From contig NC_053044.1 of assembly GCF_003473485.1 (NCBI RefSeq), forward strand, positions 13,023,501 to 13,087,500: a stretch of 64,000 nt of DNA, given 5' to 3'. The position numbers and the translations under genes were made by a program. Shown here piece by piece: positions 1-64,000 of the stretch; position 1 is the first letter of the stretch; each line of letters opens with the position of its first letter. The stretch comes from Medicago truncatula (Eukaryota > Streptophyta > Magnoliopsida > Fabales > Fabaceae). The notes under the pieces were generated by a model that saw nothing but the letters and a program-made list of their open reading frames with translations, was not told the DNA's origin and searched no databases.

Positions 1-2405
1 AACTCAACAACCTTCTGCAAGCAGAGATAATAAGACCAAATTCAGTAACATCTGGATGAGGGTGGTTGAAGGCATCCACAGTAATTTTGGAATCCAATGC
101 AAAATCAACATTGTCAAACCTCATATCACTTAACCATTCCTAAGCATAATAAAGACCTAAAGCCTCACCCACATTAACAGAGTGTAGAAACGGGAGCGGA
201 ATGGATTTAGCTAGAATAAAAACTCCCTCGTCATCACGAATACACAAACCTATTCCTGTTCTGTTTAATGCATTCGAGAAGAAAGCGTCAACATTGCATT
301 TTACTCTACCTTGGTGAGGACGCTGCCAAGAAATAGGAGACATAACCTGATGTTGTTGCTGCCCCAAGACTCTTGCAGCCGAATTGGTGGTGTTTGCGGT
401 TGTGCTATGCACAGCCGAGCTGCTGCTATGTGTTGCATGTGTGGGGACGTTAGCAATCGACTAATCCTCTATGAGATGGCGAGCTCAGTCCATAACCTGC
501 GCCACAGTTTCTGTCACTCCTTGCCAAAGCCGTAAATTCCGATGCTTCAATAAGCTCAAAAGTAGAGCTGCAAACTGTTGGCTCTGGGCACATGACATCA
601 CCTACAATAAAGAAAAGATAGCAGCACCAGCACTGTTAGTATGTGTACAGGTGCGTTGCACAGCTGCTCTAAGACCGGACCGAAGCCAAACCTGCTGCAC
701 AATAAAACATTCAAAAAAGCTGTGTTGCAGATCTTCTGGAGGTCCTTCACAGATAACACATTCAGTGGGGCAGTTAACACCGTTCTCAGCCACGACACAT
801 ACGCCATATTAATTTTTTTACTTTCGGAGGTACTTTTAAACGCCAAATATTAGACCAAGATCCGGGTTGCCGGAGGTGGGAGGTATCCACCAAAACTTCA
901 ACACAAAGCCGATACACACTCTTAAACGAATACAATCCATTCCTCTCGGCTTTCCAAACCAACTTATCTTCCTCCACTTGATCAAGCAATGAAGTTTGTA
1001 AAATAGAGGCTGCTGTAGTGGTGTCAAAAACCTGAGATATGATTTCCTCATTCCAAGACTTAGAATTAGGATGAATAAGATTGTTAACCGTAAAATTCCG
1101 TAGCAGATGCACATTTGGAATGGGGATGGAAGTACCTGACCCAATACGCCACCGAGCCCCCCCTCGAACAATAAAACGCGCTTTTAAAATACTTCGCCAA
1201 ACGTAACTTGGGTTATGCCCCAAAGAAGCAGACATAAAGTTATTGTTAAGGAAATAGCGCGCCTTGAAAATCTGAGAAACCAACGAAAGAGGCTCTGATA
1301 TAAACTTCCAAGCCTGTTTGCCAAGCATAGCTAAGTTAAATGCAGTGAGGTCCTTAAAACCCATGACACCATGCGTTTTATGCATAGACAACTTCTCCCA
1401 AGATAGCCAATGAATACCCCGGCCACTCGACCCACCATGGCTCCACCAAAACGAATTCAACATCTTCTCTATGGTCGAAATAATAGAAGTGGGCAGCAAG
1501 AAATACTCATAACATACGATGGGATTGCATGCAGTACAGATTTAATCATAACCTCCCGTCCCGCTTTTGAAAGACATTTGCTACTCCATGTGTTTATTTT
1601 ATGCCACACGCGATCCTTAACATAAGCGAAAACAGATGTACGATTCCTACCAATCATCGAGGGTAAGCCTAGATACTTACCTGTGCCAAGAACAGCCTGA
1701 ACACCCATGATATTGGTTATCGCATGTTGTAGGGTGACAGAAACCTTGCGACTGTAAAAGATCTCAGACTTCGGTATACTAATAGCTTGTCCTGATGCAG
1801 CTTCATATGTGGCAAGAATGGATTGCATGACATGAGCTTGATTTTCTGTTGCTTTGAAGAAAAGAAAACCATCATCTGCGAAATGCAAGTGTGTAACCAG
1901 AGGAGCCCCTCTACACACAGAAGTGCCACATATGTCCCCCCTAGCCTCTGCACGTCTGATTAAGGAGGAAAGACCCTTGGCACAAATAATAAACAAGTAG
2001 GGAGAAAGAGGATCTCCTTGGCGCAAACCTCGACCCGAAATAATTGGCCCGACTGACTCACTGTTTACCAAGACTGAGTAATCAACATTCAACAGTTTCG
2101 ACACACAAAGTCATCCACTGAATCCATTGAGCATTGAAACCTATACGAGTCATAACTCCCTTCAAATAATCCCAATCAATACGGTCGCATGCCTTGCTAA
2201 TGTCTAGTTTAAGGGCCACACTCCCCTCAACAATTCTAGTATTTGTTCTCATGGAGTGAAGAACTTCAATGGCTACCATGACATTATCTAAAATCGACCT
2301 CCCAGGAACAAAAGCAGACTGACTATCTGAGATGCATTTCGACAGAATACCTTGCAGCCTATTAGCAAGAACCTGACTTTTTTTCATTTCTATTTTATCC
2401 CTCAA
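1..2405 (-). pseudogene. LINE-type retrotransposon, broken reverse transcriptase and RNase H
   Basis: Reading on the minus strand from 2405 leftwards, the pieces follow the order of a plant L1-like ORF2. First comes reverse transcriptase with the GRSILDN and LDISKACDRIDW blocks, then GLRQGDPLSPYLF and the FADD catalytic box. The zf-RVT connection domain (VWRSILKAR, IWRLKVPPKVKKLIWR) follows, then an RNase H-like domain (RVKCNVDAFF, GEALGLYYA) that runs off the window at position 1. The frame changes near 2090, 1480 and 790, so no intact protein is possible. The N-terminal endonuclease is absent: the element stops at about 2405, next to a MITE-like end. Reverse transcriptase identity is certain from the motifs; the clade is inferred. 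Confidence 0.9.
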
Positions 2406-2422
2406 TTATATAAATTATATAA

Positions 2423-2560
2423 TTTACTACTTCATCCGTTTTAAAATTAGTGTCGTTTTAGTAAAAAAAAATGTTTCAAAATGAATGTCACTTGCACTTT
2501 TCAACGTAGAATTATTGTTTTATTTTTAATTGCACCTCTAATTCAATCATCTAACCTTAT
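2423..2560. repeat. Stowaway-like MITE end (partial)
   Basis: The stretch begins with ACTTCATCCGTTTTAAAATT followed by AGTGTCGTTTTAG, the usual form of a plant MITE terminus of the 'ctccatccgt' type. The matching inverted end was not found, so this is a fragment or a badly decayed copy. It lies between the truncated LINE on its left and an opposite-strand RNase H piece on its right. Confidence 0.35.
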
Positions 2561-2643
2561 TTATTATTGGTGTAATACTTTGGAAGTAGTGTATATACAC
2601 CTACGAATATTCAACACCGTTTTGCCGCTATATTTGTTGGAGT

Positions 2644-3403
2644 TTGTGGAAGCATCGGAACCTTAAAATATGGGAAGATGTAACGGAGAATAGCGCACAG
2701 GCTGTTGACAGAGCTAGACACTTACCGGATGATTGGCAAAGAAGCAAATTTGCCGCGGCTAGATGTGTCACTGCAGGCGGGCATTCAACAGATGCATTCT
2801 GCCATGTCTGTGCAGCAGTCTGTACAGCTGCAACAGACTCAAAACAGATTTGTGCAGCAGTCTATACAGCTTCAACAGACTCAAACCAGACCTGTGCAGC
2901 AGCCGGTACATCTGCAACATTCTCAAACCGGACATGTGCAGCAGTCCCTACAGCTGCAACAGTCCCAAAGTGATCATGTGCAGCAGCCTGTACATCTGCA
3001 ACATCATCAAACCTGGCCTGCTATCCCGCAGTGGCAGTCACCTAGTACCAAGAGGTTTAAGTGCAATGTAGACGCAACTTTCTCGGACCAATTTCAGCGA
3101 ACAGGTATTGGCATCTGTGTTCGGGATGAGTTGGGGACTTTTGTGTTAGCAAAGGTGCAGCAGTTTGGTCACATTTATCCGGTAGAAATAGGTGAAGCCT
3201 TGGGACTCTATCATGCTCTCCAATTGATGACAGATATGCAATTTGATAATATCGACTTCAAGCTTGATTCCAAGATCACGAGAGATGTGTTCCATTCTCG
3301 TAAGACGGATGTCACATATTTTGGAAGTATCACTGGAGCGTGTCGAGAGTTGTTCTCCACTTCTTTCACTAACTCAAGGGTTGAGTTGTTCTCCACTGTT
3401 TAA
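2644..3403 (+). pseudogene. LINE RNase H-like fragment with Gln-rich repeat insert
   Basis: This is the C-terminal end of a LINE like the one at 1-2405, on the opposite strand. It opens with LWKHRNLKIWEDV, the typical end of the zf-RVT region, then changes frame. The second frame (2705-3403) carries five Gln-rich 14-residue repeats and an RNase H-like domain: RFKCNVDATFSD, RTGIGICVRDE, GEALGLYHAL, FKLDSKITRDVF. The domain matches the minus-strand copy closely; compare FALDSKITVDAF near position 80. The reading frame is open for 232 codons but begins inside a decayed element. Its stop codon lies a few bases inside the neighbouring truncated PPR copy. Expression is doubtful. Confidence 0.75.
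2810..3019 (+). repeat. Five 42-bp tandem repeats coding VQQ(S/P)-Q/H-LQ units
   Basis: Five head-to-tail copies of a 42-bp unit begin GTGCAGCAG and translate to 14-residue units such as VQQSVQLQQTQNRF and VQQPVHLQHSQTGH. The copies differ by several substitutions but none breaks the frame, so the array stays open across 70 codons. It sits between the zf-RVT and RNase H parts of the LINE fragment. The other LINE copies in this window have no expanded array at this place. Confidence 0.85.
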
Positions 3404-4241
3404 TCTGATTCCTAACAATAATCTTTTTATCCCACATTTCTTTATCCGCGTAAATATTCGACAAAGCAATACTGTCACCAACATAGCCAGGGTCCAAGTT
3501 GATCAACTTATCCCGAACTTCAGTGGCTAGCTTTAAATCACCATGGAGGCTACACGCCCCCAGTAAGGTTCGCCACATGACCGCATTCGGAGGCACCGAC
3601 ATCTCCATCACGAAGTCATAGGCTTCTCTCAGATGGCTGCTTCGGCATAAGAGGTCCACCATGCAGCCAAAATGAGGCTCTCTTGGTTCTATACCATAGT
3701 CTTCGGTCATACTTCGAAAATGACGTTTCCCTTCCTCGACCAACCCTGCATGGCTGCAAGCCATTAAAACTCCAATGAACGTTACATCGTTCGGGGATAC
3801 AATAAATTTCATTTCTGAGAAAAGTTGAAGAGCTTCATGAGCTTGGCCATGTACTGCATGCCCAACAATCATAGAAGTCCAAGTTGTTACATCTTTGTTT
3901 CTCGTACTATCAAACAACTTCCTTGCATTTCCAATATCACCACACTTAGCATACATATTTATAAGAGCATTATTCAAATGCAAATCAATTTTCATCCCTT
4001 GTTTACGCCGAACAAAATCATGAATCCATTCACCCATTTCGAGTCCCCCAGTATCCGCACAAGCAGAGAGAGCGGTCGTCAAAACAATTTGATCAGGCTC
4101 CACATTGTTCATCAACATCAGCCTAAACAACTCCAAACCTTTATTGGATTTATGATTTTCAACATAAGCCGAAATCAAAGACGTCCAACAAATAATATTC
4201 TTTTCGGGTATTTCATCAAACACTTGGTGTGCATCAAATAA
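3398..4241 (-). pseudogene. Truncated duplicate of the PLS/E-class PPR gene
   Basis: The segment is nearly identical to about 10610-11455, the 3' two thirds of the PPR gene at 10559-11833. It encodes PPR repeats from DAHQVFDEIPEKN onwards to IIVRNQIKQ. The 5' third is missing: at 4241 homology stops after 'gcatcaaata', and an in-frame TAA lies just upstream of the surviving part, so there is no start. At the other end homology stops at about 3398, which replaces the last residues and the native stop. Both ends are truncated, so this is a pseudogene created by segmental duplication. Beyond 4255 the next fragment again resembles sequence beside the parent (12171-12377). Confidence 0.9.
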
Positions 4242-4254
4242 ACATTGTTAAGCA

Positions 4255-4445
4255 GGAACAATTGACCTCTTTGTAAGAGATCAACGGCCTCTAGAGCTAG
4301 GAAGCCAAAAGTGTCGAACACAAATGGTATACAAGAATGTTGATTGTTGAAGCACCTTTTATCATGTTTGGTGACTTTGTTTGAAACGGATTTGAGGGTA
4401 GCCTATCATACAACAAAAGTATCTCTCCCCAATCGTACATGTGAA
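4255..4445 (-). pseudogene. Fragment resembling the segment at 12171-12377
   Basis: The stretch 'agatcaacgg cctctagagctagg ... aatggtata' aligns with 12190-12370, where the minus strand reads PFAFDNFSFLAPEAVDLLQK. Here the frame is less well kept. It suggests that the duplication which copied the PPR gene carried this flank too, with about 700 bp between them lost. Plant databases hold many decayed ORFs with this motif under inconsistent names, so I assign no function. Confidence 0.5.
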
Positions 4446-4949
4446 GAAACAACGATTAAGTCCACACATAACTGTTCTGTTTTTTTTTTCTTTTTCAAAT
4501 AGGTGCATGTCGAGTTAGATCGGTCAATGATATATAGAAATCATAACATAATCGTATTTTAACTACGAAGTAGGTGTATGGATGACCTTGTGGTATTCTC
4601 CTAAACTGTTTTCAGAAAATTTCATACATTTTACTATGAATACTCAAAAGACTAAGACAAATACTTTTCAACCCAAACTCATAGTATATCATACACGTTT
4701 TCGGCATGCTAAGTTCATACTGCAGAATATATGTCAAGCTATGCCTTTCATCCAATTTTGCAGTTCATTTTTAACAAAAGTAAGATGCAATCAAGCACCA
4801 CACATATCACCATGCACAATAATCCAAAAATCATACATTTCTCCACTCAAAAAACATATTACAGAGTAAGATGCAATCTTACACCAAAATCAAATCAAAA
4901 AAGGGGATTTAGAAATTTGATCAGGTCCTTCAGTTGACTTCTTTCTCCA
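4446..4949. other. Intergenic, no gene recognised
   Basis: AT-rich sequence with only short accidental frames. It contains the presumed 3' untranslated region and polyadenylation area of the MBD gene, which ends at 4950. No element termini were recognised. Confidence 0.5.
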
Positions 4950-6375
4950 CTAAACTGCATCTTTATGGATGAAACTTTGAGTTGCTTGCTTCTTTGCAGG
5001 ACGACTAACAGGAATCCCTGCATCACACATATCACCATGCACAAAAATTCTCAGAGCCAACATTTCATTCATACATAAAGAGGGTGCTAGATTAACATTT
5101 ATTTTTTGATACACTATATACCAGATGAGAGTTTCATCCCTTCCAGGATGTAAAAATCATATTTCGGTATTCGACAAAATACACGGCTAATAACAATAAT
5201 ATCATACTTTATAAGGAGCTGAAGTGAAGATGAATTTAAAATTAACATAAAAATGGATGTACTGAAAGAAAGAACAGATAGAAGTGGGAACCTGTAAGGG
5301 TGAAAAGGATATATAATGTAATGGAGAAATTACAATCTACCACCCCAAAACTTTTATCGGTAAAAGCTTTGGCACATCAAGTTAAAACCGTACATTTGAT
5401 ACCTTGTGATTAATTAAAATTTTACGTACCTTGGTTAGGTTCAACAGATTTAGCATGAGAGCGCTTCTTCTTCACATAGTTCTCTTGCAAGGGCTTAGGC
5501 TTTTGAAATGAGAACCGTGCAGAAGTAACACCATCTGTCGTGTACTCTGAATGATTCACCAAGAACCTTAAAACACAAGCACCGGGAGCAAAATGTAAGA
5601 AAGATGAAAGCCAAAATTTAATAATGAAGATGACAATGGTTCAATTAAGACAAGGTAGCTTTCAAGGTCACATTGCAGAGATAGTAAAGAAGAAGCAGAA
5701 GGAACATACTTGTTCACTTCAGGCATTGAGCGCAATTTCTTGCCTGATGGTGCTTCATAGTATCTGAAATATTAAAAAATCACAACAATGACAAAATGAT
5801 GATAATGAAAATTAGAAATTCTATGAGGGCATACTTTCCTAGACAAAATTCATAATAGTTGTATTGATACATAGGTTTTGATAAAAAGAATGACCAATAA
5901 TGGATACTTACATATCTCCAAATTGGCTGCTTCCTTCACCTCTAATTTGTAGCAGTCGCTGCCATCCATCTGGAGTCTGTGGAATTCCTGGCTTGTCAAT
6001 AGCCCAAATCATACTGTCATCCTGAGAAACATCCTCTGGATCATCACAAGAAATATCAGGTCGCCACTCCCGAGCATTTTCACAAACAAAAGGATGTTGA
6101 AGGTTATGTTCACGTATTTCTTCATATTTTTTCTCCGTTGGAGTTAACCTCCATTTAGAACAGTAATGACATTGAACAGCGAAAGCACCAACTACTGGCA
6201 AAACTCTATGAGCTGAACTCCGAGGTGGTCTACGCAGAAGGGGATCATGGGCAAGTTGATTTGTGTTGTCACTATTTGTCATAGGGTTATATTCATCATC
6301 ATCATCTGAAGAAGAAGAAGAAGAAGAGGAAGAAGAAGAAGAAGAAACGTATATGTGATCTGGAAGACGATGCAT
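4950..6375 (-). CDS. CW-type zinc finger and methyl-CpG-binding domain protein (four coding exons)
   Basis: Probable nuclear chromatin reader. Coding exons on the minus strand are 6375-5912, 5763-5710, 5566-5430 and 5017-4950; joined they give 240 codons plus a stop, with GT-AG at every junction and frame kept. Residues 11-24 are a Ser run followed by Asp/Glu. A CW zinc finger spans about residues 65-112 (C69, C72, W75, C98, C110; QCHYCSKWRL, PDISCDDPEDV). The MBD fold follows at about 124-180 (WAIDKPGIPQTPDGWQRLL, RGEGSSQFGD, YYEAPSGKKLRSMPEVNKF). This order matches the plant MBD class that includes Arabidopsis MBD1, 2, 4 and 12; CW domains bind methylated histone H3 lysine 4, and not every plant MBD binds methylated DNA. 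The start is the first ATG after a good acceptor at 6397, so the 5' leader is probably spliced. Paralogue identity is uncertain. Confidence 0.88.
6308..6348 (-). repeat. GAA/TTC microsatellite coding the Ser run of the MBD protein
   Basis: A run of GAA/GAG triplets on the plus strand encodes about 13 consecutive serines near the N terminus of the CW-MBD protein. Its purity suggests length variation by replication slippage, which would leave the frame intact. Confidence 0.8.
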
Positions 6376-6981
6376 TTGATTTTCCAAGAAATCACACCTG
6401 ATACATTCAAAAAAGGATCAAAGAAGTAATAAAGCAATAAACCTTAATATTGTTAAACATCCAACCTAATGAATATAATTAAGCAGGCAAAAGCACTTTC
6501 TTGAATAAATTCAACGCACAAAAGAATTTTTTTGTCAATATTCTTGGGACTGTATATCAATCCACTCAAGATTTTTTTTTCCTTTCTATAGTCGATCTAC
6601 TCAAGATCATTTTTTTTTATAGTCGATCCACCCAAGATCTATGCATATCTTCTTTTGTCCATATTCATTAAATAATAATAATTAGGCTTAGCCAAGGTTT
6701 TCAAATCATGAATCCGAAGAACTATTTTCTAACTCATAAATCAAATTTTATTACGAATCGTAAAAACGACATTTGAACTAAAAACAAGCAACATAAGCAA
6801 AAACTTATAAGCTGATACATCATGTTTGAATTTCAAAATAGTTCAAGATTGAAATGACAAATCAATGAGAGTAGCAATAACACAACAAATCAACAGAAAG
6901 AGGAGAAATTGGGATTGACTTCAAACAAGACAAGGGAACCATAAACATAAAATAACAGAGAAGAGACTTGGAAGCACTGAC

Positions 6982-7140
6982 CAGGAAAAAGTAATGCAAA
7001 AAGCGCACTTAGGAGGATAGGAGCGAAGACCTGGTCCCTTTTAAGATCTGGATCTGGACAACAGTTGACAGCAGAACGGATTTGGCTCGTGCGGCCTGGT
7101 CCCTTTCTGGGATCGCACACTATCTCTCCTGCGCTATAGT
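6982..7140 (-). promoter_or_regulatory. Likely 5' leader exon of the MBD gene, with G-box upstream
   Basis: On the minus strand a GTCAGT donor at 6981 and the acceptor before 6397 would splice a non-coding leader to the first coding exon. Frames upstream of the donor hold stops and match nothing I know. Further upstream, at 7335-7340, the palindrome CACGTG (G-box core) lies in 'caccacgtggca'. The transcription start cannot be placed by eye. Confidence 0.35.
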
Positions 7141-8215
7141 CAATAGTTGGATTAATCGAACAGATGAGGGAAAATAAACGAAAAAACAGATAATAAAAAT
7201 CAACTTTCTATGAATCTCGCTCTACTCTCACACAATCTTTCATCATCTTGACCACGCACGCACAGCGGCGATGAGAAGACCTATAAATGGGGCACCAAGT
7301 TTAGTGGCAACAACGTGGAGTTCGCATGGCGCACCACGTGGCACATAAAATGCAATTCACCAAAAAAAAGATAATGTAATTATGAGATCAATAATTACTT
7401 ACTATTACTATTTACTATTATGATTTGTTCTATATTCTTGATTTTTCTGGTTTAGTCATTTTTATCAAGTCAGTATCAAATCAACTGATTATCAGTTATA
7501 ATCAAGGTTCTTAATATTTTCTTTCCTCCTCTCATCTTACATCCCACAACTTCAACATGTGTAAACAAAGAGCTTTCAAATGTAACTTAAATTCACACTC
7601 ACATAAGGTTTAAATTTTGACAATCTACAGGCATGTTTAATTATTGTTTTACTCTATCAATTAAAAAAGGTAATAAACAATTCCATTTCTTGTTTTGAAA
7701 ATTTTGTACTGGAACTAGGGAAAACAATACAAAACTCTAGATATTTAAAACAAAGTGAAAACAATGTAACATTTCTTTAATTAAAAGTGATAGCAAAAAA
7801 TTAAAACGGAAAGCACACCTATAAATTTCTAAATACAATGGTTGTGATGGTGAACGTTGACAGAACAAAACAAAGGAGTAAATCCACATTAGTTAGTCCT
7901 CTGCATCCATTTAATATGGCTCAATGTTTATAGTAAGTTGGTGACAAATTAAAAATGGATGAAAAAACCACAAAATTATAAAGATTCATAGATATGAAGT
8001 TGGACAGTACAAACCTTGCGTCTCCTTCTCCACAAATTTAATATTTCAATTTTCGTAAAGGCTTTACTAGATAGCCTGCTGCTCCGAATTTCAAGCACTT
8101 AACAACAACGGATACCTCATCTTGTGCGGACATCATTTATCAAGACAAGATATTCAAAACATTGATGAGAAGCAGAACATATTGCCTCAACTCAAGAATC
8201 TTCTTATTGGTCTAT
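7141..8215. other. Intergenic, no gene recognised
   Basis: Upstream region of the MBD gene. AT-rich, with no frame resembling a known protein and no element ends that I can pair. Confidence 0.5.
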
Positions 8216-8218
8216 AAG

Positions 8219-8400
8219 AGCATGCACAATGGAGGTCCCCATTTTTTAGTACTTAAACGGGTCCCACGTGTACACATCACTCATTTATAATTTTTTAATA
8301 GTAGTACTTAATAAGAACTCAATCCCTCTAACACTGCTTACACAAATTTCTTAAATGGGACCCACAAATCAACTATCAATAACTTTATATCAGTACATAT
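8219..8400. mobile_element. Truncated Harbinger/Tourist-like MITE, same family as 17720-18119
   Basis: It opens with GAGCATGCACAATGGAGG and continues through 'gggtcccacgtgtacac', matching the reverse complement of the right end of the 400-bp MITE at 17720-18119 (GAGCATCTGCAATGG ... 'gccccacgtgtacac'). The far end has no recognisable terminal repeat, so this is a one-ended remnant. The right boundary is approximate. Confidence 0.65.
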
Positions 8401-9029
8401 CAAATAAGAGCCAAGTAAATAACTAAACCTTACTTATAATAGGAATTCTGCACAATTCTGTCTTGTGGTGTGTACTTTAACATCCTGATACCCTTCTTCG
8501 GACCTCATCATGGCCAATTATATGTTCCCCCTCTGCATTCAGTGCATCAATTACATGTCTTGCTAATTTCATGAAATAACTGTCAAGCATGAAAAATCAA
8601 CTGTTTTAGAAATAATCATAAATTGCATAAGATTTAAGCTATACCAGCCAAACGCTCAACGCTCACACCCTAGGAATAAAAAAAATAACTCAATCAAATG
8701 ACCACTTTTTAACGGATAAAAAAAACTTCTCAATATATTCATACTAAGATTATAAAAGCAAAACTTAGACCTGATAGTAATTACAAAATACAATAAAACT
8801 TGCTAATTGAACTCTAAAATGACATTAAAAACCCTATATGATTTTCTGTGATCAACCCTCATCATGGCCAAGATACAAGTAAGGCTAACAGGTTCAAATA
8901 GAATCGTTTGACACACATATAGCTAAAACCATAACACTCACAAAAAAAAAAAAAAAACATTCATACACACACACCATGATAATTGATAACAACATCTCAA
9001 CAAAACCAAAAACCTTTTGTTGAAAATTT

Positions 9030-9245
9030 GGGGCCTAACTCATCCTTACAAAACCAGCTTGTAAGGTGAGGAGTGCCTCCTCTTTATAAACTCTTCTCAA
9101 GAGTGCTATCTATCCAATGTGGGACTAAATCCACCCCCTCAAAGCCAACACAATGAAGGTGTTGGAGGCTGCAATGAAGGCTAACCAAAGGTTGCAATTT
9201 AGGCGACTAGGGGCGGACCGCAATTAAAGCGGAATTTCCAACACC
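9030..9245. repeat. Dispersed repeat with 'cttacaaaaccagcttgtaag' hairpin
   Basis: The stretch 'ggcctaactcatccttac ... cagcttgtaaggtgagg ... ccaatgtgggact' has the form of a repeat I know as common in legume genomes. The inverted pair CCTTAC/GTAAGG forms a short hairpin, and TTATAAAC may act as a TATA-like motif. Its class (short LTR/TRIM or other) cannot be decided here because no paired end was found. Confidence 0.45.
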
Positions 9246-9308
9246 GTTCAATCACTCACTAAACACTACCAAAGCTACAGAAACTATGAAGCTATACTCC
9301 TCAGATTA

Positions 9309-9434
9309 GGCATTTCTAGTGTCGGATACGTATTATGTCTAACACCGACGCATATAATTAGAATTATCATTTTCTCAAATTATTATCGGTGTCGACGAAT
9401 CCGTGTTGCGTCCGGTGTCTGTGCTCCATAACTT
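9309..9434. repeat. Degraded copy of the 'GAAGCACGGACAC' MITE family
   Basis: It shares the internal signature 'aaattattatcggtgtcg' and the terminal 'gtgtctgtgct(t/c)cata' with copies at 39217, 45962 and 46846. This is the most diverged of the four copies in the window. Confidence 0.6.
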
Positions 9435-10558
9435 CTAAAAAACTTAAAACAAAAACATTTTCTCACAAACCCTATGATAACATTAGGCTTATACACTGTC
9501 ATTCGCCAATAACTTGCTATATAATTCAATTGACAAAACCGGAATTCATAAGTTAGATAAGAGCTTGCCTTAGACCAATTTTTCAACTCTGATACATACA
9601 CATGCCTTTGCATTCTGAAACCAGCCACGGAAACACTACTGCAGCCCTCCATAACACGACTTCGACGCAACCAACTCAATCTTGAAACTCGTCCATAGCA
9701 AAAATATTTCCATCATTACTTACACATTTTCTCTTCAAACTCTTTCATAAAAAACAGACACAAACAACATTATCCAAATCCTAACAAACCCCAAAAATAA
9801 CATGTTCATAACTCAAACGAACAACCTCCTTTGCGTGCCTGCAACGCGCTTCCTCATTCATGCAAATCGAAGAGGTTTCATTTGGTTTGGAGTGTCTCTA
9901 ATAACCTGTTGTTGCGCAAGACTGAATATATCTATCACCAAGTTCAGATGATCACCATTATGATGTATAAACTTTTAACATAAATGAAATAAAAGAAATC
10001 ACAAGTTCCTGATATGCTTATTCTATCAGTAAATATTCAATAAAAACACCATCAGATAAATGGAATTCTGCCTATTTTTAGCCCGCTTTATAGTATCAAA
10101 TATTAATAAAATAAAAAATGGAAACGGCCTGCTGGTGTAGGATTTGGACGGCTAGGTCCCCTAGATTAGTCACTCATTGAGCCGGATACCGAATTTTCAA
10201 AAAAATTACAAAAAAATGAAAATTATTCTTTAAACTGAGTGTAACAGACTGAATTTTACCGATTTACTGTTGGAAACGGTTATAACTTGCAGTGATCTTT
10301 GAATATAAGTTTGTACCACTTTTATTGTTGGAATGTCATTGAGTTGGTTTCTATTATGATTTTGTTTGCAACTAAAAACCGGACGGGACTGAATAGAAAA
10401 GGAAAAACAAACTAAACAGCGTTTTGGAATCTTCTTGTACCTTCAAACAATCCTTATGAGTGCTCTAATGGGCTACAAGGCCATGGGAAGTAAAACTGTA
10501 ACTTTTCATACTTCTGATCAAATGTCATTACAGGAAGATTATCATTTGAAGTTCTAAA
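9435..10558. other. Intergenic with possible SINE-like tail near 10125-10220
   Basis: No protein-coding frame is recognised. Around 10125-10220 the run 'ggacggctaggtcccctag ... gccggataccgaattttc' ends in an A-rich tail, as do many plant SINE or LINE 3' ends. I could not find a target-site duplication, so this is only a suggestion. Confidence 0.3.
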
Positions 10559-11833
10559 TTAACTAACCAAACTTCCCACTTCAATTGAGCTGAAGCCATG
10601 AGCTTTAGACTGTTTAATCTGATTCCTAACAATAATCTTTTTATCCCACATTTCTTTATCCGCGTAAATATTTGACAAAGCAACACTGTCACCAACATAG
10701 CCAGGGTCCAAGTTGATCAACTTATCCCGAACTTCAGTGGCTAGCTTTAAATTACCATGGAGGCTACACGCCCCCAGTAAGGTTCGCCACATGACTGCAT
10801 TCGGAGGCACCGGCATCTCCATAATGAAGTCATATGCTTCTCTCAAATGGCCGCTTCGGCAGAAGAGGTCCACCATGCAGCCAAAATGAGGCTCTCTTGG
10901 TTCTATACCATAGTCTTCGTTCATACTTCGAAAATTTCGTTTCCCTTCCTCGACCAACCCTGCATGGCTACAAGCCATTAAAACTCCAATGAACGTTACA
11001 TCGTTTGGGGAAACAATAAAGTTCATTTCTGAGAAAAGTTGAAGAGCTTCACGTGCTTCGCCATGTACCGCATGCCCAACAATCATAGAAGTCCAAGTTG
11101 TGACATCTTTGTTTCTTGTATTATCAAACAACTTCCTTGCATTTCCAATATCACCACACTTAGCATACATATTTATAAGAGCATTATTCAAATGCAAATC
11201 AATTTTCATCCCTTGTTTACGCCGAACAAAATCATGAATCCATTCACCCATTTCGAGTCCCCCAGCATCCGCACAAGCAGAGAGAGCAGTCGTCAAAACA
11301 ATTTGATCAGGCTCCACATTGTTCATTAACATCAGCCTAAACAACTCCAAACCTTTATTGGATTTATGATTTTCAACATAAGCCGAAATCAAAGACGTCC
11401 AACAAATAATATTCTTTTCGGGTATTTCATCAAACACTTGGTGTGCATCAAATAAGTTACCACCTCCAGCATACACTTTCAAAAGGGATGTTTGGAGTTG
11501 AATTATGGATTCATATCCAAATTTTATGATCAGGGAATGCAATTGTTTTCCTAGAACATAGGAATGGTTTTTGTTAATGCAGGCTTTAAGGGTATACAAA
11601 AAAGAAAAGCTATCAATGGAGTTGAAAGTGGGTGATTTTTGTTCTAACAAGGTTTTGAAGAGTAGAACCACTGTGGTGTGGTTGTTGCATTCAAGATAAT
11701 TTTTAAGGGTTTGGTTTGGTTTTTGTAGTTTAAGGTTGTTGTTTTTGTTATTGTGAAACTGAGTTTTGGGGACATAAACAAATTTGTTCTCACTCATTTG
11801 AAGCAAAGTGTTGAACCGTTTCATGTGTTTCAT
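10559..11833 (-). CDS. Pentatricopeptide repeat protein, PLS class with E domain
   Basis: Single-exon gene of 424 codons plus a stop, intact. Plant PPR proteins of this class bind organellar RNA in mitochondria or plastids. The start is the ATG coding MKHMKRFNTLL; the open frame continues 18 codons upstream without another ATG. PLS-type repeats include KNIICWTSLISAYVENHKSN, LHLNNALINMYAKCGDIGNA, KDVTTWTSMIVGHAVHGEA and GCMVDLFCRSGHLREA. The C terminus (VMWRTLLGACSLHGNLKLA ... SSIEVG) is an E domain, and no DYW deaminase follows, as is usual for E subclass editing factors. A truncated duplicate lies at 3398-4241. The RNA target is unknown. The short N terminus offers no clear targeting peptide, so a missing upstream start cannot be excluded. 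Confidence 0.88.
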   Translation of the reverse strand: MKHMKRFNTLLQMSENKFVYVPKTQFHNNKNNNLKLQKPNQTLKNYLECNNHTTVVLLFKTLLEQKSPTFNSIDSFSFLYTLKACINKNHSYVLGKQLHSLIIKFGYESIIQLQTSLLKVYAGGGNLFDAHQVFDEIPEKNIICWTSLISAYVENHKSNKGLELFRLMLMNNVEPDQIVLTTALSACADAGGLEMGEWIHDFVRRKQGMKIDLHLNNALINMYAKCGDIGNARKLFDNTRNKDVTTWTSMIVGHAVHGEAREALQLFSEMNFIVSPNDVTFIGVLMACSHAGLVEEGKRNFRSMNEDYGIEPREPHFGCMVDLFCRSGHLREAYDFIMEMPVPPNAVMWRTLLGACSLHGNLKLATEVRDKLINLDPGYVGDSVALSNIYADKEMWDKKIIVRNQIKQSKAHGFSSIEVGSLVS

Positions 11834-12170
11834 GAATGTCACAAATTCAATTTCAGAACACTGACAAGGGTTTAGGATTGTTGACAAAGGATTCCAATAA
11901 AAATTTAGAGTTTGTGTTATTTGAATATCAAATTAATGATGTTTACAATGTATATCTCTCTTTCACTATTTTCTTTAGAGGAAATTACACATATAATATT
12001 GTAATTGACATTTATTTTTCTAAAAGATATAATATTTTTTTATTCTAGAATTCATATGTACATATGAATGAAAGACAAAAGAGTCATTTGGGTGGTAAAA
12101 ATTCTTTGAAAACAACATTCATGAACATAGGGGACACAACACATTGTTATTGTTATTGTTATGTATGACC

Positions 12171-12377
12171 TTAAACCGTTTGACCTTTTTGAAGGAGATC
12201 AACGGCTTCTGGTGCTAGGAAGGAAAAGTTGTCAAACGCAAATGGTATAAAAGTGTGTTGATTGATGGAACACGTTTTCTCATGTTTGATGGCTTTGCTT
12301 GAAGCAGCTTTGAGGGATGTCCGTCTCACAGAACAAGTCTTGGTCCCCAATCCCACAAGTGGAGAAATCTCGATCAA
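12171..12377 (-). pseudogene. Fragment of a plant repeat-associated ORF (FAFDNFSFLAPEAVDLL)
   Basis: An open stretch of about 68 codons contains IKHEKTCSINQHTFIPFAFD followed by NFSFLAPEAVDLLQKGQTV. I recognise this as the C-terminal end of a poorly named plant ORF found in many decayed, transposon-like copies. There is no convincing start and the frame is short. It lies upstream of the intact PPR gene; a diverged relative at 4255-4445 lies next to the truncated PPR copy. Confidence 0.5.
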
Positions 12378-12879
12378 CTCCTACCCGCATGTACATCAGA
12401 ACATACAATGGCCTGGGGTTGATCTCCCCTCTTGCGGGTCAAAATTTCGATATCAAAATATATTTCTCTTTTTAAAATGGAGAAAGTTTCAATTTTATTT
12501 TTCGTCTAATTGTTGTATTTTTAAGGAGAGAAGTTGTATACAACTCAGGACTAAATATAAATCATAGTTGGTGTGTTACATAAGAAATCACTCACTAATT
12601 GCCACCTCATGTCTGTTTGATTCGGAGTTTTTGGAGGGGAGGGAGAATTTTAATTTGTGTTTGGTTTAATTTTTAGGAGCGGAGCCAAATCCCTTCTAGC
12701 ACTTTTATACAAGGAATGCATAATGTCGTGAGAATGAACTTCACAAACGGACCATGAAGCCAAGGGAAACAATTTAACAATTTAATTGGCCACCTGACTG
12801 TATTTTCTGTCAAAAAATGACTGATAAGTGTCGATGAGTTTCGTGGGATAAATTTTCAATAAAATCTCTACATTCAATT

Positions 12880-13985
12880 TTGCTATGCTTGGAAAGCAAG
12901 GATGGCGAATTATGTGAAATCCAAATATTCTCATCTCTAGACTATTTAGAGCTAGATATTTTTCTCAATGTGAGTTTCTTGAAGCTGCTATTGGCCACAA
13001 CCCAAGCTTTATGTGGAGGAGTATTTGTAATCCAAATTTGGGGTTGTAATGCCGCCTTTTAACACCATTGGATGATGGAAGTCGATTAGTTCATGATTTG
13101 AAAGTTTCTGATCTTATTGTCCAAGAAGCAAAAGTGTGGAATGTCCCTCTCATTAGTTCTATCTTTAATCAGAACACTGCAGCAAGGATTCTCAACATTC
13201 CGTTAAAGATTGAAGAATTTGGCGTGCTGAGACACATGGGGATTATACTGTAAAAACTACTTTCCGCCTTTCTCTTCAAGAATTTGTTGATACGTCTCAC
13301 TTTAGGGAATGGCTCATGAAATTTGATTTGGAGGATAAAGGCTCCACCGAAGGTTAAGGATCTTATATGGCGGGTGTCTAGACAGTACCATCCAACTCGT
13401 ATTTGATTGAATGACACAGGAGCTAATTGTCCAACTCATTGTGTTCTATGCACTAATAATGATGAGGATTGTAAACATGTGTTTTTCGGATAACTCAGTA
13501 GGCAAAACATATGGAGTTCATGTGGTTTATCTTTCTGCCTCTTATCATGACAACAACTTTGCAGCTGCTGCTGTTTTTCAGATAATACATCAAATATCTA
13601 CACATGATGCATCACTTTTTGCTTGTGTTGCTTGGAGCATTTGGAAGCAATGGAATAACAAAGTCTGGCACAATACTACAAAAGCTCAAACTAGTGTTCT
13701 CGTGCGCGCTCAACACTGTTGTCTGACTGGAAACTGTTTGTGAAGCTGCAGTCTGAACTGATATGGAGCAGGCTGCTACAGGTTGTAGCGGCTGGAAAAA
13801 ACCAGCAGCAGAACAACCAAAATGCAACGTTGACGCCTCTTTTCCGAATCATGATAATACAGTAGGTATTGGCACGTGCATTAGAGATGAATTTGATGCG
13901 TTTGTTGACGGAATGATTTACTCCAAAGTGCAAGGTACATGTTAGTCAAGCTCTTGGACTCCTTTTGGCACACATATTGTACTAA
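12880..13985 (+). pseudogene. LINE fragment, zf-RVT to RNase H, multiply frameshifted
   Basis: Piecewise translation gives the same C-terminal LINE regions as 1-2405. A connection-domain part (ARILNIPLKIEE) is followed by zf-RVT (IWRIKAPPKVKDLIWRVSR, then CPTHCVLCTNNDEDCKHVFF), a linker (SIWKQWNNKVW) and an RNase H start (KCNVDASFPNHDNTVGIGTC). Several stops and frame changes separate them. The reverse transcriptase core is missing. Confidence 0.75.
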
Positions 13986-14507
13986 TCGCATTTTGATTAA
14001 AGAAATGCTAGAAGAAAAATTCTGTAAAAAAAAATTGTTTCTTGAAATATTTTACAAAAAAAACATTACTGTTTCTCAAATTAGGCTTCGAAAACTAGTT
14101 TCTAAAAAAATAAAACAATTTTTAGCATAAAATTTAACTTTAAACTTGATACTCTGTCTAATTTGCACAAACAAATTATTATTGCACCACGCACAAGCTT
14201 ATTTTCCACTATTGGATAATTTAATCTCACCATATTTCATTTAATTTAATAGTGAGAAACTTGAGATCTGGTTTCTTGTGAAAAACGAGGAAAAAAGGTC
14301 ATTTAAAAAACCTTTTGTAGAGTGGAAAAAACTATCATTCATTATGTCAAATTAAAAGTGTCTCCGTGAGAATCATAAGCATTCAACTATTTTCAAGTGA
14401 GGACTTGCTCAAGTTACATATCATATAATTGTTCCGAGAGTCCAACCAAACCTCTAATTTTGTTAAGCTAACATTTCAGCCTAGATTTGTGATATTTTTA
14501 CAATGAT

Positions 14508-14790
14508 ATGGCTCATGAAATTTGATTTGGAAGCAATGGAACAACGAAGTCTGGAACAATACTAAAGATGCTCAAACTAATGTTCTCATGCGCGCTCAAG
14601 CGCTATTGTCCGATCGGAAATTGTTTGTGAAGCTGCAGTCCGAACTGATATGGAACAGGCTGCTCCAAGTTGTAGTGTCTGGAAAAAATCAGCAGCAGGA
14701 CGAACAAAATGCAACGTTGACGCCTCTTTTCCGACTCATGGTGATAAAGTAAGTATTGGCATGTGCATTAGAGATGAATGAGCAGAAACA
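14508..14790 (+). pseudogene. Internally deleted second copy of the LINE fragment
   Basis: It begins ATGGCTCATGAAATTTGATT like 13312, but after 'gatttgga' jumps to sequence matching 13645 onwards (IWKQWNNEVWNNTKDAQTN, LLSDRKLFVKLQSELIWNRL, NATLTPLFRLMV). About 310 bp present in the neighbour are absent. The breakpoint lies in a short repeat, 'atttgga', found at both edges in the longer copy (13328 and 13639). Non-functional. Confidence 0.75.
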
Positions 14791-14799
14791 AAAAACAGC

Positions 14800-15400
14800 A
14801 ACATACTCCTAGTAGCCAAAAATCATTGATTCAATGATGAATGATGGCACTAATGTTAAGCATGGAAAATTGAGAATCCCCTGCAATGCAAAATGTACAA
14901 CAATCAATGCAAATTCAATTTTAGACAAAACCAATTCAAACAGAACTCATTATACAAAGGCATTATTGGTTTATTCCATTCAACTTTCCGATCACTGCAC
15001 AATTTTATGTCGATCTATAAACCTTCAAGAAGATAGATAATTAAAAAGCATCAAATTTCAAAATAATTAAATAACATCTTCAATTGTTAAGTTGACAAGA
15101 CAGATATTAAATTTTCATTGGAACTACTAGTAGAGGAATGGTGTTAAAATTTATATAAAAAAAAAAAAAAACAATTTTGGGGATAATATAAACTATACAA
15201 CAAGACTGAAGCATGTTTCTCTCAACTGAAGAAACCAGCAAAACACTTTAAAGAAATACTTGCTAAACCTGAGTTAGCCGAGTTGCAATTTCAGTTCACA
15301 AACATCCCAAGTCTACCCAATTGACCCTTCATGACATGTAAAGTTTACAGGTAATTTCATTACCATGCACAGCAATGCAAGCTCATCCACTTAATGGATT
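14800..15400. other. Intergenic, 3' flank of the P-class PPR gene
   Basis: AT-rich with an A-run near 15155. No feature recognised. Confidence 0.45.
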
Positions 15401-15403
15401 TTT

Positions 15404-17137
15404 CTATTTTTTGTATCGGTCTAGTTTCAAACCTCCATTCTCTTCGTAACCTCTAGTCAACACACGACATACGGAAGTATTTCTTAGAACACCCGTCTTC
15501 AGCATGTCTGCATGCAACATCATTACATCAAACATGTGCTTGAATCGAAAATGTGCCTCCAACATGATAACATAAAGCACCATGTCTGGTTTGAAACCAC
15601 TACATCTCATATCTTTGAAAAACTTAGTGGCCTTAAAAATACGCCCATCTTTGCATAAACCTTGAATTAAAGCAGCATACATAACCTCATTTGGAGAACA
15701 CACCCCGCTATGATCCGTTTTACCTCCAGGGGAACCAACTTCAGTTTTCTCCAAGAAAAGTTTGATTGCACCGTAAGTCTTTCCTTCTTTCAAGAGGCCA
15801 TCAATCAAAGAAGTAACTGTGACAACATTTGGTGTTAGTCCTGCTTCCATCATCTCCTTATGCAATTCGAAAGCCACTTTGCTATTCTCAACCTTGCAAT
15901 GGCCATCGATCAAAGCCGTGTAAGTCACCACATCAGGCACAAGACCTTTGATAACCATTTCTATATACAACCCCATAGCAGCTTTCATGTTCCCTTTCTT
16001 GCAAAACCCATCAATCAATGTAGAAAATGTAATCACATTGGGTTCTATCTTCCTTTCAGTCATTTGTGAACACACCTCAATAGCCTTCTCCATATCACCC
16101 ATTTTGCAGTATCCATCGATCACCGCATTGTAAGTCACAGCATTAGCAAAAACCCCTGCTTTTTCCATCTCCTCCATCAAATTCTTAGCTTCCTCAAACC
16201 TACCCGAGTCACATAAACCCTTAACAAGTATACTACAAGTAAAAACATCCCCGAAAACTCCATTCCGTTCCATTTCATCTCGCAATCGCATTGCTTCAAC
16301 CAAATCCCCCGCCTTACAGTAACCATCAATCAAACAATTATAAACATACAAATTAGGAAAAACACCAAATTTATCCATATAAACAAAGCAGTTCCGCGCA
16401 GCCTCCAAATCACCCACCTTGCACAAAACATCTACCAAAATCGCAAAAGTCACAACATCAGGATGCAAACCATTCCGTAACATATCACTATAAATTTCAA
16501 AAACACGTTTAACATTACCCGTTTTACAATACCCATCAATAAGAGTAACATAAGTATACAAATTCGGTTCCACCCCAGATTCCCTCATCAACTTAAGAAA
16601 CCTCTCTGCTTCATCCATATCACCCTCATTACAAAAAACTCGAATAAGAGTAGTGTAAACCACCACATTAGGTACAATTCCTCTTTGAATCATTTCATCA
16701 AACACCTTGCGGGCATTACTAAAATCACCCTGATTACAACAACAGTTCAATAAAATTCCATATGTGATCAGAGTAGGCAATAACCCACGCGACAACAAGT
16801 TATTATAAACACTCCACACGGAATCAAACTTCTTTGATTTAACTAACGAATGAAGAAGTGCGTTGCATTCGCGTAAAGAAGGTAATGTGGTGGGTTTGTT
16901 TGAGATGTGAAGGTGTTGTTTTTTGAGTGAAGTTGTTTTTGTGATGTTGTTTTTGGTGTTTGTGTTTTTTATGAAGGAGTTTGAAGAGAAAGAGGTTGAT
17001 TTGGTGATTGATGAAAGGTTTTTGTTGAATGTGATTAGAATGTTTTTGCGACGTAACAACTTCAACATTGCGTTTGAAGAAGCAGAAAAGGACAATAGCT
17101 CTTGACAAAACTGAGTGAAAAAGTGGGGAGACAACAT
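15404..17137 (-). CDS. Pentatricopeptide repeat protein, P class
   Basis: Single-exon intact gene, 577 codons, ATG start MLSPHFFTQF. The first ~85 residues are rich in Ser, Thr, Asn and Lys with almost no acid residues, consistent with an organelle targeting peptide. Twelve near-regular 35-residue PPR motifs run from about residue 123 to 555, including VVYTTLIRVFCNEGDMDEA, LYVYNCLIDGYCKAGDLVEA, VTYNAVIDGYCKMGDMEKA and VTYTALIDGHCKV. A further partial motif precedes them (NALLHSLVKSKKFD). The tenth motif carries an insertion of about 11 residues (VGSPGGKTDHSG). There is no E, DYW, SMR or nuclease domain. P-class proteins usually stabilise, splice or activate translation of specific organelle transcripts. 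The general layout resembles Arabidopsis At5g61400, but orthology was not tested. Confidence 0.93.
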   Translation of the reverse strand: MLSPHFFTQFCQELLSFSASSNAMLKLLRRKNILITFNKNLSSITKSTSFSSNSFIKNTNTKNNITKTTSLKKQHLHISNKPTTLPSLRECNALLHSLVKSKKFDSVWSVYNNLLSRGLLPTLITYGILLNCCCNQGDFSNARKVFDEMIQRGIVPNVVVYTTLIRVFCNEGDMDEAERFLKLMRESGVEPNLYTYVTLIDGYCKTGNVKRVFEIYSDMLRNGLHPDVVTFAILVDVLCKVGDLEAARNCFVYMDKFGVFPNLYVYNCLIDGYCKAGDLVEAMRLRDEMERNGVFGDVFTCSILVKGLCDSGRFEEAKNLMEEMEKAGVFANAVTYNAVIDGYCKMGDMEKAIEVCSQMTERKIEPNVITFSTLIDGFCKKGNMKAAMGLYIEMVIKGLVPDVVTYTALIDGHCKVENSKVAFELHKEMMEAGLTPNVVTVTSLIDGLLKEGKTYGAIKLFLEKTEVGSPGGKTDHSGVCSPNEVMYAALIQGLCKDGRIFKATKFFKDMRCSGFKPDMVLYVIMLEAHFRFKHMFDVMMLHADMLKTGVLRNTSVCRVLTRGYEENGGLKLDRYKK

Positions 17138-17227
17138 TTTTGTTCACCTTTCTTACCTTAACATTGGTTTGCAAGCTTCAACTTCAATTGTAATTTTAAA
17201 TCTAATTAAATGAGGTATGAATGTTTT

Positions 17228-17352
17228 CATTAGCTCAATCGGCAAAATGTCGAAATTGTTAGTCTGATTGGGGTTCAAACCCCAATACCTCCACTCGTGT
17301 GTGTGAGTTTATAATGGCTTTGCCATTTCGTCTATCTACAAAAAAAAATACG
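17228..17352 (+). mobile_element. tRNA-derived SINE with 11-bp target duplication
   Basis: The element has an A-box-like TTAGCTCAATCGG, a B-box GGGTTCAAACCCC, the tail 'ggctttgccatttcgtc' and a terminal A-run. It is flanked by ATGAATGTTTT at 17217-17227 and again at 17353-17363. It inserted just upstream of the P-class PPR gene and is probably complete. Confidence 0.88.
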
Positions 17353-17719
17353 ATGAATGTTTTAAATTTAAAACTTTGGTATATAACAACACAAATTTTA
17401 ATTTTTAATGTATTCTAATTAGTTAAAATTCACACGAAATTCATCGAATTTATATGGAACCCACGTGATATGGTGGAACGCATATGAATTTTAACAATTC
17501 AAAAAGAATGTATAAAATAATTTTACATTTAGGATGCATACTAATTAAACTAAACTTGGAGTAAATAAAAATTTTCATGTTTTAAATTTAGGAATGATCT
17601 TTATGTTTTTTATTGTGTCATATCATATTTTGAGTGTGATAATTTCGTGCATTTTTATAGTTTATCGAGAAAAACAAACGGTGTTTATTGTCTATTTGAT
17701 GAGAACTTTGGGGAGGTTA

Positions 17720-18119
17720 GAGCATCTTCAATGGAGGGTCATTAAGGGTTTCTTATTTAACAAGGATTATTCCATGTTAAGGATCCCTCATTGGAATAAG
17801 AAAAATAGAGTAACTATTAAAGAACAAACAACTATATAAAAATTATCCCTCTCCTGAGCAACTAACGAGTCTCACTTTCAAAAGAAATAATATTTTATGA
17901 GATAATTTATAATTCAATAAATGAATTACTTTTATATAATGATGTAAGTTAGTGAGACATATTTAAGCACTTTTCATTGGAGTCTTTGTTAATGTATTGT
18001 CATTAGAGTCATTGAGTCCTTAATATGAACTTTTATTGAAAAAAAATGTAAATAAATGAGGTGTACACGTGGGGCCCATTAAACGAGTCTATATTAATGG
18101 ACTACCATTGCAGATGCTC
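17720..18119. mobile_element. Harbinger/Tourist-like MITE, 400 bp
   Basis: The ends are GAGCATCTTCAATGGAGG on the left and, reverse-complemented, GAGCATCTGCAATGGTAG on the right. TTA flanks both ends (17717-17719 and 18120-18122), the 3-bp duplication typical of PIF/Harbinger elements. There is no coding capacity. Confidence 0.85.
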
Positions 18120-18151
18120 TTATTGTATATTTAAAAAAAAAAAAAAAAACT

Positions 18152-18350
18152 AGTATTTGAACAACAATTGTTTGACAACTTTAACGACAACTTTCTTTAA
18201 AAAAAATCATGACAATTTTCTTTCTCATACTCACATTGAGTTTTTACTTTCTCTCGCTATTGTTTTGGTCTTTATGTCAATACTCATATTTCTTTGTATA
18301 TTTAGATTGTCTCACAAATTGTCAACAAAAATGGTTGTTCAAATAACACT
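18152..18350. repeat. Small TIR element (AGTATTTGAACAAC)
   Basis: The left end AGTATTTGAACAACAATTG pairs with the reverse complement of the right end, AGTGTTATTTGAACAACC, and both are followed by a 'TTGACAA' motif. No clean target duplication was found. It has no coding capacity. Confidence 0.55.
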
Positions 18351-18553
18351 CCTCTAAAAAAAAAAAAGAAACGAAATTATATATGATAGACTAACCATTC
18401 ATGGATGAATTGGTAAATATGAAAATAGTTGAAGGACAACAAGGTAATTATTACTATTTTTAGACAAGGTATACAATATTAAGAAAAGGGAAATGCTTAT
18501 CAAAATATGAACGAAGTGTGTATATTGTAAATTCACATGTACGTATGTATATC

Positions 18554-19039
18554 TACTAGTGTCGTGCCCGTGCGACGCATGGGTGGAAAACGGTCAACCA
18601 CAAAGTAAAAGAATAGATCTATGTCACACAGTATAAATCTAACATTGGTTGAAGTTATAGTTGAAGCCTTAATTTTGATTAAATGAGTCGGAGGAAAGTT
18701 AATTCTTCCTTATCTTTTGACTAAATGATGTTGGAATAATTTTGATACATTCTTGAAATAATTAATGATATATGCACAATATTTAGAGAATTGAAAATTA
18801 TTTGTTTTGAGAGAAGGAAAAAGTGCGCAAAAAAAATAGGAATTTGTTGGAGAAAGAGAGTAGTAACTAACAATTGTCTGTTACATATTAAATTTATTGG
18901 AAAGATAAAGGGTGTGCAAAAAAATAGGAAATTATTAGTAGATTAAAATGAGGGTATAATAGGAAAAAATGTCCAAAAACACACTTTGCTATTTTCTGTT
19001 AAAATTCAAAACGAAAATTAAAAAGGAACGGAGGGAGTA
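18554..19039. repeat. Repeat bounded by 'tactagtgtcgtgcccgtgc' and 'ggaacggagggagta'
   Basis: Both termini look like widespread plant repeat ends: 'ctagtgtcgtgcccgtgcga' and the 'ggaacggagggagt' MITE end, which is the mirror of the start of the element at 37869. Whether they belong to one element or two abutting pieces is unclear. Confidence 0.4.
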
Positions 19040-19995
19040 TGAAATACTACGACCAACAAAAGGCCACACATTGCAGGACATGGGCACCACAAAAGACACA
19101 ATTGGCAGAACAAATTTTTTCATAGATTTTGCACCACTTATTTGGGAATACTATGTCAATGGAACAACACGAATTTAACACCTAAATTGGAGATTTTTAT
19201 CATTACAATTCCTCTCGGTGGGAAACAGCTAGGAAAGCAAATAGCAGCAAAAGTATAAAGGAAAGCACTGTCAAACCACACCTAAAGTTGCTATAATTTT
19301 GACCAACGACCATAACACAACATTATGATTTGTAAAAAAACAGTAACATCCCCATGTGAAGCAACAACAACAATAATATAAATTATGCATACTACACTCT
19401 ACAAAAAAGATCATCCTCCCCACACATTCTTCACTCCAATCATAAACAATTTGTTCACAGTACAAAAAATGGATAAGTTTTTTCTCATCTAGATTACTTT
19501 GTTTGTATTTATTTTCTTTCTAGTTACCATTATCAACATCGAAGAAGTGGGCGCAAGTAATGTAGGAATTATCATGGTCTGCATCTTACCACTGTTAGGC
19601 CTTGCATGGATCGTTACTATTTGTTTCAAAAGAGACATGTAGTAAGGTTGTGTCCGACCTCGTGTAATTCCAGCAACTAAATAAGGTAATTAGGTCATGT
19701 TTGGGATTCAAAACAGTTCGTTTGGTTCAAAGTGGGATGTTGATTTTCATCTCATGTCTCATGCTTCAACGTAAGACAACCCATAAGATCAAATCGAAGT
19801 CAACATGTTGTTCGTGTGGTTGCATTCAACTATGTTGATAATTTTTAAATTAAATCTTCCAACGATATTGTAATATTATTTATCACTTCAGTTAAGATAG
19901 GACCTTATGTCATTTTGTTACAATTGTTGATCACCAAATTTAGCCTAAATAATATACACACCCCACATGCCCAGAAAACAAAGATAGATAGACCA
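19040..19995. other. Intergenic, no gene recognised
   Basis: AT-rich sequence without recognisable coding or repeat ends. Confidence 0.4.
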
Positions 19996-20004
19996 CTTCA
20001 ATCA

Positions 20005-20262
20005 CATTGCTCCTCGCTTCTATGAAACAAATTCAGCAATCCAATTTCATTGTCCACGAAATGAACTTTTGACGAATCCACATCCTGGTTTGCGTTATTG
20101 GCTAATAGAAAAAAATACACCCTTAGCAACAAATACATACATTTAACCATTGAACACTGTATATAATTCGCATAAAAAAAACTTACATGATGACGCCACA
20201 TCCATAGAGGGACGATCATTAATGATAGAAGGACTCTTCCAATTAACCTGGCCACTACATAC
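20005..20262 (-). pseudogene. Two small exon-like segments, possible 3' end of the RPA-like gene
   Basis: On the minus strand an acceptor-bounded segment reads GQVNWKSPSIINDRPSMDVA and ends at a GTAAGT donor. A second, after a TATTAG acceptor, reads NNANQDVDSSKVHFVDNEIG and stops after HRSEEQCD. They match no domain I know. They lie downstream of, and on the same strand as, the RPA-like gene at 21640-23334, with a Copia LTR in between, so they may be its displaced last exons. They could instead belong to an unrelated broken gene. Confidence 0.35.
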
Positions 20263-20313
20263 CAAAAACACAACACAAATACAACTTATATTTTATTTCA
20301 AGTCAAACTATTT

Positions 20314-21289
20314 TGTTCAATGAATTTAATCTCGTCTAAGCATTGCAGAAGACTGAAAGAGTGAAGCAACGACTATTTTGAAAGGATTTGAAGGCATTGG
20401 ATGCTTGTTTTTTGAAGAGCGTTGACAAAGTACAATTGTACGAAGTGTACAACCACTATCTCCACGACTCAGTTTGTGTCTCTGCTACAAGACAAGAATA
20501 ACAGCTTTGCCTGCAACAATGTTCCTACGTACATGGAATAGATTTGAAATTGATCCTTTTGAGGACAATAACCATATCAGACAAAAGATCATTGGTGATT
20601 GATCAAAGCTTCAAACGACTCTATTTTGATGTGCTGGCAATTCACAACGTCTCTTTTCTACAACTATATATAAAGGAGTGAAGACTTAGAGAATTGCAAG
20701 ACTCAATAACAATTTGAAAGCGCCTAAACTCTATCAAAATTGTTCTACATCAAAAGTTCACTTAGAATTTCTTATCAAAGTTCATATCTTAGAAATTCGA
20801 GAGTCTTAAGAGTCTGTATCTGATTTGTATTGTGAACATCACTGATTGTATATCAAGTGTTCAACCTCAAACATTTTTCTTTGTAATTCTATTTGAATTT
20901 GGAAGTCTCTTGTAGTTGTGCTTGAACATTAGAAGTCTCTTGATTGTGTTCAGGAGCATAGGAAGTCTCTTGCAGTTGTGCTTGAGCATTTGAAGTCTCT
21001 TGCTAAGTTTAGCAGTGAGCAGTTGTAATCAGATATTTCATTTTAGTGAACTCTCCTTGGATGTGCAAGGGGGACAGAACTGACTTCCGGTTTGTGGAAG
21101 GAACCTGTATAATTGTTTTGTGTCTTTCTTCTTTCTCTCTCTCTGTTTTATCCGCTGCTATTTAGTTCTGGAAATCACTTCATAAGCAAAACTATTTGCT
21201 TTTGATCAGTGTTTCCAGCTTAGGAGAAAACGAAGAAAAAGCTAACACAATTCAACCCCCCCTCCCTTCTTGTGTTCTTCTCACCTTCA
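20314..21289 (+). mobile_element. Copia-type LTR, 5'-truncated
   Basis: This stretch matches the reverse complement of 62941-64000 over its length, from TTGTTCAATGAATTTAATC to the end CTCACCTTCA. Near its 3' end lies 'aattcaacccccc', a feature I associate with Copia LTRs in legumes. Its middle holds four imperfect 30-bp units containing 'aagtctcttg' and 'agttgtgcttgagcat'. The right border is the LTR 3' CA, shared with the other copy. The left border has no TG with a matching duplication, so the copy is truncated. Confidence 0.8.
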
Positions 21290-21430
21290 CTTAACTCTGC
21301 AACTCTTTTCTGCGGTCTAATTAATAACATTTTGTTGGCTTAATTGTTTTAGATTAAACTTATTTGAAGCTTGACCTCGATGAAAGAAAAACCATGGATT
21401 TTAGTGTATGAAAAAATGGAATGAACATGT

Positions 21431-21625
21431 GTGATTTTAATCTATACACAAACACAATAGAACCAGTAAAAAATTGCATATCATATTATGAACAAATCCT
21501 GTTCATAAATCTGACCATACAGTATATATATTTTGACTACACTAAAATTTGAAGTTCGACAATACTATTGATTTTAGTCTATACAAAAACACAATAGAAC
21601 CAGTAAAAAATTGCATAACATAACC
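21431..21625. repeat. Direct repeat pair around the RPA-like gene 3' side
   Basis: The sequence 'gattttaatctatacacaaa' ... 'agtaaaaaattgcata' at about 21431-21480 recurs at about 21570-21618 with few changes. The two copies are about 140 bp apart. They may mark a small local duplication next to the LTR. Confidence 0.7.
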
Positions 21626-21639
21626 CGTAAACTACCGAA

Positions 21640-23334
21640 AAACTCAAATCCACGTCTGACACCAAGAATGCTTGAACCAACAGAATGCATGCTTGTGTGC
21701 TATAATCAAGGGACTTAATCTCGTCAAGGACATAATCAAACATCTGAAACCTAGCGGTAGTCTTTCTGTCATTAACAAGAATCCTCAATCTGCACCTAAG
21801 TTTAAACCAAGATCAGAACCATACAAAACATCGGCAACAATTTTAACAATTACTTATAGGTCACTTACTTGCAACATATGTTGAAGGTAGTGAGGTTACA
21901 AAGGTCACATAAGTAAACACCATTCTCTTGATTCCTCATTCTACCGCAACGACACATAGCAAACCAACACTTATCAACATGGAAACACCCAACCACCCTT
22001 GCACACAATACGAATAAACCTTCCTCGGGATTCGTCAGCAACTCCTCAACCGTTTTCAGTGAAATAATTCACTTGCAAGTTCATTTGATGTGAAACCTCG
22101 ACATGTTCAACAACATACCTATTCCCGGACAACACCAACCTATCAACATAGATTAGGCATCATCGCATATGAAAGAAAACGTACAAAGCAATATCAAAAC
22201 CATCACATCAAAATCATAAAAACTAGTCAGCTTGAATACTCACCCATTCCTCAACCTACGAACCTGAGCAAGTGATAGATCAAACATAAACCTTTGATGT
22301 CTTAACACTCCTAACAACAACGCATCCTACCAAAAACAAACAGAGTAAATAATGGAAAACACGAAAGCTAAGCATGCATGACATTTTAAACCGAATGCAA
22401 GTTAAAAATTCAAACTTTGCAATCTTCTTCCCTACAAATCTTGACGTACTGCAAAACAGCAAATGGAAGGACAGATCCAACGCCACTTAGGAGATCTTTG
22501 AATACACCAACATATGGTCCATACAAAGCACACTCAAATTTTCCCCTACATCAAAATAGAACAGCAAAAAGAAACCATTCTTCCATCAAAACTCAATGAA
22601 AAGAAAAAAAAATCTATAAGAATAAAAAATCATACCTTTCATCAGTAAGCTCCAATCTCACAACAGTAGCAAGACTCTCAGCAACATCCACCACGTAATC
22701 ATAATGAAGAGAAGTCAAGAGTCCCATCACATCTAAAAAAAAAATTCAATATTTTTTTAAACAGATTAACATCAATAACAAATATAGAACCACATTACAA
22801 ACACTTACCAATAAGATGAGCACAACCATGTCGACGTTCATTGATTTCAGCAGAAGACATCAAGGATACACCATACCTTTGAATGGTGTAAATGTCACAG
22901 GGAACAACAGTGGTGGTGATGAGGATCTTTATCTTATATCTATGCGAAGTAACCCTTGTACTACCCACATTGGGTACCAAACAGAAGTTTGGTACCACAT
23001 ACACACAATTCTCGTGAACGACCCTTCCAAGACATTCCATACATAGAGTTGGAAGATAGGCTTGAATCTTATTGCCTTGCATTTCACATTGAAAGGTTTA
23101 ATATAAAAGATTTGGACTGGAAAACTCTATAGAACGATCAGTCACAACCTACTGAAACAACAAAAAGATACAAATTTAACTTACATCTTCATCAAGGAAA
23201 ACCATGTCAAGTGATACGACCTTCCTCGACATCAACACACCCTAGCGCCTCCACAAGCGAACCACCCAGACCTTCACCTTCCATTCGGTTCTCTCAGGAC
23301 CAAGGTTCACAATAGCATTGACAGGAACATCCAT
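21640..23334 (-). pseudogene. Replication protein A 70-kDa-subunit-like pseudogene 1
   Basis: The exon series matches plant RPA1-like proteins (OB-fold single-strand DNA binding). Exon 1 (23334-23185) begins MDVPVNAIVNLGPERTEWK and runs into a TAG at 23242-23244 before VSLDMVFLDED. Exon 2 (23075-22809) holds the first OB fold: NKIQAYLPTL, VYVVPNFCLVPNVGS, HRYKIKILI. Exon 3 is 22732-22636 (DVMGLLTSLHYDYVVDVAES) and exon 4 about 22545-22430 (GKFECALYGPYVGVFKD). A zinc-finger exon at 22065-21889 has CRCGRM and CDLC, and another at about 21880-21640 reads ARFQMFDYVLDEIKSLD. The exon 2 acceptor reads CAAG|GC where the sister gene has TAG|GG, so frame is lost there too. Legumes carry many such copies and Helitrons often capture them; no Helitron ends were recognised here. 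Confidence 0.75.
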
Positions 23335-24112
23335 GATAGGGACGAAAGTAAGAGCCAAAACTTCAGAGAAATCTAGTGCTAAAAAAGGAAGGAAGGGTGG
23401 TATGAGTTCTGTTAAGTTAACCACATAGGTGTGGTATATATAGAAGTAAGGAAATGTGTAACCACTTGTAAGTAAGTAGAGCTAAAAAGAAAGCCTCTCT
23501 CATCAAAAGGAAAAGAAGAAAATCAAAGTCAACCTATAAATGATAGATGGTTACTTACAAAGGTGTGACAACACTCTTGAATGAATTACCTAAGCATGTT
23601 TCTCACGTGCAACCTCAATTGAAAAGTAGGAAAAATCAACCACTACAAATAGTCAAGGTTATAAGTTACATTTAAAAAGTAAGTAAAAAATTATAAGGTG
23701 TGGTGAATAATATATAATGACACTGTGTTGTCACATTAACACTCAATTAGAAAATAAAGGTTAACTAAGAGCTTCATAGAAAATATCAAAAATAGTTAAA
23801 CACACAACAATTTGGATGTTATATCAGTGATGGAAAGCTTAGGGCAATGATAACAATTTGGTATGACATACAATCTCTAAAAATGACTCTCAATGTAACT
23901 TTTAAAATAATATATTAGGTTTAAACATTTAAATATAATCTGCAAAAAATAAACTTCGGTTGACATGTTTAATGCGTACACCCTTTTGTATGACCATTTA
24001 AGATCTTAGTTAACTGAATAGCATGTCCGTGTCGCACACCAAATAAAATGTGGTCACGCAAACCATCAATTTGAATAACAACAATCAACATGACACACTG
24101 AGCAGTTTAAGC
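23335..24112. other. Intergenic, no gene recognised
   Basis: AT-rich stretch between the RPA-like pseudogene and the hAT element. It ends in GTTTAAGC, the left copy of the hAT target duplication (24105-24112). Confidence 0.5.
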
Positions 24113-25390
24113 TAGGGCTGGACAGAAATTTAGAAATCGACCCAAACTGGTCGAACCGGATGGCCCGAAGCATGCGGGTCGGGTCCAATGGTTTAGGCGG
24201 GTACAACAGTTCAATGGAAGTGGGTTGCTGTGGGTTGTATAGGTCGGTTACGGGTTGTAGTTATTTGGCCGATGGAAACCGTTTTCGACCGAAGTCCAGC
24301 CCAATATGTTCCAATACATAACCACAGTCCAGCTCACATATATAAGTTGTTGTTAGAAGAAGAGTAAACCCTAGTTTTCATTCCACTTTGTGTTCTGCGG
24401 TCGTTGTTCTTGTTCTTTCAAACACCAGGATTTTTTCCTTTCCTTCAAATCAAACATCATCCAAAAACCCACCAATTACAAATCACAAATCAACACCCTT
24501 AAAGTCAAAGGTGAGCCTTTTATTTTAAAAATTGCATTTTTATACCTTTGTAGAACTGTGTATGTTAAATTGATACTAGTGATACTATGTAGATCACCAA
24601 ATGGAGATCTAGATATGGCGTTTAGTTCTCACCAAATGGTTTTCCATTTCTGTTTTGCTATTATCATCAGTAATGGTTTTGTATCTCTTTTTTGCAGCTG
24701 AAGGTTCTAAGTATCTCTGTATATTATAACATCAAGAAGCTGCAATTCTCATTTATTATACTGTTAGCAATAACAATAAATGGCTTGAATTTTTAGTTTA
24801 ATATTAGATTACTGTAATGAAATGTCTTAATATAGCCATTTAATGTGGTGTAAAATTGTATTTTATTGTGTTTGATGTGCCAATTATTTAGCGTTAAAAT
24901 TAATTTGGATTGGATGGGCTAAATATAATATGTTGAATTGATAAATTTAATAAAATTTTATACTCTCTAAACAGACTTGATTTTAGATTTACTGTGAAAA
25001 CTGTGAGTAATTTTATTTCTCTAACTATGTGTATTTTTATTTGAGTTTGCATTTGTCAATAATGATTATATATATCAATGTTATTGCTAAATTCTGATTA
25101 TTTTTTTAAACAAGCTTGTGACCTTGTGCGTATCAGTTTGTTTAATACTTTTATTTAGAGTAATCCTTTTACTTTTATTTAGAGTTTATGTATCAGTTTA
25201 TTTTTATTGAGTAATACTTTTATTTTTATTTAGTAATACTAGCTTGTATATTTTTATTTTGAGTAATACTTCTATTTCCTATTTTTTTTTTTTTTTTTTT
25301 TTGTATCTTTCAATATTGCTTAATATGTGTAAGGAATATCATTATGCAGATTTTTGTTTTGATCAAATTTTTTCTCTCTTAAAATCAGCC

Positions 25391-26466
25391 ATGGACGAGG
25401 AAACTGAAGTTGCAGCTACGGAGTGCGCAGTTGGAGTTGGAGCTACGAAGGGCGCAGTTGGAGTTGGATCTACGGAGGGGGTGATTGAAGCCAAAGCTAA
25501 CCGTAAGTCTAATGATTTTTAGAAAATCTTGTTGACGTGTTTGTTGCTGCCTTATCCATGTAAAGTATATATGTATTCTTTTAACTATTCTTAGTAGGAA
25601 TGCATGATTAAAACAAACGATTTGCTGCAGTTTTTTTAGACCTCACAGAGATCTTTCCCCTTGTTTTTTGATGCAAACACAAGTCTTTCCCAAACACACT
25701 AATTATGTACATGTCAAAGATTATAAATGACAAAAGATTTGTCAAAGTCTGCTAGCATAACACTCATTCCAATTTCAAACTTCTGCTCAATATTTTTTTT
25801 ACGATAGAGGTTTATCATTGTTTATTTTTTTCTTAGTTTTATCATGGTATATGGTTTAAATATATTTTTGGTTAATTATGATTGGCAATTGGAGATGCTT
25901 TTATTTAAGGCTTAATACTTTATAATTATTGAAACACTTAATATTTTATAATGCAAAAAACTTAGCTAAATGCATATCTGAATTACTTTACTTATTTTTT
26001 CAGCTGAATCTACTCAACAAGCAGCTGCTGAGCTCCCCCCTTTTCCCACTACTAGGTGTAAGAGACCTAATGCCAATGGTAATAGGAGAACCTCTTCCGT
26101 TTGGCTTGATTTTAATCCATTACCCAATGAACGAGAACCTACAACCGCTTGTAAACACTGCCATAAAAGATATCGTTGTGATTCTAAATTAAATGGGAAG
26201 TCCAGCATGTTAGCACACTGTAGAGTCTACCTTAAGAAATCAGAGAACATGCTAAATGACCCTAGGCAAACAAATCTTATAAATGGGAAGGGTGGTTTTC
26301 TACTACTAGGTGTAAGAGACCTAATGCCAATGGTAATAGGAGAACCTCTCCCGTTTGGCTTGATTTTAATCCATTACCCAATGAATGAGAACCTACAACC
26401 GCTTGTAAACACTGCCATAAAAGATATCGTTGTGATTCTAAATTAAATGGGAAGTCCAGCATGTTA
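25391..26466 (+). pseudogene. hAT transposase N-terminal BED zinc-finger remnant
   Basis: Exon 1 (25391-25502, start MDEETEVAATECAVGVGATK) ends at a GTAAGT donor. Exon 2 starts after TTTTTTCAG at 26004 and continues in frame as ESTQQAAAELPPFPTTRCKR. A BED-type domain follows: SVWLDFNPLPNEREP, ACKHCHKRYRCDSKLNGKSS, MLAHCRVYLKK. After NLINGKGGF a 254-bp direct duplication of this exon shifts the frame and the product stops at KDIVVILN. The rest of the transposase is absent. BED fingers in hAT transposases bind DNA. Expression of a short DNA-binding peptide is conceivable but not shown. Confidence 0.75.
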
Positions 26467-26555
26467 GCACACTGTAGAGTCTACCTTAAGAAACCAGAGA
26501 ACATGCTAAATGACCCTAGGCAAACAAATCTTATAAATGGGAAGGGTGATTTTCT
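26041..26555 (+). repeat. 254-bp tandem duplication of the BED-finger exon
   Basis: Copy 1 (about 26041-26294) and copy 2 (about 26295-26555) both run from 'actactaggtgtaagagacc' to 'cttataaatgggaagggtg', offset by 254 bp. They differ at only a few positions (for example 'cttccg' against 'ctcccg', and 'aaatca' against 'aaacca'). Because 254 is not divisible by three, the duplication breaks the reading frame. Confidence 0.9.
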
Positions 26556-27593
26556 AGTTTCAGTTAGCCAAAGGTACAATGCAAAAGATTGTAGGGATTT
26601 TATTTATGTAATACTAATTAAGAGTAATTTAATGTCATGCAGGAATGACTTTTTTGGATATTTTGGAGTCAAATATGACTCAATACTAATGCACAACACA
26701 TGCATATGCTTTTGAATGATATGGAATGTAACATGCTTCATTTTCTTAGCTCCATGATGATTGTGGAGTGTGGACATGGTTTGATGTTGATGGAACTGTT
26801 TCAGCCGCTTGTTAAACTGGTTAATACTTAATTATTGGTAAGCAACTGTATGTGGAACTGAGCTGCTTGTTTATATTATTATCAATTCTTACAAAATTTG
26901 CTTGTGGACCTGATTGTATATATTCTTAAGACAATACAATCAAGTTAAAAATTAATTAATAAACTGTATGATCAACATTAAGAACATAATAGTAAACTAT
27001 AAGTTAGTTTATGTAATTGTTTCAACAAACACTTGTTGTAATTGTTTTACTCAAATATTGGATGCTGTAATATATTATAATACTTATACTGTTGATATTG
27101 TTGGACAACTGTAATATTTACTAATATTGGCTGTGTTGTGCAAGTTTGTTGTTAGTCAATGCAAACAAGTTAATATAATTTATATTTTGAACAAGTTTAC
27201 AAATGGTGTTGGTGCTAACAAGTTCTATGTAATATATTATGGCATAAAAATTGCTCTTGATTTTTACTTAAACTGAAAACTGACAGGCCATAAAGATTAA
27301 GATGAATAGCCAAATTATTATTCTTGGTTTTATTGAAAACCCAAATTTCAGCTTATGATTTGGTTATGTTAAATTTTTAAAATATATGGAGTAGAGATTG
27401 ATATATACAAAACCGAATTAATCGAACTAAGCTGCACATTTGACCGGCTTAACCGTTTACACCGAACCGACTAAACCGATTCCTAAGTTGGTCAGAAATG
27501 GTTTACGAATATGAAACCGTTGGTTTAAACGGTTTTCAAGTTTTGAAACCGATTTTGAACCTAACCGACTGACTGTCCACCCCTAGTTTAAGC

Positions 27594-29094
27594 AGACCAC
27601 CAATTGCAAATTTCGAGTCTTGATCGGAACAATAATGAAAATAAATTATACAATGCTAGTTAAGACAACAAAATGCACAGTAAAAAACCTATCCACAACC
27701 AAGAGAGAGATAAGAATGCAAAAACATTACCATATACATTTAAATCTATCCATTTACACATGTAATATGCCTACAAATCCCAGAGTTAAGCACCGAAAAA
27801 AATTACATGGGGAAAAAGGAATACAGTAGTCAATTAGCAACATGATTACATGACACCTAAATGATATTTCCAACCGCAACCACCACAACTTCAAAACAAT
27901 GTATTTGATTCAACCTTAGTCTTGAAAAATCCAAGAAAACAATGACATAAAAGTTAGACTCCCAAATCATACCAATAAAAGTTGTTAGAATTTTGAAACT
28001 TAAGGTGCATAATAACTCATTAATCATAGTAATTCAGTTGAAAACCACTTCTGAAATTATTTAAATTTCCTACATATATATGTTTGTCTACACCGTATCA
28101 TATTGTACAAAAAATGCAAACATAAGTTAACAAACCTCAACAAACAAATAACGCTAAATATTTTGAGAAATTGATTTGCAACAAATATTTATTCCATCCC
28201 TACCACAATATTAATTTCGTAGCCATCTTAATAAGAAGAACATAATATGGTTATAGTCAAAGGATGATACTTAGTAATGTGGTCACCGCTCAAGATAAAT
28301 CCAGCAACCACTACACTTTTTTTCCGCACCTTCTCATGTGGTTTATATATCCTCTTAAAGTTACTTGTTAATGTTTTTCCAATATTTGTTTTTTCATCAT
28401 CAACTCTTATATAAAATATAGTGATATTTTGCTATCAATGAGACATGAAGATCGAAGATTAATGCAGTGATACAATGCCTTTGTAAACTCTTTCATCATA
28501 ATGCATTTAGTTTCGAAACTTCATTATATATAACACATTTCTGCAACTCCATTTAACATTAACCATATTGCTACCACAAATGAGTTCTGTGATGTTCTAA
28601 GATGAAGAACAACATTATGATGCAGAGGCTGCAATATTTAATCAAAACCAGAAAATTCAACAAAATCAACTAAAAAAATAATGGGTTAAATAAACAAATT
28701 CAGCACTAAGCTTTCCAAAGAGAGCAAAAATCACGGATTACATAGGAGAAAAACACATACATAGTTGCTTGTGAGAAACATGTTTTATTAATACAGATTC
28801 CACAACATAGATTACAAATCACATATATTACAATTAAAAAAACTTTACACAACTATATAAACAAAGATGTCTGCCCAATGCATCATGACAGCATGAAAAA
28901 ATACAATTAGAAAGGTACACCATTCCAATAAGAGAAAATACAATAAAGACTGCATATTTATTTCCAATAGATTACAAATGAATGTAGTGTGCCAAATTGC
29001 AAGAGTAATTGAAGTGGTATGCAACAGGACATTCCTTATTGACACAACATTTGACAAAACACACTAGTCAACATAACAACAGTGCCCACTTAAA
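27594..29094. other. Intergenic, no gene recognised
   Basis: AT-rich, without coding similarity or paired element ends. It contains the presumed 3' flank of RPA-like pseudogene 2. Confidence 0.45.
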
Positions 29095-30333
29095 TCACTC
29101 CGTCTCAATCTTCATTGCCTTGCGAGGAAGACCAACAATGTCATCGGAAGCCTCGTCGAAAACTTCAGTCAAGTTCCTCTTAACAGACCAATAAAACAAA
29201 CACAAACCACCAATAAAAAAACCCAGCATTTTCAGTCTACAGACCAATAAAAAAACTCAAACCACCAAAACAAAAATGATACTGCAAGTGTATCAAATAA
29301 GATTTTATAAAACATGGTAACGACAGTCATTCAATAAAAAAAATATAACAACCTTTGTGGCTGACATCAAAGTAGTGCATGGAACACAAACTAAAGCATG
29401 CACATCACCATCAAATACAACAAAAACAACAATGTCAGTTCCATCGCTAACACACAAATTAAGCTTGTACTTAAACACATGAACAATTTAAAATGTAAAC
29501 AATATCAAGATTGAAACATCTATATATGGAACATGCATACATGAAACAAACCTAGGATATGAAAAACATGTTTCATACATCCCTTGCAATAGTATGCCCT
29601 GGAATCAGGCGTCACACTTCTATGACACTTGCAAACGGGATACCACCACTCTTGACCATCAACCAGACCATCAATGACAGCAGAAACAACGAATGTCCCA
29701 TCTTCATTAGTTGAGTTCAACTCATATAAGGATTTAGCATGATACATGCGAAGGAAATCTTCCTCGAATGAGGGCCTGATCCTTGGACCAATTATAGTAA
29801 CCGGTGCAGATGATTCCAAGCCATGGATGTCAATACTTCAATCAAACACACGTATAATCAAATATAAATGAAACTGATTTACACTAATCAAAAACAGAAA
29901 TCAGAAACTAAATACATAATAGCGAAAAACAACACACCTTTCTCTAAACTTCAGAGCTTCATCAAATAGAGGATTCAGAAAGATCACAGTGGTATTCATC
30001 ACGTTCTGGAGAGATGCCTTGTCTATTCAAGATTAAATAAGTATCAACTCAACACGAAGTCTCACTCAAATTAAGCACAAACAACTAATAGGAAGACAAA
30101 AAAACCTAGGATAATCTTAAGCTTTGGAAATTGCAAAACAATAACGTGTAGGCCATCGGTACTCTTTCCCATCAATTTTTTTGAAGGTTATCAACATAAG
30201 CACCAAACAAAGCGCACTCGATCTTACCACTACAAAAATCCAATGAATAAATGTAAAAAGCATGGTGAAATTCTAGCACACTTGTTTTAATATGTTCTGT
30301 ATGATGTTACGGCGTTTGCAATGTTACGATTAA

Positions 30334-31257
30334 TGTTTCAACATCACGCGATAAACAGAAATAAAAACAAGAAAATAAAAGACATGAAAGTAAAGAACAC
30401 AATGAGTTTGTTGACCCAGTTCGGTGACAAACACACCTACTATGGGGGCTACCAAGCCAAGAAGGAAATATACTAGTGTAGTCCTTATTCAATAGCTCTC
30501 AGCAAACTCCTCGTTTACACTATATGACCTAGGACCTACCCGTATAGACTTCAACCTAGGAACTCCTAGATCTGAGATCCCATCTCACTATTCTAATGAT
30601 CAGTCACAGCCCCTGTGACCTATCAGACCTAAACCAAAACAAAATAAAAGTTACCTTCCAACACAAACAATTAGCACCGTGTTTCAAAACTTTGGTGTAG
30701 TACAAAAGAGTATCAATATTCACACACAGTCCTAACAAGTGTCACAGACGATACAAGAAAGAACACAGAGTAGATTCTAAACATGCATCACAAACGATAC
30801 AAGAGCAGAATACATGAAGACTCAAACCCTAAAAATCTAACTTTTAGAATGACGGCTTGAATAATCAATTAGGTCTTGAAGTCTTCCTTATATACTGAAG
30901 CAGCTTGGGCTAAATAAATCGTTGGGCTTCAGCAAAATGCAGATCGGTTCAGCTTAATCTGCAAAACAAGAATTAGAAACAAATCTGGAAAGTCCTAAAA
31001 TGTCAGAACATTTATAGGATTGTTCCAAACAATAATAAATATTTCCTAAAATATAATATTTACTTTAGAAATATTCCACAACTGATTCTTAGAAGATATG
31101 TGCGTTGTTTGATCAATAAGATAAGGAAATATTGTTTCCTTAAACAATAAAGGGCGCGCGTACAAACAGGCGAGAACTCAGGCACATTGAACCATGTCAG
31201 GATGTTGAAGCATTGTATCCAACATCTTCCAGAGACGTCTAAACACATGTTGAAACA
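30334..31257 (-). mobile_element. Solo Copia-type LTR in an intron of RPA-like pseudogene 2
   Basis: The 924-bp segment is bounded by an 11-bp inverted pair (TGTTTCAACAT ... ATGTTGAAACA). On the minus strand it has a TATA box, TATATAAGG, near 30885, followed by R/U5-like sequence containing 'accgaactgggtcaacaaac'. No internal retrotransposon sequence or second LTR is present, so it looks like a solo LTR. The flanking five bases do not match (ATTAA and TTGGT). Family assignment rests on general resemblance. Confidence 0.6.
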
Positions 31258-31870
31258 TTGGTTTCAACTTACAGAACAAGGATATTTGTTTTAGCAACAA
31301 TGCAGCCAATAAAAATACCTAACACATGGAGCATTCACAAACCAAGTCCAAAGTATAGAAAAACATATTAAATCACCTATCAGCGGTCAACTCTAGCACG
31401 ATCATCTTGGTGACCTTACCATCCCTCACATGTTCCCTCTCAGCAGAGATACCAGTCATCAATCCAACAACATCTACCAATTCAATCAGAATCATCATAA
31501 ACAACCACAACAAAACGTATACAAAATCATATATAATGAAATTTCTCAATTAATCAAAACATACCAACTAAAAATGGATAATCAGCAGTATGCTTGGACA
31601 AATCTTCAATCTTGCTGAATGAAAGTCCACTGTTTGAAATAGCAAAACCTTCAAACTTTTTCACCTTTGTCTTCATCTGGAAAATCAACTTGAATTCATG
31701 TGTAGTAGTGCAATAATAACCAATGTTTGGAGCAACTGAAAAATAGGACATCTTGTAGGCATCTCCTTCAGCCAACTTCTTATGGAAAAGATACAACAAC
31801 TGCTTCCGAACAGTGGCATGAATCTTGACACCCTACAAAAACAACAATAACAAACCAAAAATCAAATATA

Positions 31871-32130
31871 CACTACAAGAAACTTGACCTCAAGTGACGG
31901 GCAAAAACCGTCACTAAAGGCTATTTTCCGTAGGTATATGTGGCCAAAACTTTCATCCACGGCCACATTGGCCGTGCACTATACTTAGCAAGTTGCAACG
32001 GATTTTTGTCTGTCGGTGCATGTTTTACCTACGGACAGTACCTTTACCTACGGACGGGTTGATAATTGCACAAAAGACACACAATTGCACAAAAGGTACA
32101 TGTCATCATAATTGCACAAAAGACACACAA
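31871..32130. mobile_element. CACTA (En/Spm-like) element end, fragment
   Basis: It starts with CACTACAAGAAA, the conserved CACTA terminal sequence. Repeats such as 'cgtcac' and 'cctacggac' follow, and then the unit 'attgcacaaaagacacac' appears twice in full. The opposite end TTTCTTGTAGTG was not found, so the right limit is approximate. It lies in intron 1 of RPA-like pseudogene 2. Confidence 0.65.
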
Positions 32131-32325
32131 TGAACCCCAATTCAAAAACTTATATACAAATCAAAATACACAGACCTTCTCATCAATCAACACCATCTCC
32201 AAAGAGTTTGGTTGATCAGGGTTCATAAATGCAGGGACCTCCCACATTCTAAGAATCCTGACCTTAAAATGTCACCCCTCCCTCCCAGGCACAATCGCTG
32301 CCAATGAATCAAAACAACTATCCAT

Positions 32326-33128
32326 CACAAAATCACAAAATCAAAAACAAAAAAACCAGGAACTCAAACCCAGATGAATGACAAAATGAAAATCGACAGA
32401 GCCAACTGAAAACAGCAACCAAACCACACAACTATTTATACACTAAGAAGAGGGCAATAGAGATATTTCAACATATAGACAAAACTAACAAAAAAGGAAT
32501 ATGTACCTCCACAACAAAACAAAATGGAAGATTAAGATGTGGGAAGATCTTCCCAAAAATACAAAAAAAATCCCCCAAAAGGACAAAAAACATCTCAACA
32601 AACAAACCTGATTCAAATCAAGCGGTGTCTCCCACAAAAAACGCAAAGCCATGTGGGAAAAAAAATTGGCCGAAAAAAAAAACGGAACCCACCCGAATTG
32701 GAGATGACTAGGAGAAATCAGGCAAAATTGGCTTAAGTCTTTTGTAGGAGTTATTGATCTATACATGTTGTAACCTTCTTCAAGCAAAACTTGGTCTTTT
32801 ATATAGAGACGGGGCTTGATGATTGTTGCTAGAGAATAACCTTGTCTTTGAATGCATGATTGAATGTCGATATATATTTATTTGTAATTTCAGTCAGTGA
32901 ATCAACCATTTATTTCCATCATTGCATACAAAATATCCTTTCTTAGCAAAGAGTCGTTGCATACATCAGTGATGGTTCATTGAGTCAATGCTTAGTACAA
33001 AGGATATTAGTCGAGAGGCATGAACACGTAGCATTGACTTTCACAAAGTTGCCATTATTCTTGATATAGAGCCTTGTCTTTATCTATAACACAGAGCTTT
33101 TTCAAGATCCAGGGCATTTACCAAAGTC
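32326..33128. other. Upstream region of RPA-like pseudogene 2 and intergenic
   Basis: No coding frame is recognised. The first part probably contains the former promoter and leader of the RPA-like copy. Confidence 0.4.
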
Positions 33129-33811
33129 CAGTGGCGTAGCAAGGATCCCCGATCAAAGGGTGCAAAATTATGACGCGGTTTGATAAAGTCAATTTTGAAG
33201 TTTATATTTATGAGTACATATGATCAATTAGACCTATTCAGTAACAATTTTTACATACGAGTTTATAACAATTTTTACTACCTTACGATATTTCTGATAA
33301 GCTATTTTAAATAGTGTTTAAGTTTATAACTTATAACATGTTATTTTTCTATCAATTTTACTTTTATAATCTTAATTGAAAGCAATAAACATTAATTATT
33401 TTTTTTTCTTCATATTTTATATTTATCAGTTAAATCAACGGTTAATTGAAGATATATTTTACTTTTTAAAGATACTTTTTTTATATTTTATATTAATTAA
33501 AAATATATTTATCAAACACTATAACTTAAATTTGCTAACTTTTCTGTTCTTCGTCAACTTATCAACAACTAATTATTAAACATGATTTATTACCTATCAA
33601 CTCATTTAGAGAATTTAAAGTAGAATATCATTAATAATAGAAGATTATTGATCATAAAAATAATCTAAAGAGAAAGAAAAAGATAAGAAAGATTAAAAGA
33701 GAATACGATAACAAGAGAGATGGAAAATAATATATTGTGGGATGCATTTGTGTATAGAATGCACATAAACCAATACTTGCATACCCTCAAAGGTATGTAG
33801 CTTTGCCCCTG
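33129..33811. mobile_element. hAT-type MITE (CAGTGGCGTAGC ends)
   Basis: The left end CAGTGGCGTAGCAAGG pairs with the reverse complement of the right end, CAGGGGCAAAGCTAC, the usual 'cagtggcggagc' class of plant elements. The eight flanking bases, CCAAAGTC and CCGGAGAC, agree at five positions, as expected for an old duplication. There is no coding capacity. Confidence 0.55.
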
Positions 33812-34015
33812 CCGGAGACTAGTGGGTCCAGAGACAAAACTTCCGAATACTTAGAATTTCCTACACACTTAAAAACACATTAGAGTGTCCTAATTGTTCT
33901 CATAATGCTTTGTTATCATAAGAGTAAATAGAAAATCTGATCTCAATATCATTGCCTCAATTTTCCAACCTTTGTTGTGCAGCCCCTTGAGCCTGATTCT
34001 GAGCTCTCATATCAT

Positions 34016-34486
34016 CTAAGATGGCATTTGTTGTAGAAGCAAAGCTCTACTGATCAATAGGTACACTATAGGATGTAGAACCTTCAGAGGAAGACACATT
34101 CCTAGAAGCTTGTAACAATGTAGAGTCAGTTGCAAAGACATGATCGCACTAGAAGGAGAAAGGAAGGAAGAAACATGCAGCAACTTGATAGACTTCCTCT
34201 CTTGAGAAGATTCTATAAACTCTTTCAACTGATGATTAACCCAAAAGAGTAACTCATCCACCAGATGAGCTTGGAAGTTGTTTACCGTACAATTACGTCC
34301 AAAGATTAAGAAGTTATCCAAACAACTGTTGACCCAAGTCTGTAGGTCATTCAATGTTACATCACTCTCAGCAGGATTCACACAGTGAGTCCAAACATGC
34401 TTAATTGAGTTAATTCTTGCAACTAATTCTTGATAGAATTCCTCAAGGTCGGGGTGAATAGGTGGAGGTGGAGAGAATGAGGTCAA
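34016..34486 (-). CDS. Unrecognised open reading frame, 156 codons
   Basis: An open frame on the minus strand begins MTSFSPPPPIHPDLEEFYQE and continues through ARINSIKHVWTHCVNPAESD and FLIFGRNCTVNNFQAHLVDE. It is amphipathic and free of stops but matches no family I know. It lies directly 3' of a decayed Copia gag-protease segment on the same strand, so it could be captured or diverged retrotransposon sequence, or the surviving exon of a host gene. The C-terminal third is less protein-like. Low confidence as a functional gene. Confidence 0.3.
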   Translation of the reverse strand: MTSFSPPPPIHPDLEEFYQELVARINSIKHVWTHCVNPAESDVTLNDLQTWVNSCLDNFLIFGRNCTVNNFQAHLVDELLFWVNHQLKEFIESSQERKSIKLLHVSSFLSPSSAIMSLQLTLHCYKLLGMCLPLKVLHPIVYLLISRALLLQQMPS

Positions 34487-34559
34487 GGTGAGTTCAGGTT
34501 TAGGTTTAGAAGGTCAGGGATGTTGGTCAATATGAGGATAACAATATGAATTTAGGGGG

Positions 34560-36400
34560 TGTAAAAAAAATCTACGACTTTCCACTATGAATGAATGTTT
34601 GCACCCAAGTGCTACAAGGTTTGATTACAAGTAATTAACAAAGTTTATGACTCTTTAAGCCAATTTATGTCATAGCAAGTGTGATATGTTGCACCTATGT
34701 CTACAATCTGAGCCCTTTGCATCAATATCATTTTTCTCTAGCACAGTCATCAAGTTCTGGTACTAATCTTTTGTCAGAATCATTACACCATCATCATTTT
34801 TACTTGAATAAGCACCAGAAAATTTGGAATATGAATCTTCACATTCCATCATATTTGCATAAGAATTTCCTCATCCTCTACCAAAGCTTGAAGGGTAACC
34901 ATGCTTCTTATACATGTCTTAATCAGGGGCGTCCTTGAGGGCGTGCAAACAGCTCAAACGAGCTGGGCCTCCCTCAAGGATGGGCCTCAAAAAAATATTA
35001 AAGCCCAGTAAATAAGTAATAAAAACAACTAGCGTGATTATTTTATAGAGCATTCTAAAGTGGCATAGTTGGTTCAACACTCTTCACCTATGATTTTTCT
35101 TTTTTCTTCTTTTCTTTTCCTTTTTGTTTCTTTAATTAATATTTTTACTAATCAAAACATAATATAATTTTTTTTCTTCTTCTTTTGTTAGAACACATCT
35201 TGTAATTTTTTGTCCACAATTATTGTATAAGGTAGTTAAACTCTAACAACAAATATTATAAATTTTTCATTTGAAAGAACAAACATAATAATTATTCTCT
35301 AAAAAACAGTATAAACCTTTTATTATCGGCTTTGTACAAACTAAGGAAAAATATAACATAGAAAATCAATATAGATATTCGCTTAAATTGTAGTTTTATA
35401 TTATTGATCTTTTATATGTTAGTTACAATAAAGGCTTTTATTTTTTATCTTTACGGTTCTTATTTTAAATTTAAATAAATAATTGCTCTTTTAAAAATTT
35501 ACGTTTTTATTTTATTAAGGGCCTATTTTAACATGAGAGCCGAGCCTCCGAATACTTAGGGACGGCCATGGTCTTAATAGCATAATCTGATTTCCCACAG
35601 AAGCCATAAATTCTTCTATTTGTTCTACCTCTTCCATCAACATCATTTGCTAATCAAGTAGTATTATCCTCTAAAGATGTCGCTGGAGCAGATATCATGC
35701 TATATTGCACCTTTCTTTCTTGTTGCATTATCATAGAGAAAACCCTATTTATTTGAGGTAAAGGGTCCATAAGCACTGCATGTGATGCAACTCTCTAATG
35801 ATAATCTTCATTTAAACATATCAAAAACTGAATCATCCTATCTTCAGCTCTAAAACCCTTAGCATTACACATTGCCAAACAAGTGCAACGAATTGGGCAG
35901 GTATATTGAGGCATAAGCCTATTCTGATCTAGTTTTCCCACAAACCTCTCGTATAAGTGAAATAGTCTAAAATCTTTCGATTCCCTTGCTTTAAATCAAT
36001 AATCTTTTGTTGTAATTGTGCCACTCTAATACGATCACCTCTCATGAATCAATCCTTAAGATCGTTCCACATATCAACAACATTTTATATGAACACAACG
36101 CTTTGAGCAATTGTCGATGAAATTTAATTGATTATCTATGTATGAACAAGATTGTTACACCTTTTCCATGCAGCATGATTCAAATCATCTTTGTATGGAA
36201 TTGGAATTGAACCGTCCACAAACTTAAACTTGTTCTTCATAGCCAATGCTCTTCGCATCTTCATGGACTAGGAATGATAATTATCACCAATAAACTGTGC
36301 CATCAGACTCACAGTTGTTTAATTCTTTGATGGATGAACAAAGTAAAGATCAAGACCTTGAGCTTGATTTTGTGCATTGTTGTTATTTCTCACCATGATC
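34560..36400 (-). pseudogene. Copia retrotransposon gag-protease start, decayed
   Basis: Piecewise minus-strand translation gives a plant Copia gag: MRRALAMKNKFKFVDGSIPI, DDLNHAAWKRCNNLVHT, SSTIAQSVVFI, MWNDLKD, GDRIRVAQLQQKIIDLKQGN. A zinc-knuckle remnant (YGFCGKSDYAI / YKKHGYPSSFGRG) and a protease-like VDIGATYH follow. Many stops break the frame. A MITE (34924-35570) splits the zinc-knuckle region. Integrase, reverse transcriptase and the 3' LTR were not found, so the element is truncated on its left. Confidence 0.8.
34924..35570. mobile_element. hAT-type MITE inserted in the Copia gag
   Basis: The target duplication GTCTTAAT is perfect (34916-34923 and 35571-35578). The imperfect terminal repeats are CAGGGGCGTCCTTGAGG and, reverse-complemented, CATGGCCGTCCCTAAGT. 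Its removal rejoins the zinc-knuckle coding of the Copia element. The interior is AT-rich and non-coding. Confidence 0.85.
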
Positions 36401-36614
36401 TACGAAATTTCTTAAACTAATCAATTAAGAAACTAACACGTAGTTGAATCAAAGAAACGAAACAAGAACAAATCAAAACGATAATGAATCGTTAAGATGA
36501 AAATGATAAAAAAATCGAAACGACAGAAGATCGATTAAACATGAAAGAAGAAGATAAACAAAATCAATGGATAATTCGTTCAATCTTCACGAAGCGGAAG
36601 TAGAGCAAGACAAA

Positions 36615-36629
36615 CCTGCTCTGATACCA
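36615..36629 (-). other. Primer-binding site of the Copia element (TGGTATCAGAGC)
   Basis: On the minus strand the sequence reads TGGTATCAGAGCAGG, complementary to the 3' end of initiator methionine tRNA, the usual Copia primer site. It lies upstream of the gag remnant and next to the presumed 5' LTR. Confidence 0.85.
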
Positions 36630-36646
36630 TCAAAGCAATTCTCAAA

Positions 36647-36880
36647 CATGATGGAAGATAGAGTTTGCTGAAAAGTGAATATTATTCAATCAATAAATTC
36701 TGTAATAGATTGTAGCTTATATTCATGTTACAAATGACAACTGATCATAACTAACTTGTAACTAAATAAATGCAACACAAATGAAAATGAAATTTAAACT
36801 AAAATTACATTTCTAAACTAACTCTAACTTGCATTCCAAGTTATTTGTGGTTAAACTATTCTACGTTTCTTCCTTCTCAT
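36647..36880 (-). mobile_element. Presumed 5' LTR of the decayed Copia element
   Basis: The position upstream of the primer-binding site requires an LTR here. Reading on the minus strand, it would end in CCATCA just before 17 bases and the primer site. The outer end is not clear and no second LTR is available for comparison. Confidence 0.4.
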
Positions 36881-37017
36881 TAGTAGTATTTGCTAAGATG
36901 CTCATATATATTAAAAAACTTAAACATACATATTAAGAACATTATGAAATATTTATATCGATGTAAATCAATCTTCAAGTTTATTTACAATAACTTTTTG
37001 TTTGGTTGGGCAGATGT

Positions 37018-37640
37018 CTGCTTTAGATTGGGAGGAGCGGAGAGCGGCGTGGTAGTGGAGGCGGCGGTTGTGGGAGTGGGAGGAGGAGTTATTAGGAGAG
37101 TGTAGGTTGTTGCTATCTGATGTTACTATGCAACACCAGACCTCCGATCAGTGGAGGTGACAGCTTGATCCTAGTGGCGGTTACTCTGTTCACAATGTTT
37201 ATCAGATGCTCACAACAGATGACAGTCATACATTGGACGCAACTTCGGATTTGATTTGGCACATATATGTTCTGGTAAAGGTGTCTATTCTCGTATGGAG
37301 ACTTCTCCGTAACAGGTTGCCAACCAAGGAGAATCTGGGGGCTCGTGGGATCCTCTCTCAGGAGGCTCAGATGTGCGTGACTGGGTGCGGAAAAGTGGAA
37401 ACGGCGCAACATTTATTCTTCTCTTGTACCATATTCAGAGAGTTATGGCATTTAGTTTGTGATTGGATTAGGGTCTATGGGGCTGCTCCGTATAGCATTG
37501 CTAACCATTTTCTTCAGTTTACTTATTCGACAGGTGGCTCGGCAACTCGAAGATCATTTATGCAACTAACTTAGCTCGTATGTGTTTGGGTTTTATGGAA
37601 TGAACGTAATAATAGACTATTTAGCAACAAGGAAAATAAT
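37018..37640 (+). pseudogene. LINE fragment (zf-RVT region)
   Basis: The main frame at 37206-37574 reads VSILVWRLLRNRLPTKENLG, CVTGCGKVETAQHLFFSC and FRELWHLVCDWIRVYG, the zinc-binding connection domain of plant LINE reverse transcriptases. It ends at a stop, after which LVCVWVLWNERNNRLFSNKE continues the usual order. Upstream is only a short frame-shifted piece. This subfamily differs from the LINE copies in the first 15 kb. Confidence 0.75.
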
Positions 37641-37868
37641 ATTTGTAATTAATTTGTTGGAAAAGGTCCAAATTCACTCGTAGTGGTGGATGAAGGAGGC
37701 TAATGTTGTTTATGTATTAGGGGTTCACAGTTGGTTGGCGTGCCCGCTTACTTGTTTGGGCATTGGTTAGTCATTTCTGTCATGCGGTTTAGAATTTGTT
37801 TGTAAACTCTAGTCATTCTTTTGGCACGTCTTATGTCGGAGATGCGATTTCGTTGTTGTTAATATATA

Positions 37869-38282
37869 CTCCCTCCGTTCCTTTTTAACTGTCACATTTG
37901 TTAAAAAAAATAAAATTCCTATTTAAGTGTCATTTTTAGAGTTTAAGATTATAATATGTCAATTATAGCCTTAACCTCTCAATTACCAAATCTGACACAT
38001 TAATTGCATAGTATTATTGTAGCCTAATCCAATTCCTCTACTCCATTAGACACATTTTACCAAGGCCAAAAAAATGCTTTCTGCTAATAAATGCAATAAA
38101 CCCACTCTTCATTGTTCCAATACATAAAGCCATGCATTTATGCGGTGAACGGCTGATTGATATACAAAGGAAAAGTTACACTACATATATTAAGGGTAGA
38201 AAAGGAAAAAGAGAGCCAATTATGCTTAACCTTGATTGTAGCAAATTGGACAAAAGCGATACATATAAAGGAACAGATGGAG
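37869..38282. mobile_element. Stowaway-like MITE (CTCCCTCCGTTCC)
   Basis: The left end CTCCCTCCGTTCCTTTTTAA pairs with the reverse complement of the right end, CTCCATCTGTTCCTTTATAT. TA flanks each end, the expected duplication for Tc1/mariner-type MITEs. There is no gene inside; small frames here are accidental. Confidence 0.75.
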
Positions 38283-38954
38283 TATTTCATTTTTGTCTTT
38301 TCAAAAACAAAATTTTCAATAACTAACTTTTTATTAATCAAATTTTTGTTATTGTATTTTTACCCCATGGGCTCCCACCCTAGTTTATATAAATTTTAGA
38401 CTAAAATTATCTCACCTCCGAGAAATGAAAATTAACATTTTAATTCTTACAAATTTTCATGAATTAATTTTTTAACAGAAATCTTTCAACAAAGCTCTCT
38501 AACATTGATGCATTCAACACCATTGAGTTTGAACTTGCACCATTGTTAAATTGAAAGAGATATTTTACCATCTCATTCAAGTTATGTTGAGTTTGAAGTT
38601 ATTTCATTTACAAATAAATATTATAAATAAAAAATTGAAAAGAAATGAGTAAAATTTCTAGGAATAATTATCAAAAATAAATTATTTCCTATTAAGGTTT
38701 TATCTTTGATCACATTTAATACCAAATGATTATATTTAATTTCTAAATAACTAACTAACTTTCTAAATTTGACTAGTATTTACTAAAAATTTCCTTTAAT
38801 GTAGTCACGACGATGAGCTGTTTAATTAAAATCGTTTTTTCCATCAATGAATGAATCCACGGATCTAAATTCAAGGAATTCTAACCAAAACCAAAGTGTT
38901 ATAAAATCATAATCAGAATCAGAATCAGAATCACATTGCTGCATTAACACTACA

Positions 38955-41900
38955 ATGAAGAAGTTCCATAGAAATGTTCCTGTTTTCACTTCCACGCGTT
39001 TATTCGCTTCTCTTTTTCTTTTAACTCTTTTTCTCTTTTCTCTCTCCTTCATTCTTCCATCTTCTCCATTATCATCAACTACAACTCCTCCTACCAGTCT
39101 TCTTCATCTCAAACAAAATCAACAACTAGGTTTGTTTCTTTTTCTTGTTATTTCCTCTTCATTGATATAATGTACCTTTTAATTTGGTATATACTTTATT
39201 AAACTTAGATCCTAATACGAAGCACAGATACAGACACGTTGACACCGATAATAGTTTGAGAAAATGACATAATTAAGTGTAATAATATGTGTCGGTGTAT
39301 ACCTCGGACACACCTAATCCGAGGGAGTGTTTATGCTTCATAGGATCGTATGGTTTTATGTGTTTATCTTCTTTTTTTCTTCTTTTTTGGTGTTACATGC
39401 TCTGATTGATGTGTTTTCTATTTCGTTTTTGATGTGTGATTCAGTTTTGATTAATGTAAAGTTTAATTCAATTTGGTTGACACCTTTTACGTTATTAGAT
39501 CATATGATAATTTTTTTTAGGTTCTGTTTGGTAAAATATACAGCGGATGTATAGCTGATGACTTATAAGCTAGCTTATAGTCACAGCGGATAGGCTAGCT
39601 TATAGTGGATAAATGGATAATTTAGCTGATTGAATTTACAGTGCTTGATAAAATTAGCGGTTGAAGTACCTTATAAATTCGAAATAGCATAAAAAAAGTA
39701 TATTTAATTAATACTTAATTTTTTTTCAATTAAGATTGCAGGGGTAAAATTGAGATAAAAAGTGATAAGCTATAAACTTTACTCTGTAACCTACTTGAAT
39801 TAACTTATGAAAAAACGCTATAAGACCATAAAGATAAGCTATAAGCTCGTTAGAAAAGTGTAGTTACCAAAGGGTCTTTTTTAGTCATTTAGTTTATAAG
39901 CTATAAGCTCAAATATGTTTCGTACCAAACAGATCCTTAATGTATTATAAGGGTTTGTTTTATCTTAAAACTCTTAACCCTCTCTTTGGCACGGTAGTGA
40001 ACAGTTCGGCCAAGAGGTAGTAAAGGGAGAAAAATTACCACCCAAAAATCACTTTATATATGCACACATTTAGAAAACCACAACTTATAAGTCTTTGAAA
40101 TTACAATTCCGGATAAATCATATGCCATATGGAGGTACACTTCCATTCCAAGTTTAGTTTTTTTGGAAATGTGGGTGGAGAAAGTTGATCCTGTAAGTAA
40201 TAGTTTAGTCACAGATGGTTTCAGTCAGGATCGAACTCGGTTTTTCTGGTTGATTCAATCTTAACTAAAGTTCATTAACCATATCAGCCCAACTATTTGA
40301 TTGTTTTTATGGTTTTCTGACATTGGCTAAGGTATATTAAATAAATTTAGTTGTTTTTGATGAAATTACTAGTCTTCTTTTAATATAACCTTGATATGTC
40401 CATGTGAGCTTAGCTCAGTTGGTAAGAACAATGCATAATATATGCAAGGTCCACAGTTCGAACCCCGGACACCACCAAAAAAAATATAACCTTGATATTG
40501 TAATTGAAAAAGTATTTATCAAACCTTGAATCTTGATTTTGAAAATAACAGATGAATAATAACAAAGTTCTTAGAGAAAGACAATAGACTATCTTTTTGG
40601 ATACTTGAATAGGTCACTGAATTAGGATGTTAGTTTTTGCTTACTACTTGTTTTCATGCTCTGTTGCTGTCCTATTTTATGCATTTACTAGTTTTCCTTG
40701 GGTTTTGTTTCTCATAATACATCTGCATTGCATAAGCTAATGGACATTACTGAGAAGACGTAACATTAGGTACATTGATTAGAACAACAGGGCAGTAAAC
40801 GCTAAAACTCAGAGCAAATGGCTAGTTTGGACTTTTCAATTTTCGTGAGGTTTCCAATTTTGGCATTTAGTTCTCTTCCTTGCTAGCATTTTTCGTACAT
40901 TTGGGTAAACACTTGGTGCTTTATTATATAAGTGCTTGTGTGTAATGCAAGTTATTTTATACTCAAACTGGATATGTGATTAGACTATTTTCATATCAGT
41001 TGTAAGCTATTTCCAATAGTTATCCCAAAAAGCTTGTGGAAATAAGCTGAAAAATAGCCTATAGACATGCAATAAGCTATTTTGATAAGCTCCTCCATAC
41101 TCTTATACAAGTATTTATGTCATAGGACCAGTCCAAACACGCCTTAAATAAGCTCTTTATGTTTTGCCTATATATATTTTTCCTTTTTGTTTATGAATGA
41201 ACTGATTTTCCTCATTTGCATAACTTTTGGTCTTGTAATGATAGAATTTCATATTCTTGGTTCTTAGGTTTGAAGAGTGATGCCTCTGATTCTAAAGTGT
41301 TCCCAAACGATAAACTACTTGGTGGACTTCTAGCATCTGGATTTGATGATAGATCCTGTCTCAGCAGGTATCGTTCAGTTAAAGGACTATCAGGGAATCC
41401 ATCTCCTTACCTAATTTCAAGATTACGAAAATACGAAGCTCTCCACAAAAAATGCGGACCTTATACCGAATCCTACAATAAAACAGTAAAGGATCTCAAT
41501 TCTGGCCATTTAAGTGAGTCCCCAGACTGTAAGTACGTAGTTTGGATTTCATTTAGTGGTTTAGGGAACAGGATATTGACCTTAGCTTCTGCATTTCTTT
41601 ATGCTCTCCTCACAAATCGTGTTCTTTTGGTTGACCCTGGAGTCGATATGGTCGACCTCTTTTGCGAACCGATTCCAGATGTCTCCTGGTTTCTCCCTCC
41701 TGATTTCCCTCTCAACAGTCAATTTCTTAGTTTGAATCAGAAATCTGATCAATGTCATGGAAAAATGCTAAAAAATAAATCAGTCACGAATTCCAAAGTA
41801 CCTTCTTCTGTCTACCTTCATTTGGCGCATGATTATGATGATGAGGATAAGCTTTTCTTCTGCGATGAAGAACAACAATTTCTGCAGAAAGTTCCTTGGT

Positions 41901-42715
41901 TAATGATGAAAACAGATAATTACTTTATCCCGTCGTTATTCTTGATGCCGTCTTTTGATCAGGAGCTCAGTAATCTCTTTCCAAACAAGGACAAAGTTTT
42001 CCATTTCATAGGCAGGTATTTGTTTCACCCTACAAACAAAGTTTGGGGATTTGTTTCTAGATACTATCAAGCTTATTTAGCTAATGTTGATGAAAGAGTT
42101 GGCATCCAGATTAGGGTTTTCGACACGAGACCCGGTCCATTTCAACATGTATTCGATCAAATCTTAGCTTGCACTTTGAAGGAGAATATCTTGCCTGATA
42201 TTGACAAGAAGCATGATAATATTGGTTCATTAAAAAATTTGAAGTCGAAAGCGGTACTAATGACATCCTTAAATTCTGGTTATTTCGAAAAAGTAAGAGA
42301 CATGTATTGGGAATATCCAACTGTGACCGGAGAAGTTATTGGTGTTTACCAACCAAGCCATGAGGGATATCAACAAACTGAGAAGCAAATACACAATCAA
42401 AAAGCTTGGGCAGAAATGTATCTATTGAGTTTAACCGATGTGTTGGTGACTAGCTCGTGGTCTACTTTCGGCTACGTGGCACAGGGGCTTGGAGGTTTGA
42501 AACCTTATATCCTATACAAACCTGAGAATGAAACTGCTCCTAACCCTCCTTGTCGACGTGCAATGTCAATGGAGCCGTGTTTTCATGCTCCTCCTTTCTA
42601 TGATTGTAAGGCTAAGAGAGGCACTGACACAGGTGCACTTGTTCCTCATGTAAGACATTGTGAGGATATGAGTTGGGGTCTTAAGGTTGTAGACAATAAT
42701 AGTGCTAGTTATTGA
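38955..42715 (+). CDS. GT37 fucosyltransferase, FUT1-like (two exons)
   Basis: Exons 38955-39129 and 41268-42715 join in frame (CTA G|GT TTG) to 540 codons plus a stop. The family transfers fucose from GDP-fucose to cell-wall glycans in the Golgi: Arabidopsis FUT1 acts on xyloglucan galactose, and relatives act on arabinogalactan proteins. An N-terminal membrane anchor spans about residues 12-34 (LFASLFLLTLFLFSLSFIL) with a type II topology. The luminal domain shows WISFSGLGNR (151-160), LLTNRVLLVDPG, VGIQIRVFDTRPGPF (GIQIR 337-341) and VTSSWSTFGYVAQGLGG (SSWSTFGY 454-461), all GT37 hallmarks. No stops or frameshifts. The 2.1-kb intron holds a MITE, a Harbinger-like element and two SINEs. Acceptor substrate cannot be told from sequence. 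Confidence 0.93.
39217..39342. repeat. 'GAAGCACGGACAC' MITE family copy in the fucosyltransferase intron
   Basis: It runs from 'gaagcacagatacagacac' through the core 'aataatatgtgtcggtg' to 'gtgtttatgcttcata'. Internal order and inverted ends match 45962-46102 and 46846-47012. Confidence 0.75.
39520..39936. mobile_element. Harbinger/Tourist-like MITE in the fucosyltransferase intron
   Basis: Ends are GGTTCTGTTTGGTA and, reverse-complemented, GGATCTGTTTGGTA, with TTA flanking both (39517-39519 and 39937-39939). The interior is full of 'agcttataagct' palindromic motifs. Related internal motifs recur at 40985-41140 and 44415-44600. Confidence 0.8.
40163..40300 (-). mobile_element. SINE-like element, minus strand
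   Basis: The reverse complement carries an A-box-like 'gatatggttaatgaac', a B-box GAGTTCGATCCTG and a 3' run ending in A's next to 'ccacatttccaaaaaaac'. No clear target duplication was found, so the limits are approximate. Confidence 0.5.
40398..40482 (+). mobile_element. Short tRNA-derived SINE with perfect 16-bp target duplication
   Basis: The 85-bp insert has an A-box TTAGCTCAGTTGG, a B-box GTTCGAACCCC and a terminal A-run. It is flanked by AATATAACCTTGATAT at 40382-40397 and 40483-40498. It sits in the intron of the fucosyltransferase gene, in sense orientation. Confidence 0.93.
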
Positions 42716-44340
42716 AGTTATGAATTGGATACCACTAGTTATTTTGCTGTAGGATAACATTAGTTACTGATTTCAAATTTATATAGTTTTCTACAGAAAC
42801 CATAACTCCATATTGAGTGCATGGTATATTGGGTTAGCTTTTTTTCCTATTGATATTGATATTGCTGTTGGTAGTTGCGTATTGTTGAAATAACAACCTT
42901 GATTTTCTCAGTTTAAGACTCTAAGTAACTGAAACAAATAATAGAGAACAATATGCATAAAAAGATTTATTTATTGTTGAATTGTTAGTTGTAAATTTGT
43001 GAAGACATTGGAGATTTGTGAGGATATGAGTATGCTTGCAGATGATTTTTGGTTGATAGAGGTGTCAACATAGTTGAGATGTCTTACAACCTATGAAGCC
43101 CGGATACATGATTCGACACGGATACGATACGCTGATACGGGAAAATTTCAAAATTCAAGAAACGATACGGCCAGGATACTTTAATATAAAATTAAATTTA
43201 AACTACAAATTAAAACTCAAAATATAAACTATCTTTTAAAACTCAAAAGCAACAACAAAGAGACGTAAAACCTAGTCCCACATAGTGACCAAACAAACAT
43301 AAAACAACAAGACACAACAATGAATTTGCATCACATACTATTGACTTACCTCTAACTTACCAATAAACAATGTTAGTAGCATAAAAAAAATTGAGTTTTG
43401 AACTTCTTACACCATATTCAATTTATCAATTTATACCATTGGACTATTGTTCCAAGATATTATAATTTTGAAGTAGAGTAACGTGCACTACATATTTACT
43501 TTTCACGAGAGAGGAGTGTAAATCATACTTCTCTTAGGCTTTGTATTGTTTGCGAGTTGGGTTTTAGAGTAAAAAAAGAAGGGAGAACTTACTTTTCTAT
43601 TTTAAATTAAGATCAATTGAGTGTGATAAAAGTATTATACAATCATTTATAATTTTCTTTCAATTATTTTTAAAAAAAATATCAAATATATATCATCAAA
43701 GTATAGACTTAATCTTCCAAAATCATCTCCTAAAACCAACTCGCAAACAAAGCTTTAGAAGAGTGGCAGTAGTTTTCACATATTCTCTTAGACTCGGAAT
43801 TCTTTTCTTATGTTTTCAACTCATCTAAAATTTTCTTTTGATTTTAACCCTCTAAAATGTGAATTTAAAGTTTTTTAATTCATAAGAACAATCATTTTTA
43901 TGCAGTTAAATCGAGTTTGTATTAGGCCTAATGATGAAAGACAGTTAGACACTACATGTAATTTTGGGTGCATTTGAGATGACTACCAGACGATAGAGAT
44001 CAAAATTTAGAGTTTCAAATCTTGGAAGCATGAAAACCAAAGATTTTCTTAGGGACCAAAATTAAAATTCAATTTTTTTTTTTGGGTTAAAAAAAAGATA
44101 TTTATTTACCTATATCAATTATTCAATAAGACAAAAGCAATTAAACCATCCACATTCACATATATTATGCTCTCAGTTATCTAAGTATTAGAAAGCAAGA
44201 TCAGTATACATATGTGTTGGTTTACATTATCAACCACAATCACTTAAAGAAAGAAAGCAACATCCGATCATTTAACCAGACAACACTTAAGTGCTCAAAT
44301 GCCACTGAAACTCAGCTTCTGTTCTTATTCAGAACTCAAA
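42716..44340. other. Intergenic between convergent genes
   Basis: This stretch contains the 3' flanks of the fucosyltransferase (plus) and the prolyl isomerase (minus). Around 43096-43200 lies a repeat-like run with 'cggatacgatacgc' and 'gatacgggaaaatttc'. No gene is recognised. Confidence 0.5.
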
Positions 44341-46268
44341 TCAGTTCTTTCTTCCTTCAGATAAGATAATATGGTAGCCATGCCTGCATTGACATCCAAC
44401 CAAACATTAATAGGGTCTTATTTGGATAACAACTTATAGCATAAACGCTGATCATTTAAGTGTTTATGTATAAACTATTTCTATAACAAATCAAACCATT
44501 TTTATACAAGTTATAAACTGTTTTTTTATTAGCTATCGTTGAGAACTTAAGAAAATAAGTTGAAAACAGCTTATGGACATGTCATAAGTTGTTCCTTAAC
44601 AGGTAATTATGAAATATCTTGTATTCAATGCATTGGAAATCGAAGTATTTGACTTTTTGAAGGAATGATTTCTTAATTCGGAATCCTTAAAGATGGCCCC
44701 AAGGGCACTCGCCGCTCGTTAGCAAGACTCTTATGTTAATAGGTAAACTCAAATTAATCAATCCAAAAGACCTAGCTAAGGAGAAAAGAGAAAGGACACA
44801 AGTAGTGATACTAATATGAGATCAATAATGCATATAATATCAGCTAGAAGGGTGCAAGAGCAATACGTTGATTTGAAAGGAGCACTCGTAACTCCAACAG
44901 GTGTGTTGAAGGCAACTTCCTGAAATGGGCCAGCCATCTTTCCTCGTGGAAACCATCCAAGGTCTCCACCCTTCTTTCCGGATGGACATTCAGAATACTC
45001 TTGAGCTACCTGTGAGATTGGCGGAATATTATCAGTGATAAACAATTGAAGACAAAATATTTCTATCTCAAGACTGATTTTGATTCTTATTTCTCGTTCC
45101 TTCGACCAAACTGACATGCGTATGTATTTTGGGGGAGGAGGAACCAGGATTTCCAACGGTCAGTAAATGCCGGTCAACGGTCATTGGATGCAGATCACAG
45201 AGCTCATATTTTGATATCAACAAAATCAGATTTAATACAATTCAAAATCTGAGTCGTCTGATCTTTCATCCTACAGCTGGAAATATCAACTGCGTTGAAT
45301 CCATTTCTCAGCCCCATTTTAAATACAAAGCCAAATAAGGGTTTAGTGTATACGACAAAACTTAGCTACAATTCTTACTTTGTTTTTTTCAAGAGAGATT
45401 TTTAACACCCTTTAAAAAATTTCCTGGCAGTTATACTCTCTTTTCAATAGAAAACAGTAGTAGTAAAAAATGTATAGCACTGTCTATGTTTTATTCTAGT
45501 GTATAACTTCCAAAATGAAAATAAAAATAATATACCTTTGCAAACTCTGCTGGAGGAACCTTATCCCCATTGTCAAGCCAACCATCTTGCAGCTTCTTGT
45601 AGGCTTCATTAATCTTACCTTGTTTCTCACATAAGATATGTCTTGCTGTGCAAAGTAAAAGCCAGAAATCAATGTAATTCAATCAAAGAAACTTATCATA
45701 TATGGTTATTGGTTATTATAGCCTTGTTTACTTTCTAAAAGCATTTTCAATTTTCATTTTCTAAAATTTATGTTCAAGTGTGCATTTTACAAAAAACAAT
45801 TAAAACTGTTTTGTAATTTCCAAAATTTCAATCTATTTTTGAAAATCGTAAAAGAACATAGTGTGGAAACTATTGGATCAATATTCTCTTATGTTTATTA
45901 GTTGAAGTGAAAATGAAAACAGAAAACATTTGAAGTAAATGGACCCTAAGGTACTTGTGAGCTATTAAGCACGGATACGGACACGAAAACGACACAGTCA
46001 TGCCGACAGTATAATTATATGTGTCGGTGTCGTGTCGGTGTTAGACACAACACATGACCGACCCCGGGACACGCCTAATCCGAGAGTGTCCGTGCTTCAT
46101 GGCTTGTGAGATTGGGGAAAATTTTGTACCTTTGACATAGGTGCAAGTACCAAGCCCATCTGCAGCTTTCCCACCTTTTCCTTTTCCCTTGGAAGCATTC
46201 TCATCACTTCCACTTGCAGCCTGCTTTCCCTTACCCTTTGACTCCTTTGCTTTTGCGTCTTTTCCCAT
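44341..46268 (-). CDS. Parvulin-type peptidyl-prolyl isomerase, PIN4-like (four exons)
   Basis: Exons on the minus strand are 46268-46130, 45645-45536, 45009-44867 and 44383-44341. They join with GT-AG sites and kept frame into 144 codons plus a stop, matching the small parvulins (human PIN4 is about 131 residues). The enzyme class catalyses cis-trans isomerisation of prolyl bonds. The N terminus (MGKDAKAKESKGKGKQAASG ... GKGKGGKAADG) is Lys/Gly-rich, as in PIN4, where it mediates DNA or ribosome contacts. The catalytic fold follows: ARHILCEKQGKINEAYKKL, AQEYSECPSGKKGGDLGWF, RGKMAGPFQEVAF, HGYHIILSEGRKN. There is no WW domain, so this is not a PIN1-type protein. Introns 1 and 3 contain MITE pieces. 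Confidence 0.93.
45962..46102. mobile_element. 'GAAGCACGGACAC' MITE with 8-bp duplication, in a PIN4-like intron
   Basis: Termini are CTATTAAGCACGGATAC and, reverse-complemented, CCATGAAGCACGGACAC. CTTGTGAG flanks both sides (45954-45961 and 46103-46110). The 141-bp interior is rich in 'cgacac' and 'gtgtcg'. The duplication length points to a hAT-like or Mutator-like mechanism. Confidence 0.82.
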
Positions 46269-46845
46269 CGTTCCAACAACTATCCATCATTTCAACAAAA
46301 CAAGTCAACAACTATTACTAAATTAAATAAGTCACACAGTAGAAGTCATTGAAAACAGGAACTAAAGAAATTTCCAACATAATTACAAACTACAATTTCT
46401 TCATCTTCTACGTTGGATGTCTATCACACATCAGGTTACAGTGGAGATTGTTAGATGATCAGATTCTGTTAAGCTTATGCGAGAGTTAGTTTCTGATTCA
46501 TTGTAGATTACAGTTAGAATCAGTTGGTTTGATTTAACATAAAATCTCCATAGTGTTAAAAACGCTTTCTAGTTTTTGCCCTCATCCACGTTTTCGTTTG
46601 GATACCTAACTAAAGACATCGACATCAACCATCTGATATCCATATAGATAATAACCCAACAAAACAAGCTCATATAGACTCGTTTACAGAAATTGATTCA
46701 TGAGCTCCTGACAAACACAAGGCTTGTAACTACTTTATTGAAATGACTAGCAACATCTATTATGCATTCATACACTTAGTCAGTTACGCACTAAGGTTAC
46801 ACTTGGAGAATGTGAAATCAATAACCTGACTAAGTTTCAAAATTT

Positions 46846-47012
46846 ATGAAGCAAGAATACAGACACAGACACAGACACTGGACATGACACGAAAACTAAC
46901 ACGCCAACACTGATAACAATTTGAGAAAATCACATAATTCAATATAATAATATGTGTCGGTGTCACGACACTAGGACATGCCTAATTCGAGGAGTGTCCG
47001 TGTTTCATAGTT
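46846..47012. repeat. 'GAAGCACGGACAC' MITE family copy upstream of the PIN4-like gene
   Basis: It runs from 'ttatgaagcaagaatacagac' (split here only for identification) to 'gtgtccgtgtttcatag', with the shared core 'gataacaatttgagaaaat' and 'aataatatgtgtcggtgtc'. No exact target duplication was found. Confidence 0.75.
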
Positions 47013-48569
47013 CACAACGCAATTTCAGTCAAGGTGTTTAACCAAGTGTGGCATAAGGCCTCATAGACTTTAGTACAATGAAAATGCAGTTATAAGCACC
47101 ACTAATTGAAAGGTTAGCTAGTTGTTTACAACAGTTTTAGAGCTAAATATTTTTAAAGTACCCACAAAATCACGATCTTTCAAGTTTACCCTCTACATCA
47201 ATTTCTTCAATCATCTTGGTCCCTTTTTTTAAAATGGTTGTTTTTAGTCTCTCACGGACTAAAAATAATCGTACCTAATGTATACTAGCGATCAAAATTG
47301 AATAAAATTTATGTGGGAATTAAAACTGAATAATATAGATAGAAATTAAACTTGGGTTTTAGAAAATGGTAAAATTCTACATTAGATTGAAGCTCAAAAA
47401 TCCAAAAAAATAAAATAAAATAAAATAAATCGCAGTTCTATTACAATGATGTGAAAAAAGTGAAATGGAACAAAAAAAAATCTAAATATTCTTTTTACCT
47501 CTTCTTAGTACAAATCAATTGAAAAGTTGCAGAGTTTAGAAATCCAGGAAGAACAGTCAAGGATGAAGACTCACGCAACTTACTGACACCAGTCGAGACG
47601 AGGAGAATCACATTCCATTTCGTGTAGCAACAGACCAGTTTGGGCCTAAACTCAAACCTTTCATGTTCTTAGGGTTGCTACTATTCCAACTCCCTATTTA
47701 TGCTAATACACCAACTTATTATTTTTTTCTTAATAAAGAGCTAAATTAACCCACTCAAATTGGCACTGAAGAGAATCAAACTGAGACCTCGAGGAGAATT
47801 AATTAAAATGGTAATTTACTATGGGAGAAGGGTTTTTATTTTATTTATTAATTAAAGTAGAATTAATGGTCATTTACAATTGTTTTTAGGAGATTTAAAC
47901 TTTGTATCTTGAGATAACACCTTACGTTTTAGTTTTAGTTTTAGTTTTTTTTTTTATATGAAAAGGAATTAAATTAAGATATTAAAAGAGAGAAACTAGC
48001 CCCTCTTACATCATCTTCGAGTAGAAGTTTTAAAGTAGAAAAAAAATGAATAAATAAATAAAAAGTACAATTAAAATCTAAGGAAGAGTGGTTGTGATTT
48101 ATTGACAGGTCAGCATAACAGTCAGCCTCTTGATTGATACATGTGCAAAATGTTGGTTCTCCATATAGGACGGTGGAGAAGAGAGACTACCTCGTGAAAA
48201 AGAGGTTGGTGAAAATCATTTTGGGATGAGCCTGAATTAACCATATTGACCAAACGTAAGGAATCAATCTAAAACATGATACTTATGATATTCGACGGAT
48301 TCACCCCCAAAATAGAGAAGGATCCAAGTATATTATAGAAGCCATAACGAACTTATTATGAAATTCTCTAATAAGTCTTCCACAAATAGAAATCTTTGAT
48401 GAATTTTATAAGATCCACAAAATATTAAACATTACAATGATCATGTGGTGGAGGTGTCCAAAAGACCTCTACATTGGGTCTCAAAGGATGAGCCTCAAAA
48501 ACTACATAAGGTTTATAGAGGATACAATGAAATTAGTTTGGTTTAAAACTAGTAAAAGTTTGATTACTT
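47013..48569. other. Intergenic with a SINE fragment at 47738-47797
   Basis: The stretch 'gagctaaattaacccactca' to 'actgagacctcgagg' matches part of the minus-strand SINE at 48570-48697. Otherwise there are only AT-rich runs and a short TAAAA repeat near 47410. Confidence 0.5.
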
Positions 48570-48697
48570 TTTTTTTTTTTTTGAAGAAGCTAAATTAATC
48601 CATCCAAATTGACATTAGAGAGAATTGAACCTGAGACCTAGAGGAGGAGCACACTGCCAGATCCCAAGTCAATAAGACCAGACCAACCCAAGTGGAT
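48570..48697 (-). mobile_element. tRNA-derived SINE, minus strand, with 17-bp target duplication
   Basis: In reverse complement: A-box-like 'ttgggttggtctgg', B-box 'caggttcaattct', then 'gctaatttagcttcttc'-type sequence and a poly-A (poly-T on plus at about 48570-48582). The flanks TAAAAGTTTGATTACTT and TAAAAGTTTGTTTACTT differ at one base. Confidence 0.85.
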
Positions 48698-48814
48698 TAA
48701 AAGTTTGTTTACTTAGATAGGACTTCCTATTAAATATTGGGTTATTTTTTTATCATTCCACTTCCCATAAACAACAACACCAACGAGATTTTTCAGCTGT
48801 CATGATTCGTGCCA

Positions 48815-49004
48815 AGAGAAATGCTAGCAACACTCTCTTTTACACACTCTCTCTAACTTCACTCTTTTATTGGATAAAATCAATGTATGTCCCACCATTT
48901 TATGTGGGTTCCATTTCCAAAGTATATGACCCACATTGTTTTAACCCAATAAGAGAATGAATGTTAGAGAAAGTGTCCAAGAAAGAGTGTTGCTAGCAAT
49001 CCTC
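48815..49004. mobile_element. Mutator-like MITE, 190 bp, 9-bp target duplication
   Basis: The two halves are inverted over most of their length: AAATGCTAGCAACACTCTCT on the left and, reverse-complemented, GATTGCTAGCAACACTCTTT on the right. Flanks TTCGTGCCA (48806-48814) and TTCGTGACA (49005-49013) differ by one base. Nine-base duplications are typical of Mutator-like elements. Confidence 0.85.
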
Positions 49005-49289
49005 TTCGTGACATTTTGAATTGTGCCATTGATACAACCAAGACTGAAAATTTTACTCAAAAGATCCTGAGAGGTAAGGTCATTCTATAACATTTTTACT
49101 TCTTCAAAGTCTTTTAAGACACACATAATCGTTTCAGGGTAATTATAAAAACCTTCCACATAGATTGTCTCTAGTCATGCCTTTGTGATACCTTTTACCA
49201 TTTTTTGGATTTTATCATGAGCTATTTTCCAAAAGATATATTTGGACTTGTTTTAGCCTTGCCAAAACCAGACGTGTTAAACAATACTA

Positions 49290-49578
49290 CCTCCATCCTT
49301 AATTATAGGATCCTTTTGAAAAAATAACGGGAATTAATATAGTGGATATTTGTATTAAATATGTTTATAATTACTATTGTTTTTACAATTTTATTCTTCA
49401 AGAGAGAGGATTGGTTTATGTTTTCAACATGTTATTTATTGCTGATTGAAGAAAAAGATGTATAATAAATAGGGGCATGCATGTAAAAAAATAATTAATG
49501 TAGTTGGAAATAGCAAAATGATCTTATAAAAAGGGACGAAAAAAATTCTCAAAAGAGTTTTATAATTAGAGACGGAGA
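49290..49578. mobile_element. Stowaway-like MITE (CCTCCATCCTTAATTATAGG)
   Basis: The left end CCTCCATCCTTAATTATAGG pairs with the reverse complement of the right end, TCTCCGTCTCTAATTATAAA, for about 30 bases, with TA at both borders. Confidence 0.85.
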
Positions 49579-49663
49579 TATTATCAGGAATCGTTGGAAA
49601 AGGTGATGTTTCACGTGCGTGATACAATAAGAATACTTGATTCAGAAATTTCCTTTTGTAGCA

Positions 49664-50335
49664 GGTGACATTTAATATGGGAAAGGATAAAACTTTTCCA
49701 CCATGGGTCACACAAGATAAATGGTTACATTGTGCACTTCTATTAAAGCTTATCATTCTATGAATTGTGCGTGTTAAATATGCCATGCCATAGTATAAGT
49801 AATCAAAGGAAAAAAAAAAAAAAAAAAAAAAAAAAGCAACCTGTTTGCAATGGATTTGTCAAGGAACTTGGTCTTTGTGAATCGATGAGGAAGAAGGTTT
49901 CCCTATGATTTCTGGGTCGTAAAGGAGGAAGTCGATATGAAGTGCGAAAATGGAAGCTTTTCGGTGAAACTTAACCTCCGGTTACAATTCCGGCGGTGGA
50001 TCTCTGGTATTATTCGGTACGGTTGCGTCACCAACGAAGGGAGGCAAGATTGTTGGAGTGGAGGAGTAAATCAGAGCATGGATAAGAGATTTTGTGAAGA
50101 AGCTGGTCGGAGATGTCCGTTGGCGAAAATTGGGTTTTTGGGGATTACGATGACATTGTTCAGATTAACCTTTCCCAATCCTATTTTTTATTTCTTTTTT
50201 TAAAAAACATTGACTAATAAAAATATCTAGTGGTGTAGTGACCATAGTAAAATTGTGTACTTGATTGGATCTAATGGCTAAATTGAACTTTCCTATCGTG
50301 GGAAAGTTTTACCCTTTCCCATGTTAAATGTCACC
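49664..50335. mobile_element. Candidate Pack-MULE, 672 bp
   Basis: Long terminal inverted repeats begin GGTGACATTTAATATGGGAA on the left and, reverse-complemented, GGTGACATTTAACATGGGAA on the right; pairing continues for about 45 bases. The 9-bp flanks are TTTGTAGCA (49655-49663) and TTTGTGGCA (50336-50344). The centre (about 49845-50165) is much more GC-rich than its surroundings and reads like coding sequence, including VKLNLRLQFRRWISGIIRYG. No transposase is present. The captured source gene was not recognised. A run of about 27 A's (49809-49834) lies between the left end and the captured part. Confidence 0.8.
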
Positions 50336-51555
50336 TTTGTGGCAAGGTTGCATAAAGAAAGTTCGATTTTCCATTAGAGGTTCGCTTAATCATTGTAATT
50401 TTCTCACAAATTTCTTGAGGAAAAAGTTGATCGAACATTTCTCAGTTCCACTTGTCGTATACCGCATAATGAGAGACATCAAGTTCCATCTAGATAAGAG
50501 GAAAACTATTATGAAATAGGAAAAAGATACATGGACATACCAATTCCATACACCCCCTTATACCACCTATGACATGGCAATAAAAATTTTAAAAAATTGA
50601 TCTTTAATGACATGGTAAAAAATGATTAAAAGAAATAAGAAATAGATCAAGGTAATTAAAAAAGAAAAACAAATCAAAGTGTTTCAGATCTCTGTCTCTC
50701 TCCACGTGATTCTCCGGCGAACTGCTCTCTTTATCTCTCACTCTCCGCCATTTGCTACGACGGCGAATATCTCTCTCTCCATCATTTGCTCCGACGGCCC
50801 GTAGCTCTCTCGATCTCCTTCCTCCTTCCTCTGTACGAATCACTTTCTCCATCTCTCTTTCCGTCGCTGAATCTCTCCGTTAAAGGTGATGTTTATCTCA
50901 AATCTTGTATTTGGTGAAGGCTAAAATAATTGTTGAATTAGAAATTCATGATGAAGAAATTAATCATATTAGGGTATGATACTGAGTTGGTGAGAATTTA
51001 GGGTTAAATGAAACTTGATAGTATTTAGTTGTTTAGTTCATAATTGAGTTAAAATCTATGTTATTTGCTACTGTCTGATTGTTGCATTTTTGGATTGTTG
51101 ATGATTATCATTGTATTGTTGTTAGTACAAAATCATAAGTTCTCCCCAATTTTTATAGTTTGATTGTGGTTGTTCCTCTAAATGATATCACGTAGAGTTG
51201 GTGTCAAATTCTTAATCAAAAGAATCGTGGTCACACTTGTGTTAAAAAATGGTCAAATTGTTGGAAATTTGGAGGAAAAAAATGCGGTTACGTCTATGTT
51301 AAAATGTGGTTAAGTGCAGATAAATTTTTGTCAGTATGTCTATGATAACAAAGATAGGAAAACATTAACTTGTCACAATATTATTTCAATAACGTTCTTC
51401 AATTTTTGTGGAAAACATGTGATTATAAAATGTGTTTGTATTTTAGTTATAAGATGAATATTTTTCAAATCGTTCTTGTAACGTGTGTTGAGAATAGGTG
51501 TTTGTGTGTGTTTTAATTGTTGTTGATAAAAATTGTTTTTGTATACAACATATAA

Positions 51556-52387
51556 GGTCAACATCATGAACGAAAACAAACGAAAAAGGGATGGTGGTGT
51601 TGGTGTAAGTACAATTTAATTAATGAGACGTTTAATGTGTATGTAACTGTTTGTGTTTTATGCCATTAATGAATGAATAATGTTCATTTTTCAGCCACAG
51701 ATAAAGACTCAAATGCCCCGTACCAATAAGTAGGTAGATATTAACCGAAAATTATCTGATGCGCAAAGGAGTAGAATTATGAAAACTCTGTTCCGATATC
51801 TGGTGGAAATGAAGACCTATATAGGAATGAATGGTACTTTATTGAAGGAATTATTGCATAAATGGGATGCAAGTAGTTTAGGATTTAGAGTAGGCGTTAG
51901 GACTGTGGCATTTAAACATCTAGACCTTTGTTTGGCTCTAGGTTTGCCTATTTTAGGAGAATCTTTGCCGGAATCAATAGATAGTGATAGTCATGTTAGA
52001 ACATTGTTTGATGTGAATGAAGTTATTAATATTGATAGTGTACATTCAAAGCTGAAGATCCTTCAAGAAGAGGACAACATAGATGATTTTTGTAGAGTTT
52101 ACATCCTATTTGCCTTGTGTGTCTTATATTTTCCGAAATCACATGGTAAAATTAAAAAAGATTTCTTTAACCTTGTTGATGATTTAGACGCTCTTAGTAC
52201 CTATAATTGGGGTGTCGCTGTTTACGATGATTTATACCTGATTGTATACTTCGTAAGTCAAAATAGTCCTCATGTTCATTATTCAATGTTTATAGGTACT
52301 GTAATATATTCGGTAATATCCTTTTACAGACAGATAGCATGTGAACATACAGTGGCAAAGAGACAAAATATCCCCCTAGTAGTATAA
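51556..52387 (+). pseudogene. Left copy of the transposon-associated gene family (DUF1985-like N-terminal region)
   Basis: A first exon (MNENKRKRDGGVG, ending at a GTAAGT donor near 51603) is followed, after a TTTTCAG acceptor, by PQIKTQMPRTNK, a TAG stop, then VDINRKLSDAQRSRI. The frame continues with LLKELLHKWDASSLGFRVGV, FKHLDLCLALGLPI, DDFCRVYILFALCVLYFP and VDDLDALSTYNWGVAVYD. These blocks align with the right copy (ELVERWDDRSG, FTPLDVCFALGL, FCRLYLLLGF, LDDLNSIGRYNWGVTVYE). I know this block order from plant transposon proteins related to DUF1985, often linked to Ulp1-like proteases; no protease domain is seen here. The in-frame stop and the missing downstream exons make it non-functional. 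Confidence 0.6.
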
Positions 52388-53644
52388 AAGATTATCGTAT
52401 CCACAGAGGTTAATTAACAAGTACTAAACTAATTAAGATTAATTTATTATTTAGACGAACAAGTAGTAGAATAGTTTCGGTAACCAAGTAAAAAGTAACG
52501 ACGAAGAAGGATAAAACTGTGAAGATGTAAATCAGTAGAGAGAGGTCTAGGGTCACGGTTTCACTTGCAATTTTCGATTCCCTAATGTCTAGTTCTAATT
52601 CAATTCCTTTATTTTTATTCAATCACCAATCACTTTAGTAAAACTATTAATCTGTTTGGTCATTATAAAGCACAAAAAGGTTGAATGACTGGAAGACTAA
52701 AATTAAGGTTTGATCATGTAATAATTCTAGTCTCAATTGTCCTATAGGTCCACCAATTAACTGCAGTACGGTGATCAATTAACTGATTGTTAACATGCAA
52801 AGGTTTGATCATTCCTAATCATGTGATAAAATCAATAGAACAAATTTGATTTGAATAAAACTGAAATTCACATTAATAAACTAGAACATGATAAGGTCTC
52901 TCAACATACAAGATTCACCTAAACCCTAGAAAATAACTTAGCTATCCATAATCAAGAACACTAAAATTGAAATAAAATTCATGAAATTAGAGTAAAGAAT
53001 AACCACAAAAGATTGCAGATTTTTGCTCCAATTCCAATCTTCACTCCAAGCTCTTGTTTTTCCTTTTGTAGCGTGTGTGTTCTTCTTATCAATTTCCAAT
53101 CCTGATTTCTCTCTCTGTACAGCGTGTGTGTAATGTGTACATCAGCCGCTTGATGTAGATGATGCTCTTTTCAATTGACCGCCTTTGACTCTTCTGTTCC
53201 AACAGTGTTTGTTTTTATTTTGGGCCATCATATGATAATATCTATTGGGCCTGTAGCAATGGTTTTAATCATCCCCACTTCTCTTGTAATTAAACGTAAT
53301 AGGAGAGAGAAAGAGCATGTCTTGATGCATTTTTCACTTATATTATATTCTACAAAATAAACTAAAAATAGGTAAGTATCTAAATAATAATAATACAAAA
53401 TATAATAAATTATACCCAAAATATTAATATAAGTTATACAATTGAGTGGTTCATCAGCAGTGCTTCACCAATTTTTCCCTCTTATTTCACATCTCATACA
53501 AGCACATCAGTCAATTGCACTCTTTATCTGGTAAATTTTCCAAGAGTCCTTCCAAAGATTTACATTATTCCACATCAAACTCATGCTAATGGGTCAAGAT
53601 TCTCATGATTCCATTCAACGAGATCACGTGGTTATATATTCAAA
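52388..53644. other. Unclassified transposon-like sequence
   Basis: From about 52390 the stretch 'agattatcgtatccacagag' and onwards looks like retrotransposon-derived non-coding sequence. No LTR boundary or coding domain could be fixed. It interrupts the left gene copy downstream of its YNWG block. Confidence 0.35.
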
Positions 53645-53946
53645 GGTTAAATGTGTTTTTGGTCCATATACAATATGGAGGCTTCTAAGTTTAATTCTTA
53701 CTTAATTTTTATTGCATTTTTAGGATTTGCTAAATATATTTACATTTAATTTTAGTCCCTGCTAAAATAACGTTTGCTTAATTATCTTTAAACTCCAAAA
53801 AATTTCAATGATTTTTTTTAGACATGTTTAGGTCATTATGAAATGATGAAAAATTAAGTATAAATACATGCAAAATTTAGTACAGATTAAGTAAGGATTA
53901 AATTTAGAAACTCCTAATTTTATAGGAACCAAAACATATTTAACTC
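53645..53946. mobile_element. MITE with ~60-bp inverted ends (GGTTAAATGTGTTTTTGG)
   Basis: The left end GGTTAAATGTGTTTTTGGTC pairs with the reverse complement of the right end, GAGTTAAATATGTTTTGGTT. Both continue into 'taagtttaattcttacttaa'-like sequence. The duplication is unclear. Confidence 0.65.
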
Positions 53947-54283
53947 TAAATTCAATACGAGACAAATTAGGAAAAAAAAACACTAACATGGTATCACATT
54001 CACCAAAAATTGGTGAAGTATAGCATTAGTTTTGGTTAGCTTTTTCTAACTCACGTTTAGAATATTATACAAGACTACACAACTGAACTCTTAGCATCTA
54101 GCAAGATTCCCTAACTTACCTCAAATGTACAAATTGCACATATATCATGTGTATAAACAGTGAGAAGGAAATTAATTGAAATGATAAAGTTTGTCAAAGA
54201 TAGAAAATTATTCATCCTATGACTCAAGCTATAAGTACCATACACTTGTGCTTTAATGTGAGTTCAGTGTTCGTTTTTCTACA

Positions 54284-54559
54284 ATGGATGAAGATTGGTT
54301 TGGAATTGAATGGGAGTTTCATGCTTTCTCTAAGTTTCAAGGAACAAAGTACACTCCAGCAGAAATGGTAGAATGTAAGGGTCGAGTGTGGGCATTGGAG
54401 CGAAATATGTTTCAATATTGTCTATGCCCACAAGAACGATTCTCACTCGCAAACATGAACCAATATCGTAGAGAATGGGAATACCACATGGAAGAGTCTG
54501 CACGTCTTAGGCAATCTTTACGTCAACAAGGCCAAAGAAGACCAAAACAACGTTCATAA
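54284..54559 (+). CDS. Unrecognised open reading frame, 91 codons
   Basis: An ATG-initiated frame reads MDEDWFGIEWEFHAFSKFQG and continues KYTPAEMVECKGRVWALERN with a basic, Gln/Arg-rich end (RLRQSLRQQGQRRPKQRS). A second frame just downstream reads NIIRNENNQMQIRLNRCLNS and REVELRGIEHLRQYWIDGDL, with coiled-coil character and a stop near 54732. Together they may form one frameshifted gene inside the large Mutator-like element. Only the short VWALE string is shared with the right-hand gene copy. Function unknown. Confidence 0.35.
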   Translation: MDEDWFGIEWEFHAFSKFQGTKYTPAEMVECKGRVWALERNMFQYCLCPQERFSLANMNQYRREWEYHMEESARLRQSLRQQGQRRPKQRS

Positions 54560-55619
54560 AAATCACAAGAGACAGTAATGAGTCGCTCGAACTGGCCACT
54601 AACATCATACGCAACGAGAACAATCAGATGCAAATTCGTCTCAACAGATGTCTAAATTCAAGGGAAGTTGAATTACGTGGAATAGAGCATCTCCGTCAAT
54701 ACTGGATAGATGGTGATTTATCTGATGAGTAATAATTTATACTTATGGTTCTCAGTGTTATGACTATCTCCATCTATTGTTAGGACTATCTCCATTAAAC
54801 CACATGTATTGTACCATTTCAACTATCCATCTATATAAATGTTCTACCTTGGTTTGTTATATTTCCTCATCCATCCATTTATATCATTGTAAGTGTCGTA
54901 AATATTATAAAATATTTCTGTTGTATGAACTTGATCACTGCGCTAAAAGCCTTTCCAACCATAAATAACTTGTTTTACAATCTGCGAGTTTATCACGCCT
55001 ACAGACGGACATGTTCTAATTTATGAAACAATAGTGGTCACGCATTTGTAAATTTATGGTCATACATGCAATATATTTGGCTAGTTTATCATTCCCAGGT
55101 GTAACAAATCCTGTTTTACGCGAATCGAACACATAATCTCATTTTAACACTGCACTAAAAGCCTTTCCAACCAGAAATAAGTAGTTATACAATATGCGCG
55201 TTTATTGTGACACTCCTATTTCTATTAAAGCAATTAAACATGCGAATAATACATTTATTCAAGAAATAGAGGTTACACCATCATTTAAAATTCAAAACCA
55301 ATAAACATGTATATAAACCTCAAAATCCCAACATACGGGTAATCTCCAACATAATAAAGTCCAAGCAAAAGATAATCTAGACTGACACAACGAAGCCTAG
55401 ATCAGAGCCGACTAAACACTAAACACTGATATTGGAGAAAGCTCCCGATATCACCAAGCACAAACTCACCAAGCACTACTCTTGCACAACGTCTACCCAT
55501 CCATACAGACAGGTAGGCGGTTAAAACTTCTGGGGGTAAGTATTACATCATCATAATCAAAATAACAGTTAACATGAATAATTCGATATAAACATCATGC
55601 ATTTGATCAATAATGATAT

Positions 55620-55625
<6 letters not shown>

Positions 55626-55659
<34 letters not shown>
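55626..55659. repeat. (AT)n microsatellite
   Basis: About 17 AT repeats inside the Gypsy-type LTR. Confidence 0.95.
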
Positions 55660-55661
<2 letters not shown>

Positions 55662-56751
55662 AAACTCCAATATCTCACGTCAATAATCACCAATCACATG
55701 TGTCATGAACAAATATCAATTCACAGTTATTCATACACAATCACCAACCACATTTATCATGAACAGTTATTCAAAAGATCTCTGCTAGGCCGAAGCCCAA
55801 AACTAGACCTCAAAAGATCTCTGCTAGGCCGGAGCCCAATAATGAATAAAACATCATCTCAACACGACTATGATGCATGAACATGTATAAGGACTCGATA
55901 ATGCGACAACAATCCACAATTCTCACCTCAATATATAGGACAACACCCAATTATATTGATTATCTCCACAACATTTGCATTATCAAGAAAACATGCCCAC
56001 ACACAATTGAATCATAGCATTCACCATCACCCATCAACATGATTATCAATAATCAACAATGTCATTCAACATCAACTATCACATATAGTTTCACCAATTC
56101 AAACATTTCTTACATTCTAAGTAAGATAGCTTACACATCTCATGATAAATATCATATCCAAAACAATCATTCATTCATACAACTTCACTTACTTATATAA
56201 ACATAGTCACCACAATTCTTAGGACAATTGGTTCAATAACATTTTCGACCAAAACCATATCAAGTGGTCACCGACCAACATTGACAAATCCCAAGACAAA
56301 AGACAAGTTGAAAACCTTCAAACAATCTTAATCGACAATATAATCATGAAGTTAAGTCGCCTCCGGATCATTAACATTAACCCAAACACAACTTAAGTTC
56401 ATATGAAAAACCCCATTTCACAACCTTTCACATTCCCACCCGAAATATCACTTTCTACATGATTAAGATGTTTGACCACTCTTACAGGTATTACCTAAGT
56501 CTATATGAACTGTAGGTTCAACTTGCAAGCTTCATTATTTTACAAAAGTTATTTTCAACAAAAGTTTGGAACTCTCAAAAACTCCCAAGTTAAGACTCGC
56601 TTGAAGAAATTCAAGTTAAAGCAAGCAATCATTGTTTCAGTAGGTTTTAGGGGATTAACAATAGTTAAACATGCTTAAAGAATCATTTAAGAAAGCTCGG
56701 ATTGGCCCCCAAAGACCCGGAAAAAAAGATTAATGTGGCTGAAACTGGAGC

Positions 56752-56980
56752 TGTTCGCTTAAGCGACCACCTGGTTCGCTTAAGCGAACAAGTTACAGTA
56801 GCAAACCACGTTGTTCGCTTACTGGTCGCTCACCAGTTCGCTTAAGCGACCACATGTTCGCTTAAGCGACCACATGTTCGCTTAAGCGAACGAGTTCCAG
56901 TAGCTACAGAAAACTTCGCTTACTAGTTCGCTTACCAGAAAAAGTATGAATGTTCGTTTACCAGGTCGCTTAAGCGAACC
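56752..56980. repeat. Cluster of palindromic TTCGCTTAAGCGAA motifs
   Basis: Six full copies of CGCTTAAGCG within 230 bp, most within GTTCGCTTAAGCGA(A/C)C. Degraded half-sites ('ttcgcttac', 'gtcgctcacc') lie between them. The cluster lies inside the LTR, upstream of nothing coding. Confidence 0.9.
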
Positions 56981-58875
56981 TTCACAGGTTTGCAGAAAAT
57001 GTTACGGGTTTGGACCCCTTTTCACCCCAAATCCCCAATTTTGATCCCTCATTGCTCAAATGTGTTTCCAGAACATGTTTATAGGTCAATATGACTAAAG
57101 CAACTCACAAAGACTCAATCAAACTTGAAAACACTTTACAATTGGACCAATTCACCATTTTCATCAAAACACCAACAACATCTCATTTCTCAACAACAAA
57201 CCAAGAATTATGCAAACCCAAGCCATGAATTATCATCAACAACATGACTAAACAACAACAACAATTGATCATGAAACTTATCACAATTCACCAACAACAA
57301 TGCATAATTCACCAATTGAGCATATTTCCACATATACCCATTTTCATACACTTTGAACATGTAATTCAACTAACATAATTCAATTATTCATAACTTCATA
57401 CATCTAAACATGTCATCACAATTAGAGCACGAATTTCATCACATATGTACAATTAATCAATTCATCCAATTAAGCACTTATCATACAAATAATTGAAAAT
57501 TACAAAAGTGATTATGATGAATTCTAACCCCCTTACCTTAGTAGGTTAATCTCCCTAGCTTAGGCTTCAATTTTGCTCCTAGCTTAACCCCAATCCTTGA
57601 TTCTTCAAGTCCTCTTCTCTCTAACCCTTTTCTCCTCTTGCTCCCACTTTCTCTCTCTATTCACTCCAAAATATCTTAGTGTAATGAAAGTGTGAGGAAA
57701 TTTCTCATAAGAGTATGTTTATATAGTGTGTCTCACAATTGGGCCTAACCCTCAACTTAATGGACTTAACCCATTTCTATTCAAACCAAAAATGTTTCTA
57801 CACTCTAACTGGTAATTCACTAATAACGGTCAAGTAACGGTAAAATGTCACTAACAGTCACTAAACGGTAAAATCTTAGTTTTACTCTAGTAACTTAGGA
57901 AAATAACTATTCTCACTAATCACTAAAAGTAATTCCCACCAAAAATTATAATTTTACCGTTCTCACAAAAATGACCAAAATACCCCAAAGTCCAAAATGA
58001 CTAAAATACCCTTCCAACACGGAAACCCATGAAAATGCACCCAATGATGAATAGTCACACACAAACACATAATAAAAGTAATTAAAATAAATCTAGCTAA
58101 AAATCGGGCTGTTACATTTATCACGCCTAAAGACGGACAAGTTCTAATTTTTGAAAAAAAAGTGGTCACGCAATTGTAAAATTATGGTCATACATGCCAT
58201 ATATTTGGCTAGTTTATCTTTCACAGGTGTCACTAATTTCGTTTTACGCGAATCGAACACATGATCTCATTTGATCAGTGCACTAAAAGCTTTTCCAACC
58301 AAAAATAAGTAGTTATACAATCTGTGAGTATATCACGCCTAAAGACGGACAAGTTCTAATTTATGAAAAAATAGTGGTCGCACATTTGTAAAATTATGGT
58401 CATACATGCCATATATTTGGCTAGTTTATCATTCCCAGGTGTAACTTATCCTGTTTTACGCGAATCGAACACATAATCTCATTTGATCACTGCACTAAAA
58501 GCCTTTTCAAACTTAAGTTTGGTAAGATTTCACCAAATCCTGTCAAAGATGGATATTAGTCGCCCTTTGACTCATGCAAAAGATATACATGCCAAGATTT
58601 TACATGTCAATAAAGACACAAACATTTTTTATATCAAAGAACAAAACATAACAAAAAACTCCCAATAAAATTTATTACATAACAGACACAGTGACTCATT
58701 AAACTGTAGGATAGTTCAACAATGTTAGTAACTAACAACATATGGTGTTTCCATTAATATTATAGGTGCGACATTGTCCTACTAAATAAAAAATAGCATC
58801 AAAAAACATCTACTTGCAATCATATCAAAACACTACACTAATTTAAATCTTCTTCTTTATGCGTCCATCCTTCAC

Positions 58876-60930
58876 CTATGGGGAAAGCAGAACCCCACTT
58901 TTTACACGGTTTCTTGGCTTGTCCTTAATTCTAGTTAAGAGATTTGATGCATGATGTGCTTCATCATATGATACATTTGCCACCTCCCTTTCAATAACTC
59001 TTTCAATCTCATCCATGGAGACGTCCTCGTCAACACTTTCATCATTGAAGACACCTTCGTCCACATAACTGGATTGTGCACTACCGCATAACTTCTTCAT
59101 CTCTCTAGTTTCCGATTCAAGAAGAGATATCCTTGCGGCAAGTCGTTTGTTTGCTTCACCCAACAGGCGATTGTTAACAATTAACTGACTAATAATAAGA
59201 TCTGGTCTCCATTTAATATATCCACTTGGCGCTCGATCTAACGCCTCCCTCACAACTTCATTTGCAACCTCTTCTTTAGTTGCACTTAGCTCTTCAATAA
59301 CCTGTTAAGGTTGATACAATATAAATATTAATGAACAATTGACACCGCTTAAACCCTATATACAAAATTCATATAGTTACATATAAATAATAATATTTAT
59401 CAACCTTACCAAATAATTACCAAGCAAGTGTGATATATTTTTGCCAACCAAACTAACACCACGCGCCTTCATAAATCGTGGAAACGTCAATGGAGAATCA
59501 TGATAACTTCGTTCGTATCCTAGTACATGCTCTAGAGCCCATACCTATATATACATATATAATATGACTATTATAATTTAATAAAAATAAATAAATTAAA
59601 TTAAATTGTTGCCATAAAATGACATGAAGACAAAGAGTGGCCTACAAAACAAACACTCTTTCATCTCCTATAAAACTTCATCCTATGTCATATAGAGTTA
59701 TAAGTTGATATACTCAAATTCAACGACAATCATCTGTATTTAAAAGTGCTTACAAATTATTACTACATTTTAATATGAGTTACACTTGTTTCAGTCACAG
59801 TTGCTAACAAGCTCTAAATATCAATGAATAAAAGATAAATTATAATCATGTCACAATATGGCATGAAGACAAAAAGTAAACATCAAATTAAAGTTAAACT
59901 TCACAATTTTTTATGTAACCCAACATAACTTGAAATCAATACTCAAGGTCACAATCATAATACAATATCAAGTAGATGCAAAACTTTTATAGATAAATGA
60001 CGCAACAAGTATATAGCTGAATTAGTAACAACCAACATACAATTCATAACAATTTCTTTTCATTCAGAAAACAACAATCAAGCCCACAACTATTAATTTA
60101 ATATTCAATCGCAATTCGCACCATCATAAAATAAGCTTAAACATCAAGTCAAGAAATCATGAAGAAAAAGAAGCAACATTATGAGGATATATCAACCTTA
60201 GAATCCAAAAACTCAAACTCAAGAAACTCTTGTAATATATAATATGTTACATTTCATTCTTGACATATATATTATACTCTTCACAGAAGACATATATGAT
60301 GACAAAGAGTGGCCTATAAACGTATAAAATGATCATACAATAACATACCTGTAATACAAAGAGGCGCTACTCGATTTAAACTGCAAGCAAGAGTTTCATA
60401 AACAGTGACACCCCAGTTGTATCTCCCAATGGAGTTCAAGTCGTCTAACATTTTTAGGCACCAACCACTAACCTTAACACTTGAATTTGGAAAGTAGAAC
60501 TCGGAAAACCAAGAAGTAAATAAAGTCGGCAAAACTTCTCAACATCTTCGTCTCCTTCCATATTAATAATTTTAGCATAAATTATTTTTACATTGATGAC
60601 TTCATTATAAAACATTGCTTTTGTAGTGGAGGTAGGGTCTTTTTTGAAGTTCACCTTTTCACGTATTATATGAAGTCCTAATGCAAAACATACATCTAAA
60701 GGTGTAAACCGTATTATCCGACCTTGTATAGCAAACCCCCACTCCTATCATCCCATCTTTCTACCAATTCTTCAAGAAAATTTTCGGATATTTTTAATTT
60801 CTTAGGCAAACTCAATAACCATTTAAATGGTGTTTTCTGAATTTGAAACCTTTGAAGTTCAGTAAGCTTGTCGTTGACTTTAGTAATATACTTCGACTTA
60901 CATTCATGCCTGAGACGTAACTGTAATAAA
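58876..60930 (-). pseudogene. Right copy of the transposon-associated gene family
   Basis: Minus-strand exons begin near 60923 (LRLRHECKSKYITKVNDKLT, KTPFKWLLSLPKKLKISENF, ELVERWDDRSG). The frame shifts near 60725 before RIIRFTPLDVCFALGL and again near 60510 between FCRLYLLLGF and SEFYFPNSS. It continues LDDLNSIGRYNWGVTVYETL to a GTATGT donor. Two intact exons follow: 59544-59410 (VWALEHVLGYERSYHDSPLT) and 59301-58876 (VIEELSATKEEVANEVVREA, a coiled coil RLLGEANKRLAARISLLESE, an acidic stretch, stop at 58876-58878). It is homologous to the left copy but inverted. Two frameshifts rule out a full protein, while the C-terminal exons remain clean. Confidence 0.65.
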
Positions 60931-61288
60931 CAAGAATTCCAAAGGCGACATATAAGGAAAGACATTAACAAAAACACAAAACACTAATGAAATCAAACAA
61001 ACTAATTGACATTCATCACATACACATACCATTTTGTTGGCTAGACAATGCTAGAATTACCACGGGAACAGATGCAATTATTATTAGTGGTTGAGAAGAC
61101 TACAACAGATGCGATTGTTATTGTCAATCAAGTGAATTGTTACTGTAAAAATAAAATAAAAAATATAAAGGCGTGTCATCTTCATAACTTAATTCACAAC
61201 TTAGATAATTTAGTTTATCGTCAAATGCAATCTTAAAATTATCTAGTTTACTGTCAAATGCAATCTTGAATAATTTAGTTCACATCCA

Positions 61289-61892
61289 TTACTATTATGT
61301 CTAGCTTTTATCTGAATAAACGACCATGTAATTTTGTCTATGAATATTAAGAATTGACTTATGAATATCAATGAATGACTTGCTTCAAATGTCTTTGAAA
61401 ATTGAATTGTTGAATTTGAGATTCAGATTTTATTAAATTGGATTCAACTAGTTCGATATTTACTTAATGATGAATATGATAAAAAATAGTTTCAAGGAAA
61501 AAAAAATTACTCTCGTGCATTACATCAGAAACAACCAAACAAGAGAACCAAATCAAAATACTCATCACCAACTCAAAAATAATCGAGTTTGAAAGTAGGT
61601 AAAATAACAAACCAAAACGTCACAATATAAAGACATAATAAGAAGCCAACAAAACAGGACAAGAATTGCCTGGAGTCATCATTTCCTACATTCAGCAAGT
61701 AAGCAGAATCATCATTAAGTAAATATCAAACCAGTTGAATCCAATTTAAAAAATGTGAATCTCAATTTCAACAATTCAATTTTCATAGACAATTGAAGCA
61801 AGTCATGCATTGATATTCATAAGTCAATTCTTAATATTCATAAAAAAATTACATGGTCATTCATTCAGATAAAAGCTAGACATAATAGTAAT
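61289..61892. repeat. Long inverted repeat (185-bp arms, 235-bp spacer)
   Basis: The left arm 61289-61473 pairs with the right arm 61709-61892 in reverse complement, with around 90 percent identity by eye; both hold 'gaatattaagaattgactta' and 'ctagcttttatctgaat'. Transcription would give a long hairpin. It lies upstream of the right gene copy, in its leader intron or promoter. Confidence 0.85.
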
Positions 61893-62409
61893 TTGCCTAA
61901 GTATTATAATTTAGAATCTAGTAATTCTCCTGCGATCTTGGTTCACTCCGTGAAAACGGTATCTGTGGCTGCCGTGACCGTTTTGTAACGGCGAAATCGC
62001 ACTACAGGACCGTTTTTTAAAACCTTTTTTGTTAATAACTATGTCTGCTACTATATAATATATGTTTGTTATTTTTGCTTTTCATACACCAAATTGTTTT
62101 AAAAAATCAATTTCTAACATACAGTTTTCTTTAATAATTGAACTCTATGAATTTACCAAGAGACTAAACCAAGCTTCAAAGACTGTCAACAAACTTTATC
62201 ACTCAATAAAACATTGAAAGAAATAGTTAAATCTGTTTCAAAGAAATGCTTACATAAATTAGATTTCAGCGAGGAGCAAAGAACATTAGATTACCCAAGA
62301 TCTCAGTCAAGACCTTACATAAATCACAAAATGTAACAGCCAAGAGGAAGAGGAATATGGAAGAAAATACCTGAGTTGAAAAAGGAACACTGTGAAAGAG
62401 ATCGTCGGA

Positions 62410-62495
62410 GATGGAGCAGGAGACGGCGGCTAGCGGCTAGGGTTGAATGGAAGATGGAGCAGGAGACGGCGACGCGCGGCTAGGGTTGAACGGAA
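62410..62495 (-). repeat. 43-bp direct duplication in the leader of the right gene copy
   Basis: 'gatggagcaggagacggcg' followed by 'ctagggttgaa(t/c)gg' occurs twice, 43 bp apart, in GC-rich sequence near the right end of the large element. The left end has a comparable GC-rich leader (50700-50880) with its own internal duplication ('catttgct(a/c)cgacggc'). Confidence 0.8.
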
Positions 62496-62940
62496 TGAAG
62501 GGTGTGGCGGAATGAATGGTGGTGGCGGAATGAAGGGGGGAATGGATGGAACTAGGGTGAAAGAGAAATGTTCCACCGAATGAATTGAAATGATAAAGGG
62601 TACGGCTAAAATTTTATTTTTTTTGTCATCTTTGATTTTTTTTGTGACATGAAATTGATTGATTTTTTTATTATTAATTGTATTGCCACATAAGGGTGGT
62701 ATAAGGTGTATTGCCACCTATGGTGGTATACCTATCACTCTTCTATGAAATAAATTTAGCAAGGATCCATATCCCCCTTCGTCATTATGACAACAATTTT
62801 GTTTTCATGTATGATATGTATTTTGTTATGATCAGTTGTAGAGCCTCATATAAAATCTTTGCATACTTTTTCCGTCGTGTGCGACATAAAGTGACGCTAT
62901 TATTCTACTTGGTTAAATTACATAACCAAGATTACTAGTG

Positions 62941-64000
62941 TGAAGGTGAGAGAAAACACAAGAAGGGGGGTTGAATTGTGTTGGATTTTTCTTCTTTTTC
63001 TCCTAAGCCGAAAACACTGATCAGAAGCAGATAAAGTTCTAATTCTGAAGTGATCTTCAGGACTAGATGCAGCGGATAAAACAGAGAGAGAGAAAAGAAA
63101 GATACAAAGCAATTATACATGTTCCTTCCACAAACCGGAAGTCAGTCATGTCCCCCTTGCACTTCCAAGGAGAGTTCACTATGTAATATCTTATTACAAT
63201 TGCTCACTGCTAAAACTAGCAAGAGACTTCAAATGCTCAAGCACAACTGCAAGAGACTTCCTATGCTCCTGAACACAATCAAGAGACTTCTAATGCTCAA
63301 GCACAACTGCAAGAGACTTCTTAATTCAAACAGAATTACAAAGAAAAATGTTTGAGGTTGAACACTTGATATACAATATGTGGTGTTCACAATACAAATC
63401 AGATACAGACTCTTAAGACTCTAGAATTTCTAAGATATGAAAGTTGATAAGAAGTTCTAAGTGAAATTTTGAATGCAGAACAATTTCAGTGGATTTTTGG
63501 CATTTTTTAAATTGTTGTTGAGTCTTTTTTCATGCATTGTCATTCTCTTATTCTTCACTCATTTATATAGAGGTGTGAAAGAGACGTTGTGAATTGCCAG
63601 CACATCAAAACAAAGTCGTTTGAAGATTTGATCAATTTCAATTTCAATTTTGCATGATATGGTTATTGTCCTATGAAGGATCAATTTCAAATCCATTCCA
63701 ATTGAGAGGGAACATCGTTGCAGGCAGAGCTGTTTTTCTTGTCTTGTAGCAGAGACAAAAACAGAGTAGTGGTTGTACACTTCGTACAATTGTACTTTGT
63801 CAACGCTCTTTGAAGAACAAACATCCAATGCCTTCAAATCATTTCAAAATAGTTGTTGCTTCACTCTTCCAGTCTTCTTCATTGTTTAGACGAGATTAAA
63901 TCCATTGAACAACCTTTGAAGCTTTAAGTCTTGCATCTAATGAGATGCTTCTGATGAACTTGCTTCTGATGACGTCATCACTTCAGGAGCACTTTTACTT
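62941..64000 (-). mobile_element. Copia-type LTR, minus strand, running off the window
   Basis: It is the reverse complement of the LTR at 20314-21289, with the same 3' end (plus-strand TGAAGGTGAG), the 'ggggggttgaattgtgtt' run and the same four 'gcaagagacttc' repeats near 63220-63330. It extends past the left limit of the other copy and beyond the window, so either the LTR is longer or internal sequence is attached. Confidence 0.8.

Follow-up and report, generated by a model that had tools for sequence, protein, structure and literature searches.

A Mutator-type mobile unit of Medicago truncatula with two related Plant Mobile Domain genes in mirrored arms and no transposase found

Transposons of the Mutator superfamily generate target duplications of about 9 bp, and one of them, MuDR of maize, contains two convergent genes, each reading inward from a terminus: mudrA, coding for the transposase, and a second gene unrelated to it. 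VANDAL elements contain a single VANC gene in addition to VANA, coding for the transposase, and VANB. VANC proteins have been described as containing DUF1985 and DUF287, and the target of VANC21 as a 9-base motif, the targets often being tandem repeats (PMC5735166); binding of VANC to non-coding regions and degenerate terminal inverted repeats (TIRs) of VANDALs have also been reported (PMC10398659). In MULEs of grasses and Amborella that have captured PMD-C, the Plant Mobile Domain (PMD) is described as fused to the MULE transposase, and Ikeda et al. speculate that capture of PMDs by MULEs leads to anti-silencing (PMC5418596). Abermu, from barley and other plants, combines a MULE with an extra gene on the opposite strand that is under looser but purifying selection; it has a transposase, and no PMD is named in the abstract or the ORFR sections of that source (PMC9168764). 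KAONASHI and KIU are Mutator-type elements with an accessory gene, both carrying Ulp1 and KIU being described as a VANC with Ulp1 (PMC13317346), and MULEs with multiple long TIRs are reported to have rearranged termini, with TIRs added in tandem or as solo copies, and to be still mobile and mostly non-autonomous (PMC3310237).

The unit analyzed here lies in a stretch of 64,000 nucleotides of M. truncatula DNA (contig NC_053044.1; hereafter the window). It resembles MuDR in its convergent genes, the PMD-C MULEs in bearing a PMD on a Mutator-type element, KAONASHI and KIU in bearing accessory genes, Abermu in an additional gene that runs the opposite way, and the MULEs with multiple long TIRs in its rearranged layout. 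However, its two genes (A and B) are PMD paralogs in a mirror-built body, the PMD gene stands separate and occurs twice instead of being fused to a transposase, and an entire arm, gene included, is mirrored rather than TIRs being added. Unlike VANDALs and Abermu, it contains no transposase that could be found, and VANB was not found either. A literature search, which reached a minority of subscription papers, returned no PMD pair within a Mutator-type unit among the matches listed.

The region 50519–62743 of the window is a single mobile unit. Its first base, 50519, comes just after the left copy of a target-site duplication, TATGAAATA, which is perfect over 9 bp, as described previously, and adjoins the left end at 50510–50518 and the right end at 62744–62752. 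Identical pairs were obtained in 9 of 200,000 trials with random 9-mers from the window, and when 3,000 pairs of 30-bp stretches were drawn at random, 9 pairs had a 9-mer in common. A 9-bp match by itself is weak evidence, and unrelated gene fragments beside an accidental repeat could account for it; however, this is refuted by other copies in the genome that have both ends and their own duplications, leaving chance a negligible probability. The left terminus (50519–50650, plus strand) starts with GGAAAAAGATACATGGACATACC, and the right one (62601–62743, minus strand) reads inward as GAAGAGTGATAGGTATACC in the window copy versus GAGCAGTGATAGG in most sister copies. Both start with G. As the preliminary description stated, these ends are inverted and related, but they are degenerate: they aligned locally with scores of 41, 79 and 114 under three scorings, which none of 2,000 random window stretches compared with either end reached. 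The top random scores were 39, 67 and 111, so that the margin is narrow for the first and third scorings. The unit thus bears the terminal inverted repeats of the Mutator superfamily in degenerate form, with an inverted similarity spanning about 100 columns that are AT-rich in large part.

In the same genome, ten two-ended units were located, and nine of them have matching adjacent flanks of 8–9 bp (four of 9 bp and five of 8 bp), in agreement with the duplication of about 9 bp of the Mutator superfamily. Duplications of 9 bp were read at L010 (AATACAGAA), L011 (TACATTCTG) and L055 (ATTTTTTAT), and of 8 bp at L013 (CTCCAAAA), L015 (AAAAATAA), L016 (GATATAAT), L019/L022 (TATGTATT) and L052 (TTTAATTA); the copy on C6 showed no clean duplication at its flanks. 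Membership in a different TIR superfamily that makes 8-bp duplications, for instance hAT, would suit the five of nine duplications that are exactly 8 bp, but it is very improbable: four are perfect 9-bp duplications, both termini start with G, and the inverted similarity extends over about 100 columns rather than the 10–15 bp of hAT elements. Five close sister copies (6.5–6.9 kb, versus 12.2 kb for the window copy) carry both ends, the array described below and reduced versions of genes A and B in the same order, each with its own target duplication. The ends do not always have different partners, since nine of the ten two-ended units are left-right, and one, L052, is left-left with near-perfect terminal inverted repeats. 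Partners were sought by position in two lists of ends and the counts are therefore lower bounds; they leave out L018 (a right end whose left arm is a leader piece only), L056 (a left match in the leader only), unpartnered left ends (L025/L053, L027/L038, L028/L035, L029/L054, L030, L031, L042, L043 and L048), unpartnered right ends (L012, L014, L017, L020, L057 and C7:28596845) and weaker partial end matches.

Both genes are common to several copies, and no copy examined has both complete. In the window, A and B are each disrupted; in the five copies of the L010 type, gene A is largely missing and the PMD exon of B is cut off at its end; and in the C6 copy, the last exon of B is mostly missing. 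The 12.2-kb length given in the preliminary description stands as regards the boundaries of one unit, but part of it is later insertion. A putative solo LTR of 2.9 kb (TGTGACA...TGTTACA; 55206–58116), flanked by the 5-bp duplication TTTAT (55201–55205 and 58117–58121), was inserted inside the array and was unmatched in every sister locus compared. The stretch 52235–53490 was also unmatched in any sister locus compared and represents either a later insertion here or a loss elsewhere. Two further additions had been taken as candidates for insertions private to the window and were discarded as such: a MITE-like insertion (53646–53955, edges by eye; inverted arms at 53683–53720 and 53872–53909), also found inside the C6 copy, and a 408-bp foldback (61469–61876) that includes an inverted copy of the neighboring 61288–61478, which is missing in L009, L010, L011, L013, L015, L016, L017 and L019 and was found in L057.

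The earlier observation that no transposase is visible was borne out: the PF10551 profile matched nothing in the 26 ORFs scanned (a selection, three of them outside the unit, the 43-kb C4 copy being covered except for about 31 kb), and one 300-aa MULE transposase query gave nothing in 49 loci and the window. VANA transposase was likewise absent from the scanned ORFs and, by that one query, from the 49 loci and the window. Elsewhere in the genome, two matches to MULE transposase were noted, one lying about 12 kb inward of a left-type end (C2:44135186) and the other inward of a right-type end by about 15 kb (C7:28581453), and such neighbors are expected by chance because 150 of 923 candidates were scored in 430 Mb. 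Since the searches yielded no transposase bearing these termini, assignment to Mutator rests on termini and target duplications, and the unit is termed Mutator-type and non-autonomous. Very probably, it would be mobilized in trans by a MULE transposase supplied elsewhere.

The inward-reading genes had been proposed to belong to one family, and the window copies of A and B were found to be homologous (tblastn, E 7e-14). Their open versions in the C6 copy are 35% identical over 218 aa (E 8e-53), and the last exon of B in L010 is homologous to that of A in C6 (E 5e-6); at the DNA level A and B have little in common, and the two end regions likewise show low nucleotide identity. In a tree with nine other PMD loci (9 of the 129 PMD matches listed, all from this genome), A and B formed one clade with support 1.000; neither closely resembles the sampled loci (25–32% where matched). 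Judged by profile scores, the predicted domain above cut-off is the PMD (PF10536), neither DUF1985 nor Ulp1: the C6 genes scored 50.1 (A) and 38.6 (B) bits against a cut-off of 34.9, and the ORF 51734–52387 of window gene A also exceeded it (E 2e-10, 40.8 bits), whereas the window PMD exon of B, searched in three pieces, gave one match below cut-off (15.8) and two pieces without match. A gene with DUF1985 and Ulp1, domains for which the preliminary description had advised a search, was accordingly rejected, because DUF1985 scored 21.1 and 20.5 bits in the C6 genes (cut-off 35.1) and Peptidase C48 had no match in the ORFs scanned. DUF287 was also absent from the domain matches listed for the C6 genes, so that neither VANC domain was matched above cut-off, and the pair differs from KAONASHI and KIU in lacking a C48 match in those ORFs. 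The predicted structure of the gene-A domain from the window had a mean pLDDT of 52, and a PDB sequence search gave 0 matches. A small ORF pair, gene C (54257–54732, plus strand), is also present in the C6 copy and L054, and a Pfam scan of it gave nothing above cut-off.

Gene A is preceded by a left leader (50660–51560, plus strand) that forms its 5' region, is kept in sister copies and is GC-rich, as had been noticed (GC 0.512 over 50690–50890 versus 0.344 for the window). A short first exon, MNENKRKRDGGVG (51566–51604, plus strand, by eye), is followed by GTAAGT and then by the PMD exon (51695–52234, plus strand), which includes the PF10536 match and has a single in-frame TAG close to its start. 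The right leader, the 5' region of gene B (61877–62600, minus strand), is also kept in sister copies and GC-rich (0.547 over 62390–62590). Gene B comprises, on the minus strand, a PMD exon (60349–60983) with two frameshifting gaps relative to the open C6 copy, a middle exon, VWALEHVLGYERSYHDSPLTFPRFMKARG (59409–59547, exon and splice sites by eye), and a last exon (58876–59304), coiled-coil-like by eye, with one stop near its end when L010 is taken as reference. Pairwise Nei-Gojobori estimates, with few differences per pair, showed gene A to be constrained between the window and C6 (8 of 110 synonymous versus 6 of 424 nonsynonymous; dN/dS 0.19, Fisher p 0.0026) and between C6 and one L052 arm (0.09, p 0.0003), the two L052 arms giving 1.21 against each other. 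For gene B constraint was weak (window–C6 0.38, p 0.064), with values above 1 for the PMD exon (L017–L019 2.07, C6–L019 1.18) and the last exon (window–L054 1.97, L017–L054 1.65, window–L019 1.11), and the few differences within L010–L016 were all nonsynonymous.

These data also bear on whether the unit is a MuDR-like two-gene element minus its transposase, its two termini driving convergent genes over a shared intergenic region and the PMD genes being accessory passengers without an anti-silencing role. Convergent genes, one reading in from each end, the nonsynonymous differences of B, and the amplification of L010–L016 despite an internal deletion of gene A and a shortened B PMD exon, which shows that intact genes are not required in cis, all agree with it. 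On the other hand, unlike the unrelated genes of MuDR, A is paralogous to B, the two lie on mirrored arms with an array common to both, and gene A is constrained between window and C6, and we hold this explanation to be possible though doubtful.

The order of features in the unit is end, leader, gene and 212-bp repeat, followed in mirror image by repeat, gene, leader and end. In L010, opposite-strand tblastx matches connect the two genes with each other and an A-side array with the B-side array (E about 1e-44), and inverted arrays were found again in L057 and L055. In L052 the left arm forms a 5-kb palindrome that is 94% self-complementary over 5,081 bp, is bounded by its target duplication and is younger than the mirror layout of the family. 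Comparison of the arms strongly suggests that the mirror body probably arose by an ancient inverted duplication. The composite proposed in the preliminary description is retained as one unit with two inverted family members and no transposase found, but its recent fusion is unsupported because the mirrored arms have termini, gene and array in common and A clusters with B. If two different elements, each with a PMD, had been fused head to head, this would explain the identity of only 35% between A and B and the low nucleotide identity of the end regions; however, the same features, array included, stand in mirror order on both arms, A clusters with B in the tree of sampled PMDs, and L052 is a case of a younger inverted duplication of the left arm, and such a fusion is unlikely.

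The 212-bp array occupies 54931–55205 and 58117–58512 (plus strand). Two copies of its core (GTGGTYACG - 13 bp - ATGGTYAT), scoring 15 and 14 of 17, lie in the left leader (51227–51314, plus strand); a background of 50.3 kb contained no match of at least 15 of 17 and two of at least 14, and when the leader was shuffled by mononucleotides 200 times, the observed count was never reached. Leaders of gene A contain the core in the window, C6, L010 and L015 copies, whereas the gene-B leaders of the window, C6, L010, L015 and L057 gave no properly spaced match of at least 14. With its array and the core copies of the leader, the unit possesses a feature of VANDALs, non-coding tandem repeats with a short motif. 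In L055, termini and array are present together with core repeats, which lie in both end regions in mirror orientation, and the PMD of A or B was unmatched there at E 0.01. Retention of the array in a copy with no recognizable PMD would fit PMD proteins that target genes or MAIN/MAIL complexes of the host, with an array that merely resulted from tandem expansion, as would the description of the host PMD proteins MAIL1 and MAIN as silencing independently of DNA methylation (PMC5418596). Against this, the core occurs in the array and gene-A leader of one unit and is rare in the background, and we regard a host target as improbable.

Tentatively, the best explanation of the whole is that one arm, made up of a terminus, a GC-rich leader, a PMD gene and the 212-bp array, was duplicated in inverted orientation, giving a mirror element with convergent paralogs A and B, of which the window holds an old, decayed, transposase-free copy. 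The A and B proteins, with a PMD/DUF1985-like domain and a coiled-coil-like tail, might act like VANC anti-silencing proteins, recognizing the core in array and leaders and keeping the unit open for the MULE transposase. By analogy with VANC, this function is conceivable but rather unlikely, our estimate being lowered because no copy examined has both genes complete and L055 has repeats without a recognizable PMD. Somewhat more doubtful still is the full combination of a transposase-free Mutator-type parasite whose recognizable coding content would be a diverged PMD anti-silencing pair, made by ancient palindromic duplication, with one target array per arm.

PMD proteins occur in host silencing (MAIN/MAIL1) and in transposons alike, and two PMD paralogs that travel beside a repeat array, apparently in the absence of any transposase, offer a compact, testable case for the role of the PMD in transposons. 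The mirror body suggests a route to a two-gene convergent element via palindromic duplication, of which L052 is a young example in the same genome. If A or B binds and opens the array, the PMD would join DUF1985/VANC as a class of transposon anti-silencing proteins, a new one outside the Arabidopsis VANDALs and separable from the transposase served. The unit may in this way aid the escape of such elements from plant silencing.

The unit at 50519–62743, whose genes A (left arm) and B (right arm) face inward, is directly abutted at both ends by the target-site duplication TATGAAATA (50510–50518 and 62744–62752), the 9-bp duplication that the preliminary description had placed around this region. 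The related inverted ends and GC-rich leaders claimed there were also borne out: the ends are degenerate inverted repeats, and their alignment beat all 2,000 random window stretches per end with each of three scorings, in two cases by a small margin; the leaders inside both termini are GC-rich. The genome (429.9 Mb in 42 contigs, the window being C3:13023501-13087500) was then searched. With up to three mismatches allowed, a 28-base stretch from the right end was present at 13 sites, against none for its reversed version. Querying with each end recovered 38 left-type matches and 27 right-type ones, many of which were partial. Twelve regions of 9.9 kb were fetched for comparison, and five of them (L010, L011, L013, L015, and L016) shared the window's order of parts, running from the right end through gene B, a 212-bp tandem array and gene A to the left end, in units of 6,509 to 6,907 bp whose flanks match over 8–9 bp. 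These five units carry an internal deletion in gene A and a shortened Plant Mobile Domain (PMD) exon in gene B; since gene B shows zero synonymous differences among the group, this subgroup spread recently. With the search for further copies of both ends, proposed at the outset, the total came to ten units with two termini, the window unit included; nine are directly flanked by matches of their own, which measure 9 bp in four units and 8 bp in five. The tenth, on contig C6, lacked a clean flank duplication. Another, on C4, spans about 43 kb with Gypsy-like frames, about 31 kb of the span lying outside the reading.

The window unit has also been altered. A putative solo LTR at 55206–58116, beginning with TG, finishing with CA and showing a TTTAT duplication, and the segment 52235–53490 were matched in none of the sister loci compared. 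A 408-bp foldback at 61469–61876, containing an inverted copy of neighbouring sequence, is common to the window and L057 and absent from eight sister loci. Subtracting these three segments leaves about 7.6 kb. A cluster of GTTCGCTTAAGCGA repeats was observed at 56752–56977, within the putative solo LTR.

A scan of 26 ORFs, of which three lie outside the unit, detected neither Mutator transposase nor Ulp1, and a single 300-aa transposase query, which a distant transposase could escape, found nothing in 49 loci and the window, in agreement with the initial impression that no transposase was visible. A search for DUF1985 had also been suggested: in the window, gene A matched DUF1985 below the cut-off, and it was the PMD profile (PF10536) that scored above it. 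Gene B of the window is disrupted by two gaps that shift its reading frame and by one stop near its end, and gene A carries a single in-frame stop in its second exon; the pieces of gene B are homologous to gene A, upholding the claim of one gene family at both ends. In the C6 copy the PMD exon is open in both genes (ORFs of 226 and 230 aa), with PF10536 scores of 50.1 and 38.6 bits (cut-off, 34.9) and 35% identity between A and B over 218 aa. In this copy gene B lacks the greater part of its last exon; that exon in gene B of L010 is homologous to its equivalent in gene A of C6 (E 5e-6). In no copy read were both genes complete together. Comparison of window and C6 copies gave a dN/dS of 0.19 for gene A (Fisher p 0.0026) and 0.38 for gene B (p 0.064); across the copies compared, several pairs had values above 1. 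Gene A has evolved under constraint between these copies, and gene B less clearly so. A small third ORF, gene C (MDEDWFGIEWEFHAFSKFQG...), lies within the unit and is common to several copies (window 54257–54732; L054 3157–3603; L009 4004–4282); it matched no known family in the profile scan of ORFs.

When L010 was compared with itself on opposite strands, gene A matched gene B and the A-side array matched the B-side array. Since these matches cover genes and arrays, each arm consists of terminus, leader, gene, and array. Inverted arrays also occur in L057 and in L055, the latter also having inverted repeats close to each end; in the window copy no A-side array was seen. Locus L052 (81–5105; C8:2374900-2380100) is a nearly perfect 5-kb palindromic transposon built from a pair of left arms; its self-complementarity is 94% over 5,081 bp, an 8-bp duplication flanks it, and palindromic duplications therefore do arise in this genome. 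An L052 transcript could form a long hairpin, as has been suggested in the case of Mu killer and MuDR (PMC3440606). In a small single-species tree, A and B clustered with support of 1.000 against nine PMD loci out of 129 listed. Elsewhere, C3:23032041-23266833 holds a cluster of PMD genes, many of them open and matching almost the whole PF10536 profile.

Outside the unit, the minus strand of the window holds two PPR-like frames (3369–4247 and 10559–11932; family named by eye), the shorter nearly repeating the protein of the longer, of which it is a truncated duplicate about 7 kb away. The same strand carries frames resembling a non-LTR retrotransposon reverse transcriptase remnant (786–2110), one with a weak zf-RVT match below the cut-off, and an ORF (5908–6417) whose match to the CW-type zinc finger profile exceeds the cut-off (PF07496, 37.6 bits).

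The presence of PMD within Mutator-type elements is already known: according to Ikeda et al., Gypsy elements carry PMD, and MULEs have captured it twice, as a fusion with the transposase (PMC5418596). No report of a separate PMD gene pair, a missing transposase, or a mirror body in such an element was found among the open-licence papers listed.

The repeats of the array share the core GTGGTYACG - 13 bp - ATGGTYAT, which is also present as two copies in the leader of gene A in the window, C6, L010, and L015 units. A 50.3-kb background of the window contained no match at 15 or more of 17 positions and two at 14 or more, and for gene B the leaders in the window, C6, L010, L015, and L057 copies yielded no properly spaced match at 14 or more. 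L055 has the core near both ends in mirror orientation, and no PMD exon was recognised in it. This arrangement recalls the Arabidopsis VANDAL elements, which have degenerate TIRs and non-coding regions bound by the anti-silencing protein VANC (PMC10398659); the motif bound by VANC21 is 9 bases long, tandem repeats are a frequent arrangement of VANC targets, and VANC carries DUF1985 and DUF287 (PMC5735166). In contrast to VANDALs, no transposase was found in the ORFs and loci searched and DUF1985 stayed below the cut-off, and for these reasons the unit is not classed as one; at best, it may work like a VANDAL with its VANC. Because the core and array resemble the VANDAL pattern and Ikeda et al. 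speculate on anti-silencing for PMD (PMC5418596), a VANC-like role is favoured as the likeliest for A and B, although such a function is itself doubtful, and was judged slightly more so because the copies are incomplete and L055 is devoid of a recognisable PMD. The proteins of A and B would then act as VANC-like anti-silencing factors. The unit itself is very probably mobilised in trans.
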